A stretch of DNA of 42,492 nt from Gelidibacter sp. Lineage in GTDB: Bacteria > Bacteroidota > Bacteroidia > Flavobacteriales > Flavobacteriaceae. The DNA lies in assembly GCA_010906935.1 (NCBI GenBank), contig JAAFHC010000003.1, positions 1 through 42,492 on the forward strand, written 5' to 3'. Every line of letters starts with the position of its first letter. The first letter of the stretch is position 1. A program made the translations under genes and the position numbers. The notes under the pieces are model-generated. The model saw only the letters and a list, made by a program, of their open reading frames with translations, did not search any database and was not told the origin of the DNA. Positions 1-42,492 of this stretch are shown in pieces.

Positions 1-11
1 TATAACGCAAT

Positions 12-41
12 AAAAACGTCTCAGCTTTGAGGCGTTTTTTT
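12..41 (+). terminator. Rho-independent terminator of an upstream gene
   Basis: A 12-bp stem (12-23 with 28-39, one G-U wobble) with a 4-base loop runs into a T-rich tract. It closes a forward gene that lies left of the window. Confidence 0.75.
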
Positions 42-74
42 ATTTTTAACCAAGTACATGAATTATGTTTTATG

Positions 75-82
75 TATTTTTG
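75..82 (+). promoter_or_regulatory. Promoter -7 box of the nfu-menG-porT operon
   Basis: TATTTTTG matches the flavobacterial -7 consensus TAnnTTTG. No convincing -33 TTG sits at the usual distance. The box lies downstream of the ATG at 65, so that ATG would not be transcribed from it; this supports the start at 98. Confidence 0.5.
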
Positions 83-97
83 CACAAACTATTAAAA

Positions 98-988
98 ATG
101 AAAAACATAACACTTACCATAGAAAAAACTAATATACCCACCATACTGAAGTTTACTTCAACCGATATTTTAACAAGCGGAAGTCATCAATACAATAATA
201 TTGACGAAGCTAAAAACTCACTTTTGGCACAACAATTATTTTATTTGCCATTTGTAAAACGCGTATATATTTCAGCAAATTTTATTGCGCTTGAACGATT
301 TGCAATTGTGGAATGGAGCGATGTGCAAGATGAAGTAAAAGAGCAAATTGAAAACTACCTGAATGAAGGCGGTGTCTTGGTTTCAGAAGAAACTGCACCG
401 AAAAAAATTCCGGTTGAAGTGTATGCGGAATCAACACCAAATCCTTCAGTTTTAAAGTTTGTTGCCAATATAAAATTGGTGGAAAACGATTTGGAATATA
501 AAAATAGGGAAGCAGCTGAAAATGCACCTTTAGCGTTAGACTTATTTAATTTCCCATTCGTTAAAGAAATATTTATTTCAGAAAATTATGTGTCAATCAC
601 CAAAAACGATACTGTTGAGTGGCCCGAAATTACGGTTGAAATTAGAAGCTTTATCAGACAATTTATCGCCGACGGAAAAACAATTGCTTTGGAGAACGCA
701 GTTCCGAAAAAAGTTTCAGAAGTTTATAACCATGATATTGAACTTGATGATGTATCCAAGCAAATAATTGACATTTTAGAGGAATACATAAAACCTGCTG
801 TTGCTGCCGATGGCGGAAATATCATGTTTCAGTCTTATGTCCAATCTTCAAAAACAGTTAACGTCATATTGCAAGGTGCTTGCAGCGGTTGTCCTTCCTC
901 AACAATTACCTTAAAAAATGGAATTGAGAATATGTTAAAACAACTTATTCCTGGAAAAATTAACGAAGTTGTAGCGGTTAACCAATAA
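98..988 (+). CDS. NifU-family Fe-S carrier protein with two Nfu N-terminal domains
   Basis: Iron-sulfur cluster scaffold/carrier of the Nfu type, cytoplasmic, expected to pass clusters to apo-enzymes. About 296 residues. Two tandem Nfu_N-like domains (about 1-90 and 105-200) share the pattern of a 'tPNPsvLKF'-type strand followed by 'LFxxPFVKxxxIS'. A C-terminal NifU domain (about 215-296) carries the cluster-binding pair C262 and C265 in GACSGCPSS. The frame is open from an ATG at 65, but the promoter box at 75-82 lies inside that extension and the conserved domain begins at MKNITL, so I start at 98. It is first in an operon with menG (stop and start only 4 bases apart) and porT. Family assignment is solid; which client proteins it serves cannot be read from sequence. 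Confidence 0.9.
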
Positions 989-992
989 ATTG

Positions 993-1724
993 ATGATGAC
1001 AGAAAAAGTTACACCTTACAAAGATTCAAATCTTAGCAAAAAGGAGCAAGTCACTAAAATGTTTGATGCCATTTCCAAGGAATACGATGGATTAAACCGT
1101 GTTATTTCTTTTGGAATTGATGTGAAATGGCGCAATAAAGTGGTTGAAATAGTTGGAAAGACAAATCCGGATTCAATTTTAGACATTGCTACAGGAACAG
1201 GCGATTTGGCCATTAATTTAGCAAAAACAAAGGCTTCAAAAATTGTTGGGTTGGATATTTCTGATGGAATGCTTGAAGTTGGTCGTAAAAAAATTGAAAA
1301 TCTTCATTTAAACAACACCATTAAAATGGTACTTGCTGATTCTGAAAAAATGCCTTTTGAAGACAATTCCTTTGATGCCATTACCGTTGCTTTTGGCGTT
1401 CGAAATTTTGAGAATCTCGAAAAAGGATTGGCTGAAATTTATAGAGTTTTAAAAACTGGAGGAATTTTTGTGGTTTTGGAAACATCAATTCCAACCAAAA
1501 CACCATTTAAACAAGGTTATCAGTTTTATGCCAAAAACATACTGCCTTTAATTGGGAAATTGTTCTCAAAAGATAAAGTTGCCTATCAATATTTGTCGGA
1601 TTCCGCAGCTTCCTTTCCTTACGGACAGGCTTTCAACAATATTTTGCATAAAATTGGGTTTATAGGTATAGAAAATAAACCGCAAACATTTGGTGTTGCT
1701 TCAATTTATATTGCAAAAAAATAA
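993..1724 (+). CDS. menG: Demethylmenaquinone methyltransferase (UbiE/MenG)
   Basis: SAM-dependent C-methyltransferase that turns demethylmenaquinone into menaquinone, the last step of quinone synthesis. Flavobacteria generally use menaquinone, so MenG is the likelier role than a ubiquinone-pathway UbiE. The family signature is seen near the N-terminus as [17 protein letters not shown], the SAM-binding loop as [11 protein letters not shown], and the second UbiE signature around [11 protein letters not shown]. About 243 residues, normal for the family. The frame opens with TTG (990), ATG (993), ATG (996); I choose the first ATG, but 996 is equally possible. It lies 4 bases after nfu and 3 bases before porT, so co-transcription is likely. 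Confidence 0.93.
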
Positions 1725-1727
1725 TAT

Positions 1728-2423
1728 ATGAAAAAAGTATTTGTTGTAATTTTTTTGGTCGTCTTTTCAATAAATAATTTGAAAGCCCAAAAAAGAGATA
1801 TTGTCCAATACAAGCAAAATTGGGATAAGCAACAGGTTTTTTGGGGATATTTTTTAGGCGCGAATATAAAGGATTATAAAATATCTTATAAAACAAACAA
1901 TGCTTTTATTGTTTCAACTCCAAGTATGGGTTTTGAAGTTGGGCTTATTGGCGATTTGCGTTTGCATAATAATATTAGTTTAAGGTTAGAGCCAGGGCTT
2001 TCAAGCAATACAAAAGAATTGGCGTTTACACATATATATGGTGGTCAAAAAGACAGTATTAGAAATGTGAATTCAACCTATTTTAGAGTTCCTTTATTGC
2101 TTAAATTTAATACAAACAGATTAGACAATATGCGGCCTTATGCAATAGGCGGCGTTTCTTACGATTATAATTTTTCCAGCAATCAGGACAATCCCGACGA
2201 TAATTCTGATGGAGAATTCAGAACAAAAAAGAATAATTTTTCCTATGAACTTGGTATTGGCGTAGATTTATATCTGCCTTATTTTATTTTTTCACCTTCC
2301 ATTAGAGGTGTTTTTGCCATAAATGATGAGTTGGTTAGGGACAATAATCCCAATAGTCAGTGGACAGGTTCCGTTGATTATTTTGGAACAAGAGGCGTTT
2401 TTATAAAATTTGCTTTTCATTAA
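1728..2423 (+). CDS. porT: PorT/SprT-family outer-membrane beta-barrel protein (type IX secretion)
   Basis: Predicted outer-membrane barrel needed for type IX secretion and gliding in Bacteroidota. A clear Sec signal peptide (about residues 1-20, ending LKAQ) is followed by alternating strands typical of the PorT family: a 'GYFLGANIKDYKI' first strand, a central 'LRLEPGLSS', 'YFRVPLLLKFN', 'PYAIGGVSYDYNF', and a C-terminal strand ending in phenylalanine and histidine (FIKFAFH). 231 residues, as expected for PorT. Position directly after menG matches my recollection of the common flavobacterial order. It converges on trmH with 4 bases between stops and no visible terminator. Together with gldKLMN it makes two T9SS loci in this window. 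Confidence 0.85.
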   Translation: MKKVFVVIFLVVFSINNLKAQKRDIVQYKQNWDKQQVFWGYFLGANIKDYKISYKTNNAFIVSTPSMGFEVGLIGDLRLHNNISLRLEPGLSSNTKELAFTHIYGGQKDSIRNVNSTYFRVPLLLKFNTNRLDNMRPYAIGGVSYDYNFSSNQDNPDDNSDGEFRTKKNNFSYELGIGVDLYLPYFIFSPSIRGVFAINDELVRDNNPNSQWTGSVDYFGTRGVFIKFAFH

Positions 2424-2427
2424 GCGC

Positions 2428-3156
2428 TTAGGACAATCGCTTAAATTCACTCAATAAAATTGCAGTTGCCGTCGCTACATTTAAACTTTCGGTTTGTTTT
2501 AATTCGCCAAATCTTGGTATTGAAATGGTATTTGTTACTAATTTTAAGATGGAATCACTAATTCCGTTCGCTTCATTTCCCATTACCAATACCGCATTTT
2601 TAGGCAAATTGCTTTTATAAACATTTTCACCGTCCATATCCGCAGCATATTTTGGTAGATTGGAGTTTTGTAAATAAGTGGTTAAATCCGCATAAATTAT
2701 CGATACTCTTGCCAAAGAACCCATGGATGATTGTACCACTTTTTGGTTGTAGCAATCAACCGTATTGGTGGAGCAAATCAATTGATCCACGCCAAACCAA
2801 TCACATAATCTAATGATGGCGCCTAAATTTCCCGGGTCATTAATTTCATCCAAAGCAACAATTAAACCCGATTTTTTGGAAGGTGTTGCTAAAGGAATTT
2901 TAAAAAGTGCCAAAACGTTGTTTGGTGTTACCAGGGTGCTTATTTTTTTTAATTCGGTTTCAGAAATTTCAGTGACTTTTTCTAAATTTTTATAGATAGC
3001 ATTGTCAACACAAAATAACTGTTCCAATTCGAAATTCGAAGTTAAAAATTCAGCCACTATTTTAGTACCTTCAGCAACAAATAAATGATGTGCAATTCGG
3101 TACTTTTTTTGATTTAGGCTTTTTATTATTTTTAATTGATTTTTGCTTAAATTCAT
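2428..3156 (-). CDS. TrmH/SpoU-family RNA 2'-O-methyltransferase
   Basis: SPOUT-fold RNA ribose methyltransferase, 242 residues. An N-terminal substrate-binding domain (about 1-95) begins 'NQLKIIKSLNQKKYR'. The trefoil-knot catalytic domain has motif 1 (ALDEINDPGNLGAIIR), motif 2 (VQSSMGSLARV) and motif 3 (VMGNEANGIS, then IPRFGELKQTESLNVA). These fix the family but not whether the target is 23S rRNA or a tRNA. A promoter with both boxes lies at 3215-3245, overlapping the tamL region. Confidence 0.9.
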   Translation of the reverse strand: MNLSKNQLKIIKSLNQKKYRIAHHLFVAEGTKIVAEFLTSNFELEQLFCVDNAIYKNLEKVTEISETELKKISTLVTPNNVLALFKIPLATPSKKSGLIVALDEINDPGNLGAIIRLCDWFGVDQLICSTNTVDCYNQKVVQSSMGSLARVSIIYADLTTYLQNSNLPKYAADMDGENVYKSNLPKNAVLVMGNEANGISDSILKLVTNTISIPRFGELKQTESLNVATATAILLSEFKRLS

Positions 3157-3203
3157 TAATTTAATTATAAAAAATTGTTATTTTTTAAACCGTTGAAAAG
3201 TTA

Positions 3204-3211
3204 TACTTTTG
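3204..3211 (+). promoter_or_regulatory. Probable -7 box for tamL
   Basis: TACTTTTG fits TAnnTTTG. Expected transcription start is near 3218, so the usable start codon lies downstream, at TTG 3235. No good -33 box is visible. It interlocks with the reverse-strand trmH promoter at 3215-3245. Confidence 0.5.
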
Positions 3212-3214
3212 AAA

Positions 3215-3245
3215 CAAATTTAAACGCTTATTTATTGAAAACCAA
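3215..3245 (-). promoter_or_regulatory. trmH promoter (TTG-N20-TAAATTTG)
   Basis: On the reverse strand, TTG (3245-3243) is followed after exactly 20 bases by TAAATTTG (3222-3215). This agrees with the spacing at rpsO, gldK and groES. Predicted leader is about 50 bases. The -33 box lies inside the first codons of tamL. Confidence 0.62.
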
Positions 3246-5712
3246 TTTTATAATATTATTAATTTTTGCAGGTATAATTTTAGGGTTTTCATCATGCAAT
3301 TCAGTGAAATATGTTGCTGAAAATGAATTTCTGCTCGTAAAGAATAAAGTTATTGTTAACGACAAAAAAAATGCTAGCGACGCAATAAACGATTATATTG
3401 TTCAACGTCCCAACACATTGGTGCTTGGCGTTGCAATACCATTGCATTTTTATAATTTAGGGAACAAAAATTTTGAAGCCGATTTTGACCAATGGAAGTT
3501 AGAGAGTCCGGGATGGTATAATTTTACAACGGGCGTTTTTTCCGAAAAACAAACGCGAGGTGTTCGAAATTTCAAATATAAAATGCACCAATGGATTTTA
3601 AAAAATGGCGAACCGCCAGTTATTTTAGATTCAAAAAAAACAGCACAAACCGTTAAAAATTTAACGCAACATTATTTCAACGAAGGGTTTTTTAAAGTGA
3701 AGGTAACCTCAGAAGAAAATCACTTAAAAAACAAGAAAGCCACAGTTGATTATATTGTAAACACTGATAAACCTTATCAATTAGATAGTATCACAACCGT
3801 TATACGATCCGCAGTTTTAGATTCTATATATGAGATTCATAAAAAAGAATCGGTTATTGTAGAAGGTGATCAATTTAAGTTGTCATCATTTATTAAAGAG
3901 CAAAATAGGTTAACCAATTTATTTAGAAATACAGGAGTCTTTAGATTTAATAAAAATGCCATAACTTTTGAAGCAGATACTTCAACCACCAATTATAAAT
4001 CGGATGTGGTGTTGCTGATCGACGGCACTGTTGGATCTGTTCCATTTATAGTTCAGAAAATTAAGAAAGTCAATATTTATACCGACTATTCTTTTACCAA
4101 CGATGCAATTAATGTAATTAAAGACAGCATAAACTACAAGGGGTTTTCATTTTATGCCCAGGAAAAATTAAAATACAATCCGAAGTATCTGCTAAATTCT
4201 ATTTTTATTGAACCAAACGATCTTTATAAGGATGATACAAGAGAGTTGACCCGCAAAAACCTTAGAGGCCTTCAAAATTTTAGAACGGTTGACATAAGAT
4301 ATGAAGAATTGGAAAATGATATGCTGGAAGCTTCCATCTATTTATCGCCTCTTAAAAAGTATTCCGTTGGTATTAACACAGAATTGACACATTCAAATAT
4401 AAGACAGCTGGGTATATCTGGAAAACTTTCCTTTTTAGACAGAAATATTTTTAGAGGAGCCGAGTTATTGAAATTTTCTATTCAGGGTTCATTCTTAGAT
4501 TCAAAAGATGCCGCCGATAAAGGAAGACTGTTAAATGCTTGGGAAATTGGAGGCGACATTTCATTAGAGCTTCCAAGATTTGTATTTCCGGTTAAATTTG
4601 AAAAATTTATTCCCAAAAGTATGGCGCCAAAAACAATTTTTACTTTGGGAACAAGTTTGCAGAAAAATATTGGGCTGGATAAACAAAAATTCACCGGAAT
4701 TGTAGATTATACTTGGGAATCATCTAAAACGAAAAACCATAGTTTTCAGCTGTTGAATGCGCAATTTATCAGAAATTTAAATATTGATTCATACTTCAAT
4801 ATTTACAAATCTGAATTTAATGAAATTCAATATATCGCCAATACCTATTTTGATGAAACATTAACGCCTGATAATGTAATAACGTTTATAGACTCAAATA
4901 TTGATGAGAATTTTGAGGAAAGCAATCCGACAGAATTTAAAATTGTGAGAAATATCAGAAACCGTTACAATATTATTACAGAAGATGTTCTGGTTCCTTT
5001 AATGGCTTATACCTTTACCTACAATAATAGTGAAAATTATAAGGACACTAATTTTTCGTTTTTCAGATCACGTGCAGCGGCATCAGGCAATTTAACCACG
5101 TTATTGGCAAAAAATAGAGATGTCAACAATACAAAAACACTTTTTAATATTCCAATAGCCCAATATGTCAGAGTCGATTTGGAATACAAAAAATTCTGGA
5201 ATTTTGTGGGGAATAATGTCTTGGTATTTAGAAGTTTTTTAGGTGTGGCAATACCTTACGGGAATTCAAGTACCATACCTTTTAGTAGAAGTTACTTTAT
5301 TGGCGGTCCAAATGATTTACGCGCATGGAAAATTTATGATTTAGGTCCAGGTTCCACCAAAAGCGGACTGGAGTTTAACGTTGGGAACTTAAAATTTATC
5401 AATAGTTTAGAGTATAGATTCAATTTAATAAATAGCATAAACGGCGCTTTATTTGTTGATGCAGGCAATATATGGGACATTTCAAACACTTCAATAACAG
5501 AACCTGAAGCTAAGTTTAACGGGTTTACGTCATTAAAAGATATTGCAATAGGATCGGGTTTTGGACTTCGATACGATTTAAGTTTTATTTTATTGCGTTT
5601 GGATTTAGGATTTAAAACCTATGAACCTTATCTTGCGGAAGGAGATAAATGGTTTAAAAATTACAATTTAGGACATGCAGTTTATAATTTTGGGATAAGT
5701 TATCCTTTTTAA
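3235..5712 (+). CDS. tamL: TamL-type lipoprotein, BamA/TamA (Omp85) family outer-membrane assembly factor
   Basis: Omp85-superfamily barrel of the TamA branch, which in Bacteroidota is lipid-anchored (TamL). About 825 residues: signal peptide with lipobox GFSSC (lipidated C21), POTRA-like repeats (about 30-400), then a 16-strand-type barrel with the family signature 'SYFIGGPNDLRAWKIYDLGPG' region around residues 680-700 and a C-terminal strand ending in Phe (NFGISYPF). The frame is open back to TTG 3175, but starting at TTG 3235 gives a textbook lipoprotein signal (MKTNFIILL...) and places the start after the promoter box at 3204-3211. No ATG exists in this stretch, so a non-ATG start is required. 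Neighbours trmH and porT fit the usual flavobacterial order. The TamL name rests on the lipobox; BamA is less likely because BamA normally has a plain signal peptide. Confidence 0.85.
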   Translation: MKTNFIILLIFAGIILGFSSCNSVKYVAENEFLLVKNKVIVNDKKNASDAINDYIVQRPNTLVLGVAIPLHFYNLGNKNFEADFDQWKLESPGWYNFTTGVFSEKQTRGVRNFKYKMHQWILKNGEPPVILDSKKTAQTVKNLTQHYFNEGFFKVKVTSEENHLKNKKATVDYIVNTDKPYQLDSITTVIRSAVLDSIYEIHKKESVIVEGDQFKLSSFIKEQNRLTNLFRNTGVFRFNKNAITFEADTSTTNYKSDVVLLIDGTVGSVPFIVQKIKKVNIYTDYSFTNDAINVIKDSINYKGFSFYAQEKLKYNPKYLLNSIFIEPNDLYKDDTRELTRKNLRGLQNFRTVDIRYEELENDMLEASIYLSPLKKYSVGINTELTHSNIRQLGISGKLSFLDRNIFRGAELLKFSIQGSFLDSKDAADKGRLLNAWEIGGDISLELPRFVFPVKFEKFIPKSMAPKTIFTLGTSLQKNIGLDKQKFTGIVDYTWESSKTKNHSFQLLNAQFIRNLNIDSYFNIYKSEFNEIQYIANTYFDETLTPDNVITFIDSNIDENFEESNPTEFKIVRNIRNRYNIITEDVLVPLMAYTFTYNNSENYKDTNFSFFRSRAAASGNLTTLLAKNRDVNNTKTLFNIPIAQYVRVDLEYKKFWNFVGNNVLVFRSFLGVAIPYGNSSTIPFSRSYFIGGPNDLRAWKIYDLGPGSTKSGLEFNVGNLKFINSLEYRFNLINSINGALFVDAGNIWDISNTSITEPEAKFNGFTSLKDIAIGSGFGLRYDLSFILLRLDLGFKTYEPYLAEGDKWFKNYNLGHAVYNFGISYPF

Positions 5713-5782
5713 TTCCAAAATTAAAACTATCTCGTTTTCGTTTTTTTTCGGTTCTTATGATTATTTAAAAGGGATAATTCAT

Positions 5783-5790
5783 TAATTTTG
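5783..5790 (+). promoter_or_regulatory. -7 box for fbaA
   Basis: TAATTTTG matches TAnnTTTG and lies 35 bases before the fbaA ATG. No clear -33 TTG is seen upstream. Confidence 0.5.
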
Positions 5791-5825
5791 CTACAATAAT
5801 TCTCAATAACTATAGACAAAATATT

Positions 5826-6893
5826 ATGGCTAAAACAATTAAACCAGGAGTTGCATCAGGAAAAACGGTACAAGAAATTTTTAAGTTGGCGAAAGCCAAA
5901 AATTTCGCATTACCTGCAGTAAATGTTATAGGATCAAATACTATTAATGCTGTTTTAGAAACTGCAAAAGAGTTAAAAGCACCTGTTATTATTCAGTTTT
6001 CAAATGGCGGAGCTCAATTTAATGCAGGAAAAGGATTGTCTAACGAAAATCAAAAAGCTGCCATCGCAGGAGCCATCGCAGGCGCGAAACATATTCATTT
6101 GTTAGCAACTGCTTATGAAATTCCTGTGATTTTACATACCGATCATTGCGCAAAATCATTGTTGCCTTGGATTGATGGTTTGTTAGATGCCGGAGAACAG
6201 TTTTTTAAAGAAACTGGTGTACCGCTTTTTAGTTCACATATGTTGGATTTGTCGGAAGAACCAATTGAAGAAAATATTGAAATTTGTAAAACATATCTTC
6301 AGCGAATGAGCAAAATGGGGATGACTTTAGAAATTGAACTTGGAATAACAGGTGGTGAAGAAGATGGTGTTGACAATTCTGATGTTGATTCTTCAAAATT
6401 ATATACCCAACCTGTAGAAGTTGCTTATGCTTATGAAGAACTTAAAAAAGTGAGTGATTGCTTCACTATTGCAGCTTCATTTGGAAATGTACATGGGGTT
6501 TATAAACCAGGAAATGTAAAGTTAACGCCAAAAATTTTAGATAATTCTCAAAAATTTATTCAAAATAAATATAATACAGGTGTAAATCCGGTTGATTTCG
6601 TATTTCACGGCGGTTCAGGGTCAACACTTGAAGAAATTAGGGAAGCAATTGGCTACGGTGTAGTTAAAATGAATATTGATACCGATCTTCAATTTGCTTT
6701 TACTGAAGGAATTAGAGATTATATGGTGAACAATATCGATTATTTAAAAACGCAAATAGGAAATCCTGATGGTGATGACCAACCAAATAAAAAGCATTAC
6801 GATCCTAGAAAGTGGTTACGCGAAGGTGAGGTTACTTTTAAAAAGCGTTTAGCCCAAGCTTTTAAAGATTTAAACAACGTTAATACATTATAA
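5826..6893 (+). CDS. fbaA: Class II fructose-1,6-bisphosphate aldolase
   Basis: Zinc-dependent aldolase interconverting fructose-1,6-bisphosphate with dihydroxyacetone phosphate and glyceraldehyde-3-phosphate in glycolysis and gluconeogenesis. 355 residues, the size of the E. coli-like class IIA enzymes. Visible landmarks: the zinc/catalytic segment HTDHCAKSLLPW (Asp then His), the long class IIA segment ELGITGGEEDGVDN, GNVHGVY with a zinc-ligand His, and FHGGSGS with the third His and the phosphate-binding loop. It stands alone: own promoter box at 5783 and strong terminator at 6921. Confidence 0.96.
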   Translation: MAKTIKPGVASGKTVQEIFKLAKAKNFALPAVNVIGSNTINAVLETAKELKAPVIIQFSNGGAQFNAGKGLSNENQKAAIAGAIAGAKHIHLLATAYEIPVILHTDHCAKSLLPWIDGLLDAGEQFFKETGVPLFSSHMLDLSEEPIEENIEICKTYLQRMSKMGMTLEIELGITGGEEDGVDNSDVDSSKLYTQPVEVAYAYEELKKVSDCFTIAASFGNVHGVYKPGNVKLTPKILDNSQKFIQNKYNTGVNPVDFVFHGGSGSTLEEIREAIGYGVVKMNIDTDLQFAFTEGIRDYMVNNIDYLKTQIGNPDGDDQPNKKHYDPRKWLREGEVTFKKRLAQAFKDLNNVNTL

Positions 6894-6920
6894 ATCTTTG
6901 ATCTATAATTAAAATTTCAT

Positions 6921-6958
6921 AAAGAGAACATATTTTTATATGTTCTCTTTATTTTTTT
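6921..6958 (+). terminator. fbaA terminator
   Basis: A perfect 12-bp stem (6921-6932 with 6939-6950) with a 6-base loop is followed by a T-rich run. Confidence 0.87.
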
Positions 6959-6999
6959 TAGTAATTTGCACCACTTATTTTCACTAAAACAACATAGTT

Positions 7000-7860
7000 A
7001 TGTCATCTTGGTTTAAAAGAAAAGATAAAGGAATTCAAACTCCTACAGAAGATAAAAAAGATGTACCGAAAGGTTTATGGTATAAAACGCCAAGCGGTAA
7101 AATTGTTGATTCGGCGGAATTGAAGCATAATTATTACGTTAGCCCTGAAGATGGCTATCACGTAAGAATAGGAAGTGCTGAATATTTTGAAATTCTTTTT
7201 GACAATAATACATTTAAAGAATTTGATAAAGATATGGTTTCCAAAGATCCGTTAAAATTTTCTGACAGCAGAAAATATGTTGACAGGCTTGAAGAAGCTT
7301 ATGAAAAAACAAAACTTAAAGATGCTGTAAGAACGGCGGTTGGGAAATCTTTGGGCAAGGATTTGGTTATTGCTGCCATGGATTTTGCTTTTATCGGAGG
7401 TTCTATGGGAAGTGTGGTAGGCGAAAAAATATCAAGAGCGATTGATTATTCCATAGAAAAAAAAGTTCCTTTTTTAATGATCTCAAAATCTGGTGGCGCT
7501 AGAATGCAGGAAGCATCATTATCTTTAATGCAACTTGTAAAAACATCGGCAAAATTAGCGCAACTTTCAGAAGTGAATATTCCTTATATTTCGTTGTGTA
7601 CAGATCCAACAACTGGTGGTACAACAGCTTCATACGCGATGCTTGGCGATATTAATATTGCTGAACCAAATGCTTTAATAGCTTTTGCCGGACCAAGAGT
7701 TGTAAAAGATACCACAGGAAAAGATTTGCCGGAAGGATTTCAACGATCGGAGTTTGTCATGGAACATGGGTTTTTAGATAAAATTGTGGAACGCAAACAC
7801 TTGAAAAAACAAATAAATTTATATATTGATTTAATTCAAAACTTACCACTAAGAAAATAA
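7000..7860 (+). CDS. accD: Acetyl-CoA carboxylase carboxyltransferase beta subunit, cysteine-free N-terminus
   Basis: Beta half of the carboxyltransferase that moves the carboxyl group from biotin to acetyl-CoA, giving malonyl-CoA for fatty acid synthesis. 286 residues. The crotonase-like core is well preserved: [27 protein letters not shown] (oxyanion-hole glycines) and [12 protein letters not shown]. The usual N-terminal four-cysteine zinc ribbon is recognisable in outline ([12 protein letters not shown] ... [13 protein letters not shown]), but the four Cys positions read T30, G33, S48 and D51. I recall the same pattern in other flavobacterial AccD, so I read it as a lineage feature rather than damage. 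The alpha subunit (accA) is not in this window. Closed by a terminator at 7862. Confidence 0.94.
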
Positions 7861-7861
7861 G

Positions 7862-7891
7862 AAAAGCGAGCTCTAAAAGGCTCGCTTTTTT
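7862..7891 (+). terminator. accD terminator
   Basis: A 10-bp perfect stem (7862-7871 with 7880-7889), GC-rich at the loop end, is followed directly by T's, 2 bases after the accD stop. Confidence 0.87.
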
Positions 7892-8048
7892 AAATAAAAA
7901 ACTTATTTGCCTTCAAAAAACAATCTGCCAAGTTCAATTTTTAAAATTTAATACCATTTCAATGGATAACAATCTTTTATGAACAGAACATAATTGGTTT
8001 TTAAGCGTTTAAAGTTAATTGGAAATTAAAATTTCACTTCGTAATTAA

Positions 8049-8079
8049 TTGTTAATCAATAATAATAATAGTATCTTTG
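8049..8079 (+). promoter_or_regulatory. rpsO promoter (TTG-N20-TATCTTTG)
   Basis: TTG (8049-8051), 20 bases, then TATCTTTG (8072-8079): a full flavobacterial housekeeping promoter. The predicted leader is about 54 bases. The stretch 7892-8048 before it is AT-rich, and I see no further signal in it. Confidence 0.7.
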
Positions 8080-8139
8080 CCAACTGCAAACCAAAAGGTT
8101 TAGCAATACATAAAAATTATTAATAAAATTAATGTTAGC

Positions 8140-8409
8140 ATGTACTTAACTAAAGAGAAAAAAGAAGAAATTTTCGCCAAACATGGTGAATCAGCCACTA
8201 ACACTGGCTCATCTGAGGGGCAAATTGCCTTATTTACTTTCAGAATTAATCACTTAACAGAACACTTAAAAAGAAATCGTAAAGATTTTAACACTGAGCG
8301 TTCATTGGTGAGATTGGTAGGTAAAAGAAGAAATTTACTTGATTATTTAATTAAAACAGATATTGTAAGATATCGTGAAGTAATTAAAGAATTAGGCATA
8401 AGAAAATAA
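8140..8409 (+). CDS. rpsO: 30S ribosomal protein S15
   Basis: Primary 16S rRNA-binding protein of the small subunit platform. 89 residues, exactly the bacterial size. It shows the conserved S15 segments: TGSSEGQIALFTFRINHLTEHL, then HLKRNRKDF, then LVRLVGKRRNLLDYLIK. The rpsO-pnp order is a widely conserved bacterial pairing, but here a strong hairpin terminator at 8413 separates the two genes. S15 often regulates its own mRNA; the short leader here (about 8086-8139) shows no structure I can name. Confidence 0.97.
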   Translation: MYLTKEKKEEIFAKHGESATNTGSSEGQIALFTFRINHLTEHLKRNRKDFNTERSLVRLVGKRRNLLDYLIKTDIVRYREVIKELGIRK

Positions 8410-8412
8410 TTC

Positions 8413-8448
8413 AAAAAAAAAGAGGCTTATTTTGCCTCTTTTTTTTTA
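8413..8448 (+). terminator. rpsO terminator
   Basis: The stem AAAAAGAGGC / GCCTCTTTTT (arms within 8413-8425 and 8434-8446) with an 8-base loop is followed by T's. It lies between rpsO and pnp. Confidence 0.85.
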
Positions 8449-8550
8449 ATGTATTTGAAAATAAAAAAGCAATAAATTAAACTTTTCATTGGGCAACACA
8501 CACAACACAACAACTCAAACCAAATGTTTAATTAAATAAAAAAATTATTT

Positions 8551-10776
8551 ATGGTACCTAAGGTATTTAGAGAAATTATTGATTTAGGAGATGGAAGAAC
8601 CATCTCATTAGAAACCGGAAAATTAGCAAAACAAGCTCACGGGTCTGTTGTTGTTCAAATGGGAAAAGCCATGTTACTTTGTACAGTGGTATCTTCTTAC
8701 AAAGAAAGCACCATGGATTTCTTTCCATTGACCGTTGATTACAGAGAAAAATTTGCAGCTGCAGGTCGTTATCCTGGTGGATTTTTCAAAAGAGAAGCAA
8801 GGCCAAGTGATGGTGAAGTTTTAACAATGAGAATTGTAGACCGTGTTTTACGTCCTTTATTCCCATCAGATTATAAAACTGAAACTCAGGTGATGATTCA
8901 GTTAATGTCTCATGACGAAGATGTAATGCCTGATGCATTGGCCGGTTTGGCAGCATCTTGTGCAATTCAATTATCGGACGTTCCTTTTGAATGTCCTATT
9001 TCTGAAGCGCGTGTTGGAAGAATAAACGGAAAGTTTGTTTTAAATCCAAGTCGCGCTCAATTGTTGGAATCTGACATTGATATGGTTATTGGTGCTTCTG
9101 CAGATTCTGTGATGATGGTTGAAGGTGAAATGAAAGAAATTTCAGAAGAAGAAATGGCTGACGCCATAAAATTCGCACACGATGCCATTAAAATTCAGTG
9201 CGCAGCGCAATTGCGTTTGGCTGAAGCTTTTGGCAAAAAACCTGTAAGAGAATATGCACCTGCAAAAAGCGATGCGGACATTGCCTTAAAAGTGCGTGAT
9301 GCTGCTTATGATAAAATATATGCCATTGCAAAAGGCGGACACGGAAAAAGAGAACGCGAAGAAGCTTTTTCGGCAGTAAGAGATGAGGCTTTGGCTTTGT
9401 TTTCTGAAGAAGAATTGGCTGAAAATTCAACATTGATTAAAACCTATTATTCTAAAGTTGAAAAGGAAGCCGTGAGAGAGTTAACGCTTTCTGAAGGAAT
9501 TCGTTTAGACGGAAGAAAAACAACTGATATTCGTCCTATTTGGTGCGAAATTGACTATTTACCATCTGTTCATGGTTCGGCCATCTTCACTCGTGGAGAA
9601 ACTCAGGCGCTTGCTACAGTAACTTTGGGAACTTCAAGAGAGTCCAATATGATAGATATGCCAACCCACCAAGGCGAGGAAAAATTCTATTTACATTATA
9701 ACTTTCCTCCATTTTGTACAGGAGATGCTTATCCGTTAAGAGGAACGTCCCGTAGAGAAATTGGACATGGAAACTTGGCCCAACGTGCTTTAAAAGGAAT
9801 GATTCCTGATGAATGTCCTTATACCATTAGAATTGTGTCGGAAGTATTGGAATCTAACGGTTCTTCTTCTATGGCAACAGTTTGCGCCGGTACTATGGCT
9901 TTGATGGATGCAGGGATTCAAATGAAAAAACCAGTTTCAGGTATTGCAATGGGATTGATTTCTGAAGGAGATCGTTTCGCTGTTCTTTCTGATATCTTAG
10001 GTGATGAAGATCATTTGGGTGATATGGACTTTAAAGTTACAGGAACTGTTGACGGTATTACTGCTTGTCAAATGGACATCAAGGTAAAGGGACTTCCTTA
10101 TGATATTTTGGTAAAAGCTTTAAAACAAGCTCGTGACGGTCGTTTACATATTTTAGGAATTCTTAAAGAAGCCATTGCTGCTCCTAAACCAGAGGTGAAA
10201 CCTTATGCTCCAAAAATGATTACCAGAAGAATCCCTAACGATTTTATTGGTGCTTTAATTGGACCAGGCGGAAAAGTAATACAAGAATTACAGAAAGCAA
10301 CAGGTTGTACCATTGTTATTAATGAAGATCCTTTAACAGGAGAAGGCATTGTTGAAATTTTGGGCACAAAACCAGCTGGTATTGAAGCCGTTTTAACAAA
10401 AATAGATTCTTTATTGTTTAAACCACAAGTTGGTGGTGTTTACAAAGTAAAAGCAATCAAAATGTTAGATTTTGGTGCCGTTGTAGAATATATTGATGCT
10501 CCTGGAAATGAAGTGTTATTGCATATTTCTGAATTGGCCTGGGAACGTACAGACAATGTTACCGACGTTATTAATATGGGTGATGTTTTTGAAGTGAAAT
10601 ATTTTGGAAAAGATCCTAAAACTCGTAAAGATAAAGTATCTAGAAAAGCTATTTTACCTAAACCAGAAGGCTTTGTAGAAAGACCTCCACGTGACAGCAG
10701 CAGAGACAGCAGAGGCGGTGACAGAGACAATCGCGGTGGTGACAGAGACAGAAAACCTAGAGAAAGAAGAGATTAG
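8551..10776 (+). CDS. pnp: Polyribonucleotide nucleotidyltransferase (PNPase)
   Basis: Phosphate-dependent 3'-5' exoribonuclease of RNA turnover. 741 residues, in family order: RNase PH-like domain 1 (about 1-145, with '[21 protein letters not shown]'), all-helical linker (about 150-300), RNase PH domain 2 (about 315-545, with the catalytic stretch [18 protein letters not shown] and the DMDFKVTG acidic residues), KH domain (about 557-620, [12 protein letters not shown]) and S1 domain (about 625-700, GGVYKVKAI ... LLHISELAW). After S1 comes a tail of about 35 residues rich in Arg, Asp, Ser and Gly with RGGDRD repeats. No clear promoter box precedes the ATG; 8449-8550 is AT-rich with an ACACAACA-like run. 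Confidence 0.97.
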
Positions 10777-10801
10777 TTAAATCCTTTTTGAACTCAATAT
10801 T

Positions 10802-10841
10802 AAAAAATGCTTCCCAATTTTTTTTGGTAAGCATTTTTTTT
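10802..10841 (+). terminator. pnp terminator
   Basis: AAAAAATGCTT (10802-10812) pairs with AAGCATTTTTT (10829-10839). The stem extends inward past one mismatch through CCAA/TTGG, and a T-run follows. Confidence 0.82.
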
Positions 10842-10974
10842 GTTTCTCAATTGCTGCTAAAAAAAATTAAAAAATTTTATCTTCCAAATTTAAAATAGGA
10901 AATGAATTTTTTACTATTTTAGACGACCATAAGATTTACCGGATTTTTAATCAAATAATTAAAAAAAATTTAAA

Positions 10975-10995
10975 CTAAAAACTAAAAACTAAAAA
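10975..10995 (+). repeat. Three tandem copies of CTAAAAA in the leader of the metal-binding lipoprotein gene
   Basis: A 7-base unit repeats three times and ends 1 base before the ATG at 10997. It may act as an A-rich translation enhancer, since no Shine-Dalgarno sequence is present, or be a slippage-prone tract. Confidence 0.6.
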
Positions 10996-10996
10996 A

Positions 10997-11392
10997 ATGA
11001 AAAAATCAATATTAATATTTACAGCAATTTTTTCTTTTGTCCTATTATTTACTGCGTGTAAGGAAACTAAGAAAGAAGAGGTAAAAGAAGACGTAAAGAT
11101 AGAGAGTCACGAAGGTCATGACCACGAAGAAGGAGAAATGTCTTCAGGTGTTTATCAATGTCCAATGGATTGCGAAAACGGCAAAACCTATGAAGTAGCG
11201 GGCTCTTGTCCGGTTTGTAAAATGGATTTAAAAGAAATAGCTAAGGAAACAGCACATGTTGATGGATGCAAATGTATTGCTGAAGGAGCATGTAAATGTG
11301 AGCCGGGAAAATGCACATGTAAAGAGGAATTGGTATCAAATGTAAAAGCAACATCTAAGTGTGAACCTGGGAAATGTGCTTGTAAAGCATAA
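10997..11392 (+). CDS. Cysteine-rich, metal-binding lipoprotein with metallothionein-like tail
   Basis: 131 residues. Signal peptide with lipobox LFTAC (lipidated C21), then a Lys/Glu-rich linker with a His-rich patch (HEGHDHEEGE, 38-47). Next comes a heavy-metal-binding-domain-like segment: Y53-Q-C-P-M-D-C ... S-C-P-V-C-K-M-D-L78, with Cys 55, 59, 71 and 74. The tail (87-131) has nine Cys at 91, 93, 99, 101, 106, 108, 122, 127 and 129, mostly as C-x-C pairs, including the duplicated decamer KCEPGKC(T/A)CK (100-109 and 121-130). Likely a surface or periplasmic soft-metal (Cu, Zn, Cd or similar) sink; that is inferred from ligands, not from a named family. The gene stands alone between pnp and a bidirectional terminator. 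I found no consensus promoter in 10842-10974. Confidence 0.8.
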   Translation: MKKSILIFTAIFSFVLLFTACKETKKEEVKEDVKIESHEGHDHEEGEMSSGVYQCPMDCENGKTYEVAGSCPVCKMDLKEIAKETAHVDGCKCIAEGACKCEPGKCTCKEELVSNVKATSKCEPGKCACKA

Positions 11393-11416
11393 CTTTTCCA
11401 TATTACTTGACAGCAT

Positions 11417-11454
11417 AAAAAAGCCGCTTAATTTTTATTAAGCGGCTTTTTTTT
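11417..11454. terminator. Bidirectional terminator between the lipoprotein gene and groEL
   Basis: A perfect 16-bp stem (11417-11432 with 11437-11452), 4-base loop, A-run on one side and T-run on the other, so it works in both directions for two convergent genes. Confidence 0.88.
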
Positions 11455-11472
11455 ATTTGTGTTGAAATAATT

Positions 11473-13110
<1,638 letters not shown>

Positions 13111-13175
13111 TTATGTTATAAGTTATTTGTTAAAAGTTATAGATTTTAACTTTAAAATATTTAACTATTTTTTAA

Positions 13176-13454
13176 TTAAACAATTGCTAAAATATCGCTT
13201 TCTCTCATAATAAGATATTCGGTACCATCAACAACAAGCTCGGTGCCAGCATATTTACCAAATAATACGGTATCACCAACTTTCACGGTCATTGGCTCAT
13301 CTTTTAATCCGTTGCCAATTGCCATTACAGTTCCTTTTTGTTGTTTTTCTTTAGCCGAATCTGGAATAATAAGTCCTGAAGCAGTGGTTTTTTCAGCTGG
13401 CAGCGGTTTTACTAAAACCCTATCTGCTAATGGTTTAATATTAATTTTACTCAT
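13176..13454 (-). CDS. groES: Co-chaperonin GroES (Hsp10)
   Basis: Lid of the GroEL cage. 92 residues, normal length. Shows [12 protein letters not shown] at the start, the mobile loop [30 protein letters not shown] and the final ESDILAIV. First gene of the groES-groEL operon with a probable promoter at 13500-13531. I see no CIRCE inverted repeat upstream, so heat control, if any, works another way. Confidence 0.97.
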
Positions 13455-13499
13455 TTTTAATTGATTTTAAAAAATTATTAATTCTTCGAATAAAGGTTC

Positions 13500-13531
13500 C
13501 AAAATTGTGCCAATTCAATAAAACTGACAAA
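13500..13531 (-). promoter_or_regulatory. groES-groEL promoter (TTTG-N20-CAATTTTG)
   Basis: Reverse strand: TTTG (13531-13528), 20 bases, CAATTTTG (13507-13500). This is the consensus with C for T at the first -7 position. The leader is about 40 bases. Confidence 0.55.
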
Positions 13532-13558
13532 TGTGTTTTTTAGGGGATAAGCGTTCAT

Positions 13559-13592
13559 AAAAAAATGCCAACGTGTCATTTACATTGGCATC
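13559..13592 (-). terminator. secG operon terminator
   Basis: Reverse strand: ATGCCAA / TTGGCAT stem (13591-13585 with 13571-13565), with a U-tract from 13565 downwards. It closes the lptE-TPR-secG unit. Confidence 0.75.
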
Positions 13593-13619
13593 TTTAAGAA
13601 TATATTTTTTCAGTAATTA

Positions 13620-13967
13620 CTATTGAACAGTATCCTGTGTAACAGGTGTTGAAGTCACCGGTTGTGCTGGAGCATCCTGAACTTCACGGTTTTGAATAGT
13701 GTTTTCAATTTCTGAGCTTGTGTCAACAACATTTGCTTTAGGTGCAGCAAAATTTGACAATAAAATTAATGCAAGCAACACGATTGAAAGGGTCCAAGTA
13801 CTTTTGTCTAAAAAGTTGGTTGTATTTTGAACGCCTCCTAAAGCTTGTGTTCCGCCACCACCAAAAGAAGATGATAATCCTCCGCCTTTTGGATTTTGAA
13901 CCATAATGATTAATATGAGCAAAAATGCTACGATCATAATCAGAATTAAAAATAATGTATACGTCAT
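13620..13967 (-). CDS. secG: Preprotein translocase subunit SecG
   Basis: Small accessory subunit of the SecYEG channel in the inner membrane. 115 residues: TM1 (about 3-22), the conserved loop VQNPKGGGLSSSFGGGG (about 23-40), TM2 (about 57-74), then a Pro/Thr/Gln-rich tail (about 75-115) that is longer than in E. coli and common in Bacteroidota. Its ATG overlaps the stop of the upstream TPR gene by 4 bases, implying translational coupling. Last gene before the terminator at 13559. Confidence 0.92.
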   Translation of the reverse strand: MTYTLFLILIMIVAFLLILIIMVQNPKGGGLSSSFGGGGTQALGGVQNTTNFLDKSTWTLSIVLLALILLSNFAAPKANVVDTSSEIENTIQNREVQDAPAQPVTSTPVTQDTVQ

Positions 13968-14791
13968 GACTTATTTTTTTGTAAATTTTTTATTGCTTTA
14001 ATTCGGTCTGCAAAGAAACCACTTTTTTCTGGATATTTCAAAATTAAAATGCGATAAGCTTTGATGGCATTTTCATATTTTTTTTGTTCAAGATAAACCT
14101 TAGCCAACGTCTCCGTCATCAAACTCTCATTTTCTGTTGAGCTTTCATTAATAACGTCGATGTTTATGGCGTTTTTGTCTACCGGTTTTATTTTAGGATT
14201 TAACTCAATAAACTTGTCTATTAAGTTAAATTTCTCTTCAATTTTTTCAAATTTTCGACCCGGATTTTCCTCTCTTACAATTGGTTTTTGGGAAACCAGT
14301 TGCATCCATTCATTAAAGGAATGCGGTTCGGAACTTATGAACGGAATGGGTTTGCCGATTTCCAGAACATCAGTTGATTTTTCTTCTTCTTTTTCAATTT
14401 CTATATTTTGTATAGAATTGGTTTCAGTTTCTAAACTTTTATTGAAAAAGGAATCGGTAATTTTTTTATGAAGCGCTTTAACATCTTCCGCATCAATTAC
14501 TTCAATTTCTTCTAAAGATTCAATTTCTTTTTTAGGATTGGTTATGAATATAGGTGAAGTGATAAAATCAAAAAGCACTTTTCTGTCTATGGTATAAGCG
14601 GCTGTTTGTTTTAAAGTTTGGTTGTATTTGAAGCTGTTTGTTTTATTAAGTCCTTTTAACTGAATTGCCCTAGCCGATTGAAAATAAGGAAATTCAGAAA
14701 TTACCTCATTCAATTGTTGCGTTTTTAGGGCATCGACATTTTCGGGATATTGTAGTAAATATGTAAATTCAGCGCTGTTCATGTTTACCAT
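13964..14791 (-). CDS. Conserved TPR-containing protein between lptE and secG
   Basis: 275 residues, no signal peptide, so probably cytoplasmic. The N-terminal region (about 1-85: 'FTYLLQYPENVDAL', 'ISEFPYFQSARAIQLKGL', 'AAYTIDRKVLFDFI') looks conserved and helical. The middle (about 90-200) is charged, low in hydrophobics and likely flexible. The C-terminus (about 215-270) has a tetratricopeptide-like pair (ETLAKVYLEQKKYENAIKAYRILILKYPEKS). Function unknown; position between LptE and SecG hints at envelope assembly or export. ATG at 14791 overlaps the lptE stop by 7 bases; ATG at 14782 would start 2 bases after it and is equally plausible. Its stop overlaps secG by 4 bases. Confidence 0.72.
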   Translation of the reverse strand: MVNMNSAEFTYLLQYPENVDALKTQQLNEVISEFPYFQSARAIQLKGLNKTNSFKYNQTLKQTAAYTIDRKVLFDFITSPIFITNPKKEIESLEEIEVIDAEDVKALHKKITDSFFNKSLETETNSIQNIEIEKEEEKSTDVLEIGKPIPFISSEPHSFNEWMQLVSQKPIVREENPGRKFEKIEEKFNLIDKFIELNPKIKPVDKNAINIDVINESSTENESLMTETLAKVYLEQKKYENAIKAYRILILKYPEKSGFFADRIKAIKNLQKNKS

Positions 14792-15291
14792 TTTGCCACA
14801 GAAGCATTAAAAATATCTTGTGTGATTCGTTCAATAATTTCATTAAAAGCATCATCTAAGATACCGCCTGTTAATTGTGCGTTTCCATCATAATCATAAT
14901 AGTGTGAAAAGGATTTCTCAAAATTGTCTTCTTCAAGTTTGTTATTAAAAAATCGGACATTTACCGTAATGGTGAGTCGGTTTTGTGCAGCAGTTTGTTC
15001 CGCTGTTGCGGTCATTGGGTTAATTTTGTATCCGGTAATTTCTCCTTCAAACTGTAAATCTCCTCCCGATTTTACCAAACTTAAATTGCTTTGCTGCAAA
15101 AATAAATCCTGTAAACGGACAGTAAACTCCTGGCTTAAGGTAGGTTCAACCAAAATGGCATTATTGGGGAAGTAATCTATTTGAATCGTTTTTACGTCAG
15201 ATTTTATATTAGTTCCCGTAAATGAATAAATTCCGCAACTTTGCGTGGTGAAGATAAGTAGCAATAATATAAGGTAACTAATTTTTTTCAT
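14785..15291 (-). CDS. lptE: LptE-family lipopolysaccharide transport lipoprotein
   Basis: Outer-membrane lipoprotein that plugs and assembles the LptD translocon for LPS delivery. 168 residues with a lipoprotein signal peptide (lipobox TQSC, lipidated C19), then GIYSFTG, 'VKTIQIDYFPNNA', 'FTVRLQDLFLQQSNLSLV' and a 'FEGEITGYKINPM' strand, which match the LptE/LPS-assembly lipoprotein pattern of Bacteroidota. A promoter box (15333-15340) lies in the 59-base gap after the upstream regulator gene, so lptE-TPR-secG can be transcribed on their own as well as by readthrough. Confidence 0.85.
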   Translation of the reverse strand: MKKISYLILLLLIFTTQSCGIYSFTGTNIKSDVKTIQIDYFPNNAILVEPTLSQEFTVRLQDLFLQQSNLSLVKSGGDLQFEGEITGYKINPMTATAEQTAAQNRLTITVNVRFFNNKLEEDNFEKSFSHYYDYDGNAQLTGGILDDAFNEIIERITQDIFNASVAKW

Positions 15292-15332
15292 TTTACTATT
15301 TTGATGTTGTTGAGGAACCCATAATTAAGTCC

Positions 15333-15340
15333 CAAAGTTA
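15333..15340 (-). promoter_or_regulatory. Internal -7 box for lptE-TPR-secG
   Basis: Reverse strand TAACTTTG, matching TAnnTTTG, in the 59-base gap between the sigma-54-type regulator and lptE. No clear -33 TTG. Confidence 0.48.
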
Positions 15341-15350
15341 CTTATTTAAA

Positions 15351-16586
15351 TTATAGGTCGTAATGTTTTATTTTACGATACAATGTTCTTTCTGAAATTC
15401 CCAATTCTTTAGCGGCCAGTTTTCGTTTTCCCTTGTTGCGATCTAACGATTTTTTAATCAATTCAATTTCTTTATCTTGAATAGACAAGCTTTCATCGGC
15501 ATCAATGGTTTCTTCATAGTCGTAATCGTCAGATTCTTTATAGTTGTCATTAATTCTTACAACTTCAACTTGATTTTCGGTTTCAGCATCTGAAATGTCT
15601 TCTTTGTATATTTTCTGAATTAATTTTTTGCTTTCCTCTTTAACTTTCTCAACACTGCCGCTTTGCATTAAATCAAGCGTTAATTTTTTCAGATCATTAA
15701 TGTCGTTTCGCATATCGAACAAGATTTTATACATAATTTCTCGCTCAGATGAAAACTCGCTTGTTGATTTTTTATTTTCAATTATTGAAGGCAAATTGGT
15801 GCCTTTTGCAGGTAAATATTGCATCAATCGATCAGAGGAAATCATTCTGTTTTCTTCCACTACTGAAATTTCTTCAGCAATATTTCGCAACTGTCGTATG
15901 TTTCCCGGGAAACCATAATTTTCCAAAATCCTAACGGCATTGTCGGAAAGTTTAACGGGTGGCATTTTATATTTTTGGGCAAAATCCGAAGCAAATTTTC
16001 TAAACAATAAATGAATGTCTCCAACACGTTCACGTAACGGGGGTAAATTTATTTCAATGGTACTTAATCTATAATATAAATCTTCCCTAAATTTTCCTTT
16101 ATTAATGGCTTCCTGCATATTTAAATTGGTGGCGGCTACAATGCGTACATTGGTTTTTTGCGTTTGTGACGAACCCACTTTAATGAACTCGCCATTTTCC
16201 AATACCCGCAATAACCTAACCTGTGTGGTTAAAGGCAATTCACCCACCTCATCTAAAAAAATAGTGCCGCCATCAGCAACTTCAAAATAGCCGTTGCGCG
16301 AAGCAATGGCACCAGTAAATGAGCCTTTTTCATGGCCAAACAATTCACTGTCTATTGTTCCTTCAGGAATTGCACCACAATTAACGGCAATATATTTTGC
16401 GTGTTTTCGGTGAGATAAATGATGAATTATTTTTGGAACACTTTCTTTACCAACACCGCTTTCTCCTGTAACCAACACCGAAATATCAGTTGGTGCAACG
16501 CGAATTGCTTTTTCAATCGCTCGGTTTAGGTGATGGTCGTTTCCAATAATTTCAAAACGTTGTTTTATGGCTTGTAATGATTCCAT
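15351..16586 (-). CDS. Sigma-54-interacting AAA+ transcriptional activator
   Basis: Enhancer-binding protein that uses ATP to open sigma-54 promoters. 411 residues. AAA+ core at about 12-245 with Walker A GESGVGKE (41-48), the sigma-54 contact loop GSFTGA (88-93; the classic form is GAFTGA), Walker B IFLDE (D112, E113) and the 'RFREDLYYRLS' sensor region. A charged linker (about 260-365) leads to a Fis-type helix-turn-helix at the end (RKLAAKELGISERTLYRKIK). There is no N-terminal receiver or sensor domain, so control must come from level, a partner or the linker. It starts 3 bases after the miaB stop, so the two are co-transcribed. I found no sigma-54 promoter that would name its target. Confidence 0.92.
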   Translation of the reverse strand: MESLQAIKQRFEIIGNDHHLNRAIEKAIRVAPTDISVLVTGESGVGKESVPKIIHHLSHRKHAKYIAVNCGAIPEGTIDSELFGHEKGSFTGAIASRNGYFEVADGGTIFLDEVGELPLTTQVRLLRVLENGEFIKVGSSQTQKTNVRIVAATNLNMQEAINKGKFREDLYYRLSTIEINLPPLRERVGDIHLLFRKFASDFAQKYKMPPVKLSDNAVRILENYGFPGNIRQLRNIAEEISVVEENRMISSDRLMQYLPAKGTNLPSIIENKKSTSEFSSEREIMYKILFDMRNDINDLKKLTLDLMQSGSVEKVKEESKKLIQKIYKEDISDAETENQVEVVRINDNYKESDDYDYEETIDADESLSIQDKEIELIKKSLDRNKGKRKLAAKELGISERTLYRKIKHYDL

Positions 16587-16589
16587 GAA

Positions 16590-18023
16590 TTAAACTCTTT
16601 TTCCTATTAGCGTGGCAGAAGTACAATCTTCAATAAAAATATTTACAAGATCGCCCAATTTTTCATTTCCTTTGGGGAAAACAATTACCGCATTTTGCGA
16701 ATTTCTTCCTTTCCAATGGGAATCCGATTTTTTTGAAGCGCCTTCAATCAATACTTCAACGGTTTTTCCTACAAATTGTTGGGTGTGGTATAAACTGTGT
16801 TTTTGTTGCAATAAAATAATTTCTGCAAGTCGTCTTTTTTTAACTTCAAAAGGAACATCATCTTCCATTTTTTTCTCCGCTAAGGTTCCCGGACGTTCAG
16901 AATAAGCAAACATGAATCCGAAATCATATTTCACATATTCCAATAAACTCAAGGTTTCTTGGTGCTCTTCTTCTGTTTCGCCGCAAAAACCGGTCATCAT
17001 ATCTTGTGACAAACCACAATCTGGAATTATTTTGCGAATGTTATCAATCAACTCAATATATTCCTCGCGTGTATGCTGGCGATTCATTCTTTTTAACACC
17101 GAAGTACTGCCTGATTGTACGGGCAAATGAACATAATTGCAAATATTTTCGTGTTTCGCCATCGTATAAATGACGTCCAAATTCATGTCTTGCGGATTGG
17201 AAGTTGAAAAACGAATCCTCATTTTAGGAAATGAAAATGCCACCATATCTAACAATTGTGAAAAGTCTACCGCTGTTGCTTGGGCAATTTCAGAAGCATT
17301 TTTAAAATCTTTTTTCAATCCGCCGCCATACCAAAGATAACTGTCCACATTTTGGCCTAAAAGCGTTATTTCTTTGTAATTTTTTTCACTTAATTCCTTG
17401 ATCTCTTCTAAAATACTTTTAGGTTCACGACTTCTTTCGCGACCACGTGTGAACGGAACAACGCAAAACGTGCACATATTATCACAGCCTCTTGTGATGG
17501 AAACAAAAGCAGATACGCCGTTGCTGTTTAAGCGAACCGGCGAAACATCACCATAGGTTTCTTCTTTAGATAAAATGACATTTACGGCATCGCGGCCGGC
17601 ATTGATTTCTTCCAATAAATTCGGCAAATCTCTGTATGCATCTGGTCCAACAACCAAATCAACTATTTTTTCTTCTTCTAAAAATTTGGCTTTCAACCGT
17701 TCGGCCATACAACCCAAAACACCCACTTTCATAGCCGGATTTATCTTTTTTACGGCATTGTATTTTTCCAGACGTTTGCGAACTGTTTGCTCGGCTTTTT
17801 CACGAATCGAACACGTATTTACCAAAACCAAGTCGGCTTCTTCCAATAAATGTGTGGTATTATATCCTTGTTTTGAAAGTATGGAAGCAACAATTTCACT
17901 GTCATTTAAGTTCATGGAACAACCATAACTTTCTATATATAATTTTTTGGAATTTCCTTCAATTTGTTCAGTTAAAAGAGGTTGTCCTTGATTTTTTTCT
18001 ACGATAATTTTTTCGTTCCCCAT
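16590..18023 (-). CDS. miaB: tRNA-2-methylthio-N6-dimethylallyladenosine synthase (MiaB)
   Basis: Radical SAM methylthiotransferase converting i6A37 to ms2i6A37 in tRNAs that read UNN codons. 477 residues, three domains in order: UPF0004 (about 27-150) with cluster cysteines in YGCSMN, VNTCSIR and LGCMAER; radical SAM (about 165-395) with RGCDNMCTFCVVP (CxxxCxxC); TRAM (about 410-475). The 'FTRGRERSREP' stretch after the cluster is typical of MiaB. Own promoter box at 18041-18048, divergent from topA. The partner MiaA is not in the window. Confidence 0.95.
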   Translation of the reverse strand: MGNEKIIVEKNQGQPLLTEQIEGNSKKLYIESYGCSMNLNDSEIVASILSKQGYNTTHLLEEADLVLVNTCSIREKAEQTVRKRLEKYNAVKKINPAMKVGVLGCMAERLKAKFLEEEKIVDLVVGPDAYRDLPNLLEEINAGRDAVNVILSKEETYGDVSPVRLNSNGVSAFVSITRGCDNMCTFCVVPFTRGRERSREPKSILEEIKELSEKNYKEITLLGQNVDSYLWYGGGLKKDFKNASEIAQATAVDFSQLLDMVAFSFPKMRIRFSTSNPQDMNLDVIYTMAKHENICNYVHLPVQSGSTSVLKRMNRQHTREEYIELIDNIRKIIPDCGLSQDMMTGFCGETEEEHQETLSLLEYVKYDFGFMFAYSERPGTLAEKKMEDDVPFEVKKRRLAEIILLQQKHSLYHTQQFVGKTVEVLIEGASKKSDSHWKGRNSQNAVIVFPKGNEKLGDLVNIFIEDCTSATLIGKRV

Positions 18024-18040
18024 AAGTTTTTATTGGAAGG

Positions 18041-18048
18041 CAAAGATA
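18041..18048 (-). promoter_or_regulatory. -7 box for miaB
   Basis: Reverse strand TATCTTTG (TAnnTTTG), 17 bases before the ATG, so a very short leader of about 10 bases. The 225-base divergent gap 18024-18248 also holds the topA box; I see no other structure in it. Confidence 0.55.
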
Positions 18049-18155
18049 TAACCAATTTTTTAAAAATATGACAGATTGGCAGAATTTTAACAATGGATTA
18101 AAGCCTAAAAAGTAGAGTTTTTAAAGGTTATTATTCAGATTAAAAAAATTCTATA

Positions 18156-18163
18156 TACTTTTG
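18156..18163 (+). promoter_or_regulatory. -7 box for topA
   Basis: TACTTTTG (TAnnTTTG), 85 bases before the topA ATG. No good -33 TTG at the usual distance. Confidence 0.52.
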
Positions 18164-18248
18164 CATTCCAAAACCTGAATTATATAAGGTGTTTTTATTT
18201 GAAGCAGAAAATGAAATTAGGAAGGTTTTAAAATTATAATTAAAAAAT

Positions 18249-20732
18249 ATGGCGAAAAATTTAGTAATCGTAGAGTCACCTGCAAAAGCAAAAACCATTG
18301 AAAAATTTTTAGGAAAAGATTTTCAGGTTGAATCCAGTTTTGGACATATAGCAGATTTACCATCCAAAGAAATAGGAATTGATGTTGAAGGAAATTTTAG
18401 CCCTAAATATGTTGTTCCTGCCGATAAGAAGGCGTTGGTAAAAAGATTGAAAGATTTGGCTAAAAATGCTGATATGGTTTGGCTGGCATCGGATGAGGAC
18501 AGAGAAGGGGAAGCAATTGCCTGGCATTTATACGAACAATTAAAATTAAAGGAAGCCAATACAAAACGTATTGTTTTTCACGAAATTACCAAAAAAGCCA
18601 TATTAAAAGCAGTAGAAAATCCAAGAAGCATCGATTACAATTTGGTAAATGCACAACAAGCAAGACGTGTGTTAGACAGGTTGGTTGGTTATGAACTGTC
18701 ACCTGTTCTTTGGCGGAAAATTAAAGGAGGTTTATCGGCAGGGAGAGTTCAATCTGTTGCCGTTAGGTTAATAGTTGACAGAGAACGCGAAATAAACAGT
18801 TTTGATCCTCAAGCTTCCTATAAAGTAATGGCCCAGTTTATTACTGAGGAAGATAAAAAATTCAAGGCTTCGCTACCTAAAAATTTTGATACCAAAGAAG
18901 ATGCCGCTTCATTTTTGAAATCCTGCATAAATGCGAAATTTAAAGTGGATGATTTGCAGACCAAACCGGCAACAAAATCTCCAGCAGCGCCATTCACAAC
19001 CTCAACATTGCAACAAGAAGCTTCCAGAAAATTGTATTTTCCGGTAGCCAAAACGATGATTATTGCACAACGTTTGTATGAAGCCGGATTGATTACTTAT
19101 ATGAGAACGGACAGTCTTAATTTATCGGAAGATGCAAAAATTGAGGCACAAGAAGAAATTATTTCCTCTTTTGGGAAGGAATACAGCAAACCAAGAAGTT
19201 TCCACACCAAAGATAAAGGCGCACAAGAAGCTCACGAAGCCATTAGGCCAACAAGTATGAGCCTTCAGTCGGTTTCTGTTGATTATGATCAGGACAGGTT
19301 GTACGATTTAATTTGGAAAAGAACCATTGCTTCACAAATGAGTGACGCGCAATTGGAACGAACCAACGTAAGAATTACGAATACCAATAATAAGGAAGTT
19401 TTTACGGCAAATGGCGAAGTAATTAAGTTTGAAGGATTTCTAAAAGTATATTTAGAAGGCACTGATAATGAAGATGAAGAACAAGAAGGCATGTTGCCAA
19501 AATTATCGAAAGGTGAAGTATTAGTCAATAAATCCATCACTGCAACCGAGCGTTTTACTAGAGCACCTTATCGTTATTCAGAAGCCGCACTTGTGAAAAG
19601 ATTAGAAGAATTGGGAATTGGGCGTCCGTCAACTTATGCGCCAACAATTTCAACCATCCAAAAAAGAGAATATGTTGAAAAAGGAACAATTGAAGGCGAA
19701 GACAGAAACTATACCGAGCTGAAATTAAAAGCAGGAGAAATAGTTACCAAAGCATTAACCGAAAAAGTAGGATCAGACAAAGGGAAATTAGTGCCTACAG
19801 ATATTGGAAATATTGTAAATGACTTTTTGGTGGAGAATTTCACCTATATTTTAGATTTTGGTTTCACGGCAAAAGTGGAATCGGAATTTGATGATATTGC
19901 TGAAGGAAAAGAAGATTGGATTAAAATGATTAAAGATTTTTACAAATCATTTCATCCTATGGTTGAAGATGTTGCCGAAAATGCAGACAGGGCGAAAGGT
20001 GAACGTTTATTGGGTGTTGACCCAGAAAGCGGCAAAAATGTGTATGCGCGTTTGGGAAGATTTGGCGTTATGGTTCAAATTGGAGAAGCAACAGATGAAG
20101 AAAAACCGAAATTTGCGAGTTTACAAGGCGATCAAACATTAACTTCAATCACTTTTGAAGAAGCCATGGATTTGTTTAAACTTCCAAGAACAATTGGTGG
20201 TTATAAAGGAAAAGAAGTGGTGGTTGCAGTTGGGCGTTTTGGACCGTATCTTAAATATGACGAGATGTTTGTGGCAATTCCAAAAGATGAAAACCCAATG
20301 TCGGTTGACATTAATCGCGCCATTGAATTGATTATAGAAAAGCAAAAAGCTGATGCACCAATTTGTGAATTTGAAAATATTCCAGTGCAAAAAGGTGTAG
20401 GTCGATTTGGTCCATTTTTAAAATGGAACAGCATTTACATCAACGTAAATAAAAAATACGATTTCGATAATTTAACCGAAAAAGATGTTGTTGAATTGAT
20501 CGAAGAAAAGAAACGAAAAGATATTGAGAAAGTCATTCATCACTGGCCTGAAGAAGGAATTTCTGTTGAAAAAGCACGTTGGGGAAGATCAAATATTCTA
20601 AAGGGAAAAACAAAGATAGAATTGTCAAAAACAGTAGATCCAAGTAAATTAACATTGGCAGATGTTAAGGAAATAATTGAGAAAAACGCACCAAAAAAGA
20701 AAACAACAAAAGGAAAAACGGCAAAAAAATAA
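18249..20732 (+). CDS. topA: DNA topoisomerase I (type IA)
   Basis: Relaxes negative supercoils by single-strand passage. 827 residues. TOPRIM domain (about 1-120) with VESPAKAKTIEKFLG (catalytic Glu) and the acidic triad SDEDREGEA; type IA core with AGRVQSVAVRLIVDRE and the catalytic tyrosine in LITYMRTDSLN (about residue 282). After about residue 580 there are several topoisomerase C-terminal repeats (GRFGVMVQIG, GRFGPYLKYDE, GRFGPFLKWNS), in place of the Cys4 zinc fingers of E. coli TopA, and a Lys-rich end (KKKTTKGKTAKK) likely to touch DNA. 49 bases separate it from the arginase-fold gene with no strong terminator, so readthrough is possible. Confidence 0.96.
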   Translation: MAKNLVIVESPAKAKTIEKFLGKDFQVESSFGHIADLPSKEIGIDVEGNFSPKYVVPADKKALVKRLKDLAKNADMVWLASDEDREGEAIAWHLYEQLKLKEANTKRIVFHEITKKAILKAVENPRSIDYNLVNAQQARRVLDRLVGYELSPVLWRKIKGGLSAGRVQSVAVRLIVDREREINSFDPQASYKVMAQFITEEDKKFKASLPKNFDTKEDAASFLKSCINAKFKVDDLQTKPATKSPAAPFTTSTLQQEASRKLYFPVAKTMIIAQRLYEAGLITYMRTDSLNLSEDAKIEAQEEIISSFGKEYSKPRSFHTKDKGAQEAHEAIRPTSMSLQSVSVDYDQDRLYDLIWKRTIASQMSDAQLERTNVRITNTNNKEVFTANGEVIKFEGFLKVYLEGTDNEDEEQEGMLPKLSKGEVLVNKSITATERFTRAPYRYSEAALVKRLEELGIGRPSTYAPTISTIQKREYVEKGTIEGEDRNYTELKLKAGEIVTKALTEKVGSDKGKLVPTDIGNIVNDFLVENFTYILDFGFTAKVESEFDDIAEGKEDWIKMIKDFYKSFHPMVEDVAENADRAKGERLLGVDPESGKNVYARLGRFGVMVQIGEATDEEKPKFASLQGDQTLTSITFEEAMDLFKLPRTIGGYKGKEVVVAVGRFGPYLKYDEMFVAIPKDENPMSVDINRAIELIIEKQKADAPICEFENIPVQKGVGRFGPFLKWNSIYINVNKKYDFDNLTEKDVVELIEEKKRKDIEKVIHHWPEEGISVEKARWGRSNILKGKTKIELSKTVDPSKLTLADVKEIIEKNAPKKKTTKGKTAKK

Positions 20733-20781
20733 TTTTTTTATTATATTGCCGTCGAAAAAGAAATCTTACAACCCCTAAATA

Positions 20782-21942
20782 ATGAATTTCGATTATCTTA
20801 AACCTATTGATGACGCGTTATTGGAACAGGCAAAATTGCAATCCGATCAATCATTTGGCAAATGTATCGAAATCTATTCTGCAAAAAGTGGTTTCCCGGA
20901 TTTATCAAATAAAAAAATAGCAATAATTGGCGTTGAAGAAGGCCGATCTGCTATTGGAAATTGCGAAACTGGTTCCAATTTAAATGAGGTCAGAAAAGAA
21001 TTATACAAACTTTTTCCTGGGAATTGGCCAATCAGCGTTGCCGATATCGGAAATATTCCACAGGGAAATACCATTGAAGACACTTATTTTGCACTGGGAG
21101 AATTATTGACCTATCTTATAAAAAATAAAATCATTCCCATAATTATTGGCGGAGGACAGGATTTAACCTACTCAAATTACAGGGCTTATGACAAGTTGGA
21201 GCAAACCGTGAATATGGTTTCGGTTGATAACAGATTCGATTTAGGAGCCATTGAAGACGATTTAACCTCACAATCCTATTTAAGCAAAATTGTAATGAAC
21301 CCGCCAAATAATTTATTTAATTATAGTAATATTGGGTATCAAACATACTTAAATTCACAAAATGAAATAGATTTATTGGATGGTTTGTTTTTTGAAGCCT
21401 ACAGACTGGGGGAAGTTTCAAGCGCAATTCAATTAGTCGAACCCGTTTTACGTGATGCGGATATTGTGAGCATAGATTTATCTGCAATTAAAAATGCAGA
21501 TGCTCCAGCAAACAACAATGCAACACCCAATGGTTTTACAGGTGCAGAAATTTGCGCCATTTCAAGATATGCAGGCATAAGTGATAAAGTGACTTCTTTT
21601 GGCATTTATGAATATAATTCAACATTAGATGTTAAAAACCAAACCGCACAGTTAATTTCACAAATGATATGGTATTTTATTGAAGGTGTTAATTATAGGG
21701 CAAATGATTATCCTTTCGGATTAAAAGACAACTACCAAAAATATATAGTGCCCATTGAAAATGAAGTGTTGAATTTTTATAAAAGCAATAAATCAGGTCG
21801 TTGGTGGATGGAAATTAATTTAAATGAAAGTAATAAATTTAAGAGACATGCGTTAATACCTTGTGCGTATCAAGATTATATTAGCGCAACCAATCAGGAA
21901 ATCCCAGATAGGTGGCTAAAAACGCTAAAAAAGTTGGTGTAA
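20782..21942 (+). CDS. Arginase/formimidoylglutamase-fold protein with altered metal-binding residues
   Basis: 386 residues, ureohydrolase (arginase) fold. The canonical blocks can be lined up but are changed: GGDHS reads G-G-G-Q126-D, DAHxD reads D149-N-R151-F-D153, and the SxDxDxxDP block reads S-I-D232-L-S234-A-I-K-N. Thus three expected manganese ligands (two His, one Asp) appear replaced by Gln, Arg and Ser, while D149, D153, D232 and a Glu in FGIYEYN remain. A two-manganese hydrolase site seems unlikely, so the common 'formimidoylglutamase' label should not be taken as activity. No signal peptide, so probably cytoplasmic. It sits 116 bases before gldK, which has its own promoter. From memory, related genes precede gldK in other flavobacteria. 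Role unknown; a pseudo-enzyme linked to gliding/T9SS is a hypothesis. Confidence 0.8.
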   Translation: MNFDYLKPIDDALLEQAKLQSDQSFGKCIEIYSAKSGFPDLSNKKIAIIGVEEGRSAIGNCETGSNLNEVRKELYKLFPGNWPISVADIGNIPQGNTIEDTYFALGELLTYLIKNKIIPIIIGGGQDLTYSNYRAYDKLEQTVNMVSVDNRFDLGAIEDDLTSQSYLSKIVMNPPNNLFNYSNIGYQTYLNSQNEIDLLDGLFFEAYRLGEVSSAIQLVEPVLRDADIVSIDLSAIKNADAPANNNATPNGFTGAEICAISRYAGISDKVTSFGIYEYNSTLDVKNQTAQLISQMIWYFIEGVNYRANDYPFGLKDNYQKYIVPIENEVLNFYKSNKSGRWWMEINLNESNKFKRHALIPCAYQDYISATNQEIPDRWLKTLKKLV

Positions 21943-22003
21943 AAAAAAGTGGCATCGTATACTAAAACATAATTATTTTTGTTTTAAACAGATAAATTAA
22001 ATA

Positions 22004-22034
22004 TTGTTTTTTAAGATAATTAGTAATACGTTTG
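22004..22034 (+). promoter_or_regulatory. gldK-gldN operon promoter (TTG-N20-TACGTTTG)
   Basis: TTG (22004-22006), 20 bases, TACGTTTG (22027-22034), with the ATG of gldK 24 bases further on. Both boxes fit the flavobacterial consensus. Confidence 0.65.
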
Positions 22035-22058
22035 CCTTAAAGGATTAAGAAAAAAAAT

Positions 22059-23420
22059 ATGAAGAAAATATCGTTGTATATTTTACTAGTCTTAGTTATA
22101 TATAGTTGTGGATCTAGCGATCAAGGAGAATTAGTTGGCGTGAGATCAAGCGGTAAATGGCATTCTCAAAAACCAGTAGGTATGACTTTAATACCTGGGG
22201 GATCGTTTACCATGGGGAAACAAAGCGAAGATGTTGCGGGCGCTTTAAATTCACCAACCAGAACAGTAACTGTGCGTCCTTATTATATGGACGAAACTGA
22301 AATCACCAATAGTGAGTATAAAGAATTCGTGTTTTGGGTTCGGGATTCCATCGTAAGAACTGAACTGGCGTTATTTTCTGAATTAATGTCTTCGGAAGGA
22401 GATATTGTTTTAGAAGATTATCAGTTTTTAGACATCGACTCAACAGATATGTCTCCATATCAAAAATACATGATGAAAACTTATGGCAGCCTTGGGGATA
22501 TCAATTCTCCAACTCAAGGTAAAATGTTGAATTGGGACGAAAAAATTGTTTGGAATGTAAATGAATTTCCAAGCGAAGAATATGCCGAAGTGATGATTGA
22601 TTCAATTTTAATGCCTATTGAAGATAGTTTTGAAGGCAGAAGAATGATAAATCCAGCAAAATTAAAGTTTAAATTTTCTTGGCTAGATCAAGAAGATGCT
22701 GCAAGAAAACAAGGTAATAGAAGAGATTTTATAAAAACAGAAGTCGTATCTGTTTATCCAGACACCACAGTTTGGATTAAAGATTATAATTACTCTTACA
22801 ATGATCCAATGCACCAGGACTATTTTTACCATCAAGCCTATAATGATTACCCTGTTGTAGGAGTGTCATGGATACAGGCAAAAGCCTTTTGTCAATGGAG
22901 AACAAAAAAGAAAAATGATTATTTAAGCACTAAGAAAAACCCAACCCAAATTCCACAATTTAGATTAGCGACTGAAGCTGAGTGGGAATATGCTTCTCGC
23001 GGCGGTCTTGAAAATGCTACTTATCCTTGGGGAGGGCCATATACCACAAATGACAGAGGCTGTTTTTTAGCCAACTTTAAACCAGCCAGAGGTAATTATG
23101 CTGTTGATGGCGCCTTATATACTATGGAAGCAAAATCGTATTTTCCAAATGATTTTGGATTGTACAATATGGCGGGTAATGTTTCTGAATGGACAAATAC
23201 AGCTTACAGTGAAGCATCCTATTATATCGGTTCCACTATGAATCCGAATGTGGAAATTGATAAAAATAAAAGAAAAGTAATCCGTGGAGGCTCATGGAAA
23301 GATGTAGCATACTTTTTAGAGGTAAGCACTAGAGATTATGAGTACGCAGATTCAGCCAGAAGTTATATCGGTTTTAGAACTGTTCAGGATTTTCTTGGCA
23401 CCAATATAAATGGAAAATAA
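22059..23420 (+). CDS. gldK: GldK, type IX secretion ring lipoprotein
   Basis: Outer-membrane lipoprotein (PorK homologue) that forms the periplasmic ring of the type IX secretion system with GldN. 453 residues: lipobox IYSC (lipidated C17), then a formylglycine-generating-enzyme/sulfatase-modifying fold (about 40-445) with GMTLIPGGSFTMG, VVGVSWIQAKAFCQW, RLATEAEWEYASRGG, NMAGNVSEWT and VIRGGSWKD. The catalytic cysteine pair of true FGE enzymes is missing near the end (ARSYIGFRTV), as in GldK/PorK generally, so a structural role is expected. First of four co-directional gld genes. Confidence 0.96.
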   Translation: MKKISLYILLVLVIYSCGSSDQGELVGVRSSGKWHSQKPVGMTLIPGGSFTMGKQSEDVAGALNSPTRTVTVRPYYMDETEITNSEYKEFVFWVRDSIVRTELALFSELMSSEGDIVLEDYQFLDIDSTDMSPYQKYMMKTYGSLGDINSPTQGKMLNWDEKIVWNVNEFPSEEYAEVMIDSILMPIEDSFEGRRMINPAKLKFKFSWLDQEDAARKQGNRRDFIKTEVVSVYPDTTVWIKDYNYSYNDPMHQDYFYHQAYNDYPVVGVSWIQAKAFCQWRTKKKNDYLSTKKNPTQIPQFRLATEAEWEYASRGGLENATYPWGGPYTTNDRGCFLANFKPARGNYAVDGALYTMEAKSYFPNDFGLYNMAGNVSEWTNTAYSEASYYIGSTMNPNVEIDKNKRKVIRGGSWKDVAYFLEVSTRDYEYADSARSYIGFRTVQDFLGTNINGK

Positions 23421-23430
23421 ACTCAACCTT

Positions 23431-23446
23431 TAACAAACTAACAAAC
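23431..23446 (+). repeat. Direct repeat TAACAAAC x2 before gldL
   Basis: Two perfect 8-base copies in the gldK-gldL gap, in an A-rich, Shine-Dalgarno-free leader. Possibly a translation-enhancing tract; function unproven. Confidence 0.45.
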
Positions 23447-23462
23447 TAAAAAAACTTTTATT

Positions 23463-24098
23463 ATGGCACAATCAAAAAACAGAAAAAAATTATTTAATTA
23501 CGCTTATGGTATTGGAGCATCTATCGTAATTTTAGGTGCATTGTTTAAAATACAGCACTGGACCGGTGGTAGTGAAATGCTAACCGTAGGAATGATTGTG
23601 GAAGCAATTGTGTTTTTTATCTCTGCTTTTGATTCTGTTGAAGAAGATTTAGACTGGACATTAATTTATCCGGAATTGGCAGGCGGTGACAAACGCGAGA
23701 AAGATGCCGGACAAGCCAAGGAGGTTCAAGGCTTACTTTCACAAAAGTTGGATGATATGCTTAGAGATGCAAAACTAGATTCAGGTTTAATGCAAAGTTT
23801 AAGTGAAAGTATTCAAAATTTTAAAGGAGCCGCTGAAAATATTGCTCCGGCAGTTAATTCTATTGCGGCAACAAATAAATATAGCGAGCAAATGTTTTTG
23901 GCCGCAGCACAAATGGAATCTTTAAATAGCTTATATAAAGTACAAGTGGAAAGTACCAGCAAACAAGCCGAAATTAACTTACAGGTCACTGAAAATGCAA
24001 CCAGATTAAAAGAACAAATGGAATCATTGGCAACAAACCTGTCTTCACTTAATGGTGTTTACGGTGGTATGTTATCAGCAATGTCAATTAAAAACTAA
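23463..24098 (+). CDS. gldL: GldL, type IX secretion motor inner-membrane protein
   Basis: Inner-membrane protein that with GldM forms the proton-driven rotary motor of T9SS and gliding. 211 residues: two transmembrane helices (about 14-31 and 39-57) joined by a short periplasmic loop, then a long cytoplasmic domain rich in Gln, Ser and Asn. TM1 carries K29 and H32 and TM2 carries E47, which line up with the Lys, His and Glu proposed to handle protons in Flavobacterium GldL. The conserved LDWTLIYPEL follows TM2. Gaps to gldK and gldM are 42 and 44 bases, same operon. Confidence 0.96.
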   Translation: MAQSKNRKKLFNYAYGIGASIVILGALFKIQHWTGGSEMLTVGMIVEAIVFFISAFDSVEEDLDWTLIYPELAGGDKREKDAGQAKEVQGLLSQKLDDMLRDAKLDSGLMQSLSESIQNFKGAAENIAPAVNSIAATNKYSEQMFLAAAQMESLNSLYKVQVESTSKQAEINLQVTENATRLKEQMESLATNLSSLNGVYGGMLSAMSIKN

Positions 24099-24142
24099 TT
24101 AGTTGAGAAATAAATTAATTATTAACTTAAAAACTAATTGGT

Positions 24143-25672
24143 ATGGCTTCAGGTAAATTATCACCAAGGCAGAAAATGATTAACATCATGTACTTAGTTT
24201 TCATCTCTATGATTGCGATGCAAATGTCTAAGGAAGTGCTTTCTGCGTTTGGATTTATGAATGAAAAACTTACAGAGAATAACACGACAGCCTCTGTAAA
24301 AAATATGGCAACTCTTGAAAATTTGGCAACCAAGGCAGAAGAGCAGCCTGAAAAATACAGCGAACTTCATGCGAAAGCGATAGAGGTGAACAAATTATCT
24401 TTAAAATTCAATGATTATTTAGAAGAAAAAAAGCAGTTTTTTCTTAAAGATCAAAAAGATCAGACCAACTATGAAGCAATGGACCAAACCAGCACTGTGG
24501 ATGAACACTTTTTTAAAGGCGATAAATTCACAACGGAAGGTCAAGAATTTTTGGACCAAATAAATGGCTACAGAGACGCAATAATTAAGCTTATAGGAGA
24601 AAAAAGTCCGTTAGCAACTACCATAAAAAAAAGGTTTGACACGTCTCCTCAAGATGCGAAAGGCGGCAAACAGCTTTGGTTAAAAAACAGGTACGAAGGA
24701 TTTCCTTTAATTTCTACCATTACCAATTTAACTTCTATGCAAACCGATATCAGAACAACGCAATCGGAAATTTTTGGAACACTATTAGGTGGACAATTAG
24801 AAAGTGATGTTTCCATGTCTAACTACAAAACAATTTTAATTCCAGAAAAGTCTGCTTTTTTCCAAGGAGAAAACTTTAAAGGTAAAATTGTATTGGGACG
24901 CTATGATGCCTCTTTAGTGCCTTCAGAAGTTGTTGTTAACGGTCAGAAAATAACCACTATTCAAGACGGAGGTGCCATTTTAGATTTTCCTGCTGGTGCA
25001 GTTGGGGAACGTGAAATAAAAGGAAAATTTGTTTTTATTGAAAACGGAAAACCTGTTGAAATTGAAATTAGCAGTAGTTACGCAGTTATTCCAAAGCCAA
25101 ATAGTGCTGTTATTTCAGCAGATAAAATGAACGTTGTTTATAGAGGTGTGGCCAATCCAATGACAATTTCAATTCCTGGAATACCAGATAATTTGGTGAA
25201 TGCATCAGGTGCAGGCTTATCTAGAGCAAGCGGTTCAGGTAAATATATTATGACACCGGGCGTAGGTAGAGAAGTTAAAATTAACGTTACAGGAAAACTT
25301 CCAAACGGACAATCAGTTAGTTCATCTCAAGATTTTAGGATTAAGGATATTCCTTCACCTAGTGGTTCTATCAGAAAGCAATCGGGTTATGTAAAAATGC
25401 CTGCAGCAAGTTTAGAGAATTCTACCGTTGGTGCAGAATTGCCAGATTTTGATTTTGACTTGTCGTTAAATACCTCAGGATTTACAATCAAAGTACCTGG
25501 ACAATCTGCCGTAGTAGTGAGTGGTAATAAAATGAATGATGCCGCAAGAAAAGCAATTGCGAAAGCAAAAAGAGGTGATGTTATTACAATATTCGACATA
25601 AAATCATCGTTAGGTGGTAATACTTCCTATAAAATTAAAGATGCTTCGGCAGTGAGTATAGAAATACAATAA
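24143..25672 (+). CDS. gldM: GldM, type IX secretion motor periplasmic shaft
   Basis: Partner of GldL: one N-terminal transmembrane helix (about 10-33, INIMYLVFISMIAMQMSKEVL) and a long periplasmic shaft of four domains reaching the GldK/GldN ring. 509 residues, family-typical. The N-terminal SPRQKMINIMYLV stretch is diagnostic. The region from about 230 to the C-terminus is beta-rich (ILIPEKSAFFQGENFKGKI onwards), ending in a domain expected to contact GldK/GldN. Confidence 0.96.
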   Translation: MASGKLSPRQKMINIMYLVFISMIAMQMSKEVLSAFGFMNEKLTENNTTASVKNMATLENLATKAEEQPEKYSELHAKAIEVNKLSLKFNDYLEEKKQFFLKDQKDQTNYEAMDQTSTVDEHFFKGDKFTTEGQEFLDQINGYRDAIIKLIGEKSPLATTIKKRFDTSPQDAKGGKQLWLKNRYEGFPLISTITNLTSMQTDIRTTQSEIFGTLLGGQLESDVSMSNYKTILIPEKSAFFQGENFKGKIVLGRYDASLVPSEVVVNGQKITTIQDGGAILDFPAGAVGEREIKGKFVFIENGKPVEIEISSSYAVIPKPNSAVISADKMNVVYRGVANPMTISIPGIPDNLVNASGAGLSRASGSGKYIMTPGVGREVKINVTGKLPNGQSVSSSQDFRIKDIPSPSGSIRKQSGYVKMPAASLENSTVGAELPDFDFDLSLNTSGFTIKVPGQSAVVVSGNKMNDAARKAIAKAKRGDVITIFDIKSSLGGNTSYKIKDASAVSIEIQ

Positions 25673-25684
25673 AATAAATATTAA

Positions 25685-26587
25685 ATGATGAATAAAAAAA
25701 ATATTGGAATTTTTATTTTGGCATTTGTGCTGTATAATACCATGTATGCACAGTCAAATCTATTGAATGCCAAGAAACCTTCTGATATTGGTAAAAAAAC
25801 CGCAGCGCAAAAAGCCGTAGATAATGACAAGCCATTGGCTTATGGATATGTTGATGACAGGGATATTCTATGGTCTAAAGTTGTTTGGGAATATCTTGAT
25901 TTAAATGAGCGAATTAATATGCCGTTTTATTACCCTGTAGACACAATGAATGTATCTTTGGATAGGCGATCACTGTTCGATACACTGTTAAAAGGCATTA
26001 AAAACGGTGATATTACGGAGATTTATGACGATTCCTATTTTACGGCTAAAATGACAAAAGTTGAAATTAACAACAAGCTTTTTAGAATTGACACTACTGA
26101 TGCTGGTTTTGATGAAATGAATGCCGGAAATCAAAATATTGATGAATACGTTGATAAAATTAATTTAACCTCCCAAGATATTGAAGGTTTTAAAATTAAA
26201 GGACTTTGGTATTTTGACAAACGTCAGGGTGAATTAAAATATCGCATGATTGCATTGGCACCGATTGCACCAGATGTGCAAACGATGGGACGAGAAGATA
26301 TTGATATTTCTGAACAATTGGCATTGTTTTGGGTTTATTTTCCCGATGCGCGTGGAGTGCTGCATAATGCAAAAGTTTTCAATCAAAAAAATTCAGCGTA
26401 TCCAATTTCTTTTGATCATTTGTTAAATGCACGAAGATTTAGTTCCATTATTTATAAAGAGGAAAATATTTATGGTGATCGAGATGTGGATCAATACGTG
26501 AAAGGAAATGCCTTGTTCCAAGTATTGGAGTCTGATAAAATTAAAGATGACATCAGAAATAAAGAACTTAATATGTGGAATTATTAA
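25685..26587 (+). CDS. gldN: GldN, type IX secretion ring protein
   Basis: Periplasmic PorN/GldN subunit that forms the outer-membrane-associated ring with GldK. 300 residues: signal peptide (about 1-24, ending TMYAQS), then the GldN domain (about 55-300), with DDRDILWSKVVWEYLDLNERIN, RRSLFDTLLKGI and a C-terminal DQYVKGNALFQVLES. The start could be either of two adjacent ATGs (25685 or 25688). Starts 12 bases after gldM and is followed by the operon terminator at 26609. Confidence 0.96.
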   Translation: MMNKKNIGIFILAFVLYNTMYAQSNLLNAKKPSDIGKKTAAQKAVDNDKPLAYGYVDDRDILWSKVVWEYLDLNERINMPFYYPVDTMNVSLDRRSLFDTLLKGIKNGDITEIYDDSYFTAKMTKVEINNKLFRIDTTDAGFDEMNAGNQNIDEYVDKINLTSQDIEGFKIKGLWYFDKRQGELKYRMIALAPIAPDVQTMGREDIDISEQLALFWVYFPDARGVLHNAKVFNQKNSAYPISFDHLLNARRFSSIIYKEENIYGDRDVDQYVKGNALFQVLESDKIKDDIRNKELNMWNY

Positions 26588-26608
26588 AAAAATTAATAAT
26601 GAAATCTA

Positions 26609-26638
26609 AAAACTCCTGCAATTTGCTGGAGTTTTTGT
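26609..26638 (+). terminator. gldKLMN operon terminator
   Basis: AAAAACTCC (26609-26617) pairs with GGAGTTTTT (26629-26637); the loop can add a GCA/TGC pairing. Located 22 bases after the gldN stop. Confidence 0.82.
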
Positions 26639-26655
26639 TTTATAAAGTAACTTTA
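26623..26655 (+). promoter_or_regulatory. Possible promoter of the FAD oxidoreductase gene (TTTG-N21-TAACTTTA)
   Basis: TTTG (26623-26626) lies in the loop of the gldN terminator; 21 bases later comes TAACTTTA (26648-26655), which differs from TAnnTTTG at the last base. The ATG at 26660 starts only 4 bases on, so the transcript would have almost no leader. Confidence 0.4.
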
Positions 26656-26659
26656 CAGC

Positions 26660-27700
26660 ATGCAAATGGATTATATCGTAGTTGGTCTTGGATTGGCGGG
26701 ATTGGCCTTTACCAAAGAATTGGAAAAAAATAAAAAATCATACTTGGTTTTTGAGGATCATTCCCAAAATTCTTCCTTGGTAGCTGGCGGTGTATACAAT
26801 CCGGTAGTGTTAAAGCGCTTCACACCAGTTTGGAATGCAACCGAGCAATTGGATATTGCTTTGCCATTTTATGAGGATTTGGAAATTCAATTCAACAGAA
26901 AATACGACTATCCAATAGATATTTACAGAATATTCAAATCGGTTGAAGAACAAAATAATTGGTTCGCCGCCTGTGATAACCCGGTATTATCTAACTTTAT
27001 GTCCACCAAATTAATTAAGGAAAAACATGAATGCGTTTTGGCGGATTTCGGATATGGGAAATTGCTAAATACAGGAAGGATAGATACAAAAACTTTGCTG
27101 GAAGATTACCGGAATTATTTATTGAAAAAGAAATTAGTCAGAAATGAAAGTTTTCAATATTCCGAATTAAAAATTACAGAAAACGGTGTTGAATATAAAG
27201 GAGTGATTGCTTCAAAAATTGTTTTTTGTGAAGGGTTTGGACTTAAGAACAATCCATATTTTAAGGAGTTGCCCATGCAAGAAGCAAAAGGTGAGTTAAT
27301 AACCATTCACGCGCCAAATTTAAATATAGATTTTATGATAAAATCTGCTGCGTTTGTGCTTCCTTTAGGAAATAATTTGTACAAAATCGGGGCCACATTT
27401 AATTGGAAAGACAAAACCCAGCTTCCAACGGAAGAAGGCAAAAACGAACTTACAGCCAAATTAGAAACATTTATTACGGTTCCTTATGAAATAGTGGAAC
27501 ATGAATCTGGGATAAGGCCAACGGTTAAAGACAGAAGACCTTTGGTAGGAAAACATCCAAAGCATCAAAATTTAGCCGTATTAAATGGATTGGGAACTCG
27601 CGGTGTGATGATTGCGCCATCAATTGCAAAAGCACTTTATGATCATTTAGAAAATGGAATTGCGCTGGATGAAGAAATTTCTATTGCTCGCTTTCTTTAG
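26660..27700 (+). CDS. FAD-dependent oxidoreductase of the DAO family
   Basis: 346 residues, cytoplasmic, no signal peptide. N-terminal dinucleotide fold VVGLGLAGLAF (GxGxxG, about residues 7-17) with an acidic end to the second strand (FEDHSQ), and a C-terminal FAD-closing motif (GIRPTVKDRRPLVG ... VLNGLGTRGVMIAPSIAKAL). This layout fits the D-amino-acid-oxidase / glycine-oxidase-like family. Substrate not readable; related proteins are usually annotated only as FAD-dependent oxidoreductases. ATG at 26660 or 26666 can serve as start. Its last 20 bases overlap the end of the convergent DUF983 gene. Confidence 0.85.
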   Translation: MQMDYIVVGLGLAGLAFTKELEKNKKSYLVFEDHSQNSSLVAGGVYNPVVLKRFTPVWNATEQLDIALPFYEDLEIQFNRKYDYPIDIYRIFKSVEEQNNWFAACDNPVLSNFMSTKLIKEKHECVLADFGYGKLLNTGRIDTKTLLEDYRNYLLKKKLVRNESFQYSELKITENGVEYKGVIASKIVFCEGFGLKNNPYFKELPMQEAKGELITIHAPNLNIDFMIKSAAFVLPLGNNLYKIGATFNWKDKTQLPTEEGKNELTAKLETFITVPYEIVEHESGIRPTVKDRRPLVGKHPKHQNLAVLNGLGTRGVMIAPSIAKALYDHLENGIALDEEISIARFL

Positions 27701-28079
27701 ATTTAATTACCTTTGGATCATATTTTACAAAAAGATTGATCCATCCTATTCTTGAGAACCTAATGGTAAGTGGCGCAGATAAAATCAATGCAATAACAAT
27801 AGGCATAAAACTTTCTACCAAACTAAAGTCGAAAAACAGCGTGACTATTGCGAAGGTTGCAATTGAAATTCCAACCGTGAGCGCATAATTTATATACATA
27901 GCGCCATAATAAAAGGAAGGTTCTATCATGTATTTTAAGCCGCATTTATCACAATGTTCATGCATTTGAAAAGCTTTATTCAATTTAAACATATTCTTCT
28001 CTTTCATGAAATCGCCTTCGTGACATCTTGGGCATTTATTGAATAAAACGCTATAAAGCTTGCTTCCTTTTTTAAACAT
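27681..28079 (-). CDS. DUF983 family membrane protein
   Basis: 132 residues. N-terminal zinc-ribbon-like region with two CxxC knuckles (CPRC at 16-19 and CDKCG near 43), then two transmembrane helices (about 62-82 and 88-105), and a basic C-terminus (KYDPKVIKSKE). This is the DUF983 pattern; function unknown. The gene ends inside the last codons of the FAD oxidoreductase gene (20-base tail-to-tail overlap), with no terminator visible for either. It is divergent from the ABC-F gene across 130 bases. Confidence 0.85.
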   Translation of the reverse strand: MFKKGSKLYSVLFNKCPRCHEGDFMKEKNMFKLNKAFQMHEHCDKCGLKYMIEPSFYYGAMYINYALTVGISIATFAIVTLFFDFSLVESFMPIVIALILSAPLTIRFSRIGWINLFVKYDPKVIKSKESEQ

Positions 28080-28153
28080 TTCTAATTTTATTTTTTCTCA
28101 AGACCCTAAATTATTATATTAAAACTTTAACAGAGTGCCAATTTTTTTTGTAG

Positions 28154-28161
28154 TACTTTTG
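28154..28161 (+). promoter_or_regulatory. -7 box for the ABC-F operon
   Basis: TACTTTTG (TAnnTTTG), 48 bases before the ATG at 28210. No clear -33 TTG. Confidence 0.52.
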
Positions 28162-28209
28162 TCCGATTTTTAAAACGCATACAAATTTACATTAAATTAC
28201 AAACTATTA

Positions 28210-30129
28210 ATGCTTAACGTACATAATTTATCGGTTTCTTTTGCCGGTTCCGATTTGTTTTCAGGAATAACTTTTAAATTGAATAAAGGTGACAGAATTG
28301 GATTAATAGGAAAAAATGGAGCTGGAAAATCGACCTTGTTGAAAGTGCTTTCTAAGGATATTGAAGCAACTGGCGGAACGATGGCTTTTGATAAAGAAGT
28401 GCGTATCGGATTTTTGCGTCAGGATATCGATTTTGTGGAAGGAAGAACAATTTTGGAAGAAGCTTATCAGGCTTTTGCAGAAATTAAGCAATTGGAAGGT
28501 AAGTTAGAAATCATCAATCAAGAATTGGTAGAAAGAACCGATTATGAAAGTGAATACTATCATGATTTAATGGTTAATTTAAATGAGTTTTCTCACCGAT
28601 ATGAATTGTTGGGTGGCTATAATTACCAAGGAAATACCGAGAAAATATTGCAAGGGCTTGGCTTCCAAAGAGAAGATTTCGACAAACTGACGGATACTTT
28701 TTCCGGTGGTTGGAGAATGCGTATAGAGTTGGCGAAGTTATTATTGCAAGATAATGACATATTATTGTTGGATGAGCCAACAAACCATTTGGATATAGAA
28801 TCTATTATTTGGCTGGAAAATTTCTTGAAAGTCTATTCTGGCGCCATTGTATTGGTTTCGCATGATAAAATGTTTTTAGACAATGTCACCAACAGAACCA
28901 TAGAAATTTCGTTAGGCAAAATATACGATTATAAAAAACCATATTCCCAATTTTTGTTATTGCGCGGTGAGATAAAGGAAAAACAATTGCAGGCGCAAAA
29001 GAATCAGGAGAAAGAAATTAAGGCAACACAAGTTTTAATTGATAAATTTAGGGCAAAAGCCAACAAGGCAACGATGGCGCAATCTTTAATAAAAAGATTG
29101 GATAAAGTGGAGCGCATAGAAGTTGATGATGATGACAATGCGGTGATGAATGTGAAATTCCAAATTTCTAAAGAACCTGGAAAAATTGTCATTGAAGCTG
29201 AAAATTTATCGAAGAGTTATGGCAAAAAACATGTGTTAGAAGATGTTGATTTGCTGATAGAAAGAAACAGTAAAATCGCTTTTGTTGGTCAAAATGGACA
29301 AGGGAAATCGACTTTGGCAAAAATTATGGTGGGTGAAATTCCTCACGGTGGTCATTTAAAATTAGGCCATAATGTTGAAATTGGATATTTTGCCCAAAAT
29401 CAGTCGGAATATTTAGAGGCAGAAAAAACGGTATTGGAAATTATGGAAGACGCCGCAACAGACACCAACAGAGCTCGAGTAAGAGACATGTTGGGGTCGT
29501 TTTTATTTAGCGGTGATACCGTGGATAAAAAAGCGAAAATGTTGTCGGGTGGCGAAAGAAACAGATTGGCATTGTGTAAGTTGTTATTATCTCCATTTAA
29601 CGTTTTAATTATGGATGAGCCAACAAACCACCTTGACATTGCTTCAAAAAATGTATTGAAACTGGCGCTCAAAAAATTTGAAGGAACGTTAATTCTAGTG
29701 TCGCACGACAGGGATTTTTTGCAAGGATTGGCCACTACAGTTTATGGTTTTAAAGACAAAGTGATTAAAGAATATTTGGGAGATATCGATTTTTTCTTAG
29801 AACAACATCAGATTGAAAATCTGCGTGAAGCAGAAAAAAGAACAGTTGTTGCAAAAAAATCGGATACTACTAAAAAAGTAGTTTCTCAATTATCGAGAGA
29901 TGAAGATAAAGAGCTGAAAAAATTAAAAAATCAATTGTCTAAAATTGAAACGCAGATAGATAATTTGGAAAAGGAAATTTTAGAAATGGATGAAGCTTTG
30001 GTAAAAGATTATGAAGCAACTTCAACCAAACCCAATTTTTTCGAAAACTATAAAGCAAAAAAAAGCAAAGTTGAAGTGTTGATGGAAGAATGGGCCGAAA
30101 TTGAAATTAAAACAGAGAATTGTTCTTAG
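28210..30129 (+). CDS. ABC-F family ATPase (Uup/YdiF-like)
   Basis: Soluble protein with two ABC ATPase domains and no membrane part; ABC-F proteins act on ribosomes as translation factors. 639 residues. Domain 1 has Walker A GKNGAGKST (34-42), signature FSGGWRMRIELA and Walker B ILLLDEPTNHLD; an Arg/Lys-rich interdomain linker (about 245-305) follows. Domain 2 has Walker A GQNGQGKST, signature LSGGERNRLAL and Walker B VLIMDEPTNHLD. A C-terminal coiled coil (about 555-635) suggests the Uup-type subgroup. Nothing marks it as an antibiotic-resistance ABC-F. First gene of an operon; its stop overlaps the start of the next gene. Confidence 0.93.
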   Translation: MLNVHNLSVSFAGSDLFSGITFKLNKGDRIGLIGKNGAGKSTLLKVLSKDIEATGGTMAFDKEVRIGFLRQDIDFVEGRTILEEAYQAFAEIKQLEGKLEIINQELVERTDYESEYYHDLMVNLNEFSHRYELLGGYNYQGNTEKILQGLGFQREDFDKLTDTFSGGWRMRIELAKLLLQDNDILLLDEPTNHLDIESIIWLENFLKVYSGAIVLVSHDKMFLDNVTNRTIEISLGKIYDYKKPYSQFLLLRGEIKEKQLQAQKNQEKEIKATQVLIDKFRAKANKATMAQSLIKRLDKVERIEVDDDDNAVMNVKFQISKEPGKIVIEAENLSKSYGKKHVLEDVDLLIERNSKIAFVGQNGQGKSTLAKIMVGEIPHGGHLKLGHNVEIGYFAQNQSEYLEAEKTVLEIMEDAATDTNRARVRDMLGSFLFSGDTVDKKAKMLSGGERNRLALCKLLLSPFNVLIMDEPTNHLDIASKNVLKLALKKFEGTLILVSHDRDFLQGLATTVYGFKDKVIKEYLGDIDFFLEQHQIENLREAEKRTVVAKKSDTTKKVVSQLSRDEDKELKKLKNQLSKIETQIDNLEKEILEMDEALVKDYEATSTKPNFFENYKAKKSKVEVLMEEWAEIEIKTENCS

Positions 30130-31052
30130 AAAATAAAAATAGCCGCATACAACAAATTCACTTTTCCGAAATTGAAAATAGTGGCGTTTCTCTTTTTATA
30201 AAACACGAAGATGAATTGCATCCTTTTATTTCCGGAAATAAATACCGAAAATTAAAATACAATTTGGAGGAAGCTACCAAACAACAAAAAAGCACGTTGC
30301 TTACTTTTGGCGGCGCTTATTCCAATCACATTGCCGCTGCAGCCGCTGCCGGATTTGCCTATAATTTTAAAACTATCGGAATTATTAGAGGCGATGAATT
30401 GGCCAATAACTTCGACGAAACAATTCAAAATAATCCAACCTTGAAATTTGCATCTGAACACAATATGCAATTTGAATTTGTTTCAAGAGCGGATTATAGA
30501 AACAAAACTTCACCTGAATTTATTGCTTTACTTAAAGAAAAATTTGGCGATTTTTATTTGGTTCCAGAAGGTGGTACAAATAATTTTGCAGTTAAAGGCT
30601 GTGAAGAAATTCTGACTGCAGAAGACACAATATATGATGTTGTTTGTTGCGCTGTAGGAACTGGAGGAACCATTTCAGGAATCATAAATTCGCTGAAAAG
30701 CCACCAAAAAGCAATCGGTTTTCCTGCGTTAAAAGGATATTTTTTGCAACATGAGATTAAAAAATACATACTAAAATCGAAAAATTGGAGTTTAAATACC
30801 AACTATCATTTTGGTGGTTATGCAAAAGTTTCAGAAGAATTAATTATATTTATCAACAAATTCAAAAGTGAGACAAAAATCCCTTTAGATCCTGTTTATA
30901 CAGGAAAAATGGTGTTTGGCATAGTGGATTTAATAAAAAATGATTTTTTTGAAAAAGGAACCAAAATTTTGGCAATTCATACCGGAGGTTTACAAGGAAT
31001 TGAAGGGATGAACCAATTATTAAAAAAGAAAAATTTAGCGCAAATAGTGTAA
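30120..31052 (+). CDS. PLP-dependent ACC deaminase / D-cysteine desulfhydrase family enzyme
   Basis: 310 residues, fold type II PLP enzyme. Seen: the PLP-lysine segment SGNKYRKLKYNL, GGAYSNHIAAAAAAG (substrate-side Ser/Asn/His), PEGGTNNFAV, phosphate loop GTGGT, DPVYTGK and the closing AIHTGGLQG. The last motif fits D-cysteine desulfhydrase-like members at least as well as true ACC deaminases, so the substrate is open. It starts with TTG at 30120, 10 bases inside the end of the ABC-F gene; no closer ATG exists and the codons after TTG match the family N-terminus as I remember it. The overlap implies translational coupling. 3 bases separate it from the next gene. Confidence 0.87.
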   Translation: MFLENKNSRIQQIHFSEIENSGVSLFIKHEDELHPFISGNKYRKLKYNLEEATKQQKSTLLTFGGAYSNHIAAAAAAGFAYNFKTIGIIRGDELANNFDETIQNNPTLKFASEHNMQFEFVSRADYRNKTSPEFIALLKEKFGDFYLVPEGGTNNFAVKGCEEILTAEDTIYDVVCCAVGTGGTISGIINSLKSHQKAIGFPALKGYFLQHEIKKYILKSKNWSLNTNYHFGGYAKVSEELIIFINKFKSETKIPLDPVYTGKMVFGIVDLIKNDFFEKGTKILAIHTGGLQGIEGMNQLLKKKNLAQIV

Positions 31053-31055
31053 AAT

Positions 31056-31859
31056 ATGAAGTTAAAAGTTGTTTTAATTTGTTTGTTAACCATAGGTCTT
31101 TTATCGAGCTGCAACTCTAAAAAGAAGGTCGTGCACACAAAGCATAAAGTTCAGCAAACAGAAAAGAAAGTTGCAAATGCTCCAACTCAAAATGAAAAGC
31201 CAACAGAAAAAGCAATTGAACCAAAACAATCCATTGCAACGTCAACCATTGAGTATATCAATACCTACAAAGATGTGGCAATGGATGAGATGCGCGAATT
31301 TAAAATCCCCGCCAGCATTACTTTGGCCCAGGGAATTATAGAGTCTACAAGCGGCAACAGCGATCTTACCAAAAGATCTAATAATCACTTCGGCATCAAA
31401 TGCCATAAAGGTTGGGAAGGAGACCATACCTTGCACGATGATGATGAAAAAGGAGAATGTTTTAGGGTGTATAAAGATCCGCTAAAATCCTATAGAGACC
31501 ACTCATTATTTTTAACCACAAGAAGTCGGTATGCCAATTTATTCACCTTAAAAAGTGGTGATTATGTTGGGTGGGCACAAGGTTTAAGTGAAGCCGGTTA
31601 TGCAACAGACAGGCGTTATCCCGCAAAATTAATTGGGTTAATTGAAAAATTTGAATTGCATAAATATGATGCGGAAGTTTTGGGAATACCGTTCAAAAAA
31701 GTGGAGAATATGAGTTTGGCGCAGCATATTGTTGTCAAAGGCGACACATTGTACAACATCTCAAAAAGATATGGCTTAACGGTTGAAGAACTTAAAAAAA
31801 TTAATGCGCTGGCTTCCAATGAAATAAGTATCGGGCAAGAATTGAATATCACAAAATAA
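31056..31859 (+). CDS. Glucosaminidase-domain lipoprotein with LysM
   Basis: Peptidoglycan hydrolase cleaving next to N-acetylglucosamine, outer-membrane anchored. 267 residues: lipobox LLSSC (lipidated C19), a Lys/Gln/Glu-rich linker (about 20-60), a GH73-type glucosaminidase domain (about 65-205) with the likely catalytic Glu in AQGIIESTSGNS, then NNHFGIKCHKGWEG, DPLKSYRDHSLFL and GYATDRRYPAKLIGLI, and one C-terminal LysM (about 222-266, VVKGDTLYNISKRYGLTVEELKKIN). Last gene of the ABC-F operon. Gap 31860-31932 to the convergent VTT gene holds no clear terminator. Confidence 0.92.
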   Translation: MKLKVVLICLLTIGLLSSCNSKKKVVHTKHKVQQTEKKVANAPTQNEKPTEKAIEPKQSIATSTIEYINTYKDVAMDEMREFKIPASITLAQGIIESTSGNSDLTKRSNNHFGIKCHKGWEGDHTLHDDDEKGECFRVYKDPLKSYRDHSLFLTTRSRYANLFTLKSGDYVGWAQGLSEAGYATDRRYPAKLIGLIEKFELHKYDAEVLGIPFKKVENMSLAQHIVVKGDTLYNISKRYGLTVEELKKINALASNEISIGQELNITK

Positions 31860-31932
31860 AAAACTGATTAAGCATTGGTAATATTTTCTTTTTGACATTC
31901 TTTGATTTTGAAAAACTAAATAACTGTTAAAG

Positions 31933-32553
31933 TTAATCTACAATATTAAAAATTGCAATCGCGTATAAATAGAAGCGAACAAATCGTAGAAGTCCAAAAA
32001 GCAATACCCCTTTTAATGGATATTTAATAATACCTGCAGCTAAAGTCGTAATAGAATATGGTATTGGCAACAGTGCTCCGACAACAATTAAGAAGCCTCC
32101 CCATTTTCTAATGTTTCTAATGTGTTTGGCCATTTTCACTTCGAGATATTCGTGTACAGTCGGTATTTTTGTGATGGATATTCCAATGAAATAGGCGATG
32201 ATACCTCCTACATAAGAAATTAATGCCAAAGCAGATAAATAAAAAATTGGTTGAGCTGATTTACTGGCCCAAGCGATAAAAAGTTCAGGCGGAATTAATC
32301 CTAAAATTGATTCAGAAATTAAAAACACACCCAACACACCAGCTATAGGAAAACTCTCGGTGACTATATTTAAAAGGGAATTAATATCAATTACAAAAAA
32401 ATGAATAGCTAAAATACCTACAATAAACAGCAAAATCAAAGGAATGGCTTTTAACATACTGCTTCCCAAAAAACTATAAAAACCAGTATAGCCATAGTAT
32501 TGATGAAGCATCTTTATGCGTGATTTTTTTCGTTTTCCTTGAGTGATATTCAT
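31933..32553 (-). CDS. VTT/DedA-like inner-membrane protein
   Basis: About 206 residues and 4-5 membrane segments. Contains the VTT (SNARE-associated/DedA) signature region: PPELFIAWASKSAQPIF, ALISYVGGIIAYFIG, then GGFLIVVGALLPIPYSITTLAAGI and a last helix. DedA-family proteins are linked to flipping of undecaprenyl phosphate or phosphatidylethanolamine; which, if either, applies here is unknown. The frame is open back to 32622, but the promoter box at 32585-32592 lies inside that extension, and the segment after ATG 32553 (MNITQGKRKKSR) begins a normal positive-inside N-terminus, so I start at 32553. Confidence 0.82.
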   Translation of the reverse strand: MNITQGKRKKSRIKMLHQYYGYTGFYSFLGSSMLKAIPLILLFIVGILAIHFFVIDINSLLNIVTESFPIAGVLGVFLISESILGLIPPELFIAWASKSAQPIFYLSALALISYVGGIIAYFIGISITKIPTVHEYLEVKMAKHIRNIRKWGGFLIVVGALLPIPYSITTLAAGIIKYPLKGVLLFGLLRFVRFYLYAIAIFNIVD

Positions 32554-32584
32554 ATTTCTGTTTTTGATATTTTGTAATTGGTTG

Positions 32585-32592
32585 CAAATGTA
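32585..32592 (-). promoter_or_regulatory. -7 box for the VTT-protein gene
   Basis: Reverse strand TACATTTG (TAnnTTTG), 31 bases before ATG 32553 and downstream of the longer possible start at 32622. Confidence 0.5.
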
Positions 32593-32736
32593 ATCTTTGC
32601 TAATCGAAATTTGATACATCAAAATGTTATTGTTACCTTAAAGTTTTTCATAAAGATTAAATTTTATTTGATAATTTGAGTTTGCAATATTTGTTATAAA
32701 ACTGATTGTATTTTATTAAAATAGAAAGGTTGTATA

Positions 32737-32760
32737 TTGATAAACAATGAATTGTATCAA
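32737..32760. repeat. Imperfect inverted repeat upstream of the YgiQ-type gene
   Basis: TTGATA(aa)CAAT pairs with ATTGTATCAA across a 2-base loop; a 2-base bulge breaks the 10-bp stem. It lies about 75 bases before the -7 box at 32834, in an AT-rich 285-base gap that otherwise shows only the two promoters. Could be an operator; could be chance. Confidence 0.3.
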
Positions 32761-32833
32761 TCACGACAAAACAAAAACTTTAAAAATATTAATTTCCAAA
32801 AAAAGAAATAATTCCGAATTATTAATTTTAACG

Positions 32834-32841
32834 TATTTTTG
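32834..32841 (+). promoter_or_regulatory. -7 box for the YgiQ-type gene
   Basis: TATTTTTG (TAnnTTTG) ends 6 bases before ATG 32848, so transcription should start at or next to the start codon. Confidence 0.55.
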
Positions 32842-32847
32842 CAAAAT

Positions 32848-34788
32848 ATGATGAATAAACTTTCAGATTGGTTGCCTACCACTAACAAAGAGGTGAAACT
32901 CAGAGGTTGGGATGAACTTGATGTAATATTATTTACAGGTGATGCCTATGTGGATCATCCTGCATTTGGTGCGGCAGTGATTGGCCGACTTTTAGAAAGT
33001 TATGGATTAAGAGTGGCCATTGTTCCGCAGCCAAGTGTGCACGACAATTTGCAGGATTTCACCAAATTGGGAACACCAAAATTGTTTTTTGCAGTTACTG
33101 GCGGTTGCATGGATCCAATGGTGAGCAACTATACAGCCAGCAAAAGAAAACGTGACAATGATGCCTACACGCCAAACGGCGATAAAGGTTTCAGACCCGA
33201 TTATGCTACCACCGTTTATTCAACAATTTTAAAGGAAAAATTTCCTGAAGTGCCTGTTTTAATTGGCGGAATTGAAGCGTCTCTTAGAAGAGTTACCCAT
33301 TATGATTATTGGAGCGACACCCTAAAACCAACCATTTTAATCGATTCAAAAGCTGATTTATTGGTTTATGGAATGGGCGAACAACCTTTGCATGAAATTG
33401 TAAATTTGTTAAAGAAAGGCGTTCCTTTTTCCAGTATCAGAACTGTGAAACAAACTGCTTTTTTAGTTGATAAAAGCGAAGAAATACCTAAAAATAAAAA
33501 CTGGAATGATGTAACCATCAATTCGCATGAAGTTTGTTTGAAGGACAAAAAATCGTATGCTTCCAATTTTAAAGTCATTGAGCAAGAGTCCAATAAGTTA
33601 TTTGCAAACAGAATTACTCAGGAAGTTAACAATTTCACTTTGGTTATTAATCCGCCTTATGAAACAATGACTGAAGCTGAAATCGATGCTTCTTTCGATT
33701 TGCCTTACACGCGCTTGCCGCATCCAAAATACATTTCGCGAGGCCCAATTCCCGCGTTTGAAATGATTAAATTCTCCATAAACATCCATCGCGGTTGTTT
33801 TGGTGGTTGTAGTTTTTGCACCATTTCCGCACATCAGGGAAAATTTATTGCCAGCAGAAGTCAGGAGTCTATTTTAAAAGAAGTGGACAAAGTAGCGAAC
33901 ATGCCCGATTTTAAAGGATATTTGTCGGATATCGGCGGACCGTCGGCAAATATGTACAAAATGAAAGGGAAAGTGCAGGAAATTTGTGACAAATGTGTTT
34001 CTCCTTCTTGCATTTCGCCAGTAATTTGTCATAATCTTGACACTTCACACAAACCTTTAACCGAGCTTTATAAAGCAGTTGACAGGCATCCAAAGGTGAA
34101 AAAATCATTTATCGGAAGCGGTATTCGACACGATTTATTAGTGCCTGAATTCAACAAATTAGCCGATCCAAAAGAATTGGATGCTTATACGGAAGAAGTG
34201 ATGACCAACCATGTTTCTGGCCGATTGAAAGTGGCTCCGGAACATACATCAGACAATGTGTTGAAATTGATGCGGAAACCTTCTTTTACCTATTTCCATA
34301 AATTTAAAGAACGTTTTGACGCCATAAATATTCGAAAAAAACTTAATCTGCAACTCATTCCGTATTTTATTTCCAGCCATCCGGCCTGCGAATTGGAAGA
34401 TATGGCAAATTTGGCTGCAGAAACCAAAGATTTGGGTTTTCAGTTGGAACAAGTTCAAGGTTTTACGCCAACGCCTATGACCGTTGCTACGGTTATTTAT
34501 TATAGCGGTTATCATCCTTACACGCTAAAACCAACAAAAACGCCAAGAACCAAACAGGAAAGAGAAGACCAACACCGATTTTTCTTCTGGTACAAAAAGG
34601 AAAACCAACAATGGATTAGAAACACCCTCTCAAAAGTTGGCAGGACCGATTTGTTGCAAAAATTGCTTCCTGAAAACAACAGCTGGCGAAAAAATAAAAA
34701 TGCACCGGCCAAAAATACCTTTAATGACGCAGTTCCCTTTAAATCAGCATCCAAAGGAAAATCTTTCAAAAAAAATAAAACTAAATAA
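32848..34788 (+). CDS. YgiQ-family radical SAM protein
   Basis: 646 residues, cytoplasmic. N-terminal domain (about 1-300) with WLPTTNKEVKLRGWDELDV and IGGIEASLRRVTHYDYWSD; radical SAM core with cluster cysteines C317, C321 and C324 in RGCFGGCSFC; then SPSCISPVICHNLDTSH, GSGIRHDLL, KVAPEHTSDNVLKLM and FTPTPMTVATVIYYSG; and a basic tail (SASKGKSFKKNKTK). These match the YgiQ/UPF0313 family, whose reaction is not established. The frame opens at a TTG at 32839, but that codon is part of the promoter box, so the start is ATG 32848 or 32851. Confidence 0.92.
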   Translation: MMNKLSDWLPTTNKEVKLRGWDELDVILFTGDAYVDHPAFGAAVIGRLLESYGLRVAIVPQPSVHDNLQDFTKLGTPKLFFAVTGGCMDPMVSNYTASKRKRDNDAYTPNGDKGFRPDYATTVYSTILKEKFPEVPVLIGGIEASLRRVTHYDYWSDTLKPTILIDSKADLLVYGMGEQPLHEIVNLLKKGVPFSSIRTVKQTAFLVDKSEEIPKNKNWNDVTINSHEVCLKDKKSYASNFKVIEQESNKLFANRITQEVNNFTLVINPPYETMTEAEIDASFDLPYTRLPHPKYISRGPIPAFEMIKFSINIHRGCFGGCSFCTISAHQGKFIASRSQESILKEVDKVANMPDFKGYLSDIGGPSANMYKMKGKVQEICDKCVSPSCISPVICHNLDTSHKPLTELYKAVDRHPKVKKSFIGSGIRHDLLVPEFNKLADPKELDAYTEEVMTNHVSGRLKVAPEHTSDNVLKLMRKPSFTYFHKFKERFDAINIRKKLNLQLIPYFISSHPACELEDMANLAAETKDLGFQLEQVQGFTPTPMTVATVIYYSGYHPYTLKPTKTPRTKQEREDQHRFFFWYKKENQQWIRNTLSKVGRTDLLQKLLPENNSWRKNKNAPAKNTFNDAVPFKSASKGKSFKKNKTK

Positions 34789-34804
34789 TTTAGCAACAAA
34801 AATC

Positions 34805-34838
34805 TAGGGCTTTAAATTAAAGTCCTAAATTTGTTTTT
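34805..34838 (+). terminator. Possible terminator of the YgiQ-type gene, merged with the next promoter
   Basis: TAGGGCTTTAA (34805-34815) pairs with TTAAAGTCCTA (34817-34827, one wobble), followed by AATTTGTTTTT. Its 3' arm includes the first bases of the -7 box at 34826. Confidence 0.5.
34826..34833 (+). promoter_or_regulatory. -7 box for the MscS-family channel gene
   Basis: TAAATTTG (TAnnTTTG), 23 bases before the ATG at 34857, sharing bases with the inverted repeat at 34805-34827. Confidence 0.5.
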
Positions 34839-34856
34839 ACTTTAAACAAATAGATA

Positions 34857-36485
34857 ATGAAAAAATTATTCTTATTTTTTTTATTGTTTTCAGCTTCTTT
34901 AATTGCGCAAAATAAAGTTAAAGTTGATTTAAGCAATCCAAACGCAACTATTTCTACCCATCTATATTTTTTGCAATCCGGTTCTTATGCCCCAGAAAAA
35001 GCGGGTGCAGTAATTTATGGTTACAACGATATGAAGGCGCAGGAGATTGCCATTAAATTAAAGAAAATAATGGATGCTAAAAGCCTAAAAGTTGATTTTA
35101 GCAAAGTTCCAACTGACAGCATGTATTCAGACACTACATTCACAAAGGGTGGAAATCAATACATCTTATTTCCAAAAAAAATGCCTGAAATATATTTGGA
35201 AAAAAATGAAAATAACTGGTATTATTCCAAAGAAACTTCGCTTAAGGTTTTAGAACTTTATGATTTAATGTATCCTTGGTATTCTGAAAAATTGCAGGAA
35301 ATAATTCCTGAAGTAGGGCATCGAAAACTTTTCAATGTTGAAGTTTGGCAGTATATTGGTTTGCTAATTTTACTAATTATAAGCACAGGGTTATTTTATG
35401 TGTTGCGAAAAATTGTTTATTTTATTTTAAATAAAACTCAGCATTTAATCATCAATATATCAAATGACGAGATTAAATCATCTTTGAAAAAATTGACGCG
35501 CCCGGTTGTTTTATTAATTTTAATGGCGTTTATTAAAAACACTTTGCCTTCTTTGGTGCTGCACATTGATGTATACAACTTCCTGTTTTTAACCATAAAC
35601 ATTATGGTTATTGTTTTTTGGATTTATGTGTTTATGAAATTAGTTTTGGTAATTATGAGTATTTATGCCAAATTCGCCGAATCTACCGATTCTAAATTAG
35701 ATGATCAACTGGTTCCAGTGGTGAGGAATTTCCTAATGGGAATGGTCATATTTGCTGGATTACTTAAACTATTGACACTGTTTGGAGTTGATCCTGTAAC
35801 TGTTATTGCAGGTGCTTCTATTGGTGGTATTGCGATTGCGCTGGCTTCGCAGGACACGGTTAAAAACTTTATAGGAACCATCATGATTTTTATTGACAAG
35901 CCATTTCACATTGGTGATTGGATTGAGGCAGGAACGGTTGTAGGTACTGTAGAAACTGTCGGTTTTAGATCAACTACGGTTAGGGCTGCTGACACTACTG
36001 TGTTTCAAATTCCTAATAGCCAACTTTCTGAAATGGTGGTGAATAATAAAGGTTTGCGTTCTTTCCGTCGATACACCACAAATTTGGGAATTCGTTATGA
36101 CACGCCGCCCAAACTGATTGAAGCTTTTGTGTTGGGCATCAGAAGAATTATTGAATTGGAACCATCTACAAGAACAGAGGAATTTAATGTTGAATTTGCA
36201 GGCTTTTCAGATTCTTCTTTATCCATTCTTGTGAATGTTTATTTTGTGAATTTAGATTGGGCAAATGAGCAATCCTCCAAGCACATTTTGCATATGAAAA
36301 TTTTGAAATTGGCAAGTAGCTTGGGCGTTGGGTTCGCTTTCCCTTCATCAACACTCATGATTGAACAATTTCCTGAGAAACTAACTTTTGACACCAATTA
36401 CAATAGCGATGAAAATAGAATTAAGGAAATATTGGATGCCATTAATTTACCCCAACCAGATGAAACGAGCCATAACAAATTTTGA
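34857..36485 (+). CDS. MscS-family mechanosensitive ion channel with periplasmic N-terminal domain
   Basis: 542 residues. Signal peptide (about 1-18, ending LIAQ), a periplasmic domain of unknown type (about 20-160), then membrane helices at about 165-185, 215-235, 238-265 and 290-310, with the pore helix GASIGGIAIALASQDTVKNFIGT (about 317-339) typical of MscS. The MscS beta domain follows (DKPFHIGDWIEAGTVVGTVETVGFRSTTVR ... PNSQLSEMVVNN), then an alpha/beta C-terminal domain. Likely an inner-membrane tension-gated release valve for osmotic down-shock. The 62-base gap to the following M49 gene has no promoter box I recognise, so they may be co-transcribed. Confidence 0.9.
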   Translation: MKKLFLFFLLFSASLIAQNKVKVDLSNPNATISTHLYFLQSGSYAPEKAGAVIYGYNDMKAQEIAIKLKKIMDAKSLKVDFSKVPTDSMYSDTTFTKGGNQYILFPKKMPEIYLEKNENNWYYSKETSLKVLELYDLMYPWYSEKLQEIIPEVGHRKLFNVEVWQYIGLLILLIISTGLFYVLRKIVYFILNKTQHLIINISNDEIKSSLKKLTRPVVLLILMAFIKNTLPSLVLHIDVYNFLFLTINIMVIVFWIYVFMKLVLVIMSIYAKFAESTDSKLDDQLVPVVRNFLMGMVIFAGLLKLLTLFGVDPVTVIAGASIGGIAIALASQDTVKNFIGTIMIFIDKPFHIGDWIEAGTVVGTVETVGFRSTTVRAADTTVFQIPNSQLSEMVVNNKGLRSFRRYTTNLGIRYDTPPKLIEAFVLGIRRIIELEPSTRTEEFNVEFAGFSDSSLSILVNVYFVNLDWANEQSSKHILHMKILKLASSLGVGFAFPSSTLMIEQFPEKLTFDTNYNSDENRIKEILDAINLPQPDETSHNKF

Positions 36486-36547
36486 TACACACAGAAATGA
36501 TTAATGGCGAACAGCATCTGTACCAATAAAAAATAAAATGTAAACAG

Positions 36548-38197
36548 ATGAAAAAAATTAGCATCATACTTGTCGCAATCGTATTGTTTTCTTGCAAGGA
36601 AAGCAACAACGCCCGCAAACCCATAAAACAAGTTACCGTTGAACAAAATTGGACCGATATGCAAATGAAACTTAGTAAATACGCCACCTTTAAGCTAGCA
36701 TCAGATTTAAATGTTTTAACAGAAAATGAAAGAAAAATGTTGCTAATTCTGATAAAAGCAGCTTCAATAATGAATAAATTGTTTTGGTTTGAAGCCTATG
36801 GCGACAAAAACCAGCTTTTAGATAGCATTTCAAATGAAGACACTAAAAAATTTGTAGAAATAAATTATGGCCCGTGGGATAGGCTCGATGGAAACAAACC
36901 ATTTATTGATGGCGTTGGAAACAAACCCGCGGGAGCAAATTTTTATCCGACCGATATGAAAAAATTGGAATTCGAAGCTTTTATTGATGAAAATAAATCG
37001 AGTTTGTACACTTTTATCAGAAGAAATAATGAAGGAAATCTGTACACAATTCCTTACCATATTCAATTTAAAAATGAGGTGAGAGAAGTGGCCAATTTAT
37101 TGCTGGAGGCTTCAAAATTAGCCGATGATGAAGGGCTCAAAAATTATTTGGAATTGCGCGCTCAAGCATTTTTGGACGATAAATACCAAGCCAGTGATTT
37201 GGCTTGGATGGATATGAAAACCAACACACTCGATATTGTAATTGGCCCAATTGAAACTTATGAAGACCAGCTTTTTGGAAACAAAGCTTCCCACGAAGCC
37301 TATGTGCTTATAAAAGATTTGGCTTGGAGTGAAAAATTGGCGCGTTTTGCCAGCTTTTTACCCGAGTTGCAAACTGGACTTCCAGTTTCTGAAGCCTATA
37401 AAAGTGAAATCCCCGGAACTGATTCCGATTTAAATGCCTATGATATTGTTTATTATGCTGGTGATTGCAATGCGGGCAGTAAAACCATTGCTATTAATTT
37501 GCCGAATGATGAAAGCGTTCAATTGCAAAAAGGAACCAGAAGATTGCAGTTAAAAAATGCTATGCGTGCCAAATTCGACATTATTTTAAAACCAATTTCT
37601 GAAATTTTAATTGATTCAAGTCAGCGAGAATACATCAAATTTGATGCTTTTTTTGCCAATACCATGTTTCATGAAGTTGCGCACGGGTTGGGTATAAAAA
37701 ATACCATCAACAATAAAGGCACAGTTAGAAATGCATTAAAAGAACAAGCTTCAGCTTTAGAAGAAGGAAAAGCCGATATTTTAGGGTTGTATATGGTGCA
37801 GCAAATGCATAAAAAAGGGGAATTAGATGGTGATATTAAAGATTATATGACCACTTTTATGGCAGGTATTTTTCGCTCTGTTCGTTTTGGTGCTTCAAGC
37901 GCACACGGAAAAGCAAATATGATACGTTTTAATTTCTTTAAGGAAAAAGAAGCTTTTACCAAAAATGAAGATGGCACATATAAAGTAAATTATGAAAAAA
38001 TGGAAGAAGCAATGCGGCAGTTATCGTACTTAATTTTGACTTTGCAAGGCAATGGTGATTATGAAGGTGTTGCCAAATTGGTTGAAGAAAAGGGAATAAT
38101 TTCAGCCGATTTACAACGTGATTTAGACAAGTTGAGCAAAGCCAATATTCCTGTTGATGTTATTTTTGAACAAGGAATTGAAGTTTTAGGGCTGTAA
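36548..38197 (+). CDS. M49 (dipeptidyl peptidase III)-like metallopeptidase lipoprotein
   Basis: 549 residues. Lipoprotein signal (lipobox LFSC, lipidated C16). The zinc motif is HEVAHG (H375, E376, H379), a five-residue HExxH, where classic DPP III has HExxGH. The second family motif is present as EEGKAD (E405, E406, D410; family EExx(A/R)(E/D)). Upstream, DIVYYAGDCNAGSKTIAINLPND and the general layout match bacterial DPP III-like proteins. It should remove dipeptides from peptide N-termini, at the periplasmic face if the lipoprotein call is right. Shorter than the roughly 670-740 residues of characterised DPP III as I recall them. Closed by a strong bidirectional terminator. Confidence 0.82.
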   Translation: MKKISIILVAIVLFSCKESNNARKPIKQVTVEQNWTDMQMKLSKYATFKLASDLNVLTENERKMLLILIKAASIMNKLFWFEAYGDKNQLLDSISNEDTKKFVEINYGPWDRLDGNKPFIDGVGNKPAGANFYPTDMKKLEFEAFIDENKSSLYTFIRRNNEGNLYTIPYHIQFKNEVREVANLLLEASKLADDEGLKNYLELRAQAFLDDKYQASDLAWMDMKTNTLDIVIGPIETYEDQLFGNKASHEAYVLIKDLAWSEKLARFASFLPELQTGLPVSEAYKSEIPGTDSDLNAYDIVYYAGDCNAGSKTIAINLPNDESVQLQKGTRRLQLKNAMRAKFDIILKPISEILIDSSQREYIKFDAFFANTMFHEVAHGLGIKNTINNKGTVRNALKEQASALEEGKADILGLYMVQQMHKKGELDGDIKDYMTTFMAGIFRSVRFGASSAHGKANMIRFNFFKEKEAFTKNEDGTYKVNYEKMEEAMRQLSYLILTLQGNGDYEGVAKLVEEKGIISADLQRDLDKLSKANIPVDVIFEQGIEVLGL

Positions 38198-38214
38198 TAA
38201 TTTAAGTTGTGACC

Positions 38215-38249
38215 ATAAAAAAGAGCTTTCATCGAAAGCTCTTTTTTAT
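38215..38249. terminator. Bidirectional terminator between the M49-like gene and the carboxypeptidase-regulatory-like gene
   Basis: A perfect 16-bp stem (38215-38230 with 38234-38249), 3-base loop, flanked by an A-run and a T-run; serves both convergent genes. Confidence 0.9.
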
Positions 38250-38261
38250 GATTATTCCTTA

Positions 38262-39557
38262 TTAATTTTTCTTTAGTTGCTTTTGAATTTTTTCAATGGC
38301 GGATTCAATAGGTTTATCGGGTTCAATTACATTATAGGCTCCCCAAAATTCAGGATCTTTAAATCCGGAAGTATTGTCACCCATAATTACTGAAGGTCTT
38401 AAGCGATCTTTAAGTTTGGGAAGTTGGTTGTTATCGCTTTTTTCCCAATCGGTGACTGCCATTTCAATAGTTGTATAATAAATGGTGTTGAACCATTTTT
38501 TAGCCCAGTTAATTTTAAATCCGAGTTCAACCCTGCTGTAGCCATAAACCCATTTTCCTTCTTTTTCCCGATATTCTACTTGGTAATAGGCTTCAATTGG
38601 AAGCACATCGGCGTCTTTGGGTTTTTTTACAATAAAGAACCGACTGGCTTTTTGTTTGTTTTCAAGATTTAAATAAAATTTAGCATTGGTTAAAGCCAAT
38701 GTTTGCGCATCAATATATAATTTGCCATAAAATAATGGATCAGTAACGTATTTTTTTTGTCTAAAATTTACAACGTGAATAAGCCTATTGTCAATTTTAG
38801 TGGAATTGTCAAAAGTAAAATCATAAACATCAGCCATATCTTCGTCAAATATCATTCCCGTATTTTTCATGATGTCGATATATAAGGTGTTAAATGGCCC
38901 GCCTCTGAGTTTAAAAGCCACCGTATCTAGTTTGTTGTAATCGGTGCTTTTGCGTGCTTTGTAAATTGCCAACACATCACTTTTGTCGGTAGAGTAGGGT
39001 TGTTTATAAATTTCAACCACGGCTTCTGAAAGCGATACATACGTCTTTCTTTTTTTGATGGTTTCTCTATAAAACGAAGTCATTTTTAGGTCGTCATTAA
39101 CATAATTGTCTCCTTTTCTTTTTAGCATTTCCTGCACCAATGAAGTGGCATCTTTCACATTAATTTTAACCTCAGAGAGTTCTTCTATATACGTTTCAAG
39201 TCTTACAGTGGTATTCTCCTTATTAAAATCTATTAAACTGATCACTTTACTGGTATAGCCCAAAAATGAAATAGTCACCCTGCGGCTGGTAAATTTTTTT
39301 GGAACTTTCAACAAAAAATCACCTTGCGTATTGGTCATGGTGCTGATATTTGTTCCATTAACAAGCAATGTTGCAAATTCCAAAGAATTTTTGGTTTTAC
39401 TGTCTATAACACTTCCTCGATATTCATTAAATCCGATGGTGTCATTGAGAATGATGTTGGTTGCATAGCTGGAATTTTGGAACCCGAAAATTAACAGAAA
39501 TAAAAAAAAAGAGGGTACAAAATATTTTCTGGCTGAAGATGGCACCTGTTTTATCAT
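38262..39557 (-). CDS. Carboxypeptidase-like regulatory-domain protein, exported
   Basis: 431 residues. Signal peptide or anchor (about 10-33), then a CarboxypepD_reg-like beta-sandwich (about 45-125: YRGSVIDSKTKNSLEFATLLVNGT, TNTQGDFLLKVP, VTISFLGYTSKVISL, VRLETYIEELSEV), the fold also found at the start of TonB-dependent SusC proteins. The remaining 300 residues (about 130-431) form a beta-rich domain seen in many Bacteroidota proteins of unknown function; there is no plug or barrel, so it is not a TonB receptor. Probably periplasmic or outer-membrane associated. No good promoter consensus: a CAAATTTG at 39583-39590 is the nearest. Confidence 0.8.
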   Translation of the reverse strand: MIKQVPSSARKYFVPSFFLFLLIFGFQNSSYATNIILNDTIGFNEYRGSVIDSKTKNSLEFATLLVNGTNISTMTNTQGDFLLKVPKKFTSRRVTISFLGYTSKVISLIDFNKENTTVRLETYIEELSEVKINVKDATSLVQEMLKRKGDNYVNDDLKMTSFYRETIKKRKTYVSLSEAVVEIYKQPYSTDKSDVLAIYKARKSTDYNKLDTVAFKLRGGPFNTLYIDIMKNTGMIFDEDMADVYDFTFDNSTKIDNRLIHVVNFRQKKYVTDPLFYGKLYIDAQTLALTNAKFYLNLENKQKASRFFIVKKPKDADVLPIEAYYQVEYREKEGKWVYGYSRVELGFKINWAKKWFNTIYYTTIEMAVTDWEKSDNNQLPKLKDRLRPSVIMGDNTSGFKDPEFWGAYNVIEPDKPIESAIEKIQKQLKKN

Positions 39558-39630
39558 GGTTCACAAGTTTAAGTTAAAAACACAAATTTGACTACACAAG
39601 ATACAAAATTTTCAATAATTATAAAAGAAA

Positions 39631-39662
39631 AAAAAAGGAACTGCATTGCTGTAATTCCTTTT
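39631..39662 (-). terminator. Probable terminator of the M3 peptidase gene
   Basis: Reverse strand AAAAGGAA (39662-39655) pairs with TTCCTTTT (39640-39633), imperfect inner stem, then a U-rich run. 12 bases after the stop at 39675. Confidence 0.5.
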
Positions 39663-39674
39663 AAGTTTTGTTGT

Positions 39675-41837
39675 TTAAATTGCTTTTTCTGGAACAGGAA
39701 AACCACGATCTCTAAGCAAAGCATCAATTTTGGCGTCTCGTCCACGGAATTGTTTAAATGCTTCTGCAGGATCTACAGAATTTCTCGGCGCAAATAAATA
39801 TTTCACCATTTTTGCTGCTAATTCTTTATCGTAAAATCCGCCAGGAGCTTCTTCAAATGCTTCTGAAGCATCAGCGGTAAGCACATCGGCCCACATATAA
39901 CCATAGTATGCAGTGGCATAACCTTCACCTGAAAATACATGGCCAAAATGAGGTGTGCGATGGCGCATTACCAATTCTTTTGGCATGTTCATTTGGGTTA
40001 AGGTTTCTTTTTCAAAAGCAGCTACATCAATATTTGTTGGGTCGGCCAAATGAAATTTCATATCCATAATGGCAGAAGCCAAATATTCGGTAGTAGAAAA
40101 TCCCTGGTTAAAGGTTGAAGACTTTTTAATTTTCGCAACCAATGCTGCCGGAATTGCCTCACCGGTTTTATAGTGAACCAAAAATTGGTTGATTACTTTA
40201 TCTGTTGAAAGCCAACGCTCCAATACTTGCGATTGAAATTCGGTATAATCCCTTACGCCACCGTTAAGTGTTGGGTATTTTACCTCTGCGGAAAAGAAAT
40301 GTAAGGCATGACCAAATTCGTGTAAAAATGTAGTGGCATCATCCCAAGACACCAAAACGGCTTCACCAGGAGCTGGTTTTACAAAATTCGAATTATTTGA
40401 TCCCAAAACTGTTTTTTTTCCGTCGAAGGTTGAATAATCTCTGTAAGTTGTGGCCCAAGCGCCAGATCTTTTGCCTTGTCGTGCAAAAGGATCTAAATAC
40501 CACAATCCGATGTGCTCGCCAGTTGATTTGTTGGTCACTTCCCAAACTTTCACATCTTCATGAAATACTGGAACAGTTCCGGCAGGTACAGGCGTAAATT
40601 TGAAATTAAACACTTCATCGGCTACAAAAAATAAAGCTTGGGTCAGTTTATCCAATTGCAAATATTGTTTCACTTCATCAGAATCCAAATCGTATTTTTC
40701 TTTTCTTACTTTTTCTGAATAGTACTGATAATCCCAAGGTTCAATGGTAATATTGTCATTATTTTTGTTGGCAATAGCTTGCATATCTGCAACTTCTTCT
40801 TTTACTCGGGCAATGGCTGAAGGCCAAACGGCATTCATAAGCGCCATTGCGTTTTCAGGCGTTTTAGCCATTCTGTTTTGCAAGCGCCATTCGGCAAAAT
40901 TATCAAAACCTAAAAGCGCCACGCGTTCTTTTCTTAATTTCAATATTTTGGCCACATTTTCTTTATTGTCAAATTGATCTCCATTATCGCAACGAGAATA
41001 GTAGTTTTTCCAAACTTTTTCACGTAGCGATCTTTCTTCTGAATAGGTTAAAAAAGGAGCCATGGAAGATCTTGTGTTGGTAATGGCATATTCACCTTCG
41101 CGACCTCTGTCTTTTGCAGCTTTTTCAGCGGCTTTAATCATAGATTCTGGCAATCCGCTTAATTGATCTTTTGTTAGGTAAACCACATAATTTTCTTCGT
41201 CGGCTAAAATATTATTTGAAAAAGTAGTATATATCGAAGAAAGTTCTTTATTAATGGCGGCATAACGCGCTTTTTTTACATCATCCAATTCTGCGCCATC
41301 CATGGCAAATCTTTCATAAATAAGTTTAGCAACTCTTTGTTGGTCTACTTCTAAAGGATTTTTCAAAGAATTTTCGTAAATCGTTTTAATTCTGTCGAAT
41401 AATTTTTTGTTTTGGGAAATTTTAGAGCTAAATTCCGATAATATTGGCGCCATTTCTCCCTGAATTTTTCTGAATTCCGGCGAAGATAAATTGGCGCTCC
41501 AAATTCCGTAGTATTTAAAAACGCGATCGAGAACTTCACCCGATTTTTCCATCATCACTATGGTGTTTTCAAATGTTGGGGCGTCAGCATTGTTGGTGAT
41601 GGCATCAATTTCTGCCAAATTTAAGGCCATACCTTTTTCTAAAGCCGGTTTAATATCCTGGATATTCATTTTGTCAAATGAAGGAACACCGCCATAAGGG
41701 CCTGTCCATTTTTCCAATAACACATTATTTTTTTGCATAGTTGCTGTTTTTTCTTTGATTTGCGCAAAGGTTGTTGAAACGATTAAAGTGCAAAAAACAA
41801 CTGACTTTAATGTTCTTGCCATAAAATATTTATTCAT
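39675..41837 (-). CDS. M3-family zinc oligopeptidase (Dcp-like), exported
   Basis: 720 residues. Signal peptide (about 1-26, ending TFAQ), so periplasmic, unlike cytoplasmic OpdA. M3 architecture: long helical region (about 40-440) with GPYGGVPSFDKMNIQDIKPALEKGM, then the catalytic core with the zinc helix HEFGHALH (H506, E507, H510) and the downstream Glu helix, and the conserved end region HFGHVFSGEGYATAYYGYMWADVL. Dcp-type peptidyl-dipeptidase is the closest named relative; substrates are short peptides. ATG 41837 and ATG 41822 (five residues later) both give workable signal peptides. Promoter box at 41896 and a leader hairpin at 41859-41879. Confidence 0.93.
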   Translation of the reverse strand: MNKYFMARTLKSVVFCTLIVSTTFAQIKEKTATMQKNNVLLEKWTGPYGGVPSFDKMNIQDIKPALEKGMALNLAEIDAITNNADAPTFENTIVMMEKSGEVLDRVFKYYGIWSANLSSPEFRKIQGEMAPILSEFSSKISQNKKLFDRIKTIYENSLKNPLEVDQQRVAKLIYERFAMDGAELDDVKKARYAAINKELSSIYTTFSNNILADEENYVVYLTKDQLSGLPESMIKAAEKAAKDRGREGEYAITNTRSSMAPFLTYSEERSLREKVWKNYYSRCDNGDQFDNKENVAKILKLRKERVALLGFDNFAEWRLQNRMAKTPENAMALMNAVWPSAIARVKEEVADMQAIANKNNDNITIEPWDYQYYSEKVRKEKYDLDSDEVKQYLQLDKLTQALFFVADEVFNFKFTPVPAGTVPVFHEDVKVWEVTNKSTGEHIGLWYLDPFARQGKRSGAWATTYRDYSTFDGKKTVLGSNNSNFVKPAPGEAVLVSWDDATTFLHEFGHALHFFSAEVKYPTLNGGVRDYTEFQSQVLERWLSTDKVINQFLVHYKTGEAIPAALVAKIKKSSTFNQGFSTTEYLASAIMDMKFHLADPTNIDVAAFEKETLTQMNMPKELVMRHRTPHFGHVFSGEGYATAYYGYMWADVLTADASEAFEEAPGGFYDKELAAKMVKYLFAPRNSVDPAEAFKQFRGRDAKIDALLRDRGFPVPEKAI

Positions 41838-41858
41838 AATTAGGTTGAATTTTTAAGG

Positions 41859-41879
41859 AAGCTTTTTATCAAAAAGCTT
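41859..41879 (-). repeat. Perfect hairpin in the leader of the M3 peptidase gene
   Basis: AAGCTTTTT / AAAAAGCTT, 9-bp stem with a 3-base loop, 21 bases before the ATG and downstream of the -7 box at 41896. No U-tract follows, so not a normal terminator. Confidence 0.55.
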
Positions 41880-41895
41880 GGTTGTTAATGTTTTT

Positions 41896-41903
41896 CAAAT
41901 TTA
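41896..41903 (-). promoter_or_regulatory. -7 box for the M3 peptidase gene
   Basis: Reverse strand TAAATTTG (TAnnTTTG), 58 bases before the ATG. No clear -33 TTG. Confidence 0.5.
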
Positions 41904-42016
41904 ATTATTTAAAAGGAATAATTTTAGAATAAAATACAGTTTATAATCATTTTAAAGAAGGTTCAATTTCTTTATTTGACGAAATTGAAAAGATAAACTT
42001 TCGGCTGAATCTACTA

Positions 42017-42460
42017 TTAAAAACGAATTTGTTCTTTCTTCATAAAATTTAAATAAAACTTGGTGCCCTTGCCTAAAACACTGTCGTTTTTTATGATAAT
42101 CGGGGTGCATTCCGACCTTGAAACAATGCCATCTTGATTTTTAGGTGTGGAGAAATACCATAAAATATGTATTGCGTTTTTAGCTTTATCTGTAGTTTCT
42201 TTTGTAAACTCAGGTTGTTTGAATAACTGGCTCAAAGATTTCATTTTGCCAATTTTTGGTACTTTTACAATGATGGTAGCTCCCATAATTTCCTTTACTT
42301 GAAGTTGACTAAGTCCATTTTCTATGTTGGAAATTTTAGTGTTTTGTTCAGAAAGAAATTCACTAAAAGTATTGTAATTCTTTTCTGAGACTTCTTGTGA
42401 ATACAAATAGTCTGCAAATATCAAAAAAATAAAAATAGCAGTAAAAAAGGTTCTTATCAT
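42017..42460 (-). CDS. Small exported protein of unknown function
   Basis: 147 residues. Signal peptide (about 1-22, MIRTFFTAIFIFLIFADYLYSQ). The mature part has a short helical start, then 'ENGLSQLQVKEIMGA', 'HILWYFSTPKNQDG', and 'CTPIIIKNDSVLGKGTKFYLN'. The order of a G-x-S-xx-Q-V-xx-I-M-G helix followed by W-Y-F strands and a final N-D-x-V-x-G-x-G strand recalls the SmpA/BamE fold, but the match is loose and there is no lipobox. The frame is open from TTG 42475, but ATG 42460 gives the better signal peptide. The two outermost bases of promoter sequence may be beyond view; nothing else is seen in the last 32 bases. Confidence 0.65.
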   Translation of the reverse strand: MIRTFFTAIFIFLIFADYLYSQEVSEKNYNTFSEFLSEQNTKISNIENGLSQLQVKEIMGATIIVKVPKIGKMKSLSQLFKQPEFTKETTDKAKNAIHILWYFSTPKNQDGIVSRSECTPIIIKNDSVLGKGTKFYLNFMKKEQIRF

Positions 42461-42492
42461 AAGACCAATATACAAAAAAACCTTAAAATCAA

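Follow-up and report, generated by a model that had tools for sequence, protein, structure and literature searches.

The window, by which we mean the whole 42,492-nucleotide stretch of Gelidibacter sp. DNA analysed here (contig JAAFHC010000003.1), carries a single open frame of 386 codons at positions 20782 to 21942, between topA and the gldKLMN genes. The features of this region, all on the forward strand, are listed below.

18249..20732, + strand: topA (NCBIfam), ending 49 bp before the gene
20782..21942, + strand: pseudo-formimidoylglutamase ORF, 386 aa, one open frame from ATG to TAA
20914..21693, + strand: arginase-fold core, approximately residues 45–304
21697..21939, + strand: C-terminal domain, residues 306–386, beta4-alpha2
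22004..22034, + strand: Bacteroidota-type promoter motif TTG-N20-TANNTTTG, 24 bp before gldK
22059..23420, + strand: gldK (TIGR03525, 586 bits)
23463..24098, + strand: gldL (TIGR03513)
24143..25672, + strand: gldM (TIGR03517)
25685..26587, + strand: gldN (TIGR03523, 268 bits)

The first-pass annotation had placed the gene directly before gldKLMN, and the starts of these four genes (22059, 23463, 24143 and 25685) agree with this. Beyond gldN, positions 26660–28079 hold an FAD oxidoreductase-like ORF on the forward strand and a small ORF of 132 aa on the reverse strand, both of which recur behind gldN in other loci of the window's family (f1).

In a Pfam scan the protein matched the Arginase family PF00491 at 61 bits (cut-off 22), and beyond the Arginase family no model scored above its own cut-off. 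PF00491 was also matched by 43 of the 44 selected sequences of the family set A1 (E 0.001). The predicted structure is an arginase alpha/beta fold: hhalign of the family profile against six HutG-like proteins gave a probability of 100 at 23% identity, and the top fold match of the window protein was formiminoglutamase. Behind this core lies a C-terminal domain (residues 306–386) that matches no Pfam model and was not found in any of 11 control ureohydrolases; its residues F332, W341, W342, C361, Y366, P375 and W378 are present in 97–100% of 192 relatives. The maximum 19-residue hydropathy is 1.33; the protein has no hydrophobic signal and is probably cytosolic. Its closest named relatives, 92–94% identical, are proteins of MAGs from Lutibacter and other Bacteroidota.

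The metal-ligand positions were read from an alignment with the controls, 11 intact-type proteins (L001 and L077–L086) that were excluded from all counts of relatives. In the window protein the six ligand columns hold Q126, D149, R151, D153, D232 and S234, so that Gln, Arg and Ser replace His, His and Asp exactly as the first-pass annotation had read them, and E277 is retained. The controls have His (9) or Asn (2) at 126, Asp (10) or Asn (1) at 153, and without exception Asp at 149, His at 151 and Asp at 232 and 234. In the usual arginase numbering the ligands are H101, D124, H126, D128, D232 and D234, which places 151 and 234 as ligands of the B site only. The window protein thus carries Gln for the A-site His at 126 and has lost both B-site-only ligands.

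The same columns were counted in 215 matching loci other than the controls, which gave 199 distinct sequences after duplicates were merged. Asp is present at positions 149 and 232 in 190 sequences each, and position 153 is Asp in 177 and Asn in 13. Of the Gln/Arg/Ser changes that the first-pass annotation had proposed to follow among relatives, the Gln is widely shared (169 of 199, with His in 19 and Asn in 6); the other two are not fixed, position 151 being Lys in 82, Arg in 69 and His in 7, and position 234 Ser in 67, Gly in 52, Asn in 39, Thr in 13 and Asp in 6. The full set HDHDDD occurred in none of the 199, nor were H151 and D234 ever found together, and every relative read has lost at least one B-site metal ligand, so the replacements in the window protein are no accident. 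From these counts a binuclear cluster is very unlikely, which upholds the earlier suggestion that the manganese centre was unlikely to form while the fold, as predicted, is kept.

The decisive losses are those at the B-site positions 151 and 234. By their titles, solved structures of T. cruzi formiminoglutamase include one 'with Mn2+2' and one of an 'N114H variant'; because of these structures, and of the Asn at 126 in 2 of 11 controls, Q126 alone is not disqualifying. At the A-site positions, 17 of the 199 relatives have H,D,D,D and 158 have Q,D,D,D. A single metal ion may therefore still be held in most of them, and residual chemistry with one metal would be possible.

The usual name was then set against these data. 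The best NCBIfam family is hutG, which all 44/44 A1 members match, and the fold match to formiminoglutamase points the same way; the window protein, however, reaches only 85.3 bits against hutG TIGR01227, far below the cut-off of 229.15. In a tree of 63 rows (42 family members and 21 homologues; quick method) all 42 members fell on one side of a single branch with an SH-aLRT of 100. Their clade lies among HutG-like proteins, apart from the branches of the L001-type and other intact homologues; L076 forms a long row of unsure placement. The family thus has neither the six Mn ligands of TIGR01227 proteins nor a grouping with intact HutG-like proteins, and is a pseudo-ureohydrolase in the sense of a homologous fold whose metal ligands are lost. 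Furthermore, genomes G030 and G256 carry the gene alongside an intact HDHDDD homologue in a gene cluster read as a putative hut cluster. That the product is a working formimidoylglutamase, as usually annotated, is barely credible given its ligands, score, separate clade and co-residence with an intact homologue, and the first-pass doubt about the name was well placed: the gene is probably mis-named as an enzyme. Compared with HutG (3m1r, 1xfk, 4mxr/4myn), the product lacks B-site ligands and usually H126, has the additional C-terminal domain and occupies a different genomic place.

The gene has diverged under constraint. The alignment of 44 sequences has 23 invariant columns, and 44 columns are conserved at 95% or more among 192 sequences, a count that omits the divergent L050, L056, L092, L093, L060, L064 and L076, all of which are included in the ligand counts. 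Residues R55, F204, R208, R224, C258 and W297 are present in 98–100% of the 192, where another residue is usual in the controls, and G210, E220 and P221, variable among controls, are present in 99–100%. Conservation at these nine positions indicates a separate family under its own constraint. The dN/dS of the gene has a median of 0.097 (range 0.023–0.354) over the 38 usable pairs of 276, the other 238 being saturated; the corresponding values are 0.060 for topA, 0.039 for gldK, 0.111 for gldN and 0.239 for gldL. The gene is under purifying selection.

The protein might also be an active enzyme with a new chemistry, using a mononuclear A-site metal or no metal at all. The retention of D149 and D232 in 190 of 199 relatives, of D153 in 177 and of His or Gln at 126 in 188 is consistent with this, as is E277, which is Glu in 11/11 controls and in 132 of 192 relatives. 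E277 is, however, replaced by Asn in 44 and Gly in 13 of the 192, and with Asn or Gly in 57/192 a bound ligand need not be the same across lineages. The very divergent f5 members L050, L056, L092 and L093 argue further against it: their ligand columns read NSISND or NSVSND, the acidic A-site ligands being lost too, yet they retain the C-terminal domain, which suggests that the conserved function does not need the A site. We regard a new enzymatic activity as unlikely.

Two arginase-fold proteins offer comparisons. A chain of TbARG of T. brucei has DARPD where DAHxD is usual, which puts Arg, as read by motif, at the same ligand position as in the gene product; that chain may be an engineered mutant. 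TbARG comes from another host and another branch of the superfamily; reportedly (4rhi-4rhq; Hai et al. 2015) it has the arginase fold and evolved with no binuclear cluster, and it is said to have lost more metal ligands than the window protein. The second is MetCb/MfmB, the inactive subunit of a Ni-dependent metformin hydrolase, which the excerpted text of PMC11271267 presents as a metal-free arginase-family protein acting by binding; the subunit B chain was among our profile matches (8ryi_C, E 5.3e-6).

The MetCaCb precedent (PMC11271267, as excerpted) raises the possibility that the gene product, itself free of metal, pairs as a subunit with an intact ureohydrolase, and the window's own genome does encode one further PF00491 protein, L001, with 204 bits and intact ligands. 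MetCb, however, needs its active cognate MetCa, and in G384, one of 20 genomes searched, the only PF00491 match is the gene itself, so a strict pairing of the MetCb type is unlikely and an obligate partnership is disfavoured. The homologues in the tree are moreover spread over several separate branches. A partner-subunit role is accordingly judged very unlikely.

To place the gene in its genomic setting, the genes at each locus were identified with purpose-built profile models. GldK was found within 2.5 kb downstream of the gene in 138 of 169 assessed loci, a conserved neighbourhood: 23/27 in the order sample, 80/80 among the nearest named relatives and 33/39 in a second class sample, figures that come from non-random samples in which 20 of the 40 second-sample loci had been picked as already known to be linked. 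In other orders of the first sample linkage was seen in 2/23 loci and was absent from 21/23. Among the GldM rows listed, at least 48 of 88 loci were linked, and 20 loci had been picked as apparently unlinked or unassessed, of which 13 proved linked among the 19 that could be assessed. Counted by hand from their codes, about 36 families have linked loci. Unlinked loci were seen in f5, f17, f18, f19, f22, f23, f84, f90, f91, f101 and f109; L064 and L201, where GldK- and PorP-like genes lie close by on the opposite strand, were scored as unlinked. Other neighbours identified at unlinked loci by reading the sequence include a PBP4-like gene (six f18 loci) and an NqrF-like gene (three f22 loci).

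TopA lies directly upstream in 24/27 order loci, 34/40 second-sample loci and 78/79 of the nearest named, and in 1/23 loci of other orders; miaB belongs to the block in 22/23 linked order loci and in 22/40 second-sample loci. Linkage can fail on one side only, with TopA but no GldK in L093, L203 and L208 and GldK but no TopA in L061, L187 and L194. All four f5 loci read are unlinked from gldK, although GldM is present in each of the four genomes, and TopA adjoins the gene in L093 and lies within 4 kb of it in L050 and L056. Overall, topA-gene-(porP)-gldKLMN forms an old, conserved block that can come apart on each side of the gene.

Between the gene and gldK, a PorP/SprF gene is present in 12/23 linked loci of the order sample, 2/2 of the other orders and 33/33 of the second sample, and in 0/80 of the nearest named; it was TIGR03519 in all four scanned. 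Its position in linked loci suggests that the ancestral order was probably topA-gene-porP-gldKLMN, and porP was probably lost at the locus in f1, the window's family, and in f3. P. gingivalis has a PorP-PorKLMN locus, and the parallel drawn with it in the first-pass annotation is sustained, since a PorP-family gene precedes gldK/porK in 47/58 linked loci outside the named set. Unlike the P. gingivalis locus, the block has a gene for a cytosolic protein added before porP, and in f1 and f3 porP is absent from it. For porP the window segment 20782–22059 was compared with L047, L052, L062 and L183.

The distribution of the gene was surveyed in samples of the order, the class (taken to be Bacteroidia from the named relatives) and the phylum. 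It was present in 284 of 301 class-sample genomes (94%; genomes at least 95% complete, E≤1e-20), 279 of them at E≤1e-50; the remaining five matches were from f19 (four) and G704. Matches at E≤1e-5 were obtained in 227/296 order genomes, a search that may include HutG paralogues (G013, 2.9e-13). In the phylum sample 182 of 392 genomes matched, and the six loci read beyond the class (L077–L082) were of the intact type. An orthologous family is found in most sampled Bacteroidia genomes.

GldM was searched with TIGR03517 in the same samples. In the class sample, gene and GldM occurred together in 282 genomes, the gene alone in 2, GldM alone in 12 and neither in 5 (Fisher p 6e-6, uncorrected for kinship). 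In the order sample the corresponding numbers were 223, 4, 8 and 61 of 296; each of the four gene-only genomes is less than 90% complete, and among the listed 17 of the 61 genomes with neither, 12 are f16 genomes of 0.3–0.6 Mb. The 12 class genomes with GldM only belong to f24, f25, f26, f86, f121, f127 and f130. They include three large f24 genomes of 6.4–7.2 Mb (G465, G515 and G603) that have a GldM match and no match to the gene, and these are natural tests of whether a T9SS can work without it.

Of the two gene-only class genomes, G678 has the gene at a contig edge. The other, G595 (99% complete), has the gene with ligands HDKDDS and matched neither GldM nor GldN, the GldN search being run without a positive-control genome and with a model under which GldN of the window scores 268 bits. 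In the congener G297 gene and GldM are both present, so the loss of GldM and GldN in G595 looks recent. The gene is therefore neither present wherever GldM is (12/301 exceptions) nor absent wherever it is missing (2/301). Co-occurrence was rejected as proof of a T9SS function, as linked genes would vanish or be missed jointly. The class-sample counts and G595 together suggest that the gene and the T9SS share a class-wide history, yet neither seems to need the other.

The spacing of the genes was also considered. The gap between topA and the gene has a median of 40 bp, and that from the gene to porP or gldK a median near 130 bp. The Bacteroidota-type promoter motif, TTG-N17-23-TANNTTTG, occurred in 22/167 downstream gaps against 2.4 expected from mononucleotide shuffling, and in 1/166 upstream stretches of equal length, mostly topA coding sequence, against 0.28 in shuffles; the strict motif is found at 13% of loci only. 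With the gene lying close behind topA, topA is probably its co-transcribed partner.

These observations bear on whether the product serves the T9SS/gliding motor as a dedicated factor in the cytosol, one that would, for example, bind cytoplasmic GldL or couple a metabolite signal to GldLM. The old order gene-(porP)-gldKLMN, with its high linkage in the order, class and named samples, and the presence of GldM in 282/284 gene-positive class genomes speak for such a role. It is weakened because topA, and often miaB, share the same old block, which breaks on either side, and we know of no T9SS role for topA or miaB. It is further weakened because the gene lies close behind topA while the promoter motif is enriched before porP/gldK. 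The genomes with GldM and no gene, G595, the unlinked f5 loci and the rarity of linkage in other orders also count against it. Of the gliding or T9SS link proposed in the first-pass annotation, then, the old linkage stands, and the functional step from linkage to T9SS role does not follow from it. A dedicated T9SS/gliding role is possible, and we consider it doubtful.

We instead favour, with a probability of about 0.5, the reading that the gene product is a cytosolic binding pseudoenzyme, a pseudo-formimidoylglutamase that stands beside gldKLMN by an old chromosomal arrangement. Since the binuclear cluster would be unable to form, the protein would not be a ureohydrolase. The Lys or Arg at 151 (151/199) probably takes the place and the charge of the lost Mn-B near D149 and D232. 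The former catalytic pocket, of the formiminoglutamate type and with a fixed positive side chain at the Mn-B position, would then bind a small ligand and leave it unhydrolysed, or would bind it with no more than a single A-site metal ion. Contact with a partner may be made by the aromatic C-terminal domain together with the conserved R208/E220/R224 region. The gene would be transcribed with topA, its place before gldKLMN reflecting an old arrangement and being no proof of a T9SS task.

A more specific proposal combines the pocket with the motor: an enzyme formerly of histidine degradation would now be a ligand-sensing cytosolic subunit of the T9SS/gliding motor, in which the defunct metal site is locked by Lys or Arg at 151 while the WW/C/Y/W C-terminal domain docks onto the cytoplasmic side of GldL. 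Such a subunit would have been inherited with porP-gldKLMN since early in the class and later lost in some T9SS-bearing lineages. We consider this rather unlikely; if true, secretion and gliding would be coupled to metabolite state.

Whichever reading holds, the family is a large natural set of de-catalysed arginase-fold proteins in which ligand loss is graded, the A site having His or Gln, the B site mostly Lys/Arg, and the loss being nearly complete in f5. Should the gene act on the T9SS, a cytosolic input to gliding becomes testable; should it not, it cautions against assigning a T9SS function to genes because they adjoin gldK, and against including this one among the genes of histidine degradation. 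Searches limited to open-licence papers found no paper on the gene, and it is not mentioned in the excerpted text of the T9SS papers PMC12635249 and PMC8986121 or of PMC9169529, an unrelated list of biochemical tests.

Two minor observations were made among the loci read. L236 and L246 (genomes G002 and G226) encode a second divergent arginase-like protein, in ORFs of 360 and 383 codons, with GGGHNNxY and DAHSD motifs and a very long tree branch. L174, on a contig labelled as a Bifidobacterium breve MAG, has a topA-gene-gldK locus whose protein is 54% identical to that of the window, and is probably a mislabelled or mixed bin.
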